Positions 1 through 64,000 of a stretch of 64,000 bases of DNA are shown in pieces (within the stretch, counting starts at the first letter, position 1; each line of letters starts with the position of its first letter). The stretch is taken from positions 1-64,000 of the forward strand of contig NZ_AUFK01000002.1 of the NCBI RefSeq assembly GCF_000426465.1, written 5' to 3'. Below the pieces are notes generated by a model. The model saw only the letters and a list, made by a program, of their open reading frames with translations, was not told where the DNA came from and searched no databases. The translations under genes were made by a program, and so were the position numbers. This stretch comes from Epilithonimonas caeni DSM 17710. Its GTDB lineage: Bacteria; Bacteroidota; Bacteroidia; Flavobacteriales; Weeksellaceae.

Positions 1-1840
1 GGAAAAGAAATTTGTGGCTAACTTGGTTGTAACCCCAAGAACAGCAAAAGAACCCGTTATCGGAAGGGTTATATTACTGAACAGAGGAAATTCCGATGTC
101 AATAAGGCAAAGTTCAACGAATCGTTATCAGCAGAAGCAAGAACGTCTAATCTATTTGGAAAAGAGATAACCTTTTATCTTTGGGAAGAAGGGGCTTCAG
201 AATCTGACAAATACAAAAAGCCTAAGAGAGCCTTTGTTGATAAAAACGGAATAGCCAAAGTAACATTTAGTTTGTCTGAATATGCTACACCAAAAACCCT
301 TATGAGCTTTTTTACAGGAAATTCAAACTCCACAAAGAAGTTTTTTGTATCAGCAGTTTATGAGAATAAAATGGCTACCAACAAAACACCTGTAGTAGCA
401 AGTGACGGAACAACACAACCTGCAAGTCCTCCCGCAAATAGTAATAGTAATAGTAATAGTAATAGTAATAGTAATAGTAATAGTAATAGTAATAGTAATA
501 GTAATAGTAATAGTAATAGTAATAGTAATAGTAATAGTAATAGTAATAGTAATAGTAATAGTAATAGTAATAGTAATAGTAATAGTAATAGTAATAGTAA
601 TAGTAATAGTAATAGTAATAGTAATAGTGGTGGTTCTAACATAATAGGCAGATTAGCTGAAATAGTTGCTGAAGGAATTGAAAGTATTACAAGCACCAAT
701 CAAGAAAACACGAGGACTGCAACGAGTGTAGGGCAAAGACAACCTGCACAATCTAATACTGAAAATAAATGCCCGAATTGTGAGAAAGATATAACTTTGG
801 AACAAATTAAAGCAATATGTGTAAGTAAGAAAGATAATAAGGGAAAAGAAAAATGTTTGGTTGAAGATGATACTATGATAAAAAAAGCACTTCCTTTTTT
901 GAATCAGTTTAGAAAAAAAGTAGGAATAAACACATGCATTACTAAAGCTCATTTTTTAGCTCAAATATCACACGAGAGTAAATTTTTTGAGTTACAAGAA
1001 CGGTTTAAATATACTAGTGCTACTCGAATGAATGGAATATTTGATTCTTATTTTAAACAATTTGGAAAAAATAGGATGCAGGAAGCAGAACGTTTGTCTG
1101 AACTATCGTTGAAAAAAGAAAATTGGCCAGAAGTTGCTAATGCAATTTACGGCAAAACTCACCCTCTGGGAAAAAAGCATACAAATCCAGATGATGGTTG
1201 GAGGTATAGTGGAAAAGGTTTTAAGCAGATAACATGGAAGGATAATTATGTAAATTTACAGTCATATACAAATACGCTTTTTGGTAAAAATTATAAATGG
1301 ATTGGTGGAGATAACCCTTACAAATTAAAGAATGCCCCTGAAGATGCAATCACTTCAGCTCTTGGTTTTTGGGGCAAACATAATATTAATAGCGTAGCCA
1401 TAGAAATCAGTAACGCAGCTGTTAAAAATGTGACCATATTGATTAATCCTGCTTTAGATGGTCTTTCTGAAAGAGAACGATTTTTTAAGAAAGCTGTAGA
1501 AATTTTAAAGGTAAAAGAATGTAAACCCAAAGGAGAAGTAAGAGTATCTAATGAAAAAGGAACTGTTGTTTTGGTATCTGGTGCAGATAAAGTTTTGAAA
1601 AATGACCCTGCAAAAGCGGGTTTGCAATGGGTGATGTACAAAACATTTGTTTATAGAGATATGAGTTTAGATACATTCAAAAAATTGAAAGGAAGTAACA
1701 AGTTGCCTGAAGCAGATTATGTTACATATTTAAGTAGGGAGAATGAAATATTTTATAGTTTTACAAAACAAAATGAGGGTGTAATTCTGTCCAACATTCG
1801 GGGAGACTTACAAAAGTGTTACGAATTGTTACCGAAATGA
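1..1840 (+). CDS. GH19 chitinase/lysozyme-like protein with Asn-Ser repeat linker, 5' end missing
   Basis: The frame is open to the left window edge, so the N-terminus is missing; a GTG at 14 is only the first in-window start. Three parts are visible: an N-terminal beta-rich segment (residues about 1-140), a linker of 32 Asn-Ser pairs (about 142-205), and a C-terminal GH19-like muramidase/chitinase domain (about 260-500). The domain carries AQISHESKFFEL, where the Glu near residue 320 is the expected catalytic acid, and the substrate-site motif YSGKGFKQITWKDNY near 398-412. It would cleave peptidoglycan or chitin-type glycans. Similar N-terminal segments occur near type VI secretion loci in Flavobacteriia, so an effector role is possible but inferred. 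It belongs to the host and lies outside attL. Confidence 0.75.
   Translation, partial: EKKFVANLVVTPRTAKEPVIGRVILLNRGNSDVNKAKFNESLSAEARTSNLFGKEITFYLWEEGASESDKYKKPKRAFVDKNGIAKVTFSLSEYATPKTLMSFFTGNSNSTKKFFVSAVYENKMATNKTPVVASDGTTQPASPPANSNSNSNSNSNSNSNSNSNSNSNSNSNSNSNSNSNSNSNSNSNSNSNSNSNSNSNSNSNSNSNSGGSNIIGRLAEIVAEGIESITSTNQENTRTATSVGQRQPAQSNTENKCPNCEKDITLEQIKAICVSKKDNKGKEKCLVEDDTMIKKALPFLNQFRKKVGINTCITKAHFLAQISHESKFFELQERFKYTSATRMNGIFDSYFKQFGKNRMQEAERLSELSLKKENWPEVANAIYGKTHPLGKKHTNPDDGWRYSGKGFKQITWKDNYVNLQSYTNTLFGKNYKWIGGDNPYKLKNAPEDAITSALGFWGKHNINSVAIEISNAAVKNVTILINPALDGLSERERFFKKAVEILKVKECKPKGEVRVSNEKGTVVLVSGADKVLKNDPAKAGLQWVMYKTFVYRDMSLDTFKKLKGSNKLPEADYVTYLSRENEIFYSFTKQNEGVILSNIRGDLQKCYELLPK
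437..628 (+). repeat. (AATAGT)32 hexanucleotide tandem repeat
   Basis: Thirty-two uninterrupted, identical copies of AATAGT encode (Asn-Ser)32 in the linker of the GH19-like protein. Because the unit is six bases, gain or loss of copies changes linker length without shifting frame. The sameness at codon level (always AAT AGT) points to recent slippage expansion rather than old protein selection. Confidence 0.97.
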
Positions 1841-1901
1841 TAAAAATTGATAAATTATTTTTTCAAAAAAATTCAAATAGCTGTATTTAAGTGAAATAAA
1901 T

Positions 1902-1929
1902 AAAAAAACGCCCTTAATAGGGCGTTTCT
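1902..1929 (-). terminator. Rho-independent terminator, old tRNA terminator
   Basis: The stem AAACGCCC/GGGCGTTT (1906-1913 with 1920-1927) has its U-rich tail on the - strand (seven T then ATTTATTT). On that strand it follows the tRNA 3' half, so it was probably the terminator of the tRNA transcription unit before the phage separated the two. It may also end the convergent GH19 gene. Confidence 0.75.
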
Positions 1930-1930
1930 T

Positions 1931-1974
1931 GTGGTCCCACCTGGGCTCGAACCAGGGACCACCTGATTATGAGT
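1931..1974. other. attL core (44-bp tRNA 3' fragment)
   Basis: This segment is identical to 51329-51372 and covers the acceptor 3' strand, T arm, variable loop and 3' side of the anticodon arm of the tRNA on the - strand. Identity stops at 1930 and at 1975. There is no D arm or 5' acceptor strand here, so this copy is not a working tRNA. Confidence 0.95.
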
Positions 1975-2053
1975 GAATTGTTTATTCAAGAATCTGCCTG
2001 TTTATGCGCTTTTTCAGACGTTTTTATGATGTTATTTTTAAGATTTCCTTATT

Positions 2054-2073
2054 AATGTTACACGTAACGTTAC
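2054..2073. promoter_or_regulatory. Candidate integrase arm-type sites, left side
   Basis: Two copies of AAYGTTAC sit 12 bp apart (AATGTTAC at 2054, AACGTTAC at 2066). The string AATGTTACACGTAA matches AATGTTACTCGTAA at 51244-51257 beside the other core at 13 of 14 bases. Paired short repeats on both sides of an att core are what arm-type integrase sites look like in lambda-type systems. Confidence 0.6.
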
Positions 2074-2076
2074 TAA

Positions 2077-2325
2077 TTATTCCCGGTACATCTTATCGGT
2101 GAATCCGAAGATATAGTTCATGTCTACCTTATAAACTTCACCTACCTTTCTGATCTGTTCCAAGGTAAAATGATAATTCCTATCCGGATTCTTTTCAGAA
2201 TTTTTTATCTTATTGATGTTTGTAGGGTTCAAACCGATAGAAACCGCAAACTGTTTGTTTGGTATCTTGTGAATTTGCTTGAGATGTTCGGCCAATTTCA
2301 ATATGTTTTTATCAGGACTATCCAT
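2077..2325 (-). CDS. Small helix-turn-helix (XRE-type) regulator
   Basis: This 82-residue protein is almost wholly one HTH domain. FAVSIGLNPTNINKIKNSEK (about residues 27-46) reads as the two helices and turn of the Cro/CI fold. Its start lies only 4 bp from the palindrome GTACATTGTAC, which also appears upstream of two other prophage transcripts, so it may bind that operator and regulate itself. Its position next to the attL arm sites also allows a role in excision control. Proteins this short act as Cro-like repressors or excision regulators; the sequence does not say which. Confidence 0.75.
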   Translation of the reverse strand: MDSPDKNILKLAEHLKQIHKIPNKQFAVSIGLNPTNINKIKNSEKNPDRNYHFTLEQIRKVGEVYKVDMNYIFGFTDKMYRE

Positions 2326-2329
2326 AATC

Positions 2330-2340
2330 GTACATTGTAC
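2330..2340. promoter_or_regulatory. Operator palindrome GTACATTGTAC, copy 1
   Basis: Perfect 5-1-5 palindrome between the divergent HTH gene and the 52-residue small gene, 10 bp before a TATATTTG box. Further copies occur at 2760-2770 and 22004-22014. Confidence 0.65.
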
Positions 2341-2350
2341 TATTTATATC

Positions 2351-2358
2351 TATATTTG
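2351..2358 (+). promoter_or_regulatory. Bacteroidetes -7 box TATATTTG
   Basis: Exact match to TAnnTTTG, 17 bp before the ATG at 2376 and facing right. A leftward operator overlaps the region where the -33 contact would fall. No well-spaced TTG is present (the nearest leaves a 13-bp spacer), so control may depend on an activator or repressor. Confidence 0.55.
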
Positions 2359-2375
2359 TAATAAAATATTAAATT

Positions 2376-2534
2376 ATGATTGTAAAATTTGATTTGTCAA
2401 AGACTAAAAGTATTATTGACAAAAAATTAAAACAGATTCGAAAGATTAAAGATTCAGGAAAATCATTATCCGGAAAAAAATTAAAGATGATCGATAGATC
2501 GATAATGAACTCTTATCCGAAAAACTCATTGTGA
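2376..2534 (+). CDS. Small basic protein, 52 residues, divergent from the HTH regulator
   Basis: The ATG at 2376 opens a 52-codon frame beginning MIVKFDLSKTKSII and rich in lysine and arginine, with helix-friendly composition. It is placed where a lysis-lysogeny partner such as a Cro-like or antirepressor protein might be: a TAnnTTTG promoter and an operator palindrome lie just upstream, divergent from the HTH gene. Its end overlaps the end of the convergent 2513-2743 gene by 22 bp. No family is recognised and the call rests on frame, promoter and position. Confidence 0.5.
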   Translation: MIVKFDLSKTKSIIDKKLKQIRKIKDSGKSLSGKKLKMIDRSIMNSYPKNSL

Positions 2535-2743
2535 ATTTCATCTAATTTCTCATAAAAATATGCTTTGACAACTTCAGGTTTTTCATCTGTTTCCACTTTA
2601 AAATCCTCTAAATAGACTACAAAATTTTTGTAGTCAGTTAATTTTCTACTGAGTTCACTCAGATCACTACCATATGAGTTTTTTAGAAATTGATTTTGAG
2701 CTGACTCTAAAAATCTATCAATTTTTGATTTATAATCATCCAT
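2513..2743 (-). CDS. Hypothetical small acidic/helical phage protein
   Basis: A 76-residue protein (MDDYKSKIDRFLESAQ...) with alternating charged and hydrophobic residues that suggest a helical fold. No domain is recognised. The start lies 14 bp from the 8-1-8 palindrome at 2757-2773, which marks it as part of the same regulatory circuit as the HTH gene at 2077-2325. Confidence 0.6.
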   Translation of the reverse strand: MDDYKSKIDRFLESAQNQFLKNSYGSDLSELSRKLTDYKNFVVYLEDFKVETDEKPEVVKAYFYEKLDEIHNEFFG

Positions 2744-2756
2744 ATTGCATTATTTA

Positions 2757-2773
2757 ATAGTACATTGTACTAT
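2757..2773. promoter_or_regulatory. Operator palindrome ATAGTACATTGTACTAT, copy 2
   Basis: The longest of three copies: a perfect 8-1-8 palindrome immediately upstream of the leftward 76-residue gene. Its core is identical to those at 2330-2340 and 22004-22014. Confidence 0.65.
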
Positions 2774-2943
2774 ATTGATTGTTGGTTTAATTTTTTTTAA
2801 CATTCATTTATTATGCGACAAGTTTTGTCGTTATGATTAACAATCTTTACAGAGTTATAAATGAAGAATGTTTACATATGTTAACTTATATTTAAACAAT
2901 TATTTGATAAAGTGTTAAATTTTTATTTATTTTATGTTCATAT
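2774..2943. other. AT-rich intergenic stretch with a 6-3-6 palindrome
   Basis: No gene is supported here. A palindrome CGACAA-GTT-TTGTCG lies at 2816-2830 and could be a binding site or a short hairpin. The rest is low-complexity A+T. Confidence 0.4.
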
Positions 2944-3243
2944 ATGATTAATGTTGAATTATTATTAAATTTGACACCCTTAAAAATTTTAGCGATGAAA
3001 AAAAAATCCGAATATATTGAGTCAATCGAAAAATTATCATCAATCAATGATGTGCTTTTTACTTCCAATTTGATTGATTACCATGAATATGATAGTAATT
3101 GTAAGGCATTCATGATGCTTATTATAAAGTATATCCAATTCACTGACAATCAGAAGAAACTTATATCAATAGCTGGAAACGATAGGATATGCATCACAAA
3201 ATTCAGATTATGCATAACAATGATTTTTGTTAATTTGAATTGA
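2944..3243 (+). CDS. Hypothetical protein, uncertain
   Basis: A 99-codon frame in very AT-rich DNA. A second in-frame ATG at 2995 (MKKKSEYIESIEKLSSINDV) gives an 82-residue product that looks more like a real N-terminus. The 3' end overlaps the convergent repressor gene by 14 bp. No domain, promoter box or homologue is recognised, so chance translation remains possible. Confidence 0.4.
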   Translation: MINVELLLNLTPLKILAMKKKSEYIESIEKLSSINDVLFTSNLIDYHEYDSNCKAFMMLIIKYIQFTDNQKKLISIAGNDRICITKFRLCITMIFVNLN

Positions 3244-3763
3244 CAAATGATTTTTGTATTCCAGTTATTTCCTTTTTATCATCTTTTGAAAGGGCTATGT
3301 TCAATTTAGCAGATATATTTTTCATGTATATATCCATATATAGCATCATAGCATGTTGGGTCTCAATAATTTTATCATTCTGCTCGATAATTTCACTGTT
3401 TTCATTCTTAAGGATTTCAACTTCCGATTTTAAATCAATATTTTGATTTATTAAATATGTCAACTTATCTTCTATAGATAGTTTAGAAAAATCTTTTTTT
3501 GGAAGGTTTAATTCCAGAAGTCCTTTGGTTTCACCAGGACTTCCCGTTAATATTTTTCCAATATCAAAACCATACAGTTCCGATAATTGTTTTGCTACTT
3601 CTTTCCCAACTTTTTTTTTGCCATTCATTAACGCAGAAACATAGGATTGAGGTTTATTCAAATCTTTAACTATTTCAGCTTGTTTTTTATTGAGTTTTTT
3701 AAACTCAATAAATAAATATTCATTTATATCACCGTTTTGGTAATTTATATCACCGTTCCCCAT
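3230..3763 (-). CDS. CI-like phage repressor, HTH plus coiled coil
   Basis: The 177-residue protein has an N-terminal HTH (KKQAEIVKDLNKPQSYVSAL, about residues 25-44), a linker, and a C-terminal heptad-rich coiled coil (about 100-165) suited to dimerisation. It lacks the Ser-Lys LexA-type autocleavage domain, so classical RecA-stimulated self-cleavage is not evident. The gene faces left from a control region carrying two related 15-bp operators and a rightward early promoter, the standard place for a lysogenic repressor. The first residues repeat a short GDIN motif. Confidence 0.75.
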   Translation of the reverse strand: MGNGDINYQNGDINEYLFIEFKKLNKKQAEIVKDLNKPQSYVSALMNGKKKVGKEVAKQLSELYGFDIGKILTGSPGETKGLLELNLPKKDFSKLSIEDKLTYLINQNIDLKSEVEILKNENSEIIEQNDKIIETQHAMMLYMDIYMKNISAKLNIALSKDDKKEITGIQKSFVNSN

Positions 3764-3862
3764 TGTTTAATTTTTATATCTATCCAATTAATTAGCTCAA
3801 TTATTAATTTTAAATCGATATAATTTAAAATTTTCTTATTGAAAATCAATCAATTACCTTTA

Positions 3863-3913
3863 ATATAACTATTTTAGTTATTTATTTGAGTTATATATCT
3901 AAAATAGTTATAT
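3863..3913. promoter_or_regulatory. Early operator region: two 15-bp sites exactly 30 bp apart
   Basis: Site 1 (3866-3880) is the perfect palindrome TAACTA-TTT-TAGTTA. Site 2 (3896-3910) is TATCTA-AAA-TAGTTA, one mismatch from palindromic. The two lie 30 bp apart, about three helical turns, and their outer arms form a perfect 15-bp inverted repeat (3863-3877 with 3899-3913). Site 2 touches the -7 box of the rightward promoter, so repressor bound here would block early transcription. Confidence 0.7.
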
Positions 3914-3918
3914 ATTTG
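3911..3918 (+). promoter_or_regulatory. Rightward early promoter, -7 box TATATTTG
   Basis: Exact TAnnTTTG with a TTG at 3886-3888, giving a 22-bp spacer inside the range described for Flavobacterium promoters. It overlaps the second operator and would drive the early genes from 3994 onward. Confidence 0.7.
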
Positions 3919-3961
3919 TACTACTAAGTAATACAAAGGTAAATAAAAAAGGAATTAGGAA

Positions 3962-3977
3962 TTACGGAAATCCGTAA
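3962..3977 (+). other. Leader hairpin TTACGG-AAAT-CCGTAA
   Basis: A perfect 6-4-6 hairpin in the 5' leader of the early operon. Close relatives occur at 26692-26705 and 38660-38683, and half-matching ACGGMAA strings lie in the leaders of the portal and two tail genes. Confidence 0.5.
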
Positions 3978-3993
3978 AAACATAAAACTGAAA

Positions 3994-4269
3994 ATGATTA
4001 TGGAAATACAGACAGGAAAATTCATCGATCAAAATCTATCAGAATATCTAAGAAAATATACTTCCAAAAATGATATGCTTGATATCTGCACGGACAATGT
4101 AAGTGTTTACACGCTTAGAGAAGTAATGATGAGAAATAGAAAAGTGACAGAAGAAAATAAACCTGTATTTCTTCTGCTAGTAGTGAGAGCCAAGGAAAAT
4201 GCTGATAAGGAAATAGTATCGGCTACAGCTTGCAAAAAGGACCTTCTTGAACTATTAGACACAATATAG
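3994..4269 (+). CDS. Hypothetical early phage protein
   Basis: A 91-residue protein, first in the rightward operon and some 75 bp downstream of the repressor-controlled promoter. The start could also be the second ATG at 4000. No motif is recognised. First early genes in temperate phages often counter host functions or activate later genes, but nothing in the sequence specifies this one. It ends 2 bp before the next gene. Confidence 0.7.
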   Translation: MIMEIQTGKFIDQNLSEYLRKYTSKNDMLDICTDNVSVYTLREVMMRNRKVTEENKPVFLLLVVRAKENADKEIVSATACKKDLLELLDTI

Positions 4270-4271
4270 CC

Positions 4272-4520
4272 ATGGCAAAAAGAAATCTACTTCCGGAACA
4301 AAAGGCAAAGGCCATTCTTTCAAAAGTACAAACTATGAAGGCCTATGCAAAGAACATGAAGTCATATGCTATCAATCTAGAACATTATGCTGCCAGTCTT
4401 GAGGCGCAAATAGGTGATTATCTGGGCGGTGTTGGAGCCGCTCAAGATGATCAGGAAGCAGCTATCAGAAAACAAAATTTAATTCAAAAATTTCATAAAA
4501 ATTTAATCGTAAAGCAATGA
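4272..4520 (+). CDS. Hypothetical small helical protein
   Basis: An 82-residue, lysine- and alanine-rich protein with a regular helical stretch containing two related strings (MKAYAKNMKSYAINLEHYAA). Its stop overlaps the next start as ATGA, implying translational coupling. Function unknown. Confidence 0.7.
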   Translation: MAKRNLLPEQKAKAILSKVQTMKAYAKNMKSYAINLEHYAASLEAQIGDYLGGVGAAQDDQEAAIRKQNLIQKFHKNLIVKQ

Positions 4521-4687
4521 GAAAAACTATCAAAATCGCAAAAAAAATCCTTTGGGTAATCATGTGGCCTTTCTTGAGAGTTGACGTTATCCCTTTCAAC
4601 GAAAATGGAAGAAAAGTAGAATTCTGCACTCTTTTCATATTGTGCATTCCAACGATCTCTAAAATCTATTTTCATGACAGAACTTGA
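4517..4687 (+). CDS. Small membrane-associated protein, 56 residues
   Basis: The ATG at 4517 overlaps the preceding stop (ATGA) and the frame runs 56 codons into the next gene start. The product begins MRKTIKIAKKILWVIMWPFL, a basic amphipathic start, followed by the hydrophobic stretch FCTLFILCIPTI. It probably associates with the inner membrane. Neat overlaps on both sides support it as real despite the short length. Confidence 0.6.
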   Translation: MRKTIKIAKKILWVIMWPFLRVDVIPFNENGRKVEFCTLFILCIPTISKIYFHDRT

Positions 4688-4931
4688 AAGATTGAAGATC
4701 AAGAAACCGGAATTGTTTGAAGAGATCAGCACAATGACACCGGACGAGTTGAGAGAACAATATGCAAATGAAGTTTTGGAGCAAGAAGAATTGGAAAAGG
4801 ATTTCGGCTATTTATCAGCTCGTATCTCAGATTACATCAAACGGAAATATCCCAAAGATGAAGATAACATATCGGTGATCATTACAACTGAAAAATCGAT
4901 AGTGACAAAAACTAAAGAAACATATTTATAA
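4674..4931 (+). CDS. Hypothetical acidic phage protein
   Basis: An 85-residue protein starting MTELERLKIKKPELFEEIST, highly charged and probably helical. It overlaps the previous gene by 14 bp and precedes the SbcC-like gene by 11 bp, so it is in the same transcript as the recombination genes. No domain recognised. Confidence 0.7.
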   Translation: MTELERLKIKKPELFEEISTMTPDELREQYANEVLEQEELEKDFGYLSARISDYIKRKYPKDEDNISVIITTEKSIVTKTKETYL

Positions 4932-4942
4932 AACCTACAGCA

Positions 4943-6955
4943 ATGAGTATTGTAACATTAAAAAAACTTTCCCTTATTAACTTCAAGGGTATCAGAAATC
5001 TGACAATTGATTTCGATTCGAACACTAACATCTATGGTGATAACGGAACCGGAAAAACAACGGTTTTCGACTCTTTCGTTTGGCTTCTTTTCGGAAAGGA
5101 CTCAACCGATAGAAAAGACTTTGAGATCAAAACGCTTGATTCAAACAACATGGCAATTCCAAAGATTGAACATGAAGTATCTGCAGAACTTGAAGTAAAT
5201 GGGGAATTAGTAATTCTCAAAAGAGTTTTCAAAGAAAAGTGGGTAAAGACCAAAGGTGCTTTGGAAGCTGAATTTTCCGGAAATGAAACACTTTATTATT
5301 GGAATGACGTTCCTTTATCAATGAAGGAATTTGGAAACAAAGTGAGCGAGATTCTTGATGAAAAAGTATTCAAGCTTATTACTTCACCTTCTGCATTCAA
5401 TATGCTTAAATGGCAGGAACGTAGAGATGTTCTAGTAAAGATTGCAGGTGACGTTTCTGATGCGGATCTGGCAGCTGGAAACTCCGACTATTTGGCCTTG
5501 CTTTCCCAATTGACAAATAAATCTCTTGACGAATATAAGAAGCAGATCGCAGCAACGATCAAAAAGGCAAAGGATGATATTAAAATGATCCCTACCCGTA
5601 TCGATGAGGTTGAAAGAAGCAAACCTGAAGCTGTGGATGAAGAAATGGTAAACTCAGTGATTTATGCAAAGGAAAAAGAGATTGCAAGCATCGATAACCA
5701 ACTTCAAGATAAAGCTGCGGCTTATGATGAGGTTATCAAAAAAAGAAATGAGAACCAGGATAAGATCTATGACCTGAAATCAAAGCAGAACGGTATCAGA
5801 TTCACGATTTCTGAGCAAGTAAAATCCGAATCAAAATCCGAAACCTCCAAGGCTGATTCTATCAGATCAGAAATACACAAAAAAGACTCAGAAGAATTGG
5901 TCCCGGCTCAACAAAAAGTTGATAGACTGAAATCTGAAAGAAATGAAGTTGTATCGATGATCGAAAGATTTGAAAAGATAGTTACTTCAAAGCGTGAAGA
6001 ATGGAATACTGAAAACTCCAAAACCTTCACTTTTTCAGAAGAAAACGCAGTTTGTCCTACTTGTGGTCATGCTATGGATGCATCCGAAATTGAAGAAAAG
6101 AGAAATTCACTTCAGGAAAACTTCAATACAAATAAAGCGAACAGACTTTCCGAAATATCGGCTGAAGGGAAAGGCTATGCAGAAAAGGTTTCTTCTTACA
6201 GATCTCAATTATCTGATTTAGATTCAAGAATTGATACTGGTGAACAATATATAAAAGGTATCACGGCTGAAATTACAAAACTCAGATCTGATCTATTACT
6301 AGAGAATGACAGTAATAAACCTGCCGTATCAAATGATGTTATCATTTCCCAAAGAATCGAAGCTAATGAGGAATATCAGCAGTTATCTAAAGAGATTGCG
6401 AATCTTGAATCTTTGAAATTCGAAATCAATGATAGTGATGATAATACCTCACAATTGAAAATCGCCAAAGGAACATTACAAAATCATATCACTGATTTAA
6501 AATCATCCCTTCAGGCAAACGTTCAAATCGCCAACGCTGATAAAAGGATTGCAGAACTTCAAGACGAAGAATCCAAGTTGGCTCAACAGATCGCTGATAT
6601 TGAGAAAACACAATTCACTATTGAAAGCTTCATCAAGTTGAAAGTAGATACTATCGAATCTATGATCAACAAGAAATTTTCTTTTGTGAAATTCAAGCTT
6701 TTCGAAACTCAAATAAATGGTGGTCAGGTTGAATGTTGTGAAGCTTTGATCAATGGAGTGCCGTTCTCCGATGCCAATACAGCAAGTAAAATCAATGCAG
6801 GTATAGACATTATTAATACGCTTTGTGAGTTCTACCAGGTTTCGGCTCCGATTTTCATCGATAACCGTGAAAGTGTTGTTAAGCTAATTGATAGTAATTC
6901 TCAAATAATCAACCTCATCGTATCTCCAGAAGATAAAAAACTAAGAGTATCATAA
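4943..6955 (+). CDS. SbcC/Rad50-like ATPase with zinc hook
   Basis: The 670-residue protein follows the SMC/Rad50 plan: Walker A GDNGTGKTT at 32-40, two coiled-coil arms joined by a zinc hook CPTC near 371-374, and a C-terminal lobe ending in IFIDNRESV near 639. In cells such ATPases tether DNA ends and drive a partner nuclease. The next gene (one base overlap) is a DnaQ-type exonuclease, a likely partner, and RecT follows, so this looks like a phage recombination and end-processing cassette. The Walker B region reads IDN where Rad50 proteins usually have DE, which may mean altered hydrolysis. The length is short for SbcC but usual for phage versions. Confidence 0.85.
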   Translation: MSIVTLKKLSLINFKGIRNLTIDFDSNTNIYGDNGTGKTTVFDSFVWLLFGKDSTDRKDFEIKTLDSNNMAIPKIEHEVSAELEVNGELVILKRVFKEKWVKTKGALEAEFSGNETLYYWNDVPLSMKEFGNKVSEILDEKVFKLITSPSAFNMLKWQERRDVLVKIAGDVSDADLAAGNSDYLALLSQLTNKSLDEYKKQIAATIKKAKDDIKMIPTRIDEVERSKPEAVDEEMVNSVIYAKEKEIASIDNQLQDKAAAYDEVIKKRNENQDKIYDLKSKQNGIRFTISEQVKSESKSETSKADSIRSEIHKKDSEELVPAQQKVDRLKSERNEVVSMIERFEKIVTSKREEWNTENSKTFTFSEENAVCPTCGHAMDASEIEEKRNSLQENFNTNKANRLSEISAEGKGYAEKVSSYRSQLSDLDSRIDTGEQYIKGITAEITKLRSDLLLENDSNKPAVSNDVIISQRIEANEEYQQLSKEIANLESLKFEINDSDDNTSQLKIAKGTLQNHITDLKSSLQANVQIANADKRIAELQDEESKLAQQIADIEKTQFTIESFIKLKVDTIESMINKKFSFVKFKLFETQINGGQVECCEALINGVPFSDANTASKINAGIDIINTLCEFYQVSAPIFIDNRESVVKLIDSNSQIINLIVSPEDKKLRVS

Positions 6956-7512
6956 TGGAAAAAATTTTAATAATAGATATCGAAACTACAGACTTCTTGC
7001 AATACGGCGGTAAAATAGTAGAAGTCGGAATTGTAGAACTTGACCTTTCAAATGGTAGTAAAAAAATCATATTCGATGAAGTATGTCAAGAACCAGATAT
7101 GACAAGAATATCGATTGAGAAAGCTTGGATTTTTGGAAACTCTAATCTTACAGTTGATGAAGTTCTAAATTCTAAACAATTACAAGAACTAAAACCTACA
7201 ATTCAAAATATCCTTAATGATTATAAGCATGGTGCAACTGCTTTTAATAATGCATTCGACTTTGGATTTTTAGAGCATAGAGGCTTTGTTTTTCCGAACA
7301 AACTAGCCTGTCCAATGAAACTTTCAACAAATATTTGTCAAATTCCTTCACACCGTGGATTCAAATGGCCAAAGGTAGAAGAGGCTCACAAATTCTTTTT
7401 CGGTGATGTTGGATATATAGAGGCTCACCGAGGGGCTGATGATGCTTTCCATGAAGCCGATATAGTCTATGAACTATACAAAAGAGGAGTTTTCACATTA
7501 AATAACAATTAA
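6955..7512 (+). CDS. DnaQ-like 3'-5' exonuclease (DEDDh)
   Basis: The 185-residue protein has the DEDDh exonuclease motifs in order: DIET at residues 8-11, NAFDFGFLE near 100-108, and HRGADDAFHEA near 158-168 with the catalytic His and last Asp. It hydrolyses single-stranded DNA or RNA from the 3' end. Its start codon overlaps the stop of the SbcC-like gene, suggesting joint expression and perhaps one complex. A second enzyme of this fold occurs at 26728-27276. Confidence 0.85.
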   Translation: MEKILIIDIETTDFLQYGGKIVEVGIVELDLSNGSKKIIFDEVCQEPDMTRISIEKAWIFGNSNLTVDEVLNSKQLQELKPTIQNILNDYKHGATAFNNAFDFGFLEHRGFVFPNKLACPMKLSTNICQIPSHRGFKWPKVEEAHKFFFGDVGYIEAHRGADDAFHEADIVYELYKRGVFTLNNN

Positions 7513-7523
7513 AATTAATAAAA

Positions 7524-8582
7524 ATGAGTACCGAAAATCAAAACACTCAACTTGACAAAAGTCAAAAAAATACAGACTTAACACAACAAAAAGTAGAAGT
7601 TTCGCCATCCGAAAGATTCACTCAAGCTGTATTGAAAGAATTTCCTAATCCAGGAAACGAAACTTTGGAACTAACAAATTTCCAAAGGAAGCTTATTCAG
7701 AACTACTTTATAAAATTAGATGGTGTATTAAAGGAAAATGAAACCAAAAGACTGTCTAAATCTGAACAATATAGAGATAGTTTAGCTTATAGTTGGAATA
7801 ATGTAAACATCAACAAGTTGGCTCAAGATGTTGTTGCATACTCAATGATAGGCCTTGACCCACTTCAAAAAAATCACATCAACCCTATCCCTTACAAAAA
7901 CAATAAGACCCAAAAATTTGACATCCAATTTATTGAGGGATTCAACGGATTGGAATTGAAAGCAAGAAAATACGGTTATGATGTTCCTGAAAATGTGATT
8001 TTCGAATTAAAGTATTCAACAGACAAATTCAAGTCTATTAAAAGAAACATCAATAATAAAATCGAAAGCTACGAATTTGAAATTTTGGATGATTTTAATC
8101 GTGGTGAATTGCAAGGAGGTTTCTATTATATGATGTATGAGAATAAGGAAAAAAATAGACTGGTAGTCCTTAGTAGAGAACAAATTGAAAAAAGAAAACC
8201 AGAATATGCATCTGCTGAATTTTGGGGAGGTGAAAAGGATGAATATAAAAACGGTCAGAAAACCGGAAACAAGATTGAAATAGAAGGATGGGAAGAGGAA
8301 ATGTTTATGAAAACATTAAAAAGACATTGTTGGAACTCTATCAATATTGATTCTGAAAAAATAGATGAACATCTACTTAGAATTATCACTAATGAAAACG
8401 ACAAAGTTCCACAAGAAGTAAAACAAGAAATTGATGCCAACGCCAACAAAGAAGAGATTGGTTTCAAAGATATCTCTGATGCTGTTGTTGTTGAAGAGGT
8501 GAAAGAAGAACCTGCACAGGAATCTCCAAAGGAAACTTTATTCGAAGAAACTACAACCACAAATGAAGGACCTGGATTCTAA
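7524..8582 (+). CDS. recT: RecT-family single-strand annealing protein
   Basis: The 352-residue protein shows the RecT core: DPLQKNHINPIPYKN near 112-126 followed by FDIQFIEGFNGLELKARKYG. RecT coats single-stranded DNA left by an exonuclease and anneals it to a homologous strand, allowing phage recombination without RecA. The acidic C-terminal tail (after about 300) is typical of ssDNA-handling proteins that interact with partners. No RecE gene is seen; the neighbouring SbcC-like/DnaQ pair may supply resection. Confidence 0.88.
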   Translation: MSTENQNTQLDKSQKNTDLTQQKVEVSPSERFTQAVLKEFPNPGNETLELTNFQRKLIQNYFIKLDGVLKENETKRLSKSEQYRDSLAYSWNNVNINKLAQDVVAYSMIGLDPLQKNHINPIPYKNNKTQKFDIQFIEGFNGLELKARKYGYDVPENVIFELKYSTDKFKSIKRNINNKIESYEFEILDDFNRGELQGGFYYMMYENKEKNRLVVLSREQIEKRKPEYASAEFWGGEKDEYKNGQKTGNKIEIEGWEEEMFMKTLKRHCWNSINIDSEKIDEHLLRIITNENDKVPQEVKQEIDANANKEEIGFKDISDAVVVEEVKEEPAQESPKETLFEETTTTNEGPGF

Positions 8583-8839
8583 TGGAAATCACTCACAAAA
8601 TAGAATTCGTTGAAGGAAACTTCGAAACGAAAACAGGGCAACTTGTAGCTGTTATGAATCGGAAGTATGGAGATGTTCACTTATGTGTAAAAGCAAATAT
8701 GAACATTCCAATCGCTGAAGTAAAGCTTTACTCAAGGGATTTAGCTGTCGATGCAGATGCTGTGATTGATAGTGCTTATGATCTGGCCAATGAGATTGCG
8801 AGAAGATTCAATGAATTTCCTGAAGATGATAAATTATGA
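8582..8839 (+). CDS. Hypothetical phage protein in recombination operon
   Basis: An 85-residue protein overlapping recT by one base and the next gene by four. It has mixed alpha/beta composition and an acidic end. It has no recognised domain, but its tight coupling implies expression together with recT and the metallo-hydrolase. Confidence 0.7.
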   Translation: MEITHKIEFVEGNFETKTGQLVAVMNRKYGDVHLCVKANMNIPIAEVKLYSRDLAVDADAVIDSAYDLANEIARRFNEFPEDDKL

Positions 8840-9576
8840 TTCTGAAAGTAATTGGCTCAGGCTCAAAAGGAAATGCTTACCTGCTCGAAAATGAGCAGGA
8901 AGCTCTTCTAATCGAATGTGGTGTAAATATTATGGACATCAAGAAAGCTGTGAATTTCAATATTTCAAAGATTTCCGGATGTTTAATAACTCACGAACAT
9001 GGAGACCACGCAAAGAGTATTTGTGAAGTTCTAGGATCTGGAATCAATACCTATGCAACGTTTGGAACATTCACAAATTCTAAGGCCGGATTATCATTGA
9101 ATAGTTCACGACAAAAGGTAATTCCACAGAAAGGAGAATTTCAGGTTGGAAATTTCAAAGTGATGAGTTTTCCAACGATACATGATGTTGCAGAACCTTG
9201 CGGATTCCTGATTTATCATAAAGATTGTGGAGTGACATTATTCTTGACCGATACTGTTTATTCAAACTTCACTTTCTCCGGACTGAACAATATTATTATC
9301 GAGGCCAATTATGATGAAGAAATCATCAATGAGAAATTGGGAGATAAGAAATTCCTTAGAGATAGGATTTATAATTCTCACATGAGTCTTGATACTTGTA
9401 TGGAGTTTCTGGAAGCCAATGATCTAAGTCAGGTAAACAATATTGTTTTGATTCACTTATCTGACAGCAATAGCCACGAATTAAATTTCGCTAAAAAAGT
9501 ATCTGCAATCACCGGAAAAACAGTTTCCGTGGCAGATAATGGAATGACAATCAATTTTAACAAAACACCTTTTTAA
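8836..9576 (+). CDS. Metallo-beta-lactamase-fold hydrolase (YycJ/WalJ-like)
   Basis: The 246-residue protein carries the metal motif THEHGDH at residues 52-58, plus downstream His and Asp ligands (FPTIHDVAEPCG, LTDTVY, IHLSD) in the order expected for the fold. The family includes nucleases and phosphodiesterases; WalJ-type proteins are thought to act on DNA. Placed after recT in a phage, a nuclease or DNA-repair role is the best guess. Substrate is not determined by sequence. Confidence 0.82.
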   Translation: MILKVIGSGSKGNAYLLENEQEALLIECGVNIMDIKKAVNFNISKISGCLITHEHGDHAKSICEVLGSGINTYATFGTFTNSKAGLSLNSSRQKVIPQKGEFQVGNFKVMSFPTIHDVAEPCGFLIYHKDCGVTLFLTDTVYSNFTFSGLNNIIIEANYDEEIINEKLGDKKFLRDRIYNSHMSLDTCMEFLEANDLSQVNNIVLIHLSDSNSHELNFAKKVSAITGKTVSVADNGMTINFNKTPF

Positions 9577-9577
9577 T

Positions 9578-9856
9578 ATGGATAACGGACTAAAAACAAT
9601 CAATCCTCAATTATTATCTGTTTCAAATAGAGATGATCAGCTAATGGAAGTATTCACTGATGAAGTGAATCCCGGACTTACTAAAAAAGAATATTTCTCA
9701 AGTCTTTTCATCCAAGGAATTCTTTCCTCTCAAACACAAATGAGAGCAAATGGTATTCAGAATGATCATTTCAGTGGTCAAGTTGAAAATATTTTTTCAG
9801 AAGCAATTGTATTTGCAGATGAACTATTAAAACAATTAGAAAAAACTCAAAAATAA
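9578..9856 (+). CDS. Hypothetical phage protein
   Basis: A 92-residue protein two bases downstream of the metallo-hydrolase stop. Regular helices are suggested by the C-terminal half (FSEAIVFADELLKQLEKTQK). No domain or motif recognised. Confidence 0.7.
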   Translation: MDNGLKTINPQLLSVSNRDDQLMEVFTDEVNPGLTKKEYFSSLFIQGILSSQTQMRANGIQNDHFSGQVENIFSEAIVFADELLKQLEKTQK

Positions 9857-9861
9857 TTACA

Positions 9862-10506
9862 ATGACAATCAAAATCCAAAACGCAAAAATCAGAAGTCGC
9901 CTTTTCCTTTCATACGGTTATACAGCCAAAGAAAATGAGGTTGAGAACAAAATCAAACAAGATTCTGACGCTCCAATTCACGAGGACCTTGAAAGAGCTT
10001 TCGACAACCTTATCCCACATTTCATAATCATCACAGAAGAATCAGAGGTTACTGAAAAACTGAAAAGATTGATCACAAGGCCTGACAACGAAGATTTCAT
10101 TCTTCCTGAAGATATAGAGAAAAAGTATAAAGTGACAGGAATTTCGATTTCAGGTTCTGAGGACAATCAAGGTGTAACTATTTCAGGTTACAAAAACCTT
10201 AACACCGGAAAGTCAGTAAGTTTTGATACTCCAAATCAAAAGTTCGATGATGAGGATTACGAATTCTCACAAGAATTATATGATGCTGTTGAACATCTGA
10301 AAAGTGAGGTTCTTGAATATATGGACGGTAAACATGGGACCAGAATGGTAGTTGGTACGCTTGATTTCAACGATAATGAAGATGGAGCATTCCAATTACC
10401 TAGCGGTGTAACGGTTGAGGTTTCAATGTCTAAGACAGAAACTGATGATGATATTATGGACCCTGATTTCGAAGATCTATCAGATGTAATAAATGATGAG
10501 GAATGA
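9862..10506 (+). CDS. Hypothetical acidic phage protein
   Basis: The 214-residue protein is strongly acidic, with a C-terminal tail dominated by Asp and Glu (TDDDIMDPDFEDLSDVINDEE region). Acidic tails like this occur on ssDNA-binding proteins and DNA mimics, and it lies in a recombination operon, but no fold is recognised. It overlaps the cytosine methyltransferase start by 14 bp. Confidence 0.7.
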   Translation: MTIKIQNAKIRSRLFLSYGYTAKENEVENKIKQDSDAPIHEDLERAFDNLIPHFIIITEESEVTEKLKRLITRPDNEDFILPEDIEKKYKVTGISISGSEDNQGVTISGYKNLNTGKSVSFDTPNQKFDDEDYEFSQELYDAVEHLKSEVLEYMDGKHGTRMVVGTLDFNDNEDGAFQLPSGVTVEVSMSKTETDDDIMDPDFEDLSDVINDEE

Positions 10507-11749
10507 AATTAACCTGATTGATCTGTTTTCCGGCGTTGGAGGGTTCTCATTAGGACTCAAAAATGCCGGGTTCAAGATCGGGAAACATTATTTCTCAGAG
10601 ATAGATATCCATTCAATTGCAAATTATAAATACAATTTCCCAGATGCAGAATACATCGGTAATATCAAGTTTGTTCAGTCAAGAGACTTTGGAAGAAATG
10701 TCGCTGTCTGCTTTGGATCGCCTTGCCAGGATTTCTCATTGGCTGGAAAACGAAGGGGTTTGGGCGGTGAACGAAGTAGTCTTATCCAGCTCGCATTGTC
10801 CACAATTATTAGGGTCCAACCAGACTTTTTTATCTGGGAAAATGTTAAAGGAGCATACAGCTCAAACGATCGCGCAGACTTTTGGGCAATTATCAAAGCC
10901 TTTGCCGACCTTGATAATTACAGATTCGAAAAACAACTTGTTAATACAGCATGGCTATTACCCCAAAATAGAGAGCGGATATACCTTGTCGGACATCTTG
11001 CAGGACGAAGTAGGTACGGAGTATTTCCTATCGGAGAAAATGAAATCATATCTAAATCAGAGACAGAATCAGAGAAAGGACAATCACAAGCCAAACATCG
11101 TAGCACAACATTAAGATCTGGAAATATGAAGGCAACTGATACTTTTATTTCAGTACCTAAAATAGCTGGGACATTAACAGCTGGCGGAAATTCGGGCGGA
11201 CTTCATTCAGATATGACTTTGATAAAATCAGGAACTCTGAGAACACATAATGATGGAAAAGGCTTTCGAGAAAACATAGGAGAAAACATTCCTACCATAC
11301 CTGCAAGATCGAGAACTGATGGAAGCGGCCAACCCGTAGTAAAGGTTTTCAATATGATGCCTCGAAGCGGTGACCCGAAAAAAGGAGGAACCGGATTATT
11401 GACTAAGGAAAATGAAACCTTTTGTCTGGACACAGGTAATACAAATGCTGTTGAGGTTGAAGAAAATATCAGAAGGCTAACCGAGATAGAATGTGAACGC
11501 CTTCAAGGCTTTCCGGATGATTGGACGAAATACGGAATGTATCTATCAAAAAAAGTAAACAATTACATCTTCGGGAAAAAGAAGAAATGGAGAACCGAAA
11601 AAGCTACACACAGACTATTTGTCCATGCTATCAATAACACAAAACTTGTAAAGAAAGAGATTCCGGCAACTGCGAGATATAAGCAATGTGGAAATGCAGT
11701 AACGACCAAAATGGTAGAGACCATAGCAAAAAGAATTGAATTATTATGA
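10493..11749 (+). CDS. dcm: DNA (cytosine-5) methyltransferase
   Basis: The 418-residue protein has the C5-methyltransferase motifs in order: motif I DLFSGVGGFSLGL (10-22), catalytic Pro-Cys GSPCQDFS (C78), ENVKG (116-120), QNRERIYLVG (158-167) and a late QCGNAV near 395. It transfers methyl from SAM to cytosine. No restriction endonuclease gene is next to it, so it probably protects phage DNA from host restriction. The stretch between motif VIII and the late motif should carry the target recognition domain; the site cannot be read from sequence. It overlaps the helicase-methylase gene by 4 bp. Confidence 0.9.
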   Translation: MMRNEINLIDLFSGVGGFSLGLKNAGFKIGKHYFSEIDIHSIANYKYNFPDAEYIGNIKFVQSRDFGRNVAVCFGSPCQDFSLAGKRRGLGGERSSLIQLALSTIIRVQPDFFIWENVKGAYSSNDRADFWAIIKAFADLDNYRFEKQLVNTAWLLPQNRERIYLVGHLAGRSRYGVFPIGENEIISKSETESEKGQSQAKHRSTTLRSGNMKATDTFISVPKIAGTLTAGGNSGGLHSDMTLIKSGTLRTHNDGKGFRENIGENIPTIPARSRTDGSGQPVVKVFNMMPRSGDPKKGGTGLLTKENETFCLDTGNTNAVEVEENIRRLTEIECERLQGFPDDWTKYGMYLSKKVNNYIFGKKKKWRTEKATHRLFVHAINNTKLVKKEIPATARYKQCGNAVTTKMVETIAKRIELL

Positions 11750-14271
11750 ACTATCAAGAATTTTTAAAAGGCAAAGTAATTATTTCGGAAGATTTCGGTT
11801 TCGAACCTGGAGAACTTTCAAGTAGATTACACCTTCATCAACCAGATATTGTAAGATGGTGCCTTAAAGGTGGGAGACGTGCTATTTTCGCTTCTTTCGG
11901 CCTTGGTAAATCAATGATGCAGCTTGAGATAGCGAAGCAATGTATTTTGAAGGAAAACAAACCTTTCCTCATTGTTTGTCCTTTGGGTGTTGTCGGAGAA
12001 TTTAAAAGAGATAATGAAAAGCTACAAACCGGATTCGATATAGTTTACATCACTGATACTGATTCAATTCAAGATTTGAACAATGTTATTTTCATTACCA
12101 ACTACGAACGTGTAAGAAAAGGTGATATCGACCCTTCCAAGTTTTCCGGGGTTTCTTTCGATGAAGCATCAATATTGAGAAATCTCAAAACAGAAACTAC
12201 AAACTATGTTTTGAACCACTTCAAAAAGGTGCCTTACAGATTCGTTGCAACTGCAACACCTACTCCAAATGATTTCATAGAGATATTGAACTATGCTGAA
12301 TATTTAGGTGTTGCCGATCGCGGACATCTGTTGACAAGATTCTTCAAAAGAGATTCTACAAAGGCCGGAAATCTCACTTTGCTAGAAAGCAAGAAAGATG
12401 AGTTCTGGAAATGGGTTGCAACATGGGCTGTATTCATAAACAAACCTTCCGACCTTGGTTATGATGATTCCAAATATGATCTGCCAAATCTTCATATCCA
12501 TGAAATTGAGGTCGAAAATCTTACAGATGAGCTTATCACTGACAAATACGGAAAACCCATTCTTTTCAAGGACAATACTAAATCTCTGATCGATACTTCA
12601 CGGGAAAAATCACAAACGGTTGATATCAGAGTCAATAAAGCATTTGAAATTGTTTGGGATAAAGGTACCGAAAATGACAAATGGATCCTTTGGCATCACC
12701 TGGAGGCTGAAAGGATAGCGATTGAAAAGAAATTCAAAAGTGAAAATATAGTGATCAATTCTGTTTTTGGTTCACAACCAAATGACATAAAAGAAAATCT
12801 TTTGATAGACTTTTCAGAAGGTAAATATCAGATACTTTCTACAAAACCAAAGATTGCAGGTTCAGGATGCAACTTTCAACATGCCTGTCATAAAATGATC
12901 TTCGTTGGTATAGACTTCAAATTCAATGATTTCATACAGGCTGTTCACAGAGTGTACAGATTCATGCAGGATAAGGAGGTACACATCTACATTATCTATA
13001 CCCAGAACGAAAGAGAGGTTTTGAAAACACTTTTTGACAAATGGAGCAAACATAAAGAGCTGCAATCAGAAATGATCGCATTAGTTAGAGAATACGGACT
13101 TAATTCAGAATTAATCAAATCTCAAATGGAAAGACAAATATTTAAAAATGGTAGAAAACTTATAATAGGTAATGCTACACTATACAATAACGACACAACA
13201 ATAATCCACGCAGATAGAAATGAGATTCCGGATGATTCCGTTGGCATGCATCTAAGTTCATGGCCTTTTGGTGACCATTACGAATACTCGGACAACTATA
13301 ATGATTTTGGACACAATGACGGAAATGCTAAATTCTTTGAACAGGCTGATTTCCTTACGCCGAATCTATATAGGACTTTGAAGCCAGGTAGAATAATGGC
13401 CGTTCACGTAAAGGACCGACCTAGATATTCCCATCAAACGGATTTCTCATTCTTCACTATCGAACCGTTTTCCGATCATGTGGTAGACCATTGTAGAAAA
13501 CATGGATTCGGATATGTAGGAAGAATCACGGTAACAACAGATGTTGTTAGGGAAAATAACCAGACCTATAGATTAGGTTGGGGCGAACAACGTAAAGATG
13601 CTTCTAAAATGGGTGTTGGAATTCCTGAATACATTCTACTATTCAGAAAACCACCTAGCCATAATAAAAATGCTTATGCAGATGATCCGGTGATCAAGAA
13701 GATAGATGAATATCTTTTGTCTATGTGGCAGTTGGATGCACATTCTTACTGGAGATCTTCAGGAAACAGGTTTTTAACTTCTGAGGAAGTGAAGCGTTTT
13801 GACATGGACAAAATATATCGGGCTTGGACGAAATATAACACTTCTGAGATCTATGATTATGAAAAACATCTGGAAGCATGTGAGATGTTGGAGGGAGAAG
13901 ATAAGCTATCAAAGCTATTCATGACATTACCACCTCATTCAAATCAAGAATGTGTTTGGTCCGATGTCAATAGGATGGAAACATTGAACGCCAAACAAGT
14001 TTCTTATAAAAAGGAAAAACACATTTGTCCTTTACAACTTGACATTATCAGAAGATTGATCTACCGGTTCACAAATGAAGGTGATCTTGTGGATGATTGT
14101 TTCGGAGGTCTTTTCTCAACTGCTTACATGGCATTGATGTTAAAAAGATTGGCTATTTCTTGTGAGTTGAATCCTGAATATTTCAATGATGGAGTAAGCT
14201 ATGTGAATGCTATTAATCACAAAGTCAATATGCCAACGTTATTCGACATTCTGGAACAAACTCAAGCTTGA
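11746..14271 (+). CDS. Helicase-DNA methyltransferase fusion
   Basis: At 841 residues it joins two enzymes. The N-terminal half is an SF2 helicase: FASFGLGKS (49-56) as Walker A, FDEAS near 138, ATATPTPND (166-174), and a late QAVHRVYRF box. The C-terminal half (about 480-841) resembles an N4/N6 amino methyltransferase with a motif IV-like SSWPFGDHYEYS near 500 and a motif I-like DDCFGGLFST near 782. Both methylase motifs deviate from the usual SPPY and DPFxGxGT, so activity is uncertain. Such helicase-linked methylases occur in Bacteroidetes phages and may modify replicating DNA; no nuclease domain is visible. Confidence 0.75.
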   Translation: MNYQEFLKGKVIISEDFGFEPGELSSRLHLHQPDIVRWCLKGGRRAIFASFGLGKSMMQLEIAKQCILKENKPFLIVCPLGVVGEFKRDNEKLQTGFDIVYITDTDSIQDLNNVIFITNYERVRKGDIDPSKFSGVSFDEASILRNLKTETTNYVLNHFKKVPYRFVATATPTPNDFIEILNYAEYLGVADRGHLLTRFFKRDSTKAGNLTLLESKKDEFWKWVATWAVFINKPSDLGYDDSKYDLPNLHIHEIEVENLTDELITDKYGKPILFKDNTKSLIDTSREKSQTVDIRVNKAFEIVWDKGTENDKWILWHHLEAERIAIEKKFKSENIVINSVFGSQPNDIKENLLIDFSEGKYQILSTKPKIAGSGCNFQHACHKMIFVGIDFKFNDFIQAVHRVYRFMQDKEVHIYIIYTQNEREVLKTLFDKWSKHKELQSEMIALVREYGLNSELIKSQMERQIFKNGRKLIIGNATLYNNDTTIIHADRNEIPDDSVGMHLSSWPFGDHYEYSDNYNDFGHNDGNAKFFEQADFLTPNLYRTLKPGRIMAVHVKDRPRYSHQTDFSFFTIEPFSDHVVDHCRKHGFGYVGRITVTTDVVRENNQTYRLGWGEQRKDASKMGVGIPEYILLFRKPPSHNKNAYADDPVIKKIDEYLLSMWQLDAHSYWRSSGNRFLTSEEVKRFDMDKIYRAWTKYNTSEIYDYEKHLEACEMLEGEDKLSKLFMTLPPHSNQECVWSDVNRMETLNAKQVSYKKEKHICPLQLDIIRRLIYRFTNEGDLVDDCFGGLFSTAYMALMLKRLAISCELNPEYFNDGVSYVNAINHKVNMPTLFDILEQTQA

Positions 14272-14275
14272 TGTT

Positions 14276-14590
14276 ATGCAAAGGACACCTACATCCCAAT
14301 TGGACGATCTTTCGATATTCTGTCACATTCTGGTTAGAAGGGAGAAAAAAAAAGTAATAGAAGTTGCCGAATTGCTGGGTAAGCACCACGCAACCGTAAT
14401 ATTCCATTTGCAAAGGTATGATGATGCTATCTCGCTTTGTGAAAAGTTCAAACAATGGCCGTCAAGTAAGGATTTCAAAGCTAAAGTAGATAATTTCAAA
14501 TTGGAAGATTTTGTAAAGAACTACAAGCAGAAAGATATCTATCTGGACCCAATGACCTACGAAGATGTTGAACATTTTTTTATCCATTAA
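14276..14590 (+). CDS. DnaA domain IV-like DNA-binding protein
   Basis: The ATG at 14276 gives 104 residues. KVIEVAELLGKHHATVIFHLQRYDDAI (about residues 24-50) resembles the DnaA C-terminal DNA-binding domain, whose signature is a Gly-x-x-His-[SA]-Thr-Val helix. There is no AAA+ domain, so it is an isolated DNA-binding module that could mark the phage origin or compete with host DnaA. A longer frame opens upstream at 14207 but overlaps the methylase gene and is less likely. Confidence 0.6.
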   Translation: MQRTPTSQLDDLSIFCHILVRREKKKVIEVAELLGKHHATVIFHLQRYDDAISLCEKFKQWPSSKDFKAKVDNFKLEDFVKNYKQKDIYLDPMTYEDVEHFFIH

Positions 14591-14591
14591 A

Positions 14592-14702
14592 ATGAAAAAC
14601 CTAATAACTAAAATCAGATCATTTTTCTCCAAAAAAAGGAAATCTGCAACCGAAACGAAATTATTTCCGGAGAACATGAAGATCTTAAATACACACTGGT
14701 AA
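14592..14702 (+). CDS. Tiny basic protein, 36 residues
   Basis: The ATG at 14592, one base after the previous stop, opens MKNLITKIRSFFSKKRKSAT and runs to a TAA one base before the helicase start. The N-terminal half is a basic amphipathic helix that could touch membrane or nucleic acid. Support is only its tight fit between two genes. Confidence 0.4.
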   Translation: MKNLITKIRSFFSKKRKSATETKLFPENMKILNTHW

Positions 14703-14703
14703 A

Positions 14704-16533
14704 ATGCAAGTAGTAGAATTTATAAACGAATTTCATATAAAGACAGATTTCGGACGTTGGAAAGATTTCCAGACACAAAGGGTGAAAGCTGTCTGCAAGG
14801 TCATAGAATGGTCTGTGAGTATATTCGATGGTTCCTATATCAGCAAACCTGCAAAGATCGGTAACATCGTACTGAATAAAACCCAGATGGAAGAAATCGG
14901 GATTCCCTTCCAATTCTCCAAAGACAATAAATCGATCGTATTCAGAAAATTCGAATCGGTGGCAACCTGGAACTTCAAGAACAAATGTTGGATAATCCCG
15001 ATTGATTACATGGTTGAGGTTTACAATATAGGTAAACACTGTAAGGCCTCGCACATCAAGATAGGTGAACAATTGCCGGAAGAGGTCGATAAGATACCTG
15101 TACTGCCAGACCTTGATTTCGATGTTCCTTTGAAGAAAGGAGAAATGAGACCATATCAGAAACAAGGTGTTGCTAGAGGCCTTCAACTGAAGAAATATAT
15201 CAATGGGGACATGCCGGGCCTGGGAAAAACTTTGCAGTCTATTGCCACGGTTTACGCCGCCGAATTGAAAGGAGAACTATCATTTCCATGTCTTGTGATC
15301 TGTCCATCTGCTTTGAAGATAAACTGGCAAAGGGAATTTGAGATGTGGACGGATAAGAAGGCAATGGTCCTTGATGATAAGGTAAAAGGTACATGGCACC
15401 GTTTCTGGGAAATGCAGGTAGCTGATGTTTTCATTGTCAACTATGAGAGCTTGAGAAAATTCTTTGTTCGAAAATATCCAACTAAAGATGAACTTAAATC
15501 AGCTGCAGATATCGAAATGGATTCCAGGATCGAAATGTTCAATTCCGTTATCATCGATGAGATCCACAAGCTGAAAAATACGGCTTCACAAAGGACAAAG
15601 ATATCTCTGAGAATTACACGAGGAAAGAATTTCATCATCGGCCTTACCGGAACACCTGTTGTGAACAAACCTTTCGACCTCATCGCACAATTGGCGATAA
15701 TATCAAAACTGAAAAGATTTGGCGGTCTCGATGGATTCAAGACCAGGTATTGTGAAGGTGGTTCCGGAGCTTCCAACCTGAAGGAATTGAATTATCTACT
15801 TAATAGTAATTGTTTCTTCAGACGTGAAAAGCACGAGGTATTGAAGGACCTTCCGGCAAAGATGAGACAGACCATCAATTGCGAGATAACCAACATCGAT
15901 GAATACAAGAAGGTTGAAAGGGATTTCAAGAAATATCTTCAGGAATCGGATATCTCAGATGCTGAGATCAGGAAGAAACTACAATCCGAGGTTATCGTGA
16001 AGATAACAATGCTTTTACAGATCGCTGCAAAAGGAAAGCTTGAAGCAGCTCAAGAGTACATTGATGAGGTTTTGGACTCTGATCAGAAGATCGTTGTTTT
16101 CTGCAAGCATAAGGCAATTGTTGACGAGCTGTGTAAGATATATCCTCAGGCCGTAAAAGTGACCGGATCTGAAAATGTAGAACAAAAACAGAATTCTGTC
16201 GATATGTTCCAGAAGAATCCAAAAACCAATATCATCATCGGTTCGCACAAGGCCGCTGGTGTAGGTTTGACATTGACAGCGAGTTCGGAGGTTCTTTTCC
16301 TTGAATTGCCCTGGACATTCGCAGACCTCGAACAATGTGAGGACAGATGTCACAGGATGGGTCAAGCGAACTCGGTAAGATGTACATCATTGATTGCTGA
16401 AGGTACTTTGGATAACTGGCTTTATAATGATGTGATAATGACAAAAAAACAGATCGCGGATGCTGTTACGGGGGCTGATGATATAGTTCCTGTGAGTATG
16501 CTCGATTCAATTATGAACGCTTTTAAAAAATAA
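14704..16533 (+). CDS. SNF2-family helicase (SMARCAL1/HARP-like)
   Basis: The 609-residue protein has all SNF2 motifs: GDMPGLGKT (168-176), VIIDEIHKLKN near 281-291, LTGTPVVNK, and the C-terminal arginine finger box QCEDRCHRMGQ near 541-551. A roughly 150-residue N-terminal segment precedes the motor. SNF2 motors of this type translocate on duplex DNA and can anneal or remodel forks, so a phage replication or recombination role fits the neighbourhood. Confidence 0.88.
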   Translation: MQVVEFINEFHIKTDFGRWKDFQTQRVKAVCKVIEWSVSIFDGSYISKPAKIGNIVLNKTQMEEIGIPFQFSKDNKSIVFRKFESVATWNFKNKCWIIPIDYMVEVYNIGKHCKASHIKIGEQLPEEVDKIPVLPDLDFDVPLKKGEMRPYQKQGVARGLQLKKYINGDMPGLGKTLQSIATVYAAELKGELSFPCLVICPSALKINWQREFEMWTDKKAMVLDDKVKGTWHRFWEMQVADVFIVNYESLRKFFVRKYPTKDELKSAADIEMDSRIEMFNSVIIDEIHKLKNTASQRTKISLRITRGKNFIIGLTGTPVVNKPFDLIAQLAIISKLKRFGGLDGFKTRYCEGGSGASNLKELNYLLNSNCFFRREKHEVLKDLPAKMRQTINCEITNIDEYKKVERDFKKYLQESDISDAEIRKKLQSEVIVKITMLLQIAAKGKLEAAQEYIDEVLDSDQKIVVFCKHKAIVDELCKIYPQAVKVTGSENVEQKQNSVDMFQKNPKTNIIIGSHKAAGVGLTLTASSEVLFLELPWTFADLEQCEDRCHRMGQANSVRCTSLIAEGTLDNWLYNDVIMTKKQIADAVTGADDIVPVSMLDSIMNAFKK

Positions 16534-16539
16534 TTAAAT

Positions 16540-17031
16540 ATGGAAAATACACGAGAAAACAAAGCGAAGTTTTTCGCTCAATATTTAGGTACACAAATCA
16601 CCTACCCTGATACTGATGATAAATTAATTACATGCAAATTACATGGGGTTACATTCTCAGAAGTTGAGACAATTTATAAAAGAAAAAAGAAAGGTTGTGT
16701 TGGAGATATTTTATCATTTAAATCCAATGGAAATCATAATAGTGATGCTATAAATGCATATTTAGAACTCAAACCTCTTTCATTAATTACGAATGACGAA
16801 TTGGGAGCTATTGCCAGATTTTACAACCGAACAGCAACTAATGTTTACATAGATAATGAACAATTGACTTTTGATTATTACCACGGAGATGAAACACATA
16901 GTGCTGCCATTGAATTAAATTCAGGTTATTGTTTGGATTATTTGAGAAATAATGGTTTTGCTGCGGAATGGATGGGACTGACAGTTGAAGAGCAAATCAA
17001 ATTCGGCTGGGTAAAACTTAAAACTATTTAA
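16540..17031 (+). CDS. Conserved Bacteroidetes phage hypothetical protein
   Basis: The 163-residue protein ends with a pattern (DYLRNNGFAAEWMGLTVEEQ followed by GWVKL) that recurs in small proteins of Bacteroidetes prophages and has no assigned function. It lies in the replication operon, 6 bp after the SNF2 gene. Confidence 0.7.
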   Translation: MENTRENKAKFFAQYLGTQITYPDTDDKLITCKLHGVTFSEVETIYKRKKKGCVGDILSFKSNGNHNSDAINAYLELKPLSLITNDELGAIARFYNRTATNVYIDNEQLTFDYYHGDETHSAAIELNSGYCLDYLRNNGFAAEWMGLTVEEQIKFGWVKLKTI

Positions 17032-17034
17032 ACT

Positions 17035-17190
17035 ATGGAAATGTTCCCACCAACAGAGCAAGAGTTGAATGATATCATCGCAGTATTGAAAGCCAGACTT
17101 GAAGATGATGCCTATCAGGAAGAATGGATTAAGATCCATGATGAACTTCTATTCAGACAAAAACAACTAAAAGAAATTCAAAACCAATAA
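17035..17190 (+). CDS. Hypothetical acidic small protein, 51 residues
   Basis: The ATG at 17035, three bases after the preceding stop, begins MEMFPPTEQELNDIIAVLKA. It is acidic and almost certainly helical, ending two bases before the next start. It is accepted because it closes an otherwise empty gap in a tightly packed operon. Confidence 0.6.
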   Translation: MEMFPPTEQELNDIIAVLKARLEDDAYQEEWIKIHDELLFRQKQLKEIQNQ

Positions 17191-17192
17191 TT

Positions 17193-17681
17193 ATGAAACT
17201 AATATCAATGACAGATTATGTCTTACAATTTGACAAACCAGTTGGATATTTTGAAAATGAATCTGATTTCCTGCATTGTCAAGTAGATTATATGGGAAAA
17301 GTAATGAATTATGCTCAATTCCTAAAACAGCCACTAACACTTGGAATGTTTGTTCCATGTGATGAAAACGGAAATGCTTTGCCGGAACCGCAAATGAGAC
17401 CAGAAAAAAATTCTTTTGATGAGGAAGATATGGATTATGATGTTCAGGAACTTTACGAATATATCGAGGCTAAAAAAAGGGTATTGTTTAAAGGTGCCGA
17501 AATCTTGGAAGAAAAAGATGGAAACGAAACTAATTACTATTTGATTCTTTCAGGAATGTCGATTTTGAATAAGATTCAAGGCTACAACTGGGAAACAAGT
17601 CCAGGATTTGAAAGAGTTGAGACTCTACTGGATTTTGATAATATCGAATTAACAGAATCAGCAATCAAACAATTAGTATGA
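17193..17681 (+). CDS. Hypothetical phage protein
   Basis: The 162-residue protein has a beta-rich N-terminal part and an acidic middle (DEEDMDYDVQELYEYIEAKK). No domain is recognised. Its stop overlaps the ASCH gene start by 4 bp. Confidence 0.7.
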   Translation: MKLISMTDYVLQFDKPVGYFENESDFLHCQVDYMGKVMNYAQFLKQPLTLGMFVPCDENGNALPEPQMRPEKNSFDEEDMDYDVQELYEYIEAKKRVLFKGAEILEEKDGNETNYYLILSGMSILNKIQGYNWETSPGFERVETLLDFDNIELTESAIKQLV

Positions 17682-18481
17682 AAGCACTATCCATCAAACA
17701 ACCTTGGGCATCGTTAATTGCTCACGGTATCAAAGACATCGAAAACAGAACTTGGAAAACTAATTTTAGAGGGCGTGTTTTTATTCACGCTTCTGCTAAA
17801 TGGGATGAAAGGTCCAATAGTAACAATCCTGATGATATTTTTACATGGACACAACGAAAAGCTATTCCAGATAAAGTAGGAAGTAAATTTCTTGATTATG
17901 GAGTATTAGTAAAAGATGATGAAACACCTGTTTCCGCAATAATAGGAGAAGTTGACATCGTTGATTGTGTTATCAATCATCAGAGTATTTGGGCTGAAAT
18001 ATCACCTTTTTGTCCGGTTACTGGGTTAAAACATTTTGCCAGTATCACTAATGAAGATAGTGTATTTGTAGAAACTTATGGAGGTCCTTTTGATAGCTAC
18101 ACAATACCCATTCAAGATCCAGATGATCCAAAAGAATTCACAAGAACAAGATACTGTCATGACCGTGGAGAATGGCGAGGTGATGAAATGATTTCTAAGA
18201 AAACAGGAATCCCAAAAGATAGAAAACCAATATACAATTGGGTTCTTGCTAATCCCGTAATCTACGAAAAACCTATCCTAAACGTAAAAGGAAAGCTTTC
18301 TTTCTGGGAACCGGATATCATAATTGAAGAATGCATCGGATGTTCAGGAAATTTTGATTATGAAACTATGCAGCAAGATTCTGCAGGTGAAAACTATTGT
18401 TCTGATTGCGCAAAAGAAATGTTTCCACTTATGAAAGCAGAATACGATGAAATGGTACGTAAAGGTGAAATTGAAGAATAA
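17678..18481 (+). CDS. ASCH-domain protein
   Basis: The 267-residue protein opens with the ASCH signature: MKALSIKQPWASLIAHGIKD, then ENRTWKTNFRGRVFIHAS (beta-barrel of the PUA-like fold). A four-cysteine zinc knuckle (ECIGCSG and YCSDCAKE) lies near the C-terminus. ASCH/PUA-like domains bind RNA or modified nucleobases, and some relatives hydrolyse acetylated cytidine. In a phage with two methyltransferases, recognition of modified bases is a reasonable idea but not shown. Confidence 0.8.
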   Translation: MKALSIKQPWASLIAHGIKDIENRTWKTNFRGRVFIHASAKWDERSNSNNPDDIFTWTQRKAIPDKVGSKFLDYGVLVKDDETPVSAIIGEVDIVDCVINHQSIWAEISPFCPVTGLKHFASITNEDSVFVETYGGPFDSYTIPIQDPDDPKEFTRTRYCHDRGEWRGDEMISKKTGIPKDRKPIYNWVLANPVIYEKPILNVKGKLSFWEPDIIIEECIGCSGNFDYETMQQDSAGENYCSDCAKEMFPLMKAEYDEMVRKGEIEE

Positions 18482-18486
18482 TTGAT

Positions 18487-19143
18487 ATGGGTCTTACTGA
18501 AAAATCTATCCAAAAAGCTCTTTTTATGAATTTCTTTTCACATGATTATAAATTCATAAATGTGTATTACTTCAACAATGAAAGTGATTGGTTGAGCTTT
18601 CTCCCATCCGGATATTGCTACGAAGTTGAAATCAAGATAAGCCGTTCAGATTTCAAAGCCGACTTCAAGAAGGAAAAACACAGACTTCATAATAGCAATA
18701 CAGTTGGAAGAAAAACATATTTGGTCAGACAGGGTACAAAATTACTTCATGAGCCTAATTGGGAACTATGTAAGGCTTTTCCTGAATTGATCATAGCTCA
18801 AGAACATTTCAATCATTGGAGTACTAAAAAAAGAGAATTTGAATCAAGAGTAACTCTGAGAATGGAGCATTCATCAATGATAGATTTCAGGACATTCGCT
18901 AACGAAAAGCTACCAAATAAGTTCTTTTATGCAGTTCCTGAAGGTATGATCAGCAAAGATGAGGTTCCGGATTATGCAGGACTACTTTACATCGATGAAA
19001 ATCTAAAAGTTACCAAAGTAAAAGATGGGAAATTCATTCACAAAGATATTCTGGATGTTAAAAAATTATTCAAGAAAACATATTACGCTTACGAATCTTT
19101 TGTAAGAAATAACTTCAATAATAAAGAAATTAAAGCTAGTTAA
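18487..19143 (+). CDS. Possible PD-(D/E)XK-type phage nuclease
   Basis: The 218-residue protein contains GYCYEVEIKISRSDFKADFK near residues 38-57. The E-x-E-x-K pattern on a predicted strand followed by a basic helix resembles the active site of restriction-like nucleases used for phage repair. Upstream acidic residue and metal ligands are not clear, so the assignment is tentative. Confidence 0.5.
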   Translation: MGLTEKSIQKALFMNFFSHDYKFINVYYFNNESDWLSFLPSGYCYEVEIKISRSDFKADFKKEKHRLHNSNTVGRKTYLVRQGTKLLHEPNWELCKAFPELIIAQEHFNHWSTKKREFESRVTLRMEHSSMIDFRTFANEKLPNKFFYAVPEGMISKDEVPDYAGLLYIDENLKVTKVKDGKFIHKDILDVKKLFKKTYYAYESFVRNNFNNKEIKAS

Positions 19144-19144
19144 G

Positions 19145-19369
19145 ATGCCACAATTGATAAAATACAAAACAGATGTCCGCCCGTATAAAAATGGAGAATA
19201 TTACAATAGATGTACCCTTTATTTCAAATGGCTTTGGTTCAGATGGTCCATAATTTATGATCTCACAATGTTCGATACATTTTCAGTTTATACAAACCAT
19301 TGGGATGAAATGATAAAAACAAAGGTAAAATTACCTTTTTCTCAAGTTAAGCAAAGAAAAATATTTTAG
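19145..19369 (+). CDS. Hypothetical aromatic-rich small protein
   Basis: A 74-residue protein rich in Trp, Tyr and Phe (LYFKWLWFRWSIIYDLTMFD). The aromatic cluster may form a small beta domain or a membrane contact. One base separates it from the previous stop. Confidence 0.65.
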   Translation: MPQLIKYKTDVRPYKNGEYYNRCTLYFKWLWFRWSIIYDLTMFDTFSVYTNHWDEMIKTKVKLPFSQVKQRKIF

Positions 19370-19371
19370 TT

Positions 19372-20139
19372 ATGGCACAGTTAGGATATACCTGGTACCC
19401 TCAGGATTGGTGGACCTCAGAAACGTTTAAAAGGCTTAAAAGATTCCCGATGGTTCGTTATACTATCCGTGAACTTTTCGACCTCATGTACAAAGAAGGT
19501 GCGCCCGTGAAAATGAATCGTGAATACCTCGAAGATGATTTCAATATCATACTTACAGATCAGGATTACGAAAAGCTTTTGGAATTTATTACAATTACTG
19601 AAGATGGTCTTTGGTGGATTGACTCTATCCGAAAGAGATTGACAAAAGCAGAATCATCTCGCGAAAATGGTAAAAATGGAGGCCGTCCAAAAGGAGTAAA
19701 AAACAGTCAAAAAATTGAAGAAAAAAAAACCCAAAAACCCAGCGAAAAAACCCAAGCAAATAACCTAAAAAACCCACCTTTAGAAATAGAAATAGAAAGA
19801 GAAAAGAAAGAGAAATTAAATAGAAAAGAAATAGAAGTTGAAAGTGGAAAAAAATTTCCACCAGAAACAACTAGAAATATTCTTTTTTCAAAACCAATTT
19901 CGATAAATCAATGGTCGATGAAAAACAAGGTCGATGAAAATCGGATCAAAGAATGCATCATCGAATTTTCAGAGTTCAAAGAACGGACGGGTGAAAATCA
20001 AAAATGGCAAAATGAGGCCGACCTGATCAAAAATTTTGAATTCTGGTTAAACTCAAATGCAAAAGAAAAAAAACCGGAAAATTTCACATCAAAAACATTC
20101 TCCAATGAGCCAAAAGAAATATTCAGAAATCGAAAATAA
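19372..20139 (+). CDS. Phage replication protein, Lin1244/DUF4373-like
   Basis: The 255-residue protein begins with the winged-helix pattern of Lin1244/Lin1753-type replication proteins (YTWYPQDWWTSETFKRL ... RYTIRELFDLMY). A long lysine/glutamate linker follows, then a C-terminal segment with NENQKWQN-type helices. Such proteins act like DnaD/DnaB-type initiators at phage origins. It overlaps the DnaC-like ATPase gene by 35 bp, matching the usual initiator-plus-loader order. Confidence 0.7.
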   Translation: MAQLGYTWYPQDWWTSETFKRLKRFPMVRYTIRELFDLMYKEGAPVKMNREYLEDDFNIILTDQDYEKLLEFITITEDGLWWIDSIRKRLTKAESSRENGKNGGRPKGVKNSQKIEEKKTQKPSEKTQANNLKNPPLEIEIEREKKEKLNRKEIEVESGKKFPPETTRNILFSKPISINQWSMKNKVDENRIKECIIEFSEFKERTGENQKWQNEADLIKNFEFWLNSNAKEKKPENFTSKTFSNEPKEIFRNRK

Positions 20140-21040
20140 TACACCGCCCCGAAAAACGGCAATTCTCGAAATGCTTTTGAAGGTCGATAAAGATCATCCG
20201 TTAGTGAAAAAATACAACGAGCAAAATGATGAATATCTCAAAAACCTAAACAATCAGATTTCTGCACTTGAGAAAAAAAATAGCGAAAAAATTATTTTGC
20301 CGGAATTGAAACCGATCGATGTTGAAAGTTTTTACAGTCGTTTCCTGGAAGCTTTCGAATTTTTCAACGGAAAAAAGTTTGATGAAAATGTGAATGATGG
20401 GGAATGTAGAAAATTAGCAAGAACACTTTGCGCATACCTCATCGGTAAAAAAGATTTTTTAAGATCACCACTTCTCAATCGTGACGTTTCAGAACCTAGT
20501 TTGAACAAAGGAATTTTAATGATCGGAGGAAAGGGAATTGGAAAAACCACTATCATGAAAACCTTCAAAGAGATGTTTTTGTATGCTTCTAATCCGAATT
20601 ACAAACCGTTGACGGTCCAGGATATCGAAGGTACCCATCAGATTTTAAACCGATATATCCAGCGTGATAAAATGTCATTTGGTTTCCATACCGCAAATGA
20701 GGTTGTCGATGCTTATGAAGCTATAGAAGATTCGAAAGAGCAAGAAAACTTCAACATAAAGTACAGCCAAGGTTTTAGGTACTTTGATGATATTATGACC
20801 GAAGAAGTGGCAAGTAGATACGGCAAAAGAGATATTTTCAGAACTATTTTTGAAAAGAGATATTCCAACCACGCTAAAACTATGGTGAGCATAAACTACC
20901 ATGATGAACAGGAAGGCAAACAAAAGAACCTTGAAAAAACATTGACAGCTTTCGGCAATAGATACGGTGACAGGGTATTTGACAGAAGTTTTGAAATGTA
21001 CAACATCATAGAACTCAAAGGAGACAGTCTAAGAAAATGA
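20105..21040 (+). CDS. DnaC-like helicase loader ATPase
   Basis: From the ATG at 20105 the product is 311 residues. Walker A reads GGKGIGKTT near 140-148 and an acidic FDDIMTEE near 226 serves as Walker B. The size and fold match DnaC/DnaI-type loaders that place the replicative helicase on phage origin DNA. No phage helicase of the DnaB type was found, so it probably recruits the host one. An upstream in-frame codon at 20057 lies inside the previous gene. Confidence 0.75.
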   Translation: MSQKKYSEIENNTPPRKTAILEMLLKVDKDHPLVKKYNEQNDEYLKNLNNQISALEKKNSEKIILPELKPIDVESFYSRFLEAFEFFNGKKFDENVNDGECRKLARTLCAYLIGKKDFLRSPLLNRDVSEPSLNKGILMIGGKGIGKTTIMKTFKEMFLYASNPNYKPLTVQDIEGTHQILNRYIQRDKMSFGFHTANEVVDAYEAIEDSKEQENFNIKYSQGFRYFDDIMTEEVASRYGKRDIFRTIFEKRYSNHAKTMVSINYHDEQEGKQKNLEKTLTAFGNRYGDRVFDRSFEMYNIIELKGDSLRK

Positions 21041-21408
21041 GAATAGAAGATTTACCCGAAAACTTCACGCCTGAAGAGTTTATGAAACTGGACAAGATGG
21101 AACTTGATAATTTGCCCTACGATGTTCTGAAATGGGAATGTTGTTTCAAAAATTGTAATCGTGGAACAACTATCAGGGATTATGGAATCGGTCCTTTTTA
21201 CTTCCTGAATCGGAATAGTAAAGCGGCCGAGAAGCATCCGGAGCGATATTGGAATAACTTAAATCACATTGTTTGGTTCTGTGGCAAACATTATCCGTAC
21301 TTCAAACGTCTTGGATGGCAACAGATAGAACACCGATACTTTGAGCGTAAAGAATTATCAATCAATCCCATAAAAAAAGTCAATCAAGGAAATGAAAAAT
21401 TAGGCTGA
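21037..21408 (+). CDS. Hypothetical Cys-containing phage protein
   Basis: The 123-residue protein overlaps the loader gene by 4 bp. Residues WECCFKNC and later WFCGKHYPYF could make a four-ligand zinc site. No family is recognised. Confidence 0.65.
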   Translation: MRIEDLPENFTPEEFMKLDKMELDNLPYDVLKWECCFKNCNRGTTIRDYGIGPFYFLNRNSKAAEKHPERYWNNLNHIVWFCGKHYPYFKRLGWQQIEHRYFERKELSINPIKKVNQGNEKLG

Positions 21409-21459
21409 ATTTATGGAATCCCGTAAACAAATCAATAATCAAAATTTTAATTTTAAATC

Positions 21460-21591
21460 ATGAAAGCAATCAAAGAATTTATAAACGAATGTCTTTTATT
21501 CAAAAGTAAAGACAAACAAATAAGAATAATCGGAATTCTTTTCTGGATATTGATAATAGCACTCATAGCTAATAACATTTATCCAATATGA
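21460..21591 (+). CDS. Small single-pass membrane protein, 43 residues
   Basis: The ATG at 21460 gives a short basic N-terminus followed by one hydrophobic helix (IIGILFWILIIALIANNIY). The TGA overlaps the next ATG, implying coupled translation with the nuclease gene. Function unknown. Confidence 0.55.
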   Translation: MKAIKEFINECLLFKSKDKQIRIIGILFWILIIALIANNIYPI

Positions 21592-22004
21592 ACTGGAACA
21601 AAGAACTTCTAAAAAAGCTTGAAAAGGAAGGAAAAATAAAGTCCGTTACCATTCCTCCAGATGCAAAGAACAAAATAAAGATCCCTAAAGAAATCGGGAA
21701 ATATAAGCTGCACATCATCGCAGTTCTCGAAAGGTCCGAACTTCCATTTGTCTCCGAACTGAAATTCGATGAGGTTCGTGATTTTCGTTTCGACTGGGCT
21801 ATTCCCGAACTAAATCTCGCAATTGAGTATGAAGGTATCTTCTCCGATAAGTCTGGTCATACCACATTATCCGGTTACAAGAAAGATTGTGAAAAGTACA
21901 ATCTTGCTACTCTGAGAGGTTGGAGAATGCTCCGATATACCGCCGCCAACTACCTTGATATCGAAGAAGATATAAAGAATTTAAAAAATTTTCAATTTAA
22001 ATAG
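21588..22004 (+). CDS. DUF559/VSR-like nuclease, possible Holliday junction resolvase
   Basis: The 138-residue protein has a restriction-like nuclease core: FRFDWAIPELNLAIEYEG near 62-80 (Asp then Glu), HTTLSGYKKDCEKYN, and GWRMLRYT. This arrangement occurs in DUF559 and VSR-type endonucleases. It sits at the end of the early region just before terminase, where phages often place a resolvase that debranches DNA for packaging. That role is inferred. Confidence 0.65.
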   Translation: MNWNKELLKKLEKEGKIKSVTIPPDAKNKIKIPKEIGKYKLHIIAVLERSELPFVSELKFDEVRDFRFDWAIPELNLAIEYEGIFSDKSGHTTLSGYKKDCEKYNLATLRGWRMLRYTAANYLDIEEDIKNLKNFQFK

Positions 22005-22014
22005 TACATTGTAC
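22004..22014. promoter_or_regulatory. Operator palindrome GTACATTGTAC, copy 3
   Basis: The same 11-bp palindrome as in the lysogeny region, here 11 bp before a TATATTTG box and directly upstream of the terminase small-subunit gene. It could tie packaging-gene transcription to the lysogeny circuit. Confidence 0.6.
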
Positions 22015-22025
22015 GGTTTTTTAAT

Positions 22026-22033
22026 TATATTTG
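22026..22033 (+). promoter_or_regulatory. Late-region promoter, -7 box TATATTTG
   Basis: Exact TAnnTTTG 9 bp before the ATG at 22043. Spacing from the operator palindrome matches that at 2330/2351 within one base, so the two promoters look co-regulated. Confidence 0.6.
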
Positions 22034-22042
22034 TGACGTTAT

Positions 22043-22522
22043 ATGTCTTTTTTCATGAGTAGAACACCTAGGACGACAGCGGTTGAGAAGCAAAAGAGAT
22101 TAGCTGAAATTAAGAAATGGCTGATTGATGAGGTTCCGAGTTCTACCATTTCAGAAAGGATTGAAAAGAAATATGGATTATCAAAAAGGCAGGGAGATCG
22201 ATATGTTGCAGAAGCTTCAAAATACTGGTTGAATCAAGTTGATGAAGATTTTACTGTCAAATTGAATAAACGGATAGATAGTCTAAAGAATGATATTCAG
22301 AATCTAAGTGCAAAAGAAAAAAAGTCAGCAAAGGGAATCAGGACCATTCTAGCCATCAAAAAGGAAATATCAAGATTGGAAGGTCTTTATCCTGTTAAAA
22401 AGGTTCAACATTCTGGTGACAAAGATAATCCGGTTGTGGTAAATTCCACATCATTCAAAAGTGAGCAGGACGAAGAAGATTTCAAAGAGTTCGTAACAAA
22501 AAAATATAATTTCAAAACATAA
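22043..22522 (+). CDS. terS: Terminase small subunit
   Basis: The 159-residue protein starts with a helix-turn-helix segment (WLIDEVPSSTISERIEKKYG, then LSKRQGDRYVAEA) followed by a charged coiled coil and a C-terminal tail, the plan of small terminase subunits that bind the packaging site and regulate the large subunit. An alternative start at ATG 22055 (MSRTPRT) is equally plausible. TerL follows 1.3 kb downstream with a long non-coding RNA-like interval between, an unusual separation. Confidence 0.75.
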   Translation: MSFFMSRTPRTTAVEKQKRLAEIKKWLIDEVPSSTISERIEKKYGLSKRQGDRYVAEASKYWLNQVDEDFTVKLNKRIDSLKNDIQNLSAKEKKSAKGIRTILAIKKEISRLEGLYPVKKVQHSGDKDNPVVVNSTSFKSEQDEEDFKEFVTKKYNFKT

Positions 22523-22749
22523 ATCAAAGCACGATCGACAGGTTAGTAATATCGAAACATTCAAGAACTATTTTAAATTAATTTTTTCAAACTGTCAGCG
22601 TAGGTGTTATCGTGCTTTTTAAAATATACATCCAGTAAGGTTTGCGCCCGGAGTATCCTTTGGAGAAAGATGGGGTGTCCTGTGATAGGTTCTTTTGAGT
22701 AAGATTAAATGCCTTGGATTTTCAGCCTAATGAGAAAGCAAACCAAATC

Positions 22750-22825
22750 GGGGAAGTAGGCGAATGATAGAGCCCCCTCTTAGTTGAGCGGTAATAAGTT
22801 GCAGGTTCAAGTCCTGCCTTCTCCA
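22750..22825 (+). ncRNA. tRNA-like module 1 (76 nt, abnormal D and anticodon arms)
   Basis: A 7-bp acceptor stem (GGGGAAG with CTTCTCC, one G-U) and a perfect T arm (GCAGG-TTCAAGT-CCTGC) are intact. The D arm lacks the usual GG pair. The anticodon arm pairs poorly (CCCTC against AGCGG with a C-C mismatch and an off-size loop), so no anticodon can be assigned. It is a degenerate tRNA or a tRNA-mimicking domain of the larger RNA. Confidence 0.55.
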
Positions 22826-22844
22826 CAAACATTTTTTTGAGAAA

Positions 22845-22909
22845 GGACCATGCAACGGAAAAAAGGTTGATCACCTTGTAAGTTGCAAATTATAGAGGTT
22901 GTATGGTCC
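22845..22909 (+). ncRNA. Long hairpin domain within the candidate RNA
   Basis: GGACCATGCAAC (22845-22856) pairs with GTTGTATGGTCC (22898-22909) over 12 bp with one G-U. Inside is a nested hairpin AAGG-7nt-CCTT (22863-22877). Confidence 0.6.
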
Positions 22910-22955
22910 GCAGTTAATTCTGTTAGCATTTAAGAAATCAAAACAAAATGCAGGG

Positions 22956-23080
22956 GGGGACGTAGCTCAGGGGTAGAGCGGTTGAGGAAGATAAAGCGAG
23001 TAGGTGCAGAATAAGGTACAATAAAAGCAGGAAAGCATAATTTCAATACACAGGTCATGGGTTCGATTCCCATCTCTCCA
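22956..23080 (+). ncRNA. tRNA-like module 2 with about 60-nt insertion in the anticodon arm
   Basis: The D arm is canonical (GCTC-AGGGGTA-GAGC, 22965-22979) and the T arm is perfect (ATGGG-TTCGATT-CCCAT, 23057-23073); the acceptor stem GGGGA/TCTCC is partly paired. In place of a 17-nt anticodon arm there is a 5-bp stem GTTGA/TCAAT closing a 57-nt insert. The insert is too small for a group I intron and shows no bulge-helix-bulge that I can identify. The 3' end (CTCCACAAA) closely matches that of module 1. Confidence 0.55.
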
Positions 23081-23119
23081 CAAAATCCGGAAGGTTGACT
23101 CTTGAAAAAGGGAAAAGAA

Positions 23120-23169
23120 GATTCTCATGTTTAATTTGAGGTTTTATGGTTATTAGTTTTTGCCCGGCT
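23120..23169 (+). repeat. 50-nt element shared with host flank, copy A
   Basis: Matches 52047-52096 outside the prophage at 46 of 50 positions, without gaps. Both copies run directly into an intrinsic terminator. A 10-codon frame (MFNLRFYGY here) lies inside, but both differences that fall within it change amino acids, so protein conservation is doubtful. Confidence 0.85.
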
Positions 23170-23191
23170 GAAATATTTCGGTCGGGTTTTT
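23163..23191 (+). terminator. Rho-independent terminator
   Basis: CCCGGCTGAA-ATAT-TTCGGTCGGG (10 bp with two wobble pairs) followed by five T. It ends the non-coding interval before the next small gene. Confidence 0.85.
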
Positions 23192-23219
23192 AAATTATCA
23201 GAATATAAAAATAGAAACA

Positions 23220-23537
23220 ATGCAAGACATTAAAAACAAAAAATTTGAAATTGATAATTATTTTGATTTCACGATTATGGATGAATACGCCAACAGATGG
23301 GATGGAGATTCCGAACCAATTGAAGTATCAATTGGAATAAGTTCAAATGATGAATCTTGTAGCATAGCAGAAGTTAAGGTTAAAGACTTTGATGACTTAA
23401 CAAAATGGCAAGTTACTCAAGTTGCTGATAATGCTACAGAAATAGAAGTGCGTGAATTCTTGAAAGAGAAACATGCAGAATTAAAAGATTTGCTATACGA
23501 AAAACTGAATAACCCTGATAGTAACGGCCAGTGTTAA
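23220..23537 (+). CDS. Hypothetical acidic phage protein
   Basis: A 105-residue protein with a beta-strand-like first half (EVSIGISSNDESCSIAEVKV) and a helical end. It is the first gene after the terminator. Function unknown. Confidence 0.65.
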   Translation: MQDIKNKKFEIDNYFDFTIMDEYANRWDGDSEPIEVSIGISSNDESCSIAEVKVKDFDDLTKWQVTQVADNATEIEVREFLKEKHAELKDLLYEKLNNPDSNGQC

Positions 23538-23559
23538 ATTTTAAACCTAAAAATAATCG

Positions 23560-23706
23560 ATGATGATAGTATACAAAGTTTGCAAAAAAGGTGAGTGTAA
23601 TAATGTTCCTTTTGAAATAGATATAAAAGGAAAAACAAAAAAATTTTGTTGTAAAAAAGGTTTTGAAAAATCAATTTCCGAATTTACAAAATCAATTAAA
23701 CAATGA
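23560..23706 (+). CDS. Small basic Cys-rich protein, 48 residues
   Basis: The ATG at 23560 opens MMIVYKVCKKGECNNVPFEI. Four cysteines (C8, C13, C30, C31) and many lysines suggest a small zinc-binding, nucleic-acid-contacting protein. It overlaps the next start as ATGA. Confidence 0.5.
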   Translation: MMIVYKVCKKGECNNVPFEIDIKGKTKKFCCKKGFEKSISEFTKSIKQ

Positions 23707-23837
23707 CAAACAAAGAACTTAAAGCCGATAAAAAACAAACGTTGTTAGGATGCACTATCCTACTATCAATCGCTTTGACATTTGTTGCTGCAGGGGCAAC
23801 AGTTGGAATATTGTTTTATAAATTCTTGTTTCTGTAA
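23703..23837 (+). CDS. Small membrane protein, 44 residues
   Basis: The ATG at 23703 overlaps the previous stop. A charged start (MTNKELKADKKQ) is followed by one long hydrophobic helix (LLGCTILLSIALTFVAAGA) and a second hydrophobic end. It lies 6 bp before terL. It could be a small holin-like or inner-membrane protein; unproven. Confidence 0.5.
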   Translation: MTNKELKADKKQTLLGCTILLSIALTFVAAGATVGILFYKFLFL

Positions 23838-23843
23838 TCTTGA

Positions 23844-25322
23844 ATGCCGGAAGTAAAATCAAAGACCGTTAGAAAATCTCCCAGGGATATCCTTCGGGAA
23901 ATCGTTCTTTCATCATTTGAAAACTTCATCTATTACATTCAGAAAGAACATTTCGGATATAAGCCCAATCTTTATCCATATCAACTTAGAATAGTTGAGG
24001 ACCTTGAAAAGGTTTTGAGAGGTGAAATAACCCGTGAAATAATCAATCTCCCACCGAGATATAGAAAAACTGAAATAGCCGTAAAGATGTTCATAGCATA
24101 CGCCCTGGCACATAATCCAAAAGCAAAGTTTATCCATGTATCGTACTCTACCAAGTTGGCACTTGATAACTCGGAGGCTATCAAAGATATTGTGATGAGT
24201 GAAGCTTATCAATATCTATTTCCGGAAGTTCAAATAAAGAAAGATTCGAAAGCAAAAGAAAAGTGGTACACAACTCAAGGCGGTGGAGTTTATGCAACAT
24301 CATCTGGAGGACAGATAACAGGTTTCGGAGCCGGTAGTTCTATTGAGGAATATGATGATGAGGTTGAGGAATCAGAAGATAATAATGAAGGTATTGAAGA
24401 ATTCATTCCAGTAAATCCGGAAGATCAAAACTCTGTTTTCAATTATGTTTTCGGTGGTGCCATTGTAATCGATGATGCCAACAAACCGGAAGATGCTTGG
24501 AGTCGATTGATGTTGAGCCGTGTCAATGAACGATATGATAGTACGATAAAAAACCGTGTCAATTCCAGATTCACACCAATCATCAATATCCAACAAAGGA
24601 TATCAAAGAATGATCTCAGTTCTCATCTTATCAAAGCAGGTGGATGGAATCTTCTAAAGTTGAAAGCGCTCGATGATAAAGGCAATCCATTATGCAGCAA
24701 GATACATACCCGTGATGAATTATTGCAGCTTAAGAAAGAAAACGAGAATATCTTTAACAGTCAATATCAGCAAGAACCACAAGATGCAGAAGGTTTGATG
24801 TATGAACTTATCAAAGTTGATAAGATTGAGAAGCGTGGGTTATCTATTTCAGCGTGCGACCCTGCAGATGATGGAGAATGTTACATCGCTTCTATTTTCG
24901 CGTACATCTACGATAATACTATTTGGGTCCATGATGTTGTATTCAATCAAGATGGCAGTGAAAAAACTATTCCGGAAAATATCCGGAAGGCCAAACTACA
25001 CAAGCCTTATGCATTCTGGTTTGAGAAGGATGGTTTAGGTTCAATATATGCAAAGCAGGTTAAGCAGAAATATACTTTAGTGAGGACATTCAACGCAAAA
25101 GGTAATAAGGATGCCAGGATATTCGATAAAGCTTATCTGGTATCAAAACATTTCCGGTTCTTGAACATTTCACCAAATCAGGAATATGAGAACGCTATCA
25201 ACAATCTTTCATCATACGAGAAGAAAGCCGAAAACAATGAGATAAAAGATTTCGCTGATATATGTACCTCGCTTATGGATATAGCTATCAAGAATAAACT
25301 AATTAACATCTACAAGGATTAA
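23844..25322 (+). CDS. terL: Terminase large subunit
   Basis: The 492-residue protein has an ATPase half with the variant Walker A LPPRYRKTE (69-77) and Walker B AIVIDDANK near 205-213, and a nuclease half with ACDPADDG near 337-344. TerL cuts concatemeric phage DNA and pumps it into the procapsid. The GGGVYATSSGGQITGFGAG string in the ATPase domain is typical of the family. An acidic insertion (EEYDDEVEESEDNNEGIEEF) is longer than usual. Confidence 0.92.
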   Translation: MPEVKSKTVRKSPRDILREIVLSSFENFIYYIQKEHFGYKPNLYPYQLRIVEDLEKVLRGEITREIINLPPRYRKTEIAVKMFIAYALAHNPKAKFIHVSYSTKLALDNSEAIKDIVMSEAYQYLFPEVQIKKDSKAKEKWYTTQGGGVYATSSGGQITGFGAGSSIEEYDDEVEESEDNNEGIEEFIPVNPEDQNSVFNYVFGGAIVIDDANKPEDAWSRLMLSRVNERYDSTIKNRVNSRFTPIINIQQRISKNDLSSHLIKAGGWNLLKLKALDDKGNPLCSKIHTRDELLQLKKENENIFNSQYQQEPQDAEGLMYELIKVDKIEKRGLSISACDPADDGECYIASIFAYIYDNTIWVHDVVFNQDGSEKTIPENIRKAKLHKPYAFWFEKDGLGSIYAKQVKQKYTLVRTFNAKGNKDARIFDKAYLVSKHFRFLNISPNQEYENAINNLSSYEKKAENNEIKDFADICTSLMDIAIKNKLINIYKD

Positions 25323-25549
25323 TGAATACTAAATTAATTTGTAAGTGCTGCAACAATCAAATAGGCAATTTCACCAAGGATGTTATTTCCTTTGAAAATA
25401 TGAAAGCATTATCAAAGCTTGAAATAAACTTTTCATCCGGATTGATGAATGTTAAATGCCATCATTGCCACAATTGGAATAGTATAGATTCAAATAAAAC
25501 AGTTACTAAGAACGACAAAAGAAAAGCTCAAGAACATTTAAGACTATAA
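25322..25549 (+). CDS. Zinc-ribbon protein
   Basis: A 75-residue protein with CKCCNNQ near the start and CHHCHNW near residue 47, giving two CxxC-type knuckles. Its start shares one base with the terL stop. Size and ligands recall Com-like translational activators of phage genes, an analogy rather than a match. Confidence 0.65.
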   Translation: MNTKLICKCCNNQIGNFTKDVISFENMKALSKLEINFSSGLMNVKCHHCHNWNSIDSNKTVTKNDKRKAQEHLRL

Positions 25550-25569
25550 ATTCTTAAAACAGAATAGCT

Positions 25570-25869
25570 ATGAAAACAAAGTTTACAAAGGACTCGGATT
25601 ATCCGGGAAAGCAATATCAAGAATTGCATGATCATATGTTCGAAGAACACGGTCTTATTCTATTAGAAAGCCAAATGCAAGACATAATCCATATAGTCAA
25701 CAAGATGCAATCCCCTGACAGAGAAGAAGAGATGAGAGAGATGTTGGAGGAACTTGTGGAACTGAAAAGAATCAAAGACCTAGATGGAAAAACGCCATAT
25801 TATTTAGAAAGACAACCAAAAGTATGGGAAAAAGCTAAAGCACTACTCCAATCCCTAAAACAACCGTAG
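25570..25869 (+). CDS. Hypothetical helical phage protein
   Basis: A 99-residue protein, highly charged, with likely helices (EEEMREMLEELVELKRIKDL). No domain recognised. Confidence 0.65.
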   Translation: MKTKFTKDSDYPGKQYQELHDHMFEEHGLILLESQMQDIIHIVNKMQSPDREEEMREMLEELVELKRIKDLDGKTPYYLERQPKVWEKAKALLQSLKQP

Positions 25870-25938
25870 TTTTCTAACGAAGCAGAAAGTATTTAATATA
25901 CAATTACTTACAACTGATGTAAGTTTTCTAACGAAGCA
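25868..25938 (+). repeat. 17-bp direct repeat, two copies 54 bp apart
   Basis: AGTTTTCTAACGAAGCA occurs at 25868-25884, overlapping the 3' end of the preceding gene by two bases, and again at 25922-25938. The gap between them holds no gene. It may be a protein-binding pair or the trace of a small duplication. Confidence 0.8.
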
Positions 25939-25961
25939 AATTAATCCATAAAACAAGAGAA

Positions 25962-26069
25962 ATGATAAGTTTATTAACAATAATAGTTGCTTATTCAATA
26001 GCAAAGAAACTTGATGATTCATCAGATTATAAAACCCCGAAAGGAAAATATAAAAACAGGTATAAATAA
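25962..26069 (+). CDS. Tiny membrane-anchored protein, 35 residues
   Basis: The ATG at 25962 gives MISLLTIIVAYSIAKKLDDS, a short hydrophobic anchor with a basic tail. The TAA shares a base with the next start (TAATG). Weakly supported. Confidence 0.4.
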   Translation: MISLLTIIVAYSIAKKLDDSSDYKTPKGKYKNRYK

Positions 26070-26458
26070 TGGAAGCAAACCAATTACAAGCAAAAGATTT
26101 ACGTTTGGGGAATTTTGTAAGAGATAAAATTTCAAAAGAGCTATTAGTAGTTATTGAATTAAATGATAATCGCATCTCTACAAAGGTTATTGATAGAAGT
26201 AAATTTCCATTACCCGATGGATGGTGCTTAGAGCCTATTCCCCTTTCCGAAGATGTTCTCTTGAAGATGGGGTTTGAGAAAAATAACGGAATGTGGTTTA
26301 AAGAAAAATGTGTTTTTTATTTTACAAAATACACTACTGAAATAGGATATTATAGTTTCTTCGTAGGAAATGCTACTATCGCAATACTCAGGTACACTCA
26401 CCAGTTACAGAACCTTCATTTCGCCCTTTGTGGAGAAGAGCTAACTTTTAAAAATTAG
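26069..26458 (+). CDS. Conserved Bacteroidetes phage hypothetical protein
   Basis: The 129-residue protein has LRLGNFVRDK near the start, PIPLSEDVLLKMGFEKN in the middle and RYTHQLQNLHFALCGEELTF at the end. This pattern recurs in uncharacterised proteins of Bacteroidetes prophages. Function unknown. Confidence 0.75.
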   Translation: MEANQLQAKDLRLGNFVRDKISKELLVVIELNDNRISTKVIDRSKFPLPDGWCLEPIPLSEDVLLKMGFEKNNGMWFKEKCVFYFTKYTTEIGYYSFFVGNATIAILRYTHQLQNLHFALCGEELTFKN

Positions 26459-26462
26459 AATT

Positions 26463-26690
26463 ATGGACTGGAAAAACTTAAGTAAAGAAAAATCTATTTG
26501 CACACAAACAGGAAATTGGGACGGTAAAAAATCCGATGAACTTATTGTAAGAGATTACAAAGGAAATTATTATATAGCTGTATGTTATCAAGGTTTTATC
26601 GATGGTAGTGAATTTTGTGAGTTCTTTGATTATAATGATTTTCAAATTGACGGCGTAATTTTTTGGGCGACAATTCCCGAACCTTTCTAA
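26463..26690 (+). CDS. Hypothetical phage protein (DUF551-like size and aromatic pattern)
   Basis: A 75-residue protein ending GVIFWATIPEPF. The FW-x-x-x-P-x-P-F ending resembles small DUF551-type proteins, but the match is short. Four bases separate it from the gene before. Confidence 0.6.
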   Translation: MDWKNLSKEKSICTQTGNWDGKKSDELIVRDYKGNYYIAVCYQGFIDGSEFCEFFDYNDFQIDGVIFWATIPEPF

Positions 26691-26691
26691 C

Positions 26692-26705
26692 TACGGAAAC
26701 CCGTA
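26692..26705 (+). other. Leader hairpin TACGG-AAAC-CCGTA
   Basis: A perfect 5-4-5 hairpin between the preceding stop and the exonuclease start. It is a relative of the hairpins at 3962-3977 and 38660-38683. Confidence 0.5.
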
Positions 26706-26727
26706 AACCAATAACAAAAAACAAATT

Positions 26728-27276
26728 ATGAAAGCATTTTTAGACATTGAAACTGGAGGTTTCTCCATTAACAAAAACGGAGTTTGCGAAATTGCCGTTG
26801 TGATCACTGATAATAACCTTGTACCAGTTGAAGAATTTCATTCGCTGATCAAACCTTATCTGAGAGAATGTGGAACCGAGCTAGTATCATATAAAGATGA
26901 TTCGATGGCGGTCAACGGAATTACAATTGAGGACCTGGAAACTAAAGGCCGTGATGTATGTGATGTTATTTATGATATTGTATTGCTTTTAAAATTACAT
27001 TCTCAAACTGAAAAAATAGTGTTAGTAGGTCATAACTCCACTATATTTGACATTCCTAGAATCCAACATCTGTGTAATAGATTCCATCACGAAAAAGATT
27101 TCTTCATCAACTTTCTTCAAGAAGATACGATGAAGATAGCAAAAGGTTTTCTAAATCTTCCATCCTATTCGCTTGAAAATCTTTGTTCTCATTTCCAAAT
27201 TGTAAATGAGAAAGCACATTCTGCATTGTCTGATACTTATTCGACAATCGAACTTTACAAAAAATTGGTTGGATAA
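26728..27276 (+). CDS. Second DnaQ-like exonuclease (DEDDh)
   Basis: The 182-residue protein has DIETGGF at 6-12, VGHNSTIFDIPRI near 108-120 and AHSALSDTYST near 163-173, the ordered DEDDh residues. It shares fold but little sequence with the enzyme at 6955-7512. It is the last gene before the structured leader of the portal. Confidence 0.82.
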   Translation: MKAFLDIETGGFSINKNGVCEIAVVITDNNLVPVEEFHSLIKPYLRECGTELVSYKDDSMAVNGITIEDLETKGRDVCDVIYDIVLLLKLHSQTEKIVLVGHNSTIFDIPRIQHLCNRFHHEKDFFINFLQEDTMKIAKGFLNLPSYSLENLCSHFQIVNEKAHSALSDTYSTIELYKKLVG

Positions 27277-27296
27277 ATTTCGGTGCATATAAAACT

Positions 27297-27446
27297 AATC
27301 ACACTCTTAGATTAAAGTAAGAAGCTAGCGTAGACGTGAAGCGATAAGTAAAGCTCAATTATTGGCTAATCATAATTCGGCAAGGGAAAGGAGCAAATAC
27401 CGACAGGCCGTTGATTAAATTCACAGACACTATCAGGAGTGTGATT
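27297..27446 (+). ncRNA. Candidate structured RNA upstream of the portal gene
   Basis: AATCACACTC (27297-27306) and GAGTGTGATT (27437-27446) form a perfect 10-bp closing stem around 130 nt with inner pairing (TAATCA/TGATTA at 27367-27372 with 27412-27417, and CGG/CCG inside it). A U-rich tract follows (TTTTATTAATTTG then nine T). The 27277-27538 gap holds no gene. The plan, long closing stem just after a stop codon and T-rich exit, mirrors the one at 22526-22620. Confidence 0.5.
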
Positions 27447-27497
27447 TTATTAATTTGTTTTTTTTTACAAATAACTAATTGCATATCAAAAATTTAT

Positions 27498-27505
27498 TAC
27501 ATTTG
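27498..27505 (+). promoter_or_regulatory. Portal/structural promoter, -7 box TACATTTG
   Basis: Exact TAnnTTTG with TTG at 27479-27481 (16-bp spacer). The predicted RNA would start about 27511, just before the GATCACGGAAAT leader and the portal frame. Confidence 0.6.
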
Positions 27506-27538
27506 TAGAAATTAAATCACGATCACGGAAATTATGAA

Positions 27539-28825
27539 ATAGGATTTCTTCAAAGCTTATTCGAACGGAATAAACCAACATTTTCTAAACAGGAAAATGG
27601 TTTGCCTTTTTTTCATAATACCAGTTCACCTCTTTTTCAAGCGATATTCTCTACTTCTTGGGAAAATATCAATCAAAGCTTTTACACACGCCTTGCACAA
27701 TCTATTGATCCAATAGATAGCACTATCACTTTTTTCGGAGAAGTTCTTTCATCCGGAATACTCAAATCTGTCAATTCAAAAGGTGAAGATGTTACTGAAA
27801 GTGATGATCTTATCAAACTTCTAAGAAATCCTAATTCAAATCAGAATTTCAGTCAATTCATTGAAGAATGGCTCTATTACCATTACTCGCATGGATGGAA
27901 TTATATTGTACCGCAGAATAGATCTGTAGGTTTTGAAACAAAACTAAATAGCGGTACACAGTTATTTAATTGTGATCCTGATTATATAGATTGGAATAGC
28001 TTATATAGTTTCGTATTCAATTTCTTCAGTAAAAATGAAGATCTTCATTTCAGTTATCGTCCATTAGGATTTACGAGAATCAAATATTCCAATGTGATCC
28101 CGTATTTCGATGTCCGTCAAAATCCGGAGAAACCTTATATAGGTATATCAAGGTTACTTGCATTAAAGCAGAACATTCAAAATTACGCTTTGGCAGGTCA
28201 GGCCAAAGAAAATATGATCAAAAGGTCCGGATCTCAGATAGTTTCATTGGATGTAAAAACATTTGATGATTTCGGATTGGATGGTGAGGTTGGAACCGGT
28301 GAAATTGATAAAGATGGAAATCCAATAACTACAACCCACAAAAAGAAACTTGAGAAGGAACTTCGTGAAACAGGTATCGGCAACAATACATATGGTGTTG
28401 CATTCTCTACATTACCTTTAAAAGCTTTCTCTTTATCTGATGGACTTGAAAAGCTTGATTATGACAAGTTATCTGTTGAAGATGCGAGGGTTATAATCAA
28501 CAAATACAACCTTCCAAAAGAATTTCAAAACCTTACAACTGAATCGGCAAAGTTTGCGAATCGTCAGATGGCAATGATAGAGGTTATCCAAAACACAATT
28601 GAACCTTTAGCTCAATATTTCTGTGAGAAGATATCATCATTCTTCAAATGGGAAAATACGATATATATCGACTATTCCCATCTACCAGTTTTTGCAGAAA
28701 ATGAAAAAACGAAGATCGAGACTATGAAAATAAAACTTGAAGTCTTATTCAGCATGTTTGAAAAAGGATTGATAGATGAATCCAAACTGAAAGAAAAAAT
28801 CCAAGGATATGAAGAATACATATAA
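27539..28825 (+). CDS. Portal protein, HK97-type, unusual start
   Basis: The portal forms the dodecameric vertex ring through which DNA enters. The body matches the HK97-type family in size and in segments such as GFTRIKYSNVIPYF and the C-terminal helical IEVIQNTIEPLAQYF. The frame continues upstream of the first conventional start (TTG 27602) as GFLQSLFERNKPTFSKQENG, a typical portal N-terminus, but that stretch has no ATG, GTG or TTG. The coordinate given uses ATA at 27539; an out-of-frame ATG at 27534 is followed at once by TAG. Start by ATA, or a -1 shift after ATG-AAA, are both possible. Confidence 0.82.
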   Translation: MGFLQSLFERNKPTFSKQENGLPFFHNTSSPLFQAIFSTSWENINQSFYTRLAQSIDPIDSTITFFGEVLSSGILKSVNSKGEDVTESDDLIKLLRNPNSNQNFSQFIEEWLYYHYSHGWNYIVPQNRSVGFETKLNSGTQLFNCDPDYIDWNSLYSFVFNFFSKNEDLHFSYRPLGFTRIKYSNVIPYFDVRQNPEKPYIGISRLLALKQNIQNYALAGQAKENMIKRSGSQIVSLDVKTFDDFGLDGEVGTGEIDKDGNPITTTHKKKLEKELRETGIGNNTYGVAFSTLPLKAFSLSDGLEKLDYDKLSVEDARVIINKYNLPKEFQNLTTESAKFANRQMAMIEVIQNTIEPLAQYFCEKISSFFKWENTIYIDYSHLPVFAENEKTKIETMKIKLEVLFSMFEKGLIDESKLKEKIQGYEEYI

Positions 28826-28964
28826 CCGTGACAAAGAACTTAATAAAGTTCAAGATATAGCTGGAAAACTTAAAGATGAAAAGCTATTGAAAGATTTAAA
28901 AAAGAGAAAAGAAAATTCAAATATCTGTAAAGATGGCAAAGATGAACATAAAAAAATTCAGTGA
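28809..28964 (+). CDS. Small highly basic protein, 51 residues
   Basis: The ATG at 28809 opens MKNTYNRDKELNKVQDIAGK, overlapping the portal end by 17 bp and the protease start by 32 bp. It is rich in lysine. It fills an otherwise empty gap between head genes; function unknown. Confidence 0.45.
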   Translation: MKNTYNRDKELNKVQDIAGKLKDEKLLKDLKKRKENSNICKDGKDEHKKIQ

Positions 28965-29808
28965 TCCTAAAGCACAAGCTAAATGGTTGGTTGAGAATCA
29001 AGCATTGTTAAAAGCTCAAAGAAGAAGTGAACCAAAAAAATCTGATGGAATGTCATTCGGGTTTACTTCTTTTGCTGTAAATGAAAAAGGTGAAAGATTA
29101 AAAGCTGAATCAGACGATACAGGAAATCCAATTGAGGACAAAGGGGTTTTAAAAGTGAAATGTATTATCAATGCAACGAACATTCTCGATTCTCATCGAG
29201 ATCTTCATATTCCCGGTTTGTGGAAAAAATCTTTGACAGAAAAGAAATTGATATATCTATGCAAAGAACACAATCTGACATTTGAAGGTATTATATCTGA
29301 TGAAATTACTGCATATACTCAAAATTACACATTCGCTGAGTTGGGATATCCTGAATATGAGGGTTCAGCTGAATGTTTAGTATTTGATGCTATAATCAGA
29401 AAAAGCCGTAACGAATATATGTATGATCAATACAAGCAAGGTTTTGTTCGTAACCATTCCATTAGAATGGAATATGTCAAAGAATATTTCTGTATGCGAG
29501 AAAGCTTTGCTGAAGGAGAAGCTAGTTACACAGATTATATAGATCATTGGAACAAATATGCTCCTATGTGTGCAAATCAAGATGATCTTGATAGTGTGAA
29601 TTGGTTTTATGCAGTGGTAGAAGCAAAAATTAAAGATGAAGGAAGTGCAGTAGTAAAAGGTAGTTGCTTCACAACCCCCACAATAGAGTTGTCAGATGAT
29701 GACGATGAAGATATAGAAGAAGGTCAAGCCGGCGATAAGTCACTTGATGAAGATAAAAACGAGCCGGATACTTCCACTCAAAAAAGCTATTACTCAAGTT
29801 TAATTTAA
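28933..29808 (+). CDS. Prohead protease, S78-like
   Basis: The 291-residue protein sits between portal and capsid, where HK97-type phages encode the maturation protease. NATNILDSHRDLHIPGLW then KSLTEKKLIYLCKEHNLTF give the early strand and catalytic His, and RNHSIRMEYVKEY gives the likely Ser motif of the S78 herpes-assemblin fold. The C-terminal 50 residues are acidic and disordered, compatible with a scaffold segment. Similarity is modest; position is the strongest support. Confidence 0.7.
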   Translation: MAKMNIKKFSDPKAQAKWLVENQALLKAQRRSEPKKSDGMSFGFTSFAVNEKGERLKAESDDTGNPIEDKGVLKVKCIINATNILDSHRDLHIPGLWKKSLTEKKLIYLCKEHNLTFEGIISDEITAYTQNYTFAELGYPEYEGSAECLVFDAIIRKSRNEYMYDQYKQGFVRNHSIRMEYVKEYFCMRESFAEGEASYTDYIDHWNKYAPMCANQDDLDSVNWFYAVVEAKIKDEGSAVVKGSCFTTPTIELSDDDDEDIEEGQAGDKSLDEDKNEPDTSTQKSYYSSLI

Positions 29809-29821
29809 TTTACTAATCAAA

Positions 29822-31102
29822 ATGAAAAAATTTAAAGATTTTCTAAAATCAAAAAACGTAACAGAAGAAGCTTTCAAGACAATGGAAGCAGCTGAACAGG
29901 CCAAACTTCACTCTGAATTTCTTAATGAAATGGGTGATGAGATAGATAAAAAGGCTTCTTCTGAAGATCTTGAAAGCTTGAAAAGTGAGCTTGAAACTGA
30001 AAAAGGAACAAATGCAACTCTAAAAACTGAAGTTGAGGAACTTAAAGAAATTGTAAAAACTCAAGGTGAAGCAATCAAAGATGGTGCAAATTCCCCTGAA
30101 AATGCTGGATTTGGTGTTGCCAAATCCCTAAAAGAAGAGTTGGAAGCTATCCACAAGTCAAGTAATGAAGGCACACTCAATGGAAAGGTAACAATCAAGG
30201 CCGATGCTATCGGGGTTAATGCTAATGCAGGTGCAGGAATAGCTGGAGCTATCACAACTATCGGTAACTATTTCGCACAATTGATTCCCGGTATTGCGAA
30301 AAAACCGGTACCAAAATCTAATATCTTGGATGAAATTGATATGCTTCCTTTGAATGCTGACAGATTGGTGTCTATTTCTGAAACTGAGACGGTTAATATA
30401 GCTGTTACCGCTGAAGGTGCAGTAAAGCCAGAATCTACAGTGATATGGGCTGCTATCGATGAACCTGCTGAAGCAGTTGCAACGACTTGGAAAACAACAA
30501 CAAAGATGAGAAGATTCTTTGCTATGTTCGTTACTTCGTTCTTGAAAACACTTCAATCCTATTTCGATAAGAAATTACCTCAGTTGGTGATTGCAAAGAT
30601 CAAAGCAAACGCTACAGCATTTACACCGGTTCCGGCTCAAGCTGTACATACTGCACCTAATAACTTCGATGCTATCATTGCGGTTATCTCATCTTTGGTC
30701 AAGCTTGGATATGCCCCTAATTCTGCTAGGATGTCAGTTTATGCATGGGAAAATATGCAAACCCTGAAAGCTAGTGATGGACATTATATGTTGGAGAATA
30801 AAGGTAGTATCAATCTATTGAACAATACCATCAATTTTGGTGATGATGTATCTGTCAGAATTCGTACTGATGTTGAATTAGGAAATGATGATCTGATCGT
30901 AGGTGATTTCAAAACATCTGTAAAAGCAGGTATTGATACGGCAACAGATTATACTGAATTTTATTCCGGAACAGATGGTAATAAAAACCTATTATCTCAC
31001 AGATTGGAAAAATTCTTTGCATGCATCGTTCCGGTTGCTACCAGAACGGGAATTGTTTCTGATACATTCACAAACATCAAAGCAGGTATTACAGCAGATT
31101 AA
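29822..31102 (+). CDS. Major capsid protein, HK97 fold
   Basis: The 426-residue protein has an N-terminal coiled coil (about 35-85, ESLKSELETEKGTNATLKTE), matching the delta domain that acts as internal scaffold and is removed by the protease, then a linker and the capsid domain from about 140. Strings such as IPGIAKKPVPKSNILDEIDM, ISETETVNIAVTAEGAVKPE and VSVRIRTDVELGNDDLIVGD fit phage capsid proteins. It would form the icosahedral head. Confidence 0.88.
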   Translation: MKKFKDFLKSKNVTEEAFKTMEAAEQAKLHSEFLNEMGDEIDKKASSEDLESLKSELETEKGTNATLKTEVEELKEIVKTQGEAIKDGANSPENAGFGVAKSLKEELEAIHKSSNEGTLNGKVTIKADAIGVNANAGAGIAGAITTIGNYFAQLIPGIAKKPVPKSNILDEIDMLPLNADRLVSISETETVNIAVTAEGAVKPESTVIWAAIDEPAEAVATTWKTTTKMRRFFAMFVTSFLKTLQSYFDKKLPQLVIAKIKANATAFTPVPAQAVHTAPNNFDAIIAVISSLVKLGYAPNSARMSVYAWENMQTLKASDGHYMLENKGSINLLNNTINFGDDVSVRIRTDVELGNDDLIVGDFKTSVKAGIDTATDYTEFYSGTDGNKNLLSHRLEKFFACIVPVATRTGIVSDTFTNIKAGITAD

Positions 31103-31167
31103 TTCAGCTGTAATACCTTATCAAAAGTGTAGTTCAATTTTTTAACTAATTCTAAAATAATAATACA

Positions 31168-31458
31168 ATGGCTGGAACAGAAGAAACACCAGAAGTAAAA
31201 ACGGAAGCTAAAAAAGGCGGTCCAAAATCATTGGCAGATGTCTATAAAGGATATCAGGATAAAGCTGCTAAAACACCTGAAAAAGTCCATAAGGTAAATT
31301 TAACGAAACTTTTCAATGTTGAATTTACTGCTGATTTCCGTGGATTCAAGAAAGGTCATAAGTTGACAAACATTTCTCAGGTTATGAGAGACCTATATGT
31401 AAGCAATGGAGTTGCAAAAGAGTTTACTCCAGATGTTGAAACCGAATCAGAGGACTAA
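31168..31458 (+). CDS. Hypothetical head-associated protein
   Basis: A 96-residue protein following the capsid gene, with a charged, proline-containing N-terminus and a compact C-terminal half (FTADFRGFKKGHKLTNISQV). It may be a head decoration or connector accessory; no family recognised. Confidence 0.6.
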   Translation: MAGTEETPEVKTEAKKGGPKSLADVYKGYQDKAAKTPEKVHKVNLTKLFNVEFTADFRGFKKGHKLTNISQVMRDLYVSNGVAKEFTPDVETESED

Positions 31459-31473
31459 TCAAAATTATCAGAC

Positions 31474-32076
31474 ATGCTTTTCACAGATCTAACATTTTTC
31501 AAGAACGAACCATTCAAGATATCTAACATTAACGAAATGGGAGATGTTGCTTTGGAAATTTCAAGATTCATTTATGATCATGAAAAGCAATGTTTGATTT
31601 TGGTTTTAGGTCAGGAACTTTACAACGAGTTGCAGGATTGTTTTGATACTGATAATAATTTGAAAGATGATGCACCAGAACATTTAAAAGCATTGATAAA
31701 CGGTATCTCATACGAGGTTACAGTTAATGATATTATCAAAAAAAAAGAATGGAAAGGTATTGTTCAGAAAGATAGTTTCAAATTCAACGGAACTGATATC
31801 GAATTGAGATCTTCCTTCATTGCAGATTATATCTACTATCACTACAATTATAATTACAGAACCTCAACTACAGGTGTCGGTCAGGTTATTTTGACAGCTG
31901 CAAATTCATTCACGGTGTCAGGATTTCCAAAGCGCATCGATGCTTATAATTCATTCCAGATGAAAGTTGTAGGAGGTATAAAGAATCAAACATCTTTGTA
32001 TGAGTTTTTAAGAGATCATAAAGAAGATTTTCCAACCTGGAAACCTTCACATATCGAACCTAAAAACAAATTCTAA
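31474..32076 (+). CDS. Head-tail connector protein (DUF6712-like)
   Basis: The 200-residue protein has the helical start seen in Bacteroidetes connector proteins (ISRFIYDHEKQCLILVLGQELYNEL). Its position right after the capsid genes suits an adaptor ring between portal and tail. The family name is an inference from size and pattern. Confidence 0.6.
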   Translation: MLFTDLTFFKNEPFKISNINEMGDVALEISRFIYDHEKQCLILVLGQELYNELQDCFDTDNNLKDDAPEHLKALINGISYEVTVNDIIKKKEWKGIVQKDSFKFNGTDIELRSSFIADYIYYHYNYNYRTSTTGVGQVILTAANSFTVSGFPKRIDAYNSFQMKVVGGIKNQTSLYEFLRDHKEDFPTWKPSHIEPKNKF

Positions 32077-32645
32077 TGCAACCGATAGAGAAAGCTTTGA
32101 ACAATGTATTTGATTTCCTCGGAAACAAATATGACCTTCCTGCAGGAGAATATATCAATAGTGATTTTGGAGAAGTTGTTCAGATAAAAAATCCTTATTA
32201 TTTCCAAAGCCCGGCGAATGTAAAATTTTCATTCGGAACCGAAAAAGAGCTTAATGTTTGGCTTCAAGGAAAAAAAGAGAAATATCCATTGGCTTGGTTG
32301 GTTTATCCTGTAACGGAAAATTCAGATAATACTCCGAACAAGATAGTCACATATAGATCAATGCGAATCATTTTCGCTATCAACAACGATTCAGATAAGT
32401 TGGTCCAAACAAGGGTGCAGACAACGAGATATATTCTTGATCAGGTAGTTGAAAAGTTTTGTAAACTCATGACCCAGGGAAAATTCAGGAAATACATTTG
32501 GATGGATAGGAATGGTCAACATTCTCAGAAATTCTTTCCAAATTATTCTGTGAATTCTCAAACTGACAGTGGACAAATAGATATATGGGATGCCATAGTG
32601 TTGGAATGCGATATCTATTTTAATCCGAACTGTATGCCAAAATAA
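32076..32645 (+). CDS. Putative tail completion/terminator protein
   Basis: A 189-residue protein, one base after the connector stop, with YPLAWLVYPVTEN and a strand-helix pattern (YRSMRIIFAINNDSD) seen in phage tail-terminator proteins. It precedes the tail tube gene as expected. Confidence 0.55.
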   Translation: MQPIEKALNNVFDFLGNKYDLPAGEYINSDFGEVVQIKNPYYFQSPANVKFSFGTEKELNVWLQGKKEKYPLAWLVYPVTENSDNTPNKIVTYRSMRIIFAINNDSDKLVQTRVQTTRYILDQVVEKFCKLMTQGKFRKYIWMDRNGQHSQKFFPNYSVNSQTDSGQIDIWDAIVLECDIYFNPNCMPK

Positions 32646-32670
32646 TTAATTAATAAAAAAAAATATCAAA

Positions 32671-33570
32671 ATGAGTATTGTTATCGATACATTAAATTGT
32701 GGAGAAGGTACGATCGGAACTTATTTTAACGGTTGTAATATCTCACTTAAGGATGTCGTAAAGGTATTCCTGAAAAAAAAGAGTCTCAAAATATCATTAG
32801 CTGATGGTAATTTTGATTTGGAAGCACGAGCTGAATACATAAAATCAGGGGAATTGATCCCATTAAATGATTTGTTGAATTTCACTGATAATCCACAAAA
32901 AAACAACGTACAAACTTTCACCAACAAGATCAAGAAAACAGTATCACAAGGGTTATATGATTTCTCATTGGATTTTGAAGAAAGTACTTGTTTAAGTAAC
33001 GCCTTTCACAAAATTGCGAAGCAGAATGGTTGGGAGCTTCTAATTCTTGATTCGGAGGACAAACTATTCTTTGATAACAAAGGTGGTTTCCTTAACGGGT
33101 TCAGCATTAGCGATATTTCAGTGAATAACACAACATTCAATGATGGTGCTGCAAAAATCTCAATGTTGACATTAGATATCCAATTGGACCAAAATGGAAC
33201 TGCAGGATTCAACAAAAGAAGAAGCTTTATTGTTGATGATACTTTGGTCGATGTGAATGGTATTCAGGATGTAACAATCTTAAAGCTTTCACAAGCATCA
33301 GCTGCTATAAAAGTGCAATTGGTTTCCGGATGTGATAACTCATCTACAGTTTCCGGGTTAGCATCAAAATTCAGAGTCAGAAAAGCTTCCGATAACAGTG
33401 TTGTAGCATCGGTTGCAACTGAAGTGAATGGAGAATATAACATCCCAATAGCATCAGCGAATGGCGATTACTTGATTGACCTATATGATAGTGCTGATAG
33501 TTCAACTGTGGTTGATATTCTTGATGAGGCATTTTATAAATCGAATGTCCTTCAAGCTTCTTTCCCATAA
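32671..33570 (+). CDS. Major tail tube protein
   Basis: The 299-residue protein is beta-rich and lies where the tube protein is expected. Residues from about 205 to 290 (VTILKLSQASAAIKVQLVSG ... ILDEAFYKSNVLQASFP) look like an added Ig-like domain, common on tail tubes as a surface decoration. A strong terminator follows, consistent with high expression of this abundant protein. Confidence 0.65.
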   Translation: MSIVIDTLNCGEGTIGTYFNGCNISLKDVVKVFLKKKSLKISLADGNFDLEARAEYIKSGELIPLNDLLNFTDNPQKNNVQTFTNKIKKTVSQGLYDFSLDFEESTCLSNAFHKIAKQNGWELLILDSEDKLFFDNKGGFLNGFSISDISVNNTTFNDGAAKISMLTLDIQLDQNGTAGFNKRRSFIVDDTLVDVNGIQDVTILKLSQASAAIKVQLVSGCDNSSTVSGLASKFRVRKASDNSVVASVATEVNGEYNIPIASANGDYLIDLYDSADSSTVVDILDEAFYKSNVLQASFP

Positions 33571-33590
33571 GAATAGATATTCAAATAAAT

Positions 33591-33619
33591 AAAAGCGGTG
33601 GGTATTCTACCGCTTTTTT
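33591..33619 (+). terminator. Rho-independent terminator after tail tube gene
   Basis: AAAAGCGGT/ACCGCTTTT stem (33591-33599 with 33609-33617) and six T. It separates the head-tube transcript from the downstream tail genes. Confidence 0.85.
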
Positions 33620-33625
33620 AAAATC

Positions 33626-34099
33626 ATGACAATCTACGACTACATAGAAAATATAACAGGTTATTCGCCTTCAAAATACGTTTCTGATATAAAAAATGAG
33701 TTGGAAAATGACAAAACTATTCCCGAAATCCAAACAAAACAATGGGAAAAAGGTCAAGATTCCAATGGAAATATTGTCGGAACCTATTCTGAAATGACCG
33801 AAATATTATCAGGAGGTCGTAAACAGGCCGGTACTCCATATACATTCTACGATACTGGAGATCTTTACAAGCAAACGAAAGCTATTATCAATGAAAAAGA
33901 TAACGATTTGACATTCATCGTAGATTCAGATAGTCCTCATAAAAAGGACCTGTTTGATTTCTTCGATAAAAATGCAAGTCCGGTTACATCATTCGACCCT
34001 GAAGATCTGTTCGGTATTCAAAAGGAAAACATGGATGAGGTTGTAGATGTAGTTCAAGACAAATGTTCCTCACTATTAATAAAAAATCTAAAAATTTAA
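33626..34099 (+). CDS. Tail assembly-region protein, gp10-like size
   Basis: A 157-residue protein with YTFYDTGDLYKQTKAIINEK in the middle, a pattern resembling HK97 gp10-type tail completion proteins. No firm family match. Confidence 0.5.
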   Translation: MTIYDYIENITGYSPSKYVSDIKNELENDKTIPEIQTKQWEKGQDSNGNIVGTYSEMTEILSGGRKQAGTPYTFYDTGDLYKQTKAIINEKDNDLTFIVDSDSPHKKDLFDFFDKNASPVTSFDPEDLFGIQKENMDEVVDVVQDKCSSLLIKNLKI

Positions 34100-34102
34100 A
34101 TC

Positions 34103-34384
34103 ATGTGCGATTGCAAAAATAAAGTAGGCTTCAAGGATAAATTACGAGAAGCCGGAAAGAAAACAAAAGACACGGGAATACTTCACGTAGTTTACGTTCA
34201 CAAAGCAACTGATAGTATTTTCATCCGCAAAGAAAGCGATCTTAATGATGAATTGAATATCTGCTGCTATTTCACACCAGATGGTAAAGAAGTTCTCTAC
34301 GTAAAAAAAACAGTTGAAAATTCAGAAACTATCAAGGATGATAAAACTACTCCAAAAAAGAAAACTGCTCCAAAACCTAATTGA
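34103..34384 (+). CDS. Hypothetical tail-region protein, possible assembly chaperone
   Basis: A 93-residue protein with cysteine-rich start (MCDCKNKVGF) and a Lys/Thr/Pro tail. Two short genes between tail tube and tape measure are the normal place of the tail assembly chaperones. It overlaps the following frame by up to 71 nt in the +1 frame, so a frameshifted fusion is conceivable. Confidence 0.5.
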   Translation: MCDCKNKVGFKDKLREAGKKTKDTGILHVVYVHKATDSIFIRKESDLNDELNICCYFTPDGKEVLYVKKTVENSETIKDDKTTPKKKTAPKPN

Positions 34385-34958
34385 TTTCTTTAGGAAAACG
34401 AAGGTCTTCGATCTGTACGATAAGTGTAATATCCTGCCTATCCATAATTTCAATGAGGCTATGAGCGGAGACCTTTCTTTTCTAAAAAAAGATCCCAATT
34501 CCAAGGTTCCTGATTTTATACTTCAAAATCTTTGGATAGAGATATTGGATGAGTTCCTAAAGATATCAGACAATAAGATATCGATGATGATGCTAGGAAA
34601 AAAGATCAAGACCGTTTATTTGTTGAGTCAGATGGACGTTTTTACAGCTATTAAAGTATCAATTAATGCAGGTGTGGATGTTGAACCATATCTAAAAAAA
34701 TATAGGGTAAAAAAAGAAAATATCGACCTTAAGATTTCCCTTTTAAAAAATGAGATAAACAGGATATTTTTCTCTGAAAACAAAAAAGAAAATAATGATG
34801 GTCAAGGACACTCAAATTTTGAGATGTCACTGGCCATGATACGAAAAGAAGGTTATTCTGTTGACCGCTTCAAAATGGTAGTTACAGAATGGTGTGCGAT
34901 ACTCAATCAAATCGAAAAACAACACAAAATACAGCAAAAAAATGGCAAAAGAAGTTAG
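34338..34958 (+). CDS. Hypothetical tail-region protein, possible chaperone partner
   Basis: From the ATG at 34338 the product is 206 residues, helical and rich in Lys and Ile (RVKKENIDLKISLLKNEINR). A TTG at 34314 is also in frame. It overlaps the previous gene and precedes the tape measure start, so it fills the second chaperone slot of a long-tailed phage. Confidence 0.5.
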   Translation: MIKLLQKRKLLQNLIDFFRKTKVFDLYDKCNILPIHNFNEAMSGDLSFLKKDPNSKVPDFILQNLWIEILDEFLKISDNKISMMMLGKKIKTVYLLSQMDVFTAIKVSINAGVDVEPYLKKYRVKKENIDLKISLLKNEINRIFFSENKKENNDGQGHSNFEMSLAMIRKEGYSVDRFKMVVTEWCAILNQIEKQHKIQQKNGKRS

Positions 34959-37900
34959 TTTTCCAGGTCTAAAAGAACATATTAAAGAAGTATCTGAACT
35001 TACCGAAGAGATGAAAAAGCTTCTTAAGATATCATTGGATATTGCTGTGATGAAGGAAGAAGAGGCCAAACAATATACCAAAAGTACGATTTCCATTAAA
35101 AATTATCTGGAGGTTCAGGAAAAGACCAAGAAAATTCAAAAAGAAGCTGATGAAAATGACAAGAAGGTTATAAACACTCAATCAGCATTGGAAAAAGCAA
35201 AGGCAAGATTGAAAACTGCTATGGATAATGAAGCAAAGCAAATAGCTTCTGTCAATCTCCAAATTGCAAGACAGAATCAACTTAATAAGGAAAATGCAAA
35301 ACTAAACGAAGAAGGTTTTTCTGCTTTGGAAAAACTGAACGCCCAAATTTCTAAATATACTCGTGAAGCCAAAGACCTGGGAGCTCAATTGGTTTTATTG
35401 AAGCAAGAAGGGAAAGAGACAACTGAAGAATATAAGAATATTGAAAAACAATTCGAAGCTGCTTCTGCTAAATCAAGTCAATTAAATGCTGATTATAGGG
35501 CATTGTCTAAAGCTTCCGGGGATAACCGTGCATTGGTTGGAAGTTACTCGGAAGAATTGGAAGGTCATTTCAGCAAACTAGGTGACAATATCAATGGACT
35601 TATGGATAATTTAGCTTCCGGAAATATTCTAGGTGTAATCAATCAAGGAAGAGAAGTAGCTATCGGATTTCAACAAGGATATCAGGTTGTAAAAGATACG
35701 ATAAGCAGTGTTAATGAGACCCTTGTTAATGGAGCTAAAAATATGCTTGGTTTTGGCAGTGCATCTCAAACTGTGGCATCAACACAGGTCGATCTTGCAG
35801 CGGCCGAAGAATTGGTGACGGTTGCTACCAATGAACAGAATATATCTCAAGAAACAGCTATCGGATTTAGAACTTCTGCAGCTGTTGCCAACACGGAATT
35901 AGCGGTTGCAGAAGGTGCGACAACTATTGCCACTATCACATCTACGGAAGCTACGATTGCAGATACAATTGCGACAGAAGCAAATACGGTTTCAAATATC
36001 GAACAGGCTATTTCAGAGGAAGCCTCAACTGCAAGTTCAGTTGCCGAAACATTGGCAACTGAGGCGCAAACAGTAGCACATGTCGAATTGGCAGCATCAG
36101 AAAATATTTCAACTGTTGCAATTGCAGAAAATACCACAGCTGAAGCTGCATCTATTGTTGCTACCAATACAGCTACAAATTCCATAGTCAGAGAAACTGC
36201 TGCCTTAAATGCAGAAACAGCATCTTTGAATAGAGCAAGTGTTGCATCTGGACAATTGGCAACTGGACAAATAGGTGTTGCCGCCGCTTCTGAGACAGCT
36301 GCAGTAGCCGAAGGTACGGCTGCAACGGCTACAGGTATTCTTAATATTGCCATGGGAATTCTATTGGCTCCCATAACACTTGTAATATTGGCTGTAGGAG
36401 CCTTGATATACATATTCAAACAGTTCACTCCAATAGTAGATATAGTTGAACAGGCTATTGCCGGTATCAGTGCCGCTTTCAATGTCGTAAAGAATTCTAT
36501 TATAGGTTTGGTAACAGGAACTAAATCCCTTTCAGAAGCATTTTCCGGACTAGCTGGTGATATGAGGGATGCAGCTGCTGCAGCTGCTGAACTTAAGAAA
36601 GCACAACAGGACCTTGAAGATAATATGGAGGGGCAATCTATCCAGAATTCAAAAATTCAAGGTCAGATAGAAGCTTTGATAATACAATCAAAAGATAGGA
36701 CCAAATCTGAGGAACAAAGACTAGCTGCATTGAAGAAAGCGGAAGAATTGGAAAAGCAGAATTATGCTCAGAGAATTGCTTTGGCAAAAGAAGATCTGAG
36801 AATTGCAGAACAGGTAATTCTTCAAAAGGCTGGAATCACTAAAAAGGAAGAGGCTGAATTACGAAAAAGATATACAAATGAAAATGATTTTTACAATGCA
36901 TTCAAATCTCTAGCAGAAAGCAGAACTACCAGTGTAGATGAAGAATTTACGAATTTCAAAGAATCCCTTTCCGGATATTATGAGGTACTTAACGAACATA
37001 ATAAATTCACGGAAAAAACCGTAAATGCCAATAATAAGATCATTGAAAAAGGTGAGGCTGATCGCGAAAAGATGGAGAAAAAACGTGAAGAAGAAGCTAA
37101 AAAGGCAAAAGAGCGAATGGAAAAAGCTCAGAAAGAAGCTGAAGATCATTCCAGAAAAATAATAGAACTTGCTATAAATAAGAAAAAAGCTGAAATAGAT
37201 TCTCTTATTTCTGGTTACGATCAAACTAACCACTTACAAGCAGATAATATAAAATTTATTGAAGATATTTCAGCTAGAAAAATGGCTATTTCCCAACTAG
37301 AAATGAGTAAGGACCTTATTGGACTAAAAGTAAATAAGGAGTTAATCGATGAAAAAATTAAAAATAATCGTAAATTATCTTCTAGCGAACTTGATTATTT
37401 ATTGATAAAGCAAAAGTATGCAGATAATGAAGTAAAAATTAATAATGACAAAGAAAATGGAATCAAAAAAGTTAATAATGACAATTCAAAATTCGAATTG
37501 GAACTCTATGACGCAAAGCAAAAATCCTTACTAGAGGGTGTTACTTCATTAACAGACGATTTAGTTAATGCTGAAAAAGACAGAATTAAGCAAGTTTACG
37601 AAGTACATCAAAAAGCATTAGAAGATGAGTTTAAATTAGATCAAGAAAAGATAGATGAAAAGGTTAAAAACAATGAAAAATTAACAGAGGCTGAAACAAA
37701 ATTCTACATTCAAAGCTTAAAACTTAAAAAAGATTTTGATAAAGACACAAAGGAGATAGATAAAAAAAGTCAAGAGTATAAACTGAAAGTTATCGATGAT
37801 GAAGAAAAAAGAAATATTAAAAATTTCAAACAAAAAACAAAAGATAGTAATGCTCAGAAAGCTAATGAATTATCCGAAGAAAGAAAATCTCTTAATTCAA

Positions 37901-38658
37901 AATTAGCTCTTTATAAAGCTGGATCAAAGGAAGAGATTGACATAAATGAAAAGTTAAAGGATAATAATTTTTACATTAATCAGTTAATCAAAGATTCTAA
38001 AATTGAATCCCTAAATTCAGGACTTGATTTCTTCATTAATATTGCCGGAGAAGAATCAAAATTAGGGAAAGCTTTAGCAACTCTAAAAGTTACAATGGAC
38101 ACATACGAGAAAGCATCTAGTGCTTTTAATACGGGACATTTATTAGCCTCAAACCCAGTTACAGCTGCTCTTGCTCCAAACGCATATTTACAAGGAGGTT
38201 TAATAATTGCCGGGGGACTTTTAAAGGTTTCTCAAATAAATGGAATAAGTTTGTTTGCTGAAGGTTCTGATTTTGTTCCTTATACTGGTTTAGCAATTAA
38301 AGATGAATTAGGTCCTGAATTACACTTAAATAGGTTCGGAAAAATAAAATCCTGGGGTTCTGATCAAGGAGCGCATTTTGAGCAAGTAGAAATAGGGGAT
38401 AAAATCATACCTGCAGATATTACTGCTATGATTAGGGAAACTGCTTTTGCGGAACCTTTAAGAAGAATTCAAATATTGGATTTTAATAATACAAATGTTG
38501 ATTCAAGAATTGATTATGAAATGATTGGAAATGAATTTGGAAAGCACGCTTCTAAGATAGTTGGAGCAATTAAAAACAATAAAACAAACATTACTATTAA
38601 TAATAATCGTGGTCAAGATTTCTATAATCGTGTTCGTCACGTAGGAAAAAAAGTTTAA
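34942..38658 (+). CDS. Tail tape measure protein
   Basis: At 1238 residues it is the longest phage product. It is mostly coiled coil, with a long Ala/Thr/Glu repeat-like stretch (about 300-450), one hydrophobic hairpin (AMGILLAPITLVILAVGALIYIF near 470-492) and a glycine-poor charged middle. Tape measures fix tail length and help DNA cross the inner membrane. Codon and base composition change near residue 765 (from about 37230), where the gene becomes markedly more A+T-rich, suggesting that the 3' half came from a different source. Confidence 0.85.
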   Translation: MAKEVSFPGLKEHIKEVSELTEEMKKLLKISLDIAVMKEEEAKQYTKSTISIKNYLEVQEKTKKIQKEADENDKKVINTQSALEKAKARLKTAMDNEAKQIASVNLQIARQNQLNKENAKLNEEGFSALEKLNAQISKYTREAKDLGAQLVLLKQEGKETTEEYKNIEKQFEAASAKSSQLNADYRALSKASGDNRALVGSYSEELEGHFSKLGDNINGLMDNLASGNILGVINQGREVAIGFQQGYQVVKDTISSVNETLVNGAKNMLGFGSASQTVASTQVDLAAAEELVTVATNEQNISQETAIGFRTSAAVANTELAVAEGATTIATITSTEATIADTIATEANTVSNIEQAISEEASTASSVAETLATEAQTVAHVELAASENISTVAIAENTTAEAASIVATNTATNSIVRETAALNAETASLNRASVASGQLATGQIGVAAASETAAVAEGTAATATGILNIAMGILLAPITLVILAVGALIYIFKQFTPIVDIVEQAIAGISAAFNVVKNSIIGLVTGTKSLSEAFSGLAGDMRDAAAAAAELKKAQQDLEDNMEGQSIQNSKIQGQIEALIIQSKDRTKSEEQRLAALKKAEELEKQNYAQRIALAKEDLRIAEQVILQKAGITKKEEAELRKRYTNENDFYNAFKSLAESRTTSVDEEFTNFKESLSGYYEVLNEHNKFTEKTVNANNKIIEKGEADREKMEKKREEEAKKAKERMEKAQKEAEDHSRKIIELAINKKKAEIDSLISGYDQTNHLQADNIKFIEDISARKMAISQLEMSKDLIGLKVNKELIDEKIKNNRKLSSSELDYLLIKQKYADNEVKINNDKENGIKKVNNDNSKFELELYDAKQKSLLEGVTSLTDDLVNAEKDRIKQVYEVHQKALEDEFKLDQEKIDEKVKNNEKLTEAETKFYIQSLKLKKDFDKDTKEIDKKSQEYKLKVIDDEEKRNIKNFKQKTKDSNAQKANELSEERKSLNSKLALYKAGSKEEIDINEKLKDNNFYINQLIKDSKIESLNSGLDFFINIAGEESKLGKALATLKVTMDTYEKASSAFNTGHLLASNPVTAALAPNAYLQGGLIIAGGLLKVSQINGISLFAEGSDFVPYTGLAIKDELGPELHLNRFGKIKSWGSDQGAHFEQVEIGDKIIPADITAMIRETAFAEPLRRIQILDFNNTNVDSRIDYEMIGNEFGKHASKIVGAIKNNKTNITINNNRGQDFYNRVRHVGKKV

Positions 38659-38659
38659 T

Positions 38660-38685
38660 AAAATTACGGGAAACCGTAATTTTTG
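38660..38685 (+). terminator. Terminator hairpin after tape measure
   Basis: AAAATTACGG-GAAA-CCGTAATTTT is a perfect 10-4-10 stem-loop followed by T and TG. The same ACGG core as in the leader hairpins is present. Confidence 0.75.
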
Positions 38686-38723
38686 TATTTATATTAATTG
38701 TAATTTCGTAAAAAATAATTATT

Positions 38724-39476
38724 ATGAGAATAAAATTTACTTTCTTTTTAATTTTAGTTTTGCTGAATTCATGTAGCAGCAACTCTGATGATACAACAGA
38801 AACCCAAAACTCTAATGGTATAATGCCAACAGAAGTAATCAATGGTTTCGGAAAAGATTTATATTATTATAATGGTGATAAATTAAATAAGATTATTTCA
38901 GGAGGTACTACTACAACATTTACATATAGTGGAGATAAAATAACAAATATAAATAATAGTATAGATAATTATGATTTTAGCTATAACGGCTCAAAACTAA
39001 TAAAGGTAAATTACACTAATATTAGTACCTTAAAAACTGGAGTAGAAATTTTCACTTGGATTGATGATTACAACTGTAATTATGATGTCAAGTATCCGAG
39101 TAGTATAGAAAATGGTAAAATAAAATTAGATTCAAATTTTAATCTTGAAAAAATTTCCGTTAATAAAGACGCGATAAATTACCATACTGAAACTAGATAC
39201 ACTTATACAAATAATAATTCACCATTTATAAATATTAAAGGTTTAAGGTATTTACATGGTTTTTTTTTAGTAGGATATCTTTTTGGATATAACAATAACT
39301 TAGCTTTTTCTTCTAAAATACCTCAAGAAAAAAAATTCTATAATTTAGATAACTTATCAAATCCTTTAGATATTACTAAATATAATGCTGAATATATAAG
39401 TAACGGAATGCCAAGTCAGATAGAGTCAAGAGGAACAGACCCTTTTAATTATACATTACAAAAGTTCACTTATTAA
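38724..39476 (+). CDS. Lipoprotein cargo gene (moron)
   Basis: The 250-residue protein has a lipoprotein signal with lipobox LNSC (C17), followed by SSNSDD, similar to the negatively charged tail that sends Bacteroidetes lipoproteins to the cell surface. The rest is built of Tyr/Asn/Asp-rich strands (YNGDKLNKIISGG, YSGDKITNINN) like secreted YD-type repeats. It stands alone after a terminator inside the tail operon and is much more A+T-rich than its neighbours. A surface protein made by the lysogen, for example to exclude other phages, is likely but unproven. Confidence 0.7.
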   Translation: MRIKFTFFLILVLLNSCSSNSDDTTETQNSNGIMPTEVINGFGKDLYYYNGDKLNKIISGGTTTTFTYSGDKITNINNSIDNYDFSYNGSKLIKVNYTNISTLKTGVEIFTWIDDYNCNYDVKYPSSIENGKIKLDSNFNLEKISVNKDAINYHTETRYTYTNNNSPFINIKGLRYLHGFFLVGYLFGYNNNLAFSSKIPQEKKFYNLDNLSNPLDITKYNAEYISNGMPSQIESRGTDPFNYTLQKFTY

Positions 39477-39501
39477 TAATTCCCGATTACGGCAATGAGA
39501 T

Positions 39502-42411
39502 ATAAATAATCCGATAGATATTAATGCGTTCTCGCATTTCCTCCGATTCAAAAGTCTAGGACGAGAAGAACTTTACCAAATCACTGAACCTTCCGGATTT
39601 GATGTAGCTAACTTTGTTATCAAACAGAATGAAGGGCGTTTTGGACGTGATATCGTTTATGGTAATGAGATCCAAAATCTGATGTTCTATTCCGACACCG
39701 GATTTGAATTGGTAGATTTTGAACAAGACCTTAATCCCGAAGGTCAAAAAACCAGATACCTCAATACAGGATTTGCCTTTATTATTGAAACTTACAATCA
39801 ATTCGGCTTCGAAGGTGAAATAGAATACATTCTCAAAAAAAATAACTCACAATTCATTATCGGACTTCTGGATATGGCCAATCCTGATACTGATGGATTA
39901 ACATATTTCGGGTGTACTCTGATCCAAAACACTAATATTTCTGACTATAAAAAGCAATTATCTACCAGTATAGACCTATTTTCGACAAAAGATATTGATG
40001 GTAAACCTATAAGTCCGGCACCTACAATTAAAGTATTGCGTAAAGCTCTCCCGATATATACACGCTCATTTTGGAGCGTAAAAGATACTTGGAATGAAAG
40101 AATGTTCAGTGCTGAAAACAAAGATACATTATATTCATACTTCAATCCGTGTGTTAACAATGTAGTATCCGAGATCACAAACTCAAATACTGGAGGTTCA
40201 GAAATGCATCAAATAACAATTCCAGATGATGCCTGGGATAACAACGCAGGTTCGTTGATGATAGCAGCCGACAATGTCGCAAAAAGCATGTTCGCTTATG
40301 TCAATTCGACTAAGTTCATGGTAGATACCGAGATCACAATTGATAATTTCAGTTTCAGTATAGACGGTTCGCACGGAGGTGGATCTGCAACCGGTGGTAC
40401 AGCGACAACCAATTTTCAGATAGCCTGGGGATATAATTTGAAAGATGTTCTGGGAACAAACAGCCCAATGCCTCCACGTACAGGTGATATGGGTGGACAA
40501 GTTTTTTTTCAAAGCACAATAGGCTCCCACGATGGACATTTTGATTTCAATATGGGAAAGACCGTGATCAAGATTCCTGATCTTCCAATCGGTGCCAAAA
40601 TATGGATCTTCTTTAACTCATTTGTAAGGCACAAAACCGGAGGTAATACTGTAAGATTTAAACATACTATAAGTAATTTCACAATAGATATCAAGACCAC
40701 TCAGAAAGCACTTGACAATGTTATAAGTACTGTAAGATATATTGACGTCCTAAAACAGTGTAGTAAATTTATAAAAGGAGTTCCGGTAAATGCTCCATTA
40801 TTTGATATTGGCGGCGAACATTACAACAATGTATGTTGGAATAGAGCGATGCTTTCTATGAATACTTCCAACTCCAAGGAACTTATATCTGAGACGTTGC
40901 CGGAAGGTCTATTCCTGGGTGAAATCGTAAACAATACGCTTGCAGATTCCATGGAATTGGGCTATTATTTCTGGAATGGTCTAAAATGGATATTGCTAAA
41001 CGAAAGCGAAATAACAAAAAGAAATCTAATTTCAAATACCGAACCTTCCGGAACCTTAGGGGAACTTATTTACAACACCAATAAGATGGTTGAACCTTCT
41101 GGGCTATGTTATTGGTCCGGAAGTGCATGGGTTGGGCTTGAATATGCCCGTCCATTTGTTACCAATTTTCAGGATGCATATGAGAATTCTATGGCAATAG
41201 AAGCATGTGCAGACTATGAGATCAATGAAAATGAGATATATTTTGGCAAATATGGCGATTTTTACAGAGATGTAAAATTGGCGTCATTTCCCATGGCATC
41301 AGGAAAGAACTATAAGGAGGAATGGAATGATAGATTTAAAATCAATAACGTTTTGATAGGATATGATACCTACGAGACCAACAGGCTTTCAAAGAATACT
41401 ACCAATGATATCCATACATCTGCAGAATGGAGTTTACCTAATTCCAAGGTAGAGAATAAATTCGAAAGAAGTATCAAATATGTAAGATCTGGATTTTCAT
41501 CTCAAGCTATCATAGATCTGGAAACAAAGACACCGGCAACTGCAGATGATGATGATGATAAGGTTTTTATTAATTCAGTGGTCCCATTGGAATCAGGAAT
41601 AGCTTGTGAATTTAGTGCTAATTTGCAAATGTCAATATCCGGGGGAAATCTGTTACTTTCAAATTTCAGTGAGAATTCTTCAACAAGTGATGTAACAATA
41701 AATTGGAATATGCGAGGTTTGAAAGTTGGGGATGATTTCAAAATAAAGGAAGGTCATAATTCAGGAGATTACGAAATCCTATCAATCACGCAGGTAACAT
41801 TGACACTTAAACCGATAGGACACACCCCGACATATAACGAGACCTCAGCAATTACGATATATTATGTTTATCAGGATGTCAATTTTCAGACAGCCACAAA
41901 TGAAGGGTTTGATCTGATACAAAATCTAGCTTCACCTACTCTATATCCGAATCTAGATTATAGTATCAGAAGAAATTTCGACAGATGGAATAACTTTTTT
42001 TCTACAGCATGCAGCTTTAGCCGTAACCAGAGCATCAATAATCTTTATTTCAAAAATAACCCACCGTTGGAAAGCCAAAAAACTAATGGTATTCTGGTAA
42101 AAGAGATGGGTTCTATCAATTGCGTGAATCTTCCGGAACCAATCTTAACACCTAAATTCCTAAATGTAGAAGTTTATGCAGATTTCGAACTATTCTTGAA
42201 AATGATGGAAGATTATAAGAATCTTGATGCAGAGAATTGCCGGGGATATATTGAATGCTTTGATGAAGTTGGAAACGTGATAACAGGATATCCCTTCGAG
42301 GTTGACTATACCTGGAAAACCGGAACCTTGAAGTTAAAATTGGAACAAAGGAATGATAAAGAGTTGAGGTATAAGATATTTGATAAAACATTTAGCGATG
42401 CATTTGAATAA
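39502..42411 (+). CDS. Large tail-tip/fibre protein, unusual start
   Basis: The protein is 909 residues from the first ATG (39682), but the same frame is clearly coding for 60 codons more (GREELYQITEPSGFDVANFV region) and has no ATG, GTG or TTG there. An in-frame TGA at 39496 limits it. ATA at 39502 is used for the coordinate. The body has beta-rich, Asn/Gly-rich segments typical of distal tail or receptor-contact proteins, with a Gly-rich stretch (GSHGGGSATGGTATTN) near residue 290. Exact role is not determined. Confidence 0.7.
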   Translation: MNNPIDINAFSHFLRFKSLGREELYQITEPSGFDVANFVIKQNEGRFGRDIVYGNEIQNLMFYSDTGFELVDFEQDLNPEGQKTRYLNTGFAFIIETYNQFGFEGEIEYILKKNNSQFIIGLLDMANPDTDGLTYFGCTLIQNTNISDYKKQLSTSIDLFSTKDIDGKPISPAPTIKVLRKALPIYTRSFWSVKDTWNERMFSAENKDTLYSYFNPCVNNVVSEITNSNTGGSEMHQITIPDDAWDNNAGSLMIAADNVAKSMFAYVNSTKFMVDTEITIDNFSFSIDGSHGGGSATGGTATTNFQIAWGYNLKDVLGTNSPMPPRTGDMGGQVFFQSTIGSHDGHFDFNMGKTVIKIPDLPIGAKIWIFFNSFVRHKTGGNTVRFKHTISNFTIDIKTTQKALDNVISTVRYIDVLKQCSKFIKGVPVNAPLFDIGGEHYNNVCWNRAMLSMNTSNSKELISETLPEGLFLGEIVNNTLADSMELGYYFWNGLKWILLNESEITKRNLISNTEPSGTLGELIYNTNKMVEPSGLCYWSGSAWVGLEYARPFVTNFQDAYENSMAIEACADYEINENEIYFGKYGDFYRDVKLASFPMASGKNYKEEWNDRFKINNVLIGYDTYETNRLSKNTTNDIHTSAEWSLPNSKVENKFERSIKYVRSGFSSQAIIDLETKTPATADDDDDKVFINSVVPLESGIACEFSANLQMSISGGNLLLSNFSENSSTSDVTINWNMRGLKVGDDFKIKEGHNSGDYEILSITQVTLTLKPIGHTPTYNETSAITIYYVYQDVNFQTATNEGFDLIQNLASPTLYPNLDYSIRRNFDRWNNFFSTACSFSRNQSINNLYFKNNPPLESQKTNGILVKEMGSINCVNLPEPILTPKFLNVEVYADFELFLKMMEDYKNLDAENCRGYIECFDEVGNVITGYPFEVDYTWKTGTLKLKLEQRNDKELRYKIFDKTFSDAFE

Positions 42412-42416
42412 TTAAT

Positions 42417-42424
42417 TATATTTG
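42417..42424 (+). promoter_or_regulatory. -7 box TATATTTG before second tail gene
   Basis: Exact TAnnTTTG immediately after the previous stop. A transcript would start near 42430, just before the GATCACGGCAAT leader, the same layout as at the portal. No well-spaced TTG is present. Confidence 0.5.
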
Positions 42425-42456
42425 TAAAATAATACTACGATCACGGCAATAATGAG

Positions 42457-44304
42457 ATAGATATATCTTTTTTAAAATTCTATGAAAGCATTTCCGATGC
42501 TTTGATGAATGACAATACCAATGTTTACTTTAATAAGTTCGCAGGTTTTGTTCATATATTGCCTAATGATTCCATACTACAATTTACAAACATTGATTTT
42601 GATTGGAATATCAATGGAGTGATTACAGCTCAGTTGATAGACGAATGTGGTAATGCTATCAAAACATTCCAAGATGGATATGATATCTTGATAAAACCAT
42701 TTCTTGATACCATTTCAGGTAAATATCAGCTGATATTTGAATTCATAACTGATACGGATTTTGGTGAAAGTCTGTTAATGTTGAAGTTTACTTCGTCAGG
42801 GAAAAGCATATATTCATACCCATTTTACAGCACATTCGATAACCAGGAAGAAACGTCTAAGTTTTTCTATAAAAACGAGGGATATCTTTTCGGAATACCT
42901 TACAGTGACCAATCATTTTATCAGGTTATCAGGCTTAGATGTTTCAAGAATGATTCTGATCAGGAAACTGAGAACGAAGAAATTATTCAATTATCAGGTA
43001 ATAAGTTCTATTCAAGGAATGTAACCACACCTGTCAATAAATTTTTATTCTATTTGAGTGATTATTTCACTTTCAATCGATTAGTAAAATTATTGAGTCA
43101 TAATATTACCTATATAGACAGGCAAAGACATACTTCCAGTCCTTCCAAAATATCAAAAGGTGATAGGATACCGGATTCCAATGTTTTTCAGATAGATTTT
43201 GAAGGTAATCCTATTGAGGAATATCTTGATATAACCTCCCAGATCCTCTCAGATCTTTACGTTGTCAGTCTATATCATCCGGATGATTCAGTTTTTGACC
43301 CTGGAGTAACAGTGACGAAGACATTTACAGTAACTTTTAATAGAAATATTTTCATTTTCGATGATTCTATAAGGTTCAATTTGTACAAAAATGGTTCATT
43401 AATAGAATCAAAAAAGCCAAATGCCTATCAAAATACCCTGTTTGCCCAATTTACACCTGATCTTGATGCAGGGGATTACTACATATTAGTTGACGGAGAT
43501 AAAGCAGGTATTCATACACCTATTCAAGATATATTATGGGAAGGAATCACTGATATAAATGATTGGAATTTCAAAGTTCTTGATGAGATACCTCCGGATC
43601 CGGACCCGATTGTTGAAATTACTTGGCCTGATAATAATACAGGTCCTTTAACAGGGATATATAATCAAATAGAGATAAATTCAGGTGTTAGTAACATTTC
43701 ACCCTCGAACCCTATAACATATTGGAGTTGGCAAAGAAAGGATATCAATAATCCTACAACGTTTGTTGAATATAACAACACTTCGACAACATACACAGAA
43801 GTTGTTCTTAGGACCGGGGAAAACTATTTCAGACTTGTTCTGACCTTGCAGAATGGCGACCAAATCACATCGAATATACTGCAATATACAAAGGAGATAT
43901 CTTCAACTATTTATATTACCGATAAAATATCAGATATTAATTCAGGAACATGCACCTATAAACTGCATGTGGAAGGTATGGAGTTTATAGGATTTGCCAA
44001 TGTGGTAGGTAGGAAAGGTTCAAAAGTAAAGGCTTCTCATGTTAATGTTAATCCTTTCGGCAATGATCTAACTATACCAACATCAACACCAATAGGTACT
44101 GATGTATTTAATTCAACTCCTTTAACAATACCGGTAGGAGTTTACAACTGTTCGATATACTTGAATGCAGCTCCAGTGAGTATGAATGATGATGTAATTT
44201 TAGATGGTGCTATATCATATGGCTATGATCAAAATTACTACAATGGTATAGCTCAAGCAGAAGCTCATCTCTTTATCCCGACAAATAATCCACCAGAAGT
44301 TTAA
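42457..44304 (+). CDS. Tail/baseplate-like protein, unusual start
   Basis: The protein is 600 residues from TTG 42502; the frame runs back to ATA 42457 (DISFLKFYESISDALMND) without a normal start codon. The C-terminal half contains Ig-like beta domains (DPDPIVEITWPDNNTGPLTG, then EISSTIYITDKISDINSGT). It lies between the large tail protein and the fibre genes, so it is probably part of the tail tip. The leader resembles those of the portal and the preceding tail gene. Confidence 0.65.
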   Translation: MDISFLKFYESISDALMNDNTNVYFNKFAGFVHILPNDSILQFTNIDFDWNINGVITAQLIDECGNAIKTFQDGYDILIKPFLDTISGKYQLIFEFITDTDFGESLLMLKFTSSGKSIYSYPFYSTFDNQEETSKFFYKNEGYLFGIPYSDQSFYQVIRLRCFKNDSDQETENEEIIQLSGNKFYSRNVTTPVNKFLFYLSDYFTFNRLVKLLSHNITYIDRQRHTSSPSKISKGDRIPDSNVFQIDFEGNPIEEYLDITSQILSDLYVVSLYHPDDSVFDPGVTVTKTFTVTFNRNIFIFDDSIRFNLYKNGSLIESKKPNAYQNTLFAQFTPDLDAGDYYILVDGDKAGIHTPIQDILWEGITDINDWNFKVLDEIPPDPDPIVEITWPDNNTGPLTGIYNQIEINSGVSNISPSNPITYWSWQRKDINNPTTFVEYNNTSTTYTEVVLRTGENYFRLVLTLQNGDQITSNILQYTKEISSTIYITDKISDINSGTCTYKLHVEGMEFIGFANVVGRKGSKVKASHVNVNPFGNDLTIPTSTPIGTDVFNSTPLTIPVGVYNCSIYLNAAPVSMNDDVILDGAISYGYDQNYYNGIAQAEAHLFIPTNNPPEV

Positions 44305-44308
44305 AATT

Positions 44309-45742
44309 ATGAGCGTAGAAACCAAACAAGAACTAATTGAGGTAATTAGAAATGAAACAGAGATCGGCGGGAACACTTGTGAAAGAATAGCTACTGCATT
44401 TACCGAATCCAACCAAGAAAAGCTGGAAAAAAACGGTACAAACCTTTCACAAAGTGACATTGAGGCGTTACGAATTAAATTAGGTATCTATGATGATGAT
44501 TCAAATGAAAATCACATTGATCTGATAGGTGAGATAACGACCTCATCAGATAGTGTGACGATCAATATGAGTGATTCAGGTGTTAACAAAGTGACTTTAG
44601 GAGGTATTGCCTATTATACCTATGCACCCTCTGAATTTTCCTTCACACCCGTTTCCGAAGATCAGATAAAAGTACTAATTATTTATGCCTTGTCAACAGT
44701 CGAACTATTCTATCTGGCAGAAGGTGAGGAAGGATATGAAGCTATCGAACCAACTATCCCAGATGGTGCATTCTTTATAAAAAGAATCACTGTTACATCC
44801 GATGGCCAAGTTATAGATCCGGAACTTATTTCTGGATTAAAAGAAAAGATAGAGGATAATTGGAAGAAAGTCATTTTCAATAAGGGAACTACTTTCTATC
44901 TGGATTTCAATGATAAACGTCAATCGTTCTATTTAAATCCATCAACCAGGACAAGCTCATTTGCTACAATTATATCCGGAATTACTTTTTCTGAAGAAAG
45001 CACAAGGGCTTTTGACTTCCATATATACAACAATTCGAATGTCAATATCAATATAAATACCAGTTCTACATCCGGACTTTCAAAGGGATTTTCGGCAATA
45101 AATACTCCTTTTGTTTTAAAGCCAAAAACAACTGTTTTCGTCAAATATGATCCGGAAACAAACCTGTTAGATATTCTAAAACCGGCTGGAGCTATAGCAA
45201 CTGTAAACGTTACAGGACCTATAACCGGTAACGGTGATGATATCGCATTGGATATATTGCAGGCATCATCTTCACAACGTGGCTCGATGAGTGCAGCTCA
45301 TTGGAGCAAGTTAGAAGGAATAAATCTTTCGGACTATGTGACCAATGTTACTTATTCGGCTGCAATTGCAAATCGATATGTTATCACAACTACCAATATC
45401 ACTGCTCCGGACTCGACTTATCTATACGCTTTAATCACTGATTCATTAGGTATTGTAAGACGATTGAATCTTTCCACATATCTAAGCAACACAAGAGAAC
45501 CTTTGAAGCAACTAAGATATGGTTCCCAAAATCCTCCTACTTTGGCGCAGTTGACCACTTTGGGCATTCAACGGGGAGAATATTATGTACAAACATCCGA
45601 TGGTACATCATCGGGTACAGAGATACAGCGAACATCATTTAATGGAATTCAGTTAACAGAATGGACGGTAACAACTGCTGTGTATAACGCAATGTCAACA
45701 GATCAGAAGAATGCAATTAAAAATCTAAATATAACAGCATAA
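44309..45742 (+). CDS. Tail fibre protein
   Basis: The 477-residue protein starts with a helical anchor (ETKQELIEVIRNETEIGGNT), then beta-rich repeats. The string GPITGNGDDIALDILQASSS followed by RGSMSAAHWSKL is typical of phage fibre shafts close to the tip. It likely contributes to host attachment. Confidence 0.65.
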   Translation: MSVETKQELIEVIRNETEIGGNTCERIATAFTESNQEKLEKNGTNLSQSDIEALRIKLGIYDDDSNENHIDLIGEITTSSDSVTINMSDSGVNKVTLGGIAYYTYAPSEFSFTPVSEDQIKVLIIYALSTVELFYLAEGEEGYEAIEPTIPDGAFFIKRITVTSDGQVIDPELISGLKEKIEDNWKKVIFNKGTTFYLDFNDKRQSFYLNPSTRTSSFATIISGITFSEESTRAFDFHIYNNSNVNININTSSTSGLSKGFSAINTPFVLKPKTTVFVKYDPETNLLDILKPAGAIATVNVTGPITGNGDDIALDILQASSSQRGSMSAAHWSKLEGINLSDYVTNVTYSAAIANRYVITTTNITAPDSTYLYALITDSLGIVRRLNLSTYLSNTREPLKQLRYGSQNPPTLAQLTTLGIQRGEYYVQTSDGTSSGTEIQRTSFNGIQLTEWTVTTAVYNAMSTDQKNAIKNLNITA

Positions 45743-46803
45743 TGTCATTAATATTTAAAGGTCAAACGGTATCAAAGATTCAATCAATGGGAAATAGATC
45801 CCTACAAAGGCGAATATCCGATAATATTGTGTTTAATGATGCTGATATCAAGATTTTAGTAGGAATTAGTAAAACAGATAGAACAACCGCTGGAAGCCTT
45901 GTTGTAACTTTCAATAAGAGTTTAGATATTATAGCTAATTATGGGATAGGTACAAATGCCAATATCTTTAAAAAAACAACTTCTAATTCAATATCGAAAA
46001 CATTTAATATAAACGAAGATAATAACGGTTCAGGAAATGGTTTGAAAGATGAGGATTTTCCAAACAATTTTTTTTACCTATCAATATTTGATATTACATC
46101 AATAACTATATCTCAAACTTCAAATGGTATATGGAAGACCGAATTACAAATATTCACGAATTTTCCAAATTTAGTTAATTATACCAGCAGTATTAATCAA
46201 TCGCCAGACTTCACATTTTTGAGTTCTTTACCAGGTATAACGAATTTGGATTTTGCAGTTTCTGTAACTAATGGATGGGCTGCAGGATTAACATCTTTGA
46301 AAAATAGCAATCTGAAAGCTTTAACACTTAGGTCTTACAATTCAGTAAACCCACCTTTGATGCAAAATTTACCTGCAACCCTATATTACTTCAAATGCAC
46401 ACAATTAGAAGGGTTGCAGGTCGATTTGAAAGATTATTTTACAGGAAATAGAGTGGCATTTGTCAGTATGGGAAATTCTGCTGGCGGCCCTGTTAATAGG
46501 CTTACATATTCGGGAGGTGCTGTATTCCCATCTGTTTTAACTGAAAATGTTCAGGCAGTAGATTATTTATTATACCAATCAACTAATACACCTAATAAAT
46601 TAACAAGTGACCAGTTTTCTCAATTTATCATAGATATGGCAAATCAGGTGACAGCGGTAAACTTAACGACAAAAAGAATTACCGTTCAAGGCACATCACC
46701 GAATACGAGTTATACCGATAATACAAAACCTATCTACCAAACTTATACAGCTGCTAGGAATTATCTTATCGGAACATTAGGAATAGTGATCACAACATCA
46801 TAA
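45742..46803 (+). CDS. Probable receptor-binding or fibre-tip protein
   Basis: The 353-residue protein follows the fibre gene with one shared base. The middle has irregular leucine/asparagine repeats (NLDFAVSVTNGWAAGLTSLK, NSNLKALTLRSYNSVNPPLM) reminiscent of leucine-rich solenoids, a fold suited to binding. Last structural gene before lysis. Function inferred from place. Confidence 0.55.
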   Translation: MSLIFKGQTVSKIQSMGNRSLQRRISDNIVFNDADIKILVGISKTDRTTAGSLVVTFNKSLDIIANYGIGTNANIFKKTTSNSISKTFNINEDNNGSGNGLKDEDFPNNFFYLSIFDITSITISQTSNGIWKTELQIFTNFPNLVNYTSSINQSPDFTFLSSLPGITNLDFAVSVTNGWAAGLTSLKNSNLKALTLRSYNSVNPPLMQNLPATLYYFKCTQLEGLQVDLKDYFTGNRVAFVSMGNSAGGPVNRLTYSGGAVFPSVLTENVQAVDYLLYQSTNTPNKLTSDQFSQFIIDMANQVTAVNLTTKRITVQGTSPNTSYTDNTKPIYQTYTAARNYLIGTLGIVITTS

Positions 46804-46820
46804 CATTAAAATAAATCAAA

Positions 46821-47045
46821 ATGAAAGAATTAACAAAACCTTGTATCGTAGTTTGGAATAATGAGAATATAATCCAAACAAAACTTTATGACAACGTATC
46901 TACATGGCATGGTCCAATGTATGAATCAGCAGAATTCGATTCCCCGGAAGAATTGGACCAATTCATCTCAGATAATGAGCTTATCGATATGGGTTGGAGA
47001 AATTCAGCTGATGAAATAGCAGAAGATGATAATATGGAACTTTAG
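46821..47045 (+). CDS. Hypothetical small acidic protein
   Basis: A 74-residue protein (MKELTKPCIVVWNNENIIQT), acidic at its end, between fibre and holin genes. Unknown function. Confidence 0.6.
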   Translation: MKELTKPCIVVWNNENIIQTKLYDNVSTWHGPMYESAEFDSPEELDQFISDNELIDMGWRNSADEIAEDDNMEL

Positions 47046-47049
47046 TAAG

Positions 47050-47640
47050 ATGAGAACAAAATTAAAATATATCATCACAAGAATAGCATTATGGTTAACG
47101 CCTGTTATTTTGCTTTTCGCACACCGGATTCCACTAACTTATGAAGATCGCTTTCGATATTTCTACAAAGGTTTTTTTAAAATAACACCAATTATTTTCA
47201 TCGTTAATCTCTTGGTCGGATGGCACAATGAACATCTAATTTTTTTAAAAAGTTTATATGGTGTTTTAGTGATTAATGCTGGAATTGGTATTTGGGCGCA
47301 TATTAAACTTGGAACCTTTGACATTGGTGAATTTTTCAAATCTACACTTATCACGATTGCTGTTATTTTCGCAGTCTATTTTTCATTAGATAAATTGGGA
47401 GAATCTATTCCGGAGGGATTTCTGGAAATAGGATTTGCAAGCACAGTCCAAGTGATGACATTACTATTTCCTATATCAAAAATAGCTCGAAACGGCTTCA
47501 TTTTAACCAATGGAGGATTTCCACCTGAATTTTTAATAAAAGCACTTTATAATTATCAAAAAGATGGAAATCTCAAAGCTTTCCTTGAATTTCAAAATAC
47601 CCAAAATAATAATGAAGAAAATAATTTACCTGCTGCTTAG
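47050..47640 (+). CDS. Putative holin, multi-pass membrane protein
   Basis: From the ATG at 47050 the product is 196 residues with four to five hydrophobic helices (LWLTPVILLFAHR, IIFIVNLLVGW, GVLVINAGIGIWAHI, STLITIAVIFAVYFSLD, VQVMTLLFPIS). It comes directly before a spanin and an endolysin, the normal place for a holin that opens the inner membrane. A longer frame begins at 47026 but overlaps the previous gene. It is larger than most holins. Confidence 0.6.
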   Translation: MRTKLKYIITRIALWLTPVILLFAHRIPLTYEDRFRYFYKGFFKITPIIFIVNLLVGWHNEHLIFLKSLYGVLVINAGIGIWAHIKLGTFDIGEFFKSTLITIAVIFAVYFSLDKLGESIPEGFLEIGFASTVQVMTLLFPISKIARNGFILTNGGFPPEFLIKALYNYQKDGNLKAFLEFQNTQNNNEENNLPAA

Positions 47641-48262
47641 CATTGTTTTGATTTCTTGTGGAAGTCGAAACACCGAAAAAGAAAAGACAAAAGAGTCTGA
47701 GAAAGCTTCTTTGAATCAATTTTCAGAAAGTAAATCAGATATTTCTAAAATTGAAAACACTGAAAAATCAGAGTCGAAAACGGAAGATAATTCAGTTGCT
47801 CAAGATTTTCGAACAACTGAATTATCAAAATCGGATTCTGAGAAATCCGGAGAAAAATCAAATTCAGAAAATAGTTCCGAGATCGAGAAGATCAGAGAAT
47901 ATTATGAGAATGGAAAATTGAAATCAGAACGGGAAACTTCAAAAAACTATTCGAAATTATCACAAGAAAAAGATTACTGGAAATCATCAGCCGAATCTTT
48001 GAGAGAAGATAATTTAAAAATACTTGAAAATTCAAAACTGATTTACCGGGATAATTTGAAACTTCAGCGAAATAATCAGAAATTAATAACCACAAATAAT
48101 AAATCACTATCTAAATTACAAAAAACTAGTCTTGAATTATCGAAAAAAACAGAAAGCAAAAGAGATTCGTGGTGGCTTTATGTTTTGATTGTGGTTGTTT
48201 CAATTATTGGATGGGAACTATTGACAAAGTATAATCGAACCGGAAGAATGTTTAATTTTTAA
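47612..48262 (+). CDS. Unimolecular spanin (u-spanin)
   Basis: From the ATG at 47612 the 216-residue protein has a lipoprotein signal (lipobox LISC, C16), a long charged coiled-coil stretch, and one C-terminal transmembrane helix (WWLYVLIVVVSIIGWELL). Outer-membrane lipid anchor plus inner-membrane helix in one chain is the u-spanin plan known from phage T1 gp11. It would fuse the two membranes as the last step of lysis. Its start overlaps the holin end by 29 bp. Confidence 0.75.
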   Translation: MKKIIYLLLSIVLISCGSRNTEKEKTKESEKASLNQFSESKSDISKIENTEKSESKTEDNSVAQDFRTTELSKSDSEKSGEKSNSENSSEIEKIREYYENGKLKSERETSKNYSKLSQEKDYWKSSAESLREDNLKILENSKLIYRDNLKLQRNNQKLITTNNKSLSKLQKTSLELSKKTESKRDSWWLYVLIVVVSIIGWELLTKYNRTGRMFNF

Positions 48263-48272
48263 TGTTATAAAT

Positions 48273-48743
48273 ATGAAAACAACTTCACAATACATTTTAA
48301 AATATGGTGTGCCGACACCTAACGGAACGGGCTATCTCACAACAATAGAGCTTCCATTTCCTTTGCGTATTGCTTGGGATAAAAAGACATCTGTAAAAAA
48401 ATTGACTTGTCACAAAGCTATTGCGGAACCTTTGAAGGCCGTTTTTGCTGATTTACTCAAAGCTTACGGCTATGAAAAAATCAAAGAATTAGGGATTGAT
48501 CTGTTTGGCGGCTGCTTTAATTTCAGGCAAATGAGGGGCGGTTCTAACTATTCGGTTCATGCTTGGGGTTTGGCAATCGATTTGGACCCAGAACGTAATC
48601 AATTAAAGGAAACTTCCAAAACTGCAAGATTTGCACGTCCTGAATATAAGCAGATGATTGACATATTTTATAAAAATGGATTTGTTTCACTAGGCCGTGA
48701 AAAAAACTATGACTGGATGCATTTTCAATGGGATAATTTCTAA
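48273..48743 (+). CDS. M15-family peptidoglycan peptidase (endolysin)
   Basis: The 156-residue protein has the M15 zinc motif SVHAWGLAIDLD near 95-106 (His and Asp ligands) and the final DWMHFQW with the third ligand His. M15 enzymes cut peptide stems of peptidoglycan (VanY or L-Ala-D-Glu type). No signal peptide is seen, so release through a holin is expected. Confidence 0.85.
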   Translation: MKTTSQYILKYGVPTPNGTGYLTTIELPFPLRIAWDKKTSVKKLTCHKAIAEPLKAVFADLLKAYGYEKIKELGIDLFGGCFNFRQMRGGSNYSVHAWGLAIDLDPERNQLKETSKTARFARPEYKQMIDIFYKNGFVSLGREKNYDWMHFQWDNF

Positions 48744-48763
48744 AAAAATGAGATGTTTATCTA

Positions 48764-48789
48764 ATCCCGGACGTGTTCCGGGATTTTTA
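48764..48789 (+). terminator. Rho-independent terminator after lysis cassette
   Basis: TCCCGGA-CGTGT-TCCGGGA followed by five T, 21 bp downstream of the endolysin stop. It may also stop the convergent gene at 48790. Confidence 0.85.
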
Positions 48790-49047
48790 TTATTCGTTCA
48801 CTGGTTTTGCTTCATCACAATATAAATGCGTGAAGTATGATTTTTTCTTTGTTTTTGGTTCTTCAAATATTTCTGATTGGAATCTTATTTTGAATTCCCA
48901 ATAATCCCATTTACGAATTCCCAATTGATATGGATTGAACGTGCAATGCACTTCAAAATGCTGTTTTTTGGCATCACCATAAAATTCAACTATTACACTT
49001 TTATCAGTTGGTTCAATTGATTCCCGGATTGTGGCTTTAAGTTTCAT
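48790..49047 (-). CDS. Hypothetical protein, convergent with lysis genes
   Basis: An 85-residue protein (MKLKATIRESIEPTDKSVIV), beta-rich with aromatic residues (KWDYWEFKIRF). It is the only - strand gene among the late genes besides the integrase and lies between lysis and HicAB. Such isolated reversed genes are often prophage cargo, but no function can be assigned. Confidence 0.6.
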   Translation of the reverse strand: MKLKATIRESIEPTDKSVIVEFYGDAKKQHFEVHCTFNPYQLGIRKWDYWEFKIRFQSEIFEEPKTKKKSYFTHLYCDEAKPVNE

Positions 49048-49095
49048 CTTTTGAAATTGATAAACTAAATTAAAGTAAAAATAATTAAAAAAAGT

Positions 49096-49137
49096 TGCAA
49101 AAATATTTGCATATTAGTATATAATTATATACCTTTA
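49096..49137 (+). promoter_or_regulatory. hicA promoter with two palindromes
   Basis: TGCAAA-AATA-TTTGCA (49096-49111) and the 14-bp perfect palindrome TATATAATTATATA (49118-49131) flank the likely -33 TTG (49107-49109) and -7 box TACCTTTA (49130-49137, spacer 20). The palindromes are probable HicB operators, giving autorepression of the toxin-antitoxin pair. Confidence 0.55.
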
Positions 49138-49167
49138 CAGGGTTGAATTAATACAGAAAAACGTTCT

Positions 49168-49344
49168 ATGAAATCAAGCGAATTACACCGAAAGGTAAAA
49201 AAGAATGGATGGATTCACATCAGAACCGATGGAAGCCATTACATCTACGAGAAAGACGGTCGAACTTACCCAGTTCCTTATCATGGACCAAAAGAAGTTG
49301 GAAAAGGTCTTGAACGTAAGATCATCAAAGAAATGGGGCTTTAA
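49168..49344 (+). CDS. hicA: HicA-type mRNA interferase toxin
   Basis: The 58-residue protein shows the double-stranded RNA-binding-like HicA fold: MKSSELHRKVKKNGWIHIRT, then DGSHYIYEK with the catalytic His (H24), and PVPYHGPKEVGKGL. HicA cleaves mRNA when free of HicB. It is the first gene of a two-gene unit in the prophage next to the integrase. Confidence 0.88.
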   Translation: MKSSELHRKVKKNGWIHIRTDGSHYIYEKDGRTYPVPYHGPKEVGKGLERKIIKEMGL

Positions 49345-49412
49345 TTAGCCCCTATTTTTGAAAGCTGATTAATTCATAAAACAATTAGTAAATCTTTAAA
49401 ATCTCTAAAACA

Positions 49413-49811
49413 ATGAATACTATTAAAATAGTTATCGAAAAAACACCGGATATGTATTCTGCTTATGCTGAAAATGTTGAAGGTATTTATGGCGGTGGTG
49501 ATACACCACAAGAAGCCAAAGAATCCATTTTAAAATCGATTCAACTTTTAATTGAGAATAATGCACCTGAAAATGTTCCTAGCATTTTAAAAGGTCAATA
49601 CACTGTCAAGTATGAATTTGACACAGAAAGTCTGATTAATTACTTGAAAGGAATTATCACTTATCCTGGATTCGAAACGCTGACAGGAATCAACGAAAAA
49701 CAAATTGCACATTATTCATCTGGTTTAAAAAAACCGAGAAGGGAACAAAAAGATAAAATTCAAATCGGATTACATAACTTTGCAAAAGAATTATTGGCAA
49801 TAGAACTTTAG
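49413..49811 (+). CDS. hicB: HicB-type antitoxin with HTH
   Basis: The 132-residue protein has the HicB partial RNase H-like domain (YSAYAENVEGIYGGGDTPQE with KESILKSIQLL) and a C-terminal HTH (INEKQIAHYSSGLKKPRREQ). It neutralises HicA and probably represses the promoter at 49096-49137. The 68-bp gap between the two genes is larger than usual and contains no further gene. Confidence 0.85.
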   Translation: MNTIKIVIEKTPDMYSAYAENVEGIYGGGDTPQEAKESILKSIQLLIENNAPENVPSILKGQYTVKYEFDTESLINYLKGIITYPGFETLTGINEKQIAHYSSGLKKPRREQKDKIQIGLHNFAKELLAIEL

Positions 49812-49846
49812 TATTAATTCAACACTTCTACTTATCTATTGTTAAG

Positions 49847-49880
49847 AAGCCCTGAATAAATCAGGGCTTTATTATTTTTA
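49847..49880 (+). terminator. Rho-independent terminator after hicB
   Basis: AAGCCCTGA-ATAAA-TCAGGGCTT (9 bp) followed by a T-rich tail with five consecutive T. Confidence 0.85.
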
Positions 49881-49881
49881 T

Positions 49882-49963
49882 TATATTTGCGTTAAGTTTA
49901 ACTCATTGCTGAATATAAACTTAACTTTAATAGCGACAGATCCAACATTGTCGCTATTTTTTT
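49882..49963 (+). ncRNA. Candidate small RNA unit beside the integrase
   Basis: A TATATTTG box (49882-49889) directly follows the hicB terminator. Downstream come a perfect 10-bp inverted repeat GTTAAGTTTA/TAAACTTAAC (49891-49900 with 49916-49925) and a terminator AATAGCGACA/TGTCGCTATT with seven T (49929-49963). No gene fits between. The predicted RNA of about 70 nt ends antisense to the last codons of the integrase gene. The inverted repeat might instead be a protein-binding site; both readings are inference. Confidence 0.55.
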
Positions 49964-51218
49964 ATCCGACCTCGATATTCTTTAGGAACTCAAGCTGCCT
50001 TTTGCTTCTGCCAACCGTATATATTGATGTTGTTTTATCAGTTGTGTGTGAAGCTGCGGTTTGGGCAATATTAAAGTCGATAGGGATAACATTTGACGAA
50101 TTTTGAATTTGGTCCAGTTTATCCAAATAAAGATATTTCCATGAATAGAAATCTTCTGTAATGGGAATAACATTACCATTCTCATCTTTGATATTATCCG
50201 TATTTTTTACATATTTTGACCATCTATGTGTTATCCTAGATGGAGATATCGAATAATTGCCTGGAACAAGACCTTCAGAGAATATATAATCATCTTCAGA
50301 AGTACAAAGCTCACATAGCTCTTTCCAATATTTCAATGAGCCTATATTTATGGCTTTAGTAACCCATTTATAATAGCTTCCTTTCTGTATTTGGATAACA
50401 TATTCGTGTTTTTCGATATTGACATGCTTTTTCTGTATCCGGAACAGCTCGGAAGATCGCGAACCACTTCTATAGAATATCTCTTTATATCTGAAGAAAC
50501 TATAATGTCTTTCCTTTAAAAATTTGTCAATATATGGGAGCTTCTCATCCGAAATGATTTCCCTGATCTTTGGAATGACCTTTCTCTTATCGATCTCCCT
50601 GACCGGATTATTCTCAATACATCCCCTTTGAACCAATATCTTGAAGATATCTTTCAGATATTGCCTGAACTTATTGAAGTAACTTGGACCTAATTTCAGA
50701 TGGTCCAATGTATTTACGATATGCCATATCTTGACCGTGGAAATATTGATATAGGAATAGTTCATTTCATCGATACCCTTTTCGAATCTATTAATGGCAA
50801 TCCTTACTTCATTCAGATGTTTATCGGACCCGGAAAGATGCAAACGTGCTTTCTGCAAAGCTGATTTGAAGTCAGTATCCGGATTCAGTTCGCTTGATTC
50901 GTCCACCATATATTTTTGCGTGATGGGATTGTAATGATAATCGTCCAGAAGCCTTTCCATTTCACTTCTATAAACAACAGCGGCCTCCTTTAGTTCTGCT
51001 AGTGTCGTAAATCCATTCAACCGTTTCCGGAACTGGTAACCTGAAGGGTGTTTCACTTGGAATTTCGGATCATGGAAACGACATTCTATGAAACAATCTT
51101 TTTGTAATGTGATGTTTGACCTTGCTGTAAGGAGGTCTTTAGGTGAAAAGTAGAATTGAGTTCTGGAACATCCGTTCCTGAGGTCTTTTCTAGGGACCCT
51201 TTGTTTTGTCTTTTTCAT
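49962..51218 (-). CDS. int: Phage tyrosine integrase
   Basis: The 418-residue protein has an N-terminal arm-binding part, a core-binding helical domain (HLNEVRIAINRFEKGIDEMN) and a catalytic domain with RSGSRSSELFRIQ (first Arg), a strand with Lys (GSYYKWVTKAI) and SHTTDKTTSIYT with the nucleophilic Tyr. The usual H-x-x-R box reads YSWKY, with Lys in place of the second Arg, a substitution that appears in many Bacteroidetes integrases. It recombines attP with the tRNA gene. Its start lies 14 bp from arm-type repeats at attR, so it may repress itself. Confidence 0.92.
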   Translation of the reverse strand: MKKTKQRVPRKDLRNGCSRTQFYFSPKDLLTARSNITLQKDCFIECRFHDPKFQVKHPSGYQFRKRLNGFTTLAELKEAAVVYRSEMERLLDDYHYNPITQKYMVDESSELNPDTDFKSALQKARLHLSGSDKHLNEVRIAINRFEKGIDEMNYSYINISTVKIWHIVNTLDHLKLGPSYFNKFRQYLKDIFKILVQRGCIENNPVREIDKRKVIPKIREIISDEKLPYIDKFLKERHYSFFRYKEIFYRSGSRSSELFRIQKKHVNIEKHEYVIQIQKGSYYKWVTKAINIGSLKYWKELCELCTSEDDYIFSEGLVPGNYSISPSRITHRWSKYVKNTDNIKDENGNVIPITEDFYSWKYLYLDKLDQIQNSSNVIPIDFNIAQTAASHTTDKTTSIYTVGRSKRQLEFLKNIEVG

Positions 51219-51231
51219 TGCTGACAGATTT

Positions 51232-51257
51232 AATGTTACTTATAATGTTACTCGTAA
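51232..51257. promoter_or_regulatory. Candidate integrase arm-type sites, right side
   Basis: AATGTTAC occurs at 51232 and 51244, again 12 bp apart, mirroring the left pair at 2054/2066. The sites lie between the integrase start and the attR core. Confidence 0.6.
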
Positions 51258-51328
51258 ACATAAACTGCCAGATTCTTGAGGCTTTAAAAAACCGGAGAAA
51301 CCTAATGTTGGAGCGGTTTCCCCGATTA

Positions 51329-51372
51329 GTGGTCCCACCTGGGCTCGAACCAGGGACCACCTGATTATGAGT
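51329..51372. other. attR core (44 bp, within tRNA)
   Basis: Right copy of the integration core. Together with host bases 51373-51403 it keeps the tRNA gene whole, as usual for phages that insert in tRNA 3' ends. Confidence 0.95.
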
Positions 51373-51403
51373 CAGGTGCTCTAACCAACTGAGCTATAGG
51401 ACC
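51330..51403 (-). tRNA. tRNA-Met (CAT anticodon)
   Basis: The 74-nt cloverleaf has acceptor GGTCCTA/TGGGACC, D arm GCTC/GAGC, anticodon arm CCTGA-CTCATAA-TCAGG with anticodon CAT, variable loop TGGTC and T arm CCTGG-TTCGAGC-CCAGG. No CCA is encoded. CAT can also mean an isoleucine tRNA whose C34 is changed to lysidine, which sequence alone does not settle. The phage core supplies the 3' half. Confidence 0.93.
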
Positions 51404-51465
51404 TCAAAATTTGGTTAAATTTTGTGTGTGCAAAAATAACAAAATTTATCTATCTACAAAACTTT

Positions 51466-51864
51466 TCAAGGTTTTTCTTGGCACAATTCTACCAATACCC
51501 CATTGGTCGATTTAGGATGGAGGAAGACAACTAATTTATTATCAGCACCTTCTTTCGGTTCTTCAGAGATGAAAGCAAAGCCTTCCTTTTTTAATCTTTC
51601 GATCTCATTTTGTATGTTTTCGACCCCGAATGCAATATGATGGATTCCTTCTCCCTTTTTATCGAGGAATTTACCGATCGGGCTTTCTGGTTTTGCGGCT
51701 TCCAAAAGTTCGATTTTGCTTTCCCCTATTTTGTAAAAAGAAGTTGTTACACCCTCTCTTTCAACAGATTCTCTTTTGTAGTTTGATCTTCCTAAAAGTC
51801 GGGCAAACAGATCGTCGGAATTTTCCAGGGAATTTACCGCAATTCCTATGTGTTCGATTTTCAT
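51466..51864 (-). CDS. mce: Methylmalonyl-CoA epimerase
   Basis: The 132-residue protein is a glyoxalase-fold epimerase: MKIEHIGIAV with metal ligand H5, GEGIHHIAFGVEN with the second ligand, and VLVELCQ with the Glu. It converts (S)- to (R)-methylmalonyl-CoA in the propionate and succinate route. It is transcribed in the same direction as the tRNA just downstream and marks resident chromosome on this side of the prophage. Confidence 0.92.
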   Translation of the reverse strand: MKIEHIGIAVNSLENSDDLFARLLGRSNYKRESVEREGVTTSFYKIGESKIELLEAAKPESPIGKFLDKKGEGIHHIAFGVENIQNEIERLKKEGFAFISEEPKEGADNKLVVFLHPKSTNGVLVELCQEKP

Positions 51865-52046
51865 TTTGAATTATTGATTTTATAAATACTTTGCCAAAGT
51901 TATTATTTATTGATGTTACTTCCCAATATTCCTCCGATGGGATTGATTGTACAGAAGCGATAAGACATTGGATATTTAACATAAAAATAACTTTTATTAA
52001 GTAAATTTTAATTTTTTGTGGCCTAGTTATTGTTTATGGATGAAGC

Positions 52047-52096
52047 GATTCTCATGTTTAATTTGAGTTTTCATGGTTATTAGTTTTTACCCAGCT
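52047..52096 (+). repeat. 50-nt element shared with the prophage, copy B
   Basis: Matches 23120-23169 at 46 of 50 positions and, like that copy, runs into an intrinsic terminator. It lies outside the prophage, about 700 bp beyond attR. The inner 10-codon frame reads MFNLSFHGY here. Confidence 0.85.
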
Positions 52097-52112
52097 TCGG
52101 CTGGGTTTTTTT
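52090..52112 (+). terminator. Rho-independent terminator after 50-nt element
   Basis: CCCAGC-TTCG-GCTGGG with seven T. The stem sequence differs from the prophage copy but the placement is the same. Confidence 0.85.
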
Positions 52113-52455
52113 ATTGGAATAAGCGTAGATCATGCTGGTTTATTGAAAGGTCTGGTGGAGGGTGGTGATTGTCCCGGCATATAGGTGGGCTCGCAGGTTT
52201 CAGAAGCCTGTTCTGGAAAGGTCAAAAAATACAGTAGCATAATTGCACGTGCCAACCAAAGGATGCCTTCATGTATTCGATTTGCTTAACGATATGGAAA
52301 AAAACTTGAAATAACAGTCGCAGAGTATGATTGGTACGAACAGTAAACCACATCGGAAAAACAATTCCAGATATTTATTTTGAAAAATATATTTTAATTG
52401 TTCTGATATGATTTTGTTGAAATAGGAAATGTTCGTGACAACCATTTAAAATAAA

Positions 52456-52488
52456 AGATCCTCTGATAACGATAGTTTCAGAGGATCT
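52456..52488 (-). terminator. Terminator of the jet operon
   Basis: AGATCCTCTGA and TCAGAGGATCT form a perfect 11-bp stem; on the - strand it is followed by TTTATTTT. It lies about 140 bp past the jetD stop. Confidence 0.8.
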
Positions 52489-52626
52489 GATGTACCCCTT
52501 CCCGAATTATCATTGAACCAGTTTTGCTTAGACATGACAGCGATTTTGGAAGCTGTAGCAAGCTGTAATAACAGTTAATTTAGTATAGCGAATTAATATA
52601 AAACATCCGGTTATTAAGTTAAATCA

Positions 52627-53826
52627 TTAATCCCTTTTTTCTGAAACTGATGAGTATCCGCTATTATATAATCCCATCTTTAAACACCCATCCACATACA
52701 CCTGCGGAATTTTCTCCTGTTCCAGCCTGTTTTTTTCCAAAGTCTTTAAATATTGGAAAAGATCATTTTCCTCTTTGGTCAGGAGGTTTAAATTATTGGA
52801 TTGATTTCTGGCGCCGCTTACGGCGTAGTTTTGGAAAGTTTCAAAAGTCGTCCGGTCCATCATGACACTTTGGGCATGCGGATGGTACGACCGTAGCTGA
52901 TGCAGAATCTGAAAGCCATGTTCATCGATATCGCCCCAATATCTGATCTTTTTGCCCGACAGCCAGGGAGCATTTTTTAGATAGGAAATATTAAAACCTC
53001 CTCCGCTCCAGATAGCGACAGTGGATCCTAATAGTGGTAAGGTTAAAAAATTCATTTTATTCTCTGCTATCAGAACGTTTCCTGCATGCAGTTCAAGGGT
53101 TTCGAAATCGGATAGTGGAATGCTGATGTCCCTGAACTTGAAATCCGGATGCGGGTTTTCATCCAGAAAGCGGAGCCTGATCAACGGTTCATCGTACCGC
53201 AAAAAGAATCGCTCGGCAAAACGTTTTTGTTGAGCTGAACGCACATGATCCTGAATTAGGAAATCGAGTAAGGATTGAATCAGCGCATTATTTTCTTCAA
53301 TAAATTTGGTGTGAATCTCAATAGGTAGTTGCCGCAGGTAAAGGTTGGGCCGGGGTGTCTCCATGAAAAATTGGCAAACCTTCAGCACATCTTTCCAGTT
53401 GATTTCTCCTTTTGTTAACCATAAGCAATTGTTTAAGGTCCAGTCTTTCAATTCCGGAATAGTATTGATAATGGTTTTATAATTGTCTATAAAAAGACGC
53501 CATTCCTTTGTACAGCCAATAAAATAAATATAATCATCAATCGTTTCGAAAACCAGGGTATCCGGCAAATCATGACTGCCCGTCCGCCTGAAATTCCGAC
53601 CGGCAGTCTGCACGAGATAGCCTTTACCGGTTTGGTTTTTAGAAAAGCGGTATAACTCTTCTATTTCCTTTTGCAGGATTTCAAATCGCTCTGTAATTTG
53701 ACCCGATTTTACTTTTCCGATGCGGTCTATTATTTTCGGGAAAAAGGGTTCTCCATGGATATGGCTTTGCAGTAAAGGCTTCCACCATTTCAATGCCTGT
53801 TTTTTTATTTCTGCCGGACTAATCAT
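52627..53826 (-). CDS. jetD: Wadjet JetD, DUF3322/DUF2220 topoisomerase-like nuclease
   Basis: The 399-residue protein has the N-terminal DUF3322 region and a C-terminal Toprim-like DUF2220 domain with AENKMNF near 254-260 (catalytic Glu) and WGDIDEHGF near 295-303 (D-x-D metal site). JetD is the nuclease of Wadjet: after the SMC part reels in a small circular DNA it cuts it. It overlaps jetC by 4 bp (ATGA), in the standard jetA-B-C-D order. All key residues are in place. Confidence 0.92.
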   Translation of the reverse strand: MISPAEIKKQALKWWKPLLQSHIHGEPFFPKIIDRIGKVKSGQITERFEILQKEIEELYRFSKNQTGKGYLVQTAGRNFRRTGSHDLPDTLVFETIDDYIYFIGCTKEWRLFIDNYKTIINTIPELKDWTLNNCLWLTKGEINWKDVLKVCQFFMETPRPNLYLRQLPIEIHTKFIEENNALIQSLLDFLIQDHVRSAQQKRFAERFFLRYDEPLIRLRFLDENPHPDFKFRDISIPLSDFETLELHAGNVLIAENKMNFLTLPLLGSTVAIWSGGGFNISYLKNAPWLSGKKIRYWGDIDEHGFQILHQLRSYHPHAQSVMMDRTTFETFQNYAVSGARNQSNNLNLLTKEENDLFQYLKTLEKNRLEQEKIPQVYVDGCLKMGLYNSGYSSVSEKRD

Positions 53827-56800
53827 ATTTCAGGAGTATTAGGGAAAATTCCGTTATGTTTATCGCGTTCGCTCTCATATTCTTCTTTGGTGAAATTACT
53901 CACCTGCGAATTGTTGCCTTCCCGGTTGCTCACAAAGTGAAAGGAGTTGACATGACCTTCTATTACATGGATTTTCTGCAGCGGTGTTACAATCAGCAGT
54001 TGGAGATTAAGCTTTTTAAACAACTCCAGTCCGTAACGGGTACTTTCGTCGCTGCCTCTTCCAAAGGCTTCATCAATCACCACGAAACGGAAACTTTTAC
54101 TCTTGCGCTCTCCGAACTGCAAGCCAAACTGGTAGGCCAAAGCACTGGCCAGAATGGTGTAGGCTAGTTTTTCCTTTTGTCCGCCGCTTTTTCCGCCTGA
54201 ACCTTCATAAAATTCTTTTTCCGTACCATCGGAGCGGTAACGTTCGCTGGCGTTGAATTCAAACCACTGGCGTACATCGGTAACGGTTGAAGTCCAGTCG
54301 CGGTCTGCGTTTTCCATACTGGCAAAACGGTCTAAAATCCTTTTCACCTGTTCGTATTTTTCTTCCGTGTATAGATCATTATGGCTGCTGAAGGAATGGA
54401 TATAACATTTTTTCAACTCTTCCCTGAAAAGCCGTACTTCTTTATTTGGAGTAGCATCCATTAAAATGGTGATATAGGTATCCTGAACGGCATTATACAC
54501 AATCTCCGAAAGATGTTCGTTTATGGTCCTGATTTTCTGTTTGATGTCTTTTTCGTGTTTCTGCAGCTGGCTGTCGAAGACGGCAATGCTGTTGATCAGG
54601 TTTTTGTTCAGCTCTTCCTTAAAGCGTTCTTCGTGCCGTTTCAGATCTTCAGACTCCAGTTGTCTGAATTTTATGATGTATTCGGCACGGGCATCGATGC
54701 TATCGGTAACTTCGCTGTATTCAGCCCGGGAATGTTCCTTGATTTCCCGCATCTTTTTTTCAATATTTGTTCGATGCCCCGCCTGTCGTCCGCGAAGTCT
54801 TTTCAATTCGCCGCTCTCTCCCTGAAATTGTTTGCGGAATTCTTCCTGCCTGTTCTCTATGCCCCTGAGGTTGATTTTCACTCCACTGAGTTTTTCATCG
54901 ATCAGTGGATACCATTTTTCTTTCAGGTGAGGCGATAATTGTTCTTTTTGCTGTATGGCCTGGTGTTGCTGATCCCGATAGTTTTGAATATTCGTTTTAA
55001 ATCCTCCGATATCTTCTGTAAACTGATTGCGCCTATCCCTTCCTTCCATAATCTGCTGGTCTACCTCACTTTTGTTGCGTTCCAGCTGGGCAAGCTTATC
55101 ATCTTTATTCAATAATTGATCACGTTCCTGTTCCAATTCGTAGATTTTAGCAACATGATATTGCCAGTTGATGCGGGAAAAGTCTTTCACATAAAGCAAA
55201 AGCCCCAGCAATTGCTTCTGTTCACTGTTCTTTTTCTCTTTTTCTTCAAAATCCTTTAGTCTGGATTCGAGTTCACGGATGGTTAGTTCCAGCTTATCGA
55301 CCGAATTTTCCAATACTTTTATTTTTTCAGCATTGCTCCAGCCCAATACATAATTACGCCGGTCGTCAATCCGTTTGCGGTCATCTTTGGTATGCCGGAT
55401 GCGGCCGCTCTTAATCAGCCCTTGCCGGGTGATCCCGAAAGGAACATGTTGTAAACCATCAACATCGGTACAAATATAATCGCCGAAGCTGCGTTGCAGG
55501 TAACTTTCCAGCCAATCGTAAAAAGGTGTCTCAGGTTTAATGTCTATTTTATATGCGATGCTGTCTTCATCCAATTCTTTAAGGATTCGAGCATTGCCAT
55601 TCCAATCTGCTTCCAAATAGGTCAGCTTGATGCCCCTTCCATCCGCACCCTTCAATGGATTGCTGTTAACGTAATGGCTGACACTCCGGTAATGCTTTCC
55701 GGGAACCAGTAAGCTGATGCCTGCATCACGGAGCAGTTTTTCAATCGCGCCTTCCCATTCGGTTTCCTGTTCATTCACTTTCAGCAATTCTCCTGCAAAG
55801 GGTAAATCTTCTTCATCAATCCGCAGATCGGCACAGAGTTGTGAGCGAAAGGCTACCAGCCAGGCCGGAATCTGGGTTTTACGTTCTTTGAGTGATTGCA
55901 GTTCTTTTCGTTCCATCTGAAATTCCGCTTCCTGCTTGCGCAGCTCAGTCACCTGGTTGTCCCGCTGTTCCCGCAGCTCTTCTTCCAGACGGCCGCATTT
56001 TTCCATTGATTCATTGGCACGCCTGATGTTGTTCTGAAAATCACTTTCCTGTTTTATGCTTGATAACCCAGTTTGTAAAGCGAGATATTCATATTGATCG
56101 AAATCCCTTTGCTTAATTTCTTTGTCTTGCTCATGTCGCTTCACTTCTCCGGCAATCTGTTCGATCCGTGTTCCGCCGTTGCTCGCAATGTCCTGTATAA
56201 TGGTTTGCCGGCGTTGTTCCCAGGCTTCTATTTCATGGGTAATGGTGCGCAGCTGTTGTGTGGTCTTTTCCAGTTCCTGATGCGATTCTGTGATGGCCTG
56301 TTCCAGCAGTTCCCATTTCTTTTCGGCAAACCAGACCGGCATCACCTCCAGCATGGCTTCGATGTCCTCAATTTCACGGGTAACCTTTTCATAGGTTTCG
56401 CTAGCTTCTGCTAAGGGCTTCAGGATCTGGTATTGTTCCCGGGTATGCACCACCGCGGCGTGGGCTTTATTGAGGTCATCAAAACGTTTCAGTAAGGCCT
56501 CGATCTGTTCCTTTACATCGGTTTTTTCCAGCATCTGTTCACGGACAAAATCAGTCAGGCTGCTGACGGACTTCATGGAAACGGTCTGATAAAACAAGTC
56601 GATCGCTTTATCACTATTCATGCCGAAAAGCCTGCGGAACTGTTCGCTGTATTGCGAGAAATTATCATTAAATAATTGGATGCCGGGTATGTTGCGCAGG
56701 TTCTTCCGCAACTCATTGATATCGCTGAAATGCTGGAAATGGTCTTTAATGGTTAAAGGGATTGTTCCGATGATGAGCAGTTTTTCTACTTTTCCCTCTT

Positions 56801-57227
56801 TGCCGATCCAGAAAAACTGGGCCAGGCAAATGTGTTCGTTATAGCCCTGGTTATAAAAATTTCCGATAATTATGGTATAGGTATGATCATCCGGGCGGAG
56901 GTAGACCTTCTTGGCGGTTTTGGTGATTTCTTCCTTCTCTTTTTTAAATTCTCCTCTCACGTAACTCAGCAGGTTGCGCTCTTTACCTTCGGCACCGGCA
57001 GCTTTATTAAAGATGATTTTATGATGAGGCACGAGCAGGCAAGTCAGGGCATCCACCAGCGTAGATTTCCCTGAACCGATATCGCCTGTCAGCAGGGCAT
57101 TTTGTCCGTTGGGCTGAATCTGCCAGCGCACCTGGTTAAAAGTCCCCCAGTTGAGCACTTCCAGGTATTGAAGCCGGTAACCGGCCAGGTTGAAGTCTTC
57201 CGGATGGGTATCAAATAGTTCTTCCAT
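53823..57227 (-). CDS. jetC: Wadjet JetC, SMC-like ATPase
   Basis: The 1134-residue protein is MukB/SbcC-like: Walker A TGDIGSGKST (47-56), very long coiled-coil arms, signature SGGQKEKLAYTI near 1010 and Walker B FVVIDEAFG near 1050. It is the loop-extruding motor that tests the size and closure of circular DNA. It lies 8 bp after jetB. No frameshift or missing motif was seen. Confidence 0.93.
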   Translation of the reverse strand: MEELFDTHPEDFNLAGYRLQYLEVLNWGTFNQVRWQIQPNGQNALLTGDIGSGKSTLVDALTCLLVPHHKIIFNKAAGAEGKERNLLSYVRGEFKKEKEEITKTAKKVYLRPDDHTYTIIIGNFYNQGYNEHICLAQFFWIGKEGKVEKLLIIGTIPLTIKDHFQHFSDINELRKNLRNIPGIQLFNDNFSQYSEQFRRLFGMNSDKAIDLFYQTVSMKSVSSLTDFVREQMLEKTDVKEQIEALLKRFDDLNKAHAAVVHTREQYQILKPLAEASETYEKVTREIEDIEAMLEVMPVWFAEKKWELLEQAITESHQELEKTTQQLRTITHEIEAWEQRRQTIIQDIASNGGTRIEQIAGEVKRHEQDKEIKQRDFDQYEYLALQTGLSSIKQESDFQNNIRRANESMEKCGRLEEELREQRDNQVTELRKQEAEFQMERKELQSLKERKTQIPAWLVAFRSQLCADLRIDEEDLPFAGELLKVNEQETEWEGAIEKLLRDAGISLLVPGKHYRSVSHYVNSNPLKGADGRGIKLTYLEADWNGNARILKELDEDSIAYKIDIKPETPFYDWLESYLQRSFGDYICTDVDGLQHVPFGITRQGLIKSGRIRHTKDDRKRIDDRRNYVLGWSNAEKIKVLENSVDKLELTIRELESRLKDFEEKEKKNSEQKQLLGLLLYVKDFSRINWQYHVAKIYELEQERDQLLNKDDKLAQLERNKSEVDQQIMEGRDRRNQFTEDIGGFKTNIQNYRDQQHQAIQQKEQLSPHLKEKWYPLIDEKLSGVKINLRGIENRQEEFRKQFQGESGELKRLRGRQAGHRTNIEKKMREIKEHSRAEYSEVTDSIDARAEYIIKFRQLESEDLKRHEERFKEELNKNLINSIAVFDSQLQKHEKDIKQKIRTINEHLSEIVYNAVQDTYITILMDATPNKEVRLFREELKKCYIHSFSSHNDLYTEEKYEQVKRILDRFASMENADRDWTSTVTDVRQWFEFNASERYRSDGTEKEFYEGSGGKSGGQKEKLAYTILASALAYQFGLQFGERKSKSFRFVVIDEAFGRGSDESTRYGLELFKKLNLQLLIVTPLQKIHVIEGHVNSFHFVSNREGNNSQVSNFTKEEYESERDKHNGIFPNTPEI

Positions 57228-57235
57228 AAATAAGT

Positions 57236-57805
57236 TTAGTCTTTCGGTTGGTTTTCATCGGCATGGTTCCGGAACTTTTGCAAGGTTTCATCGATCACAT
57301 CGGCATTCACAAAACCTTTGATGATCCGGTGTATTTCGTAGTTTTTCTCCTGGTCTTCCAGTTTTCTGAGGAATCCGATGTCCAGGACTTTATTAATGGC
57401 AGTGTTGATCTTTTCCTGCTGTTTGGCTTCATCATGAACAGTGGGCAAGAATACTTTTACCCGGTTGATGATTTCCTGTTCGCTGATGATGGAACGCATG
57501 GAGCCGCCCTGTGCATCATGTTCCAGTAAGAACTTTCTCAGGACGATACAGACCAGAGAGGTCATGAAATTGAGCGGCCGCTTATCGGCCATTCTCGGCA
57601 GGGGTTTTTCGTCTTCCTCCCATTCTTTCTGGCGGAGAAAAGCATACCCTTCGCTTTTATCCAGGAAGAGTTCCAGCCCGATCGGGATAAAATATTTCTT
57701 TACATCGGGTTCGTATTGCAGCAGATTTTCCCAGGTTTCTTTCTGGTGGCTGTACACAATTCCTTTCAATAAGGCAATGAGGCTGGTGGAGTAGCGGTAT
57801 TCCAT
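57236..57805 (-). CDS. jetB: Wadjet JetB, DUF4194 kite-like subunit
   Basis: The 189-residue protein has the winged-helix pattern of DUF4194 (LNFMTSLVCIVLRKFLLEHD and FLRKLEDQEKNYEIHRIIKG). It corresponds to MukE in the MukBEF-like complex and bridges JetA and JetC. Two bases separate it from jetA. Confidence 0.9.
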   Translation of the reverse strand: MEYRYSTSLIALLKGIVYSHQKETWENLLQYEPDVKKYFIPIGLELFLDKSEGYAFLRQKEWEEDEKPLPRMADKRPLNFMTSLVCIVLRKFLLEHDAQGGSMRSIISEQEIINRVKVFLPTVHDEAKQQEKINTAINKVLDIGFLRKLEDQEKNYEIHRIIKGFVNADVIDETLQKFRNHADENQPKD

Positions 57806-57807
57806 AT

Positions 57808-59232
57808 TTATCTGTTAAAGATGATGAGCGGGGTTTGCATGCGATAGGTTTTTCCGGTGCTGAGGTTTTCGATGATGTGGTATTCGGGCTGATCGCGGTT
57901 GACGAAATGTTTGCCTTCGTTGGTGGCGATCTGCATGTAGCCCAATATTTCAGCAACGCCTTTGGTGGGCCTGTAATGATGGAGCAGCTCGGAAAGCGCA
58001 ACCTGTGAGCGGTTTTTTAAGAGCGTTTTTACATGGCTTCTCAAGATTTCCACATCCACATAAAACTGTTCAAACAGCAGGTCGGTATCAGCCGTAGCCA
58101 CGCCGTCTGCAATTTCGGTGGCTGCAAAGGCAACCTTAATTGGTGGATTGAAAAGCGGGCGGTCCATGGTAAAGGAAGGTTTAAAAACCTCATCGATTTC
58201 CATCCATGCGGCTTGCTGATCAAGCGTTTCTTTGTGCTGGAGCAGCAGGCTTTCCATTTCTTCAATGCTTTGGAGGATATGGCGGCTTTCGGAAAGGTTT
58301 TTTTGTTCTACAAATTTCCGGAGCTGTTCAATCAGGCCGTCGTTGCTCCGGTTTACTTTATCTCCGGCATCCACCAGGTTGGTTTTGATGCGGTCTACGG
58401 TCTGTTCTTTTTTGATTTCGGCAATCGCCGGGATGGTATTGATCTTATCCAGCAAATCTTCGAGTTCTTCCTGCATCTGTTCGCTCATCAGAAACTCCCA
58501 GAACGCTTTAAAACTCTTTCCCTGATCGGTATTCCAAAGAAAATCCTGCTGCTGGAAAACATTGTCGAGCAGGTCTGCTTTGGCCAGATGGCTTTTGATA
58601 ATGGTCTGGCGGGTCTGGCTATCGAGTTCCCTGAAATTTTCTTCGACCTGCCTGAAATCGGAGAGTAAACGTTTTGCAGTTTCCTCGGCCAGGAAATAGT
58701 TTTCTTTCAGTTGGGTATCGGAAGGTTGTGCATAATTGCCCTGGCGGATCTGTTCAATTTCCTGATCAATCTTCCGGCGTTCTTCCAGCAACTGCTGGAT
58801 GCGCTCGTAAGGTCCGGAAGTGGTGTTCACAATGCGCTGCAGCAAATCAAAAAACTGGATGAGCCGGCTGTGGGTACCTACAAATTGCTGTTTATTGAGA
58901 TCTTCGAGCCACTTCAAGGCATTTTCCGTTGCCGGGGAAAGTTCATACACAGGTTCGTCTGCCCGTTCATAATAGCGGCGAAGGTAGCCCTGCTCGGCCC
59001 ACTTCTGTAAGTAATCTACCGGTGCTTTCTGGTAATCTTCAATACCCAGCCTTTGGAGGGAAAAAATATAATCGCCCAGAATGCCTTGCAATTCGGTTTG
59101 CAGGTATGAAATCCTGTCTTGCTGTTTGAAAACCAAATGGAAAAAACTCACTAGCAACGGGAAGTGTTCTGCCCGCAGAAGTTGCAGAGTTTTGTCGTTT
59201 TTGTAGAGGGAGAGCGCTTTTTCGTAGTTCAT
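57808..59232 (-). CDS. jetA: Wadjet JetA, DUF3375 kleisin-like subunit
   Basis: The 474-residue protein matches DUF3375 in size, winged-helix start (YEKALSLYKNDKTLQLLRAE), central coiled coil and C-terminal wing (LSELLHHYRPTKGVAEILGY). It acts as the kleisin, closing the JetC ring. It is first in the four-gene operon. The 149 bp before it show no clear TAnnTTTG box on this strand. Confidence 0.92.
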   Translation of the reverse strand: MNYEKALSLYKNDKTLQLLRAEHFPLLVSFFHLVFKQQDRISYLQTELQGILGDYIFSLQRLGIEDYQKAPVDYLQKWAEQGYLRRYYERADEPVYELSPATENALKWLEDLNKQQFVGTHSRLIQFFDLLQRIVNTTSGPYERIQQLLEERRKIDQEIEQIRQGNYAQPSDTQLKENYFLAEETAKRLLSDFRQVEENFRELDSQTRQTIIKSHLAKADLLDNVFQQQDFLWNTDQGKSFKAFWEFLMSEQMQEELEDLLDKINTIPAIAEIKKEQTVDRIKTNLVDAGDKVNRSNDGLIEQLRKFVEQKNLSESRHILQSIEEMESLLLQHKETLDQQAAWMEIDEVFKPSFTMDRPLFNPPIKVAFAATEIADGVATADTDLLFEQFYVDVEILRSHVKTLLKNRSQVALSELLHHYRPTKGVAEILGYMQIATNEGKHFVNRDQPEYHIIENLSTGKTYRMQTPLIIFNR

Positions 59233-59340
59233 GGTTAAGGTTGATTCTAGTTCTATCAGATTCAGTCTTATTATTTATTTTATGCAGCTAATACTTCTTT
59301 CCCCTTATGCCCAACATTCCCATGTCTGCAAAATTTTAAA

Positions 59341-59372
59341 GTAGCCTACCAACAATGTTGCCGATAGGCTAC
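59341..59372 (-). terminator. Terminator of the SymE-like gene
   Basis: GTAGCCTA and TAGGCTAC (59341-59348 with 59365-59372) form an 8-bp stem; the - strand continues TTTAAAATTTT. It insulates the toxin gene from the jet operon. Confidence 0.7.
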
Positions 59373-59381
59373 TGGATTTTA

Positions 59382-59657
59382 TTATTTGTCAATCTCAATG
59401 ACCAACTTACCCTGTAATGTAGTAACGATTACATGTGAATGGCACTCGAAACCGATTTGCTCCAACCATTTTCCTTGTAACATGATTTGCGGAACAATTG
59501 ATCTGTTCCAGGCATAATCCCTACATTTTGGTTGAATTTTTAACCTTCTCATTCCGTTTGGAAGTTTTGGTTTTCTGGGTTCACAAGCTCCGCACCTACA
59601 AGTTTTGTTCGGTTGTAACTCCTGGGTTACTTTTGGTGTTTTTTTCGTGTGTCGCAT
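59382..59657 (-). CDS. SymE-like toxin (type I addiction module family)
   Basis: The 91-residue protein has a basic, Cys-containing N-terminus (CRCGACEPRKPK) and a SymE/AbrB-fold core: RRLKIQPKCRDYAWNRSIVP, then IMLQGKWLEQIGFECHS and a final strand GKLVIEI. SymE in E. coli is an SOS-induced toxin held down by the antisense RNA SymR and encoded among restriction genes. Here too it lies in a defence cluster. An antisense RNA over its 5' end was not identified. Confidence 0.7.
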   Translation of the reverse strand: MRHTKKTPKVTQELQPNKTCRCGACEPRKPKLPNGMRRLKIQPKCRDYAWNRSIVPQIMLQGKWLEQIGFECHSHVIVTTLQGKLVIEIDK

Positions 59658-59919
59658 GGCTGAAAAAAAATAAACGTCCAGGTCGCTGCGACAGATGTCG
59701 GAAACCGAAGATAGGCCGGACTTACACCGGATCGCCGGAGCTATGTTGTTAATAAGAAAATTTGTTGAATTGCAAATGTGTATCGTATCATAAATATAGA
59801 ATTTTACTTTAATTGGTTAGAGACAAATGGCTGATATTTGTATTTTTTTATAGTTAAAAAACCCAGGTCGCTGTTAGTGCCACAACTTTTTAAATGTCCT
59901 GCTTTCATATTCTCTCAAA
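59658..59919. other. Intergenic stretch upstream of the SymE-like gene
   Basis: No gene is supported. CCAGGTCGCTG occurs twice, at 59678-59688 and 59863-59873. The stretch changes from G+C-rich near the toxin to A+T-rich near the AAA ATPase gene. Confidence 0.5.
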
Positions 59920-62304
59920 TTATGGAGTAATTTCAACACCAATACTTTTTAATAAAGCATCATATTGTTCATTATCTTTCTCCTTTATCTTATCCAATAC
60001 AAAGGCAGCGACTTTCTTCATTTCAGGAACATCAATAGGAATCATACTTCGCTCAAAAATTCCTTCAAGATGTGAGTATTCATTATTAATCCGATCTGTC
60101 ATTGAAGAAGCCTGCCTATCGTTTCCAAAAAATCTATTCAGCTTATCGTCATGTTCAATAGCATTAGGATATTTATAAAATAAGAATGCTTCAAGAAATT
60201 TACGAGTGTTGTTTGCAAAATTATAGTATACTATATGCTGATCGTCATCATCGGTATCTGCGTTTGCACAAATGTATATTTGGTGAAAGAGATAATTGAA
60301 TTCCGTTACATAATCCTTCAGATATTTGGGCATCATTTTAATTCTACTTTTTTCGCCTTCTCTTATTGTGATAAAATATCTACTTTGATTTTTATTTAAA
60401 GCTCCCGGTAAGCGTTTAAGATATTTCAGAAAATCTAAATTGTGAGTAGAAATAAACAATTGCTCGAATTCCTGACTAGCAACAATTTCAGAATTTATCA
60501 AACTATATATGAAGAAGATATGATTTCCATCCAAACTTGAAATAGGATCGTCAATCCAAATAATTGGTTTTTTACCTTTAGTTTCTATATCTTCAAGCTT
60601 AGCCATAAAATAACAGAATGCAATTAAGCTACACTCTCCTTCACTAAGATGATGTGCTTTGCTTCCACTTCTAACAATTTCAAATCTGATTTTCTTACCA
60701 TTTGTAATTGTATCTTGATCTTCAACTGCTTTTAAAGTCAAGAAATCATGACCAAAATAATTGTTGAGATATTCATTTACTTTTAAGGCACCTTTTTCCT
60801 CATCATTCATTAGTCGTTGTTTGCTTTCAATAAGTGCAATTTGATCTCTGATTTTATCAGAGATAGCTTTTCCAATTTCAATCTTCTCATCAAGTTCATC
60901 TTTTAGTTTTCCAATATTTTTCACTTCATCTTCGTATCGTATATTCTTCACAAAATCATGAACTTCCTTTAATCTTAGTGCAGTTTTAGAATTGGATTGA
61001 TCAGTTGCTAATGTGTCTGTGTAAGCATTAGATTCTCTACGGATGCTATCATAAAAATCAAATATCTTTAACAGTCTAGCAGATACATCATAAGGAGGGA
61101 TAAACTTGCCTGTTGTTATAATATCGTCAGCTCTAGAATCAAGTTGTTCTTTTAAAGAATTTAATGATTCAATATATTGCCCAAGTATGCGATCTCTTAG
61201 TACCGCTAGCCGATTAAGACTATTGTGAAACTTCGAATAAAATTTATTATTTTCAAAAGATAAAATGTCAGATACAGAGAGTATTTCTTGCTGTATTTTA
61301 TTCAAAAGTATGTCAATTGCTTTACTTAGTCTTTCTGATTCCTCATCAAAATGGCTTTCTAAGGCTGACCATCTTTCATTGGTAATTCTATTTCCACAAA
61401 AAGAACAATCTTCTAATTTATGTTCATGCAGCAATTTCCCTTCCTTAACCCATTTATTTAAAATAGAATTCTTAACCAATTCCTCAATTTTGCCAGATTT
61501 TATTAATGATTTATTTACTAGCTGTTCACATTGTGCACTTAATTCTGCAAATTGAAAATTGGGGTTTGATGTTTCCGAAATATTTGCATTAGGCTTTTCG
61601 TTTAAAAGATTTAAAAGATCTTGTTGTTTTTCATCATTAATTGGCGTAAAGTTTTCCGATAAGGTTAAAGCAATGTCAGCATCAAGTTTTGCCTTATTAT
61701 AGTTTTGGTCTCCAAATCTTTCAGGCTTATATTTTATACCAATATCTCTGCTAGTTGCCTTTTGAGTTAATTTGGCATCCAATTGCTTGGATGCTGTATC
61801 AAATGCTGATTTTGCTATGTTGTAAACTTCGAGCATATTTTTTCGCTCTAAATAAAAACCAGTTGGCGTCTCGTCATCATTCTGACCTAGTTCGTTATTG
61901 AGAATCTCTATTTCCTCTTCTATATTAGCATTCCCACCTAATATTGCAAAGGGAACAATACTTTCATCAGCATTAGAGATAAATCTTAAATTTTCTTTAA
62001 CAAAATCTTCATTAAAGACTCTTATTTTTTTATCATGACCTAACAGATTTAATTGATTTACATCTGGTGAGTCAGAAAAAGAAAGTGTAAATTCAGGATT
62101 TTCATATTTGTCTGATATTTTGCCGAGTTCAAGCGCTCTAATTATCCTGGACAGTGTTGTTTTGCCTGAATAATTTCTACCATATAAGATATTCACAGTA
62201 CTACATTCAGTAATTGTACCATGTGTATCTCGCATTGCTGAATCCCAATTGAAATCTTGAAATACAGCAAGATTTTTAATACTCTTGATTTTTTTAATAG
62301 CCAT
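59920..62304 (-). CDS. AAA_13-family ATPase, RloC-like architecture
   Basis: The 794-residue protein has Walker A YGRNYSGKTT (41-50), a central coiled coil with zinc-hook-like C300-SF-C303, signature LSEGECSLIAF near 549, Walker B IIWIDDPISSLDG near 585 and the H-loop STHNLDF. The C-terminal part holds R701-KFL-E705 and NEYSH745, an R-x3-E plus His set similar to the anticodon nuclease site described for PrrC and RloC. A zinc-hook plus that set suggests a tRNA-cutting defence protein. Other AAA_13 proteins share the C-terminal pattern without proven nuclease activity, so this stays tentative. It is clearly more A+T-rich than the sbcC and jet genes around it. Confidence 0.65.
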   Translation of the reverse strand: MAIKKIKSIKNLAVFQDFNWDSAMRDTHGTITECSTVNILYGRNYSGKTTLSRIIRALELGKISDKYENPEFTLSFSDSPDVNQLNLLGHDKKIRVFNEDFVKENLRFISNADESIVPFAILGGNANIEEEIEILNNELGQNDDETPTGFYLERKNMLEVYNIAKSAFDTASKQLDAKLTQKATSRDIGIKYKPERFGDQNYNKAKLDADIALTLSENFTPINDEKQQDLLNLLNEKPNANISETSNPNFQFAELSAQCEQLVNKSLIKSGKIEELVKNSILNKWVKEGKLLHEHKLEDCSFCGNRITNERWSALESHFDEESERLSKAIDILLNKIQQEILSVSDILSFENNKFYSKFHNSLNRLAVLRDRILGQYIESLNSLKEQLDSRADDIITTGKFIPPYDVSARLLKIFDFYDSIRRESNAYTDTLATDQSNSKTALRLKEVHDFVKNIRYEDEVKNIGKLKDELDEKIEIGKAISDKIRDQIALIESKQRLMNDEEKGALKVNEYLNNYFGHDFLTLKAVEDQDTITNGKKIRFEIVRSGSKAHHLSEGECSLIAFCYFMAKLEDIETKGKKPIIWIDDPISSLDGNHIFFIYSLINSEIVASQEFEQLFISTHNLDFLKYLKRLPGALNKNQSRYFITIREGEKSRIKMMPKYLKDYVTEFNYLFHQIYICANADTDDDDQHIVYYNFANNTRKFLEAFLFYKYPNAIEHDDKLNRFFGNDRQASSMTDRINNEYSHLEGIFERSMIPIDVPEMKKVAAFVLDKIKEKDNEQYDALLKSIGVEITP

Positions 62305-62329
62305 ATTAAATTAATTTTGTCTTTCATAA

Positions 62330-64000
62330 TTAAACTCCCATTACCTCCACCTTACTTCTACCGCTCTGCTGTTTACTCACTTTAATCTGCACCGGGATCC
62401 GTTCGGTCATTTCCTGCACGTGAGAGATGACGCCTACTTTGCGGCCCTGGTTGTGCAGCCTTTCCAGGGCATCCATGGCGATATTGAGCGTAGTGGGATC
62501 CAGCGAGCCGAAACCTTCATCAATAAATAGAGATTCCACTTTCATGCGGCTGGACGACAATGAGGCCAAACCTAAGGCCAGAGCCAGCGACACGAGGAAA
62601 GATTCTCCACCCGAAAGCGAATAAACCGTACGTACTTCATCGCCCATGTCCTGATCTACCACCTGGAGACCCAGCGATGCCGGAATGCGTTCGATCCGGT
62701 AGCGGTTGGTCAAGGCCTGCAAATGGATATTGGCATAACCGAGCAATACATCCAGCGTATATTCCTGGGCAATCTGGCGGAATTTTTTCCCATTGGCCGA
62801 ACCAATGATCTCGTTGAGCTTGGCCCAGTTTTCGGTGATGGCTGCCTGTGTTGCGATACTTTGCAGCAGGTCGCCGATCCGGGTTTTATTGGCTTCATCC
62901 TGTTGCAACCGGAAGCTGTTTTCTCCTTTTTTATGCTTCTTTTCTTCCACTTCCAACCGCGTATTTGTTTGCAGGGTTATCAGTTCTTCGAGTGCTGTTT
63001 CCACCTTACTATTTTCCTGATGACGGTCCAGAGCCTGTTTCCGTTCGGTAAGAATGCTGTTGGCTTTGGTCAGTTCCTCGTCAATGGCCTGCAATGCCAT
63101 CCGTTCATTTTCGATCCAGTCATTTCCTGAAACCAGTAAGCGGTAAAGGTCGTCCAGGTTTAAGGATTGACCGTTCTTTTGATTATAATCGTCCAGCCAG
63201 TCCTGCATTTGCCCGGAAGTTTTCCGGATGGCCGTCTCCAATGTGGTTAGGGCATTCGTGAGTTCCTGCTGCCGGGTTAGGATTTTAGTATGTTCGATGG
63301 CCAGTTCTTGCTGCCTGGCTTTCACATGTTCTACATCCGCCTGTGCTTGGGTAACCGCCTGTTTGAGTTGATGTTCCGTCTCATCGGCAGGCTGACCATC
63401 AAAGAGTACTTTACGTTGATGAACCAGATCCAGATACGATTGCTGTTGCGTCAGGTGCATTTCTGCTTTCCTGCCGGCTTCCGTTGCGATAGTTTCGGCC
63501 TGGCTTTTAAGTTCTTTCAGCGTAGCTTCTAAGGCTGTTTTTTCCCGGGTATGAACTTCCAGTTTTTCGGCATGTTCTTTCCATTGCCGGGCAAAGTTGG
63601 TGATGCTTTCCACAAATGTTTCAGGGTCTTCTTTCCACTTGTCTATCCAGCCGGATGCTGTAAAATAAGGCGTAAGAAGCTGTTCAATTTCACTTAAGTG
63701 GACGGTGGCGAGTTCCTGTTCACGTTCAGACTGGCTTTGCTGTTCGTTATAAAGCGACAAGCTGTTTTGAAGATCTTTGAGTTGTCCGGAAAGCGCATCG
63801 GTACTTTCTTTGAGCTGATCGATCCCAGTTTTAGCGGTTTCAAGTTCCAGCTTCTGCTCGGCATAGGCTTTTAATTTGGCAGCTAAACTGATTTGTCTCG
63901 TTTTAAGGGCTTCTAATTGTGCTGCGATCCAGTCTGCTTTTTCGGTATCGGCGATGTCATGGCTATTTTTGGCGATATCAAAGTGCGTCCAGTTTTGTCT
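62330..64000 (-). CDS. sbcC: SbcC exonuclease subunit, C-terminal part (5' end outside window)
   Basis: The frame stays open to the right window edge (about 557 residues seen). The visible part is coiled coil followed by the C-terminal ATPase lobe: RVERIPA-type strand, VYSLSGGESFLVSLALALGL signature and LFIDEGFGSLD Walker B, then the HVQEMTERIP H-loop. With SbcD it forms an exonuclease and endonuclease that opens hairpins and DNA ends. The Walker A half and zinc hook lie beyond the window. The AAA_13 gene starts 25 bp after its stop. Confidence 0.92.
   Translation of the reverse strand, partial: RQNWTHFDIAKNSHDIADTEKADWIAAQLEALKTRQISLAAKLKAYAEQKLELETAKTGIDQLKESTDALSGQLKDLQNSLSLYNEQQSQSEREQELATVHLSEIEQLLTPYFTASGWIDKWKEDPETFVESITNFARQWKEHAEKLEVHTREKTALEATLKELKSQAETIATEAGRKAEMHLTQQQSYLDLVHQRKVLFDGQPADETEHQLKQAVTQAQADVEHVKARQQELAIEHTKILTRQQELTNALTTLETAIRKTSGQMQDWLDDYNQKNGQSLNLDDLYRLLVSGNDWIENERMALQAIDEELTKANSILTERKQALDRHQENSKVETALEELITLQTNTRLEVEEKKHKKGENSFRLQQDEANKTRIGDLLQSIATQAAITENWAKLNEIIGSANGKKFRQIAQEYTLDVLLGYANIHLQALTNRYRIERIPASLGLQVVDQDMGDEVRTVYSLSGGESFLVSLALALGLASLSSSRMKVESLFIDEGFGSLDPTTLNIAMDALERLHNQGRKVGVISHVQEMTERIPVQIKVSKQQSGRSKVEVMGV

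What the first reader, a model, noticed from the sequence alone, without database searches (positions are those of the whole stretch)
22526..23191. Large structured non-coding RNA candidate between terminase subunits
About 670 nt with no gene lie between terS and the next small gene before terL, where phages usually have none. The interval is packed with long complementary segments (10, 7, 12 and 6 bp) in a nested order, holds two tRNA-like modules, starts right after a stop codon and ends at a strong terminator. GOLLD and ROOL RNAs, known from phages and prophages, are of similar size and GOLLD examples can contain tRNA-like parts. I see no direct match to them, so this could be a new class of ornate phage RNA, perhaps tied to packaging or virion assembly.
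Basis: partly seen in the sequence, partly recalled or inferred. Interest (0 to 1): 0.85.

Follow-up and report, generated by a model that had tools for sequence, protein, structure and literature searches.

The report
Phage tRNA-like RNAs without usable anticodons
A gene-free stretch of this prophage is a small cassette of tRNA look-alike RNAs whose decoding part is missing or replaced, set between conserved RNA hairpins; many other phages carry similar look-alikes with very varied inserts, and what they do is unknown.

Summary
The gap is real, gene-free and holds structured RNA, but it is not one GOLLD-like RNA. It is a modular tRNA cassette: leader D5 (22526-22618), a tRNA-like element with a 6-nt anticodon loop (TLS1, 22750-22825), a three-way-junction hairpin H (22845-22909), a second tRNA-like with a long anticodon-arm insert (TLS2, 22956-23080), and a trailer T ending in a terminator (23120-23190). 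H and D5, and hairpin K of relatives (not found in the window), covary: 0 of 500 shuffles or swaps reach the observed scores. Relatives occur in other Weeksellaceae prophages.

The same design is widespread. One Leu-like scaffold (AGTCAGG...CCTGACT) occurs in 166 distinct elements from 140 fetched loci; ARAGORN calls a tRNA in only 35. Of 115 parsed, my rule finds a canonical anticodon arm in 2; middles are 16-139 nt, and 106 inserts of 30 nt or more form 96 sequence families. I read these as processed, non-decoding, tRNA-scaffolded RNAs, possibly decoys or inhibitors in phage-host conflict. Structure is well supported; function is inference.

The parts
22526..22618 (+). D5: leader element; outer stem AAAGCACGAT/ATCGTGCTTT enclosing GACAG/CTGTC and a small 3' hairpin
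   Evidence: in 15 relatives (window included) the inner helix is 5.13 pairs on average against 3.24 when partners are swapped, outer 9.53 against 8.49, 0 of 500 swaps reach either
22639..22744 (+). spacer domain closed by GGTTTGC/GCAAACC (7 bp); no relative found
   Evidence: read; the nearest relative L017 lacks it
22750..22825 (+). TLS1: tRNA-like; 7-bp acceptor, D arm, T arm, anticodon arm with a 6-nt loop (ARAGORN: two-base anticodon 'ag')
   Evidence: Rfam tRNA 37.3 bits; ARAGORN tRNA-???; anticodon domain CCTCTTnGwTGAGnGGTAATAAG shared with L140, L047 and L237 on other scaffolds
22845..22909 (+). H: three-way junction; 12-bp outer stem, NGAAAA linker, hairpin AAGGT-TGATC-ACCTT, second hairpin with TGCA in its loop
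   Evidence: covariance model R1: 13 matches in 48 loci; covariation 0.493 against 0.234, 0 of 500 shuffles, 9 sequences
22956..23080 (+). TLS2: tRNA-like with a long insert in the anticodon arm and an imperfect acceptor stem
   Evidence: Rfam tRNA 32.9 bits with the insert skipped; ARAGORN only with lowered threshold and a 55-nt intron; relative L017 has an intact tRNA-Trp after H
23120..23190 (+). T: trailer GATTCTCATGTTTAATTTGAGGTTTTATGGTTATTAG plus terminator; also a stand-alone element of the host family

Best explanation
The interval is a phage tRNA cassette whose tRNA units are, in this phage, tRNA-like elements that cannot decode normally. Shown: D5 and H are conserved structured elements, as is K in relatives; T is a conserved trailer with a terminator; TLS1 and TLS2 keep tRNA acceptor, D and T arms (TLS2 imperfectly) but lack a standard 7-nt anticodon loop; relatives at the same place carry either ordinary tRNAs or tRNA-likes with other, often much longer, anticodon domains; an analogous scaffold-plus-variable-insert design occurs in many environmental phages. 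Inferred: the transcript is cut by host tRNA-processing enzymes (RNase P at the 5' ends, RNase Z or exonucleases at the 3' ends) into stable tRNA-scaffolded RNAs; the replaced anticodon domain is the working part and changes fast because it meets a fast-changing partner, most plausibly host factors that act on tRNAs (tRNA-cutting or tRNA-sensing defences), as decoy or inhibitor. My own weights: non-decoding tRNA-scaffolded RNA about 0.7; decoy or inhibitor in phage-host conflict about 0.35.
For: Rfam and ARAGORN on the window. Covariation of H, D5 and K (0.724 against 0.219, 0 of 500). Near cassette marks, 32 distinct elements with acceptor 7/7 and T stem 5/5: 13 canonical (71-75 nt) and 19 not (69-172 nt); 11 of the 19 exceed 90 nt, no canonical one does. 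One scaffold with changing middles: the GGGAAAGTAGCTCAG...CTTTTCCAC scaffold carries a canonical Cys arm in L176 and L206 and middles of other kinds in L170, L173, L218 and L227. AGTCAGG set: 206 3'-scaffold hits, 166 distinct full elements, 115 parsed, 2 canonical by my rule; scaffold positions up to 2 bits, insert mostly under 0.2 bits, 106 inserts in 96 families, mean folding z -0.81 against dinucleotide shuffles. Phages with these elements also carry ordinary tRNA sets. Mono-shuffled loci give 0 hits in 1.68 Mb.
Against: No expression or processing data. ARAGORN of the 166 AGTCAGG elements as tRNAs, with scattered anticodons (9 of them with 2 or 4 bases), and 4 of the 19 non-canonical cassette elements, one of which (L205, 72 nt) is an ordinary tRNA-Cys missed by my rule. 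My rule also rejects 17 background elements that ARAGORN accepts. L122's element before H is called tRNA-Tyr(ata). TLS2 has an imperfect acceptor stem and could be a decaying tRNA. The window's elements do not use the AGTCAGG scaffold; the link is by architecture. End closure (23 against 20.0) and GNRA hairpins (8 against 4.8) of inserts are not above shuffles. No defence target was tested.
Confidence: 0.55

Rival explanations
1. Decaying tRNA genes: relaxed selection has left a conserved tRNA cassette with broken tRNAs.
For: TLS2 is degenerate while the close relative L017 has an intact tRNA-Trp after H; phage tRNAs are gained and lost easily (recalled).
Against: Acceptor 7/7 and T stem 5/5 stay intact in 19 non-canonical cassette elements and in the long background elements (intactness was the search criterion, so this is weaker than it looks). 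One anticodon domain is shared by four phages on different scaffolds. Homologous inserts of the AGTCAGG set differ by changes that keep pairs, as in L351/L286/L306 (few sequences, by eye). Inserts fold better than shuffles on average.
Confidence: 0.2
2. Intron-bearing tRNAs: the inserts are spliced out by an unknown route and ordinary tRNAs result.
For: With a lowered threshold ARAGORN reads TLS2 as tRNA-Leu(CAA) with a 55-nt intron, and with introns allowed the element before H in L177 as tRNA-Val(cac) with a 7-nt intron.
Against: No conserved exon ends: the inserts carry little information right up to the scaffold; canonical anticodon arms inside the inserts are not enriched (3 against 1.9 in shuffles); inserts of 16-139 nt are too small for known self-splicing introns (recalled); changed loops of 4, 6, 8 and 9 nt are not explained.
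Confidence: 0.1
3. Packaging RNA: H works with the terminase, somewhat like the pRNA of phage phi29 (a three-way-junction RNA with intermolecular loop pairing; recalled).
For: H is a three-way junction with palindromic loop sequences: TGATCA in most members and TAATTA in L043. A terminase gene lies within about 2.3 kb of H in 9 of 12 distinct loci.
Against: H is absent from many cassettes, including several beside TerS (L214, L218, L219, L227, L231). The terminase families differ (phrog_38, 979, 2, 6672). The terminase region could simply be an insertion spot for cargo; no background rate was measured. No kissing interaction was tested.
Confidence: 0.08
4. One large GOLLD/ROOL-like RNA.
For: Size, phage origin and nearby tRNA modules resemble GOLLD (passages of PMC12286853).
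Against: No Rfam match at E up to 5; no global fold better than shuffles; modules come apart in relatives.
Confidence: 0.03

Closest known systems
Phage tRNA arrays, including tRNAs with altered anticodon loops that escape host nucleases (PMC10264068; listing and a term search only)
   Same: tRNA genes of phages, with changes concentrated in the anticodon region.
   Different: Here many elements have no standard anticodon loop and up to about 140 nt in its place, so decoding looks impossible for most.
tmRNA
   Same: A tRNA-like end with the anticodon arm replaced by another functional domain.
   Different: The best window match is 22.2 bits against a gathering score of 47; D arms are ordinary and no tag ORF was identified.
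Bacterial Y RNAs (YrlA), tRNA-mimicking partners of Ro proteins
   Same: A tRNA-like module in a non-coding RNA; the host encodes a TROVE/Ro protein.
   Different: YrlA match only 18.1 bits against 69, E 0.87; a Ro-binding stem was not looked for further.
GOLLD and ROOL RNAs
   Same: Phage-borne, structured, near tRNA islands; some GOLLD RNAs hold tRNAs in a linker (PMC12286853, passages).
   Different: No sequence or model match; modular cassette rather than one fold.

Membership tests
decoding tRNA | 7-bp acceptor, D, T arms | tested here: met
   TLS1. TLS2 only partly: ARAGORN and the MFE show an imperfect acceptor.
decoding tRNA | 5-bp anticodon stem with a 7-nt loop | tested here: not met
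   TLS1 has a 6-nt loop with a mismatch in the stem; TLS2 has a long insert.
GOLLD / ROOL | match to the Rfam covariance model | tested here: not met
   no match among 11 rows at E up to 5, none at gathering.
tmRNA | match to the Rfam model at gathering score | tested here: not met
   22.2 bits against 47; permuted form 12.9 against 47.
YrlA (bacterial Y RNA) | match to the Rfam model at gathering score | tested here: not met
   18.1 bits against 69.
intron-bearing tRNA | canonical tRNA after removing one segment, with conserved exon ends | tested here: inconclusive
   TLS2 readable so only with a lowered threshold; in the AGTCAGG set no conserved ends.
phi29-type packaging RNA | binds the packaging motor and is needed for packaging | not testable with these tools
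   only position near terminase and a junction fold are known.

The most novel reading that the evidence does not exclude
Phages, above all of Bacteroidota and of environmental waters, carry a widespread and apparently undescribed class of tRNA-scaffolded RNAs: a fixed tRNA-like frame in which the anticodon domain is a hypervariable structured payload, processed by the host tRNA machinery and used against fast-evolving host factors such as tRNA-targeting defences. The window holds a prophage version with its own leader (D5), junction (H) and trailer (T). The host range and water origin of the metagenome contigs are guesses, not tested.
Probability: 0.35. Interest if true: 0.9.

Novelty: new variant of a known kind. 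Interest (0 to 1): 0.7.

Why it matters
Why phages keep tRNAs is an old question, and annotation tools pass over tRNA-like genes whose anticodon domain is missing or huge. A fixed scaffold with hypervariable inserts, several per phage, makes a direct test possible: which inserts are expressed, how they are processed, and which host factor they meet.

Tried and rejected
GOLLD, ROOL, OLE, HEARO: no Rfam match. INPHARED: no match to the interval or to a T-like query; the scaffold query gave only weak or partial matches in uncultured huge phages, crAss-like and Tenacibaculum phages, and T-arm matches to ordinary tRNAs.

T as a leader peptide (MFNLSFHGY) or as a general antisense to gene starts: rejected. 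Start codon or frame is lost in L004, L005, L140 and others; the complementary pattern occurs 17 times in the own genome, 5 of them T copies, against 10 for the control pattern.

Beyond the family: model R1 found 9 of 320 family genomes at E up to 0.05, one of which (G203) lies in what looks like coding sequence and was dropped; in 346 genomes of the order 3 match, all in the family and already known.

In the other 15 no terminase was found, but many of those loci are short or only partly tested (ORFs of 130 aa or more, a chosen few of them). Those 31 include near relatives such as L218 and L227.

Rows left out of counts: 19 of the 206 AGTCAGG hits without a 5' part, 51 of 166 elements whose D arm my pattern did not parse; G085 was dropped from the D5 test because it lacks the TCAG anchor, after the first run failed on it.

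Literature: ten searches of the open library listed no paper that I could recognise, from title and abstract start, as describing insert-bearing phage tRNA-likes; subscription papers are not held. PMC12286853 and PMC12851939 were read in passages; PMC10264068 was term-searched with no hit; others were seen as listings only.

Full report
What is there. The window is a prophage (integrase 49962-51218 beside a tRNA-Met at 51329-51403; gene reading partly by eye) in a genome of the Chryseobacterium family: a TerL relative lies in Chryseobacterium sp. R2A-55, and the same prophage stretch, identical, is in IMG/VR (L035). Between the presumed terS (22043-22522) and the ORF at 23220 there is no plausible gene. 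Rfam finds two tRNA-family matches there and nothing else at the gathering scores. The whole interval folds no better than shuffles, so one global fold is not supported.

Relatives. DNA, TerL, pattern and covariance-model searches brought in related cassettes. Twelve distinct loci hold H: window, L017, L043, L101, L092, L140, L122, L173, L206, L177, L201 and L205 (L173 and L206 share the same H, by equal score and length; L209 is a second copy of L177). In eight of the twelve, the element directly before H is not called a tRNA by ARAGORN or is given no standard anticodon; in two it is an ordinary tRNA (L201 Trp, L205 Cys), in L122 ARAGORN calls tRNA-Tyr(ata), and L206 is unresolved. An ordinary tRNA stands somewhere in nine of the twelve cassettes (for L206 by my rule only), not in the window or L173.

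Structure. H: 9 sequences, covariation 0.493 against 0.234 in shuffles, 0 of 500; sliding the partners lowers it to at most 0.387. RNAalifold on the same alignment predicted only the first hairpin, because the outer stem is out of register in several rows of the fitted alignment. D5: 15 sequences, see parts. K, a hairpin between tRNA and T in ten relatives, not found in the window: 0.724 against 0.219, 0 of 500; slid versions at most 0.244. In four phages the anticodon domain CCTCTTnGwTGAGnGGTAATAAG is shared although the scaffolds differ (window, L140, L047, L237). An inserted motif GGTAGTAAGGTCG...CAACTAAAACA sits in the D loop of L140 and in the anticodon loop of L017 (read). L017's TerL is about 91% identical to the window's, yet its TLS1 differs entirely in the middle.

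Trailer. T matches stand-alone sites in the host: 258 of 296 family genomes have a match to the interval, and the listed places nearly all cover only T; the own genome holds four further copies. In the phage collection the core of T occurs in 25 stretches; in 17 of them I see a tRNA or tRNA-like just upstream, in four T follows a coding region, and four look unrelated (by eye).

The wider class. A script that asks for acceptor 7/7, a D stem and a T stem 5/5 finds 32 distinct elements near cassette marks, 13 canonical and 19 not, and 323 elsewhere in the held loci, 260 canonical and 63 not. ARAGORN agrees with all 13 and with 258 of the 260, and accepts 4 of the 19 and 17 of the 63. Thirty of the 63 share one scaffold beginning [AG]GTCAGG. 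ARAGORN of them tRNAs, with some thirty different anticodons. The scaffold is nearly invariant and the inserts are not: 106 inserts of at least 30 nt form 96 families at E 1e-4 and fold on average 0.81 standard deviations better than dinucleotide shuffles. Several elements can occur in one phage, interspersed with an ordinary tRNA set.

Position. A terminase gene lies within about 2.3 kb of 16 of 31 cassettes: window, L017, L043, L101, L007, L140, L201, L205, L206, L214, L218, L219, L227, L231, L237, L238. Others sit beside a 987-1012 aa phrog_28855 protein (L216, L221, L228, L239), a reverse transcriptase (L222), an exonuclease (L223), an endolysin (L233) or unknown genes. In L101 and L140 the gene in front is a small protein with a DnaA-type helix-turn-helix.

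Mechanism. Shown: conserved structured leader, junction and trailer; tRNA frames; replaced anticodon domains; rapid change of these domains. Inferred: processing by the host tRNA machinery and a role of the payload in conflict with host factors. The published background is that tRNAs are targets of several bacterial defences and that phage tRNAs can counter them (PMC10264068 abstract start; PMC12851939 passages; PMC11555353 abstract start). The host of this prophage encodes, next to it, a complete Wadjet set and a protein with a weak PrrC match over a more distant best match, PDC-S06; no link to the cassette is shown.

Verdict. The structural claim is strong for H, D5 and K, good for the non-decoding nature of the tRNA-likes, and open for function.

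Noticed in passing
window 52047-52096, and L003, L004, L005: Stand-alone copies of the T trailer with terminator in the host genome; matches in 258 of 296 family genomes, nearly all listed places covering only T. Two copies (L002, L003) have a GG-N10-GT spacing upstream, reminiscent of sigma-54 promoters (by eye). Looks like an uncharacterised small RNA.
   Followed up: partly
L145, L248, L258, L114, L085, L267 and 134 other loci: AGTCAGG-scaffold tRNA-likes with hypervariable inserts in environmental phages, up to 7 complete-looking copies in 12.7 kb of L145.
   Followed up: partly
window 22862-22874 and relatives: Loops of H hold palindromes (TGATCA; TAATTA in L043; TGCA or GTAC in the second hairpin), which could pair between two molecules.
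   Followed up: no
window 52627-59232 (-): Complete Wadjet (JetD, JetC, JetB, JetA) beside the prophage.
   Followed up: partly
window 59920-62304 (-): 794-aa protein, best PADLOC match PDC-S06 (2.6e-303), weak PrrC match 1.2e-11 over residues 503-776.
   Followed up: partly
G000:C1:237069-237836: TROVE/Ro60-domain protein in the host genome; a Y RNA was not searched for.
   Followed up: no
L214 (-) tRNA-like: A second T arm inside the insert of a tRNA-like; extra T-arm-like hairpins occur in 3 of 106 AGTCAGG inserts against 0.1 in shuffles.
   Followed up: partly
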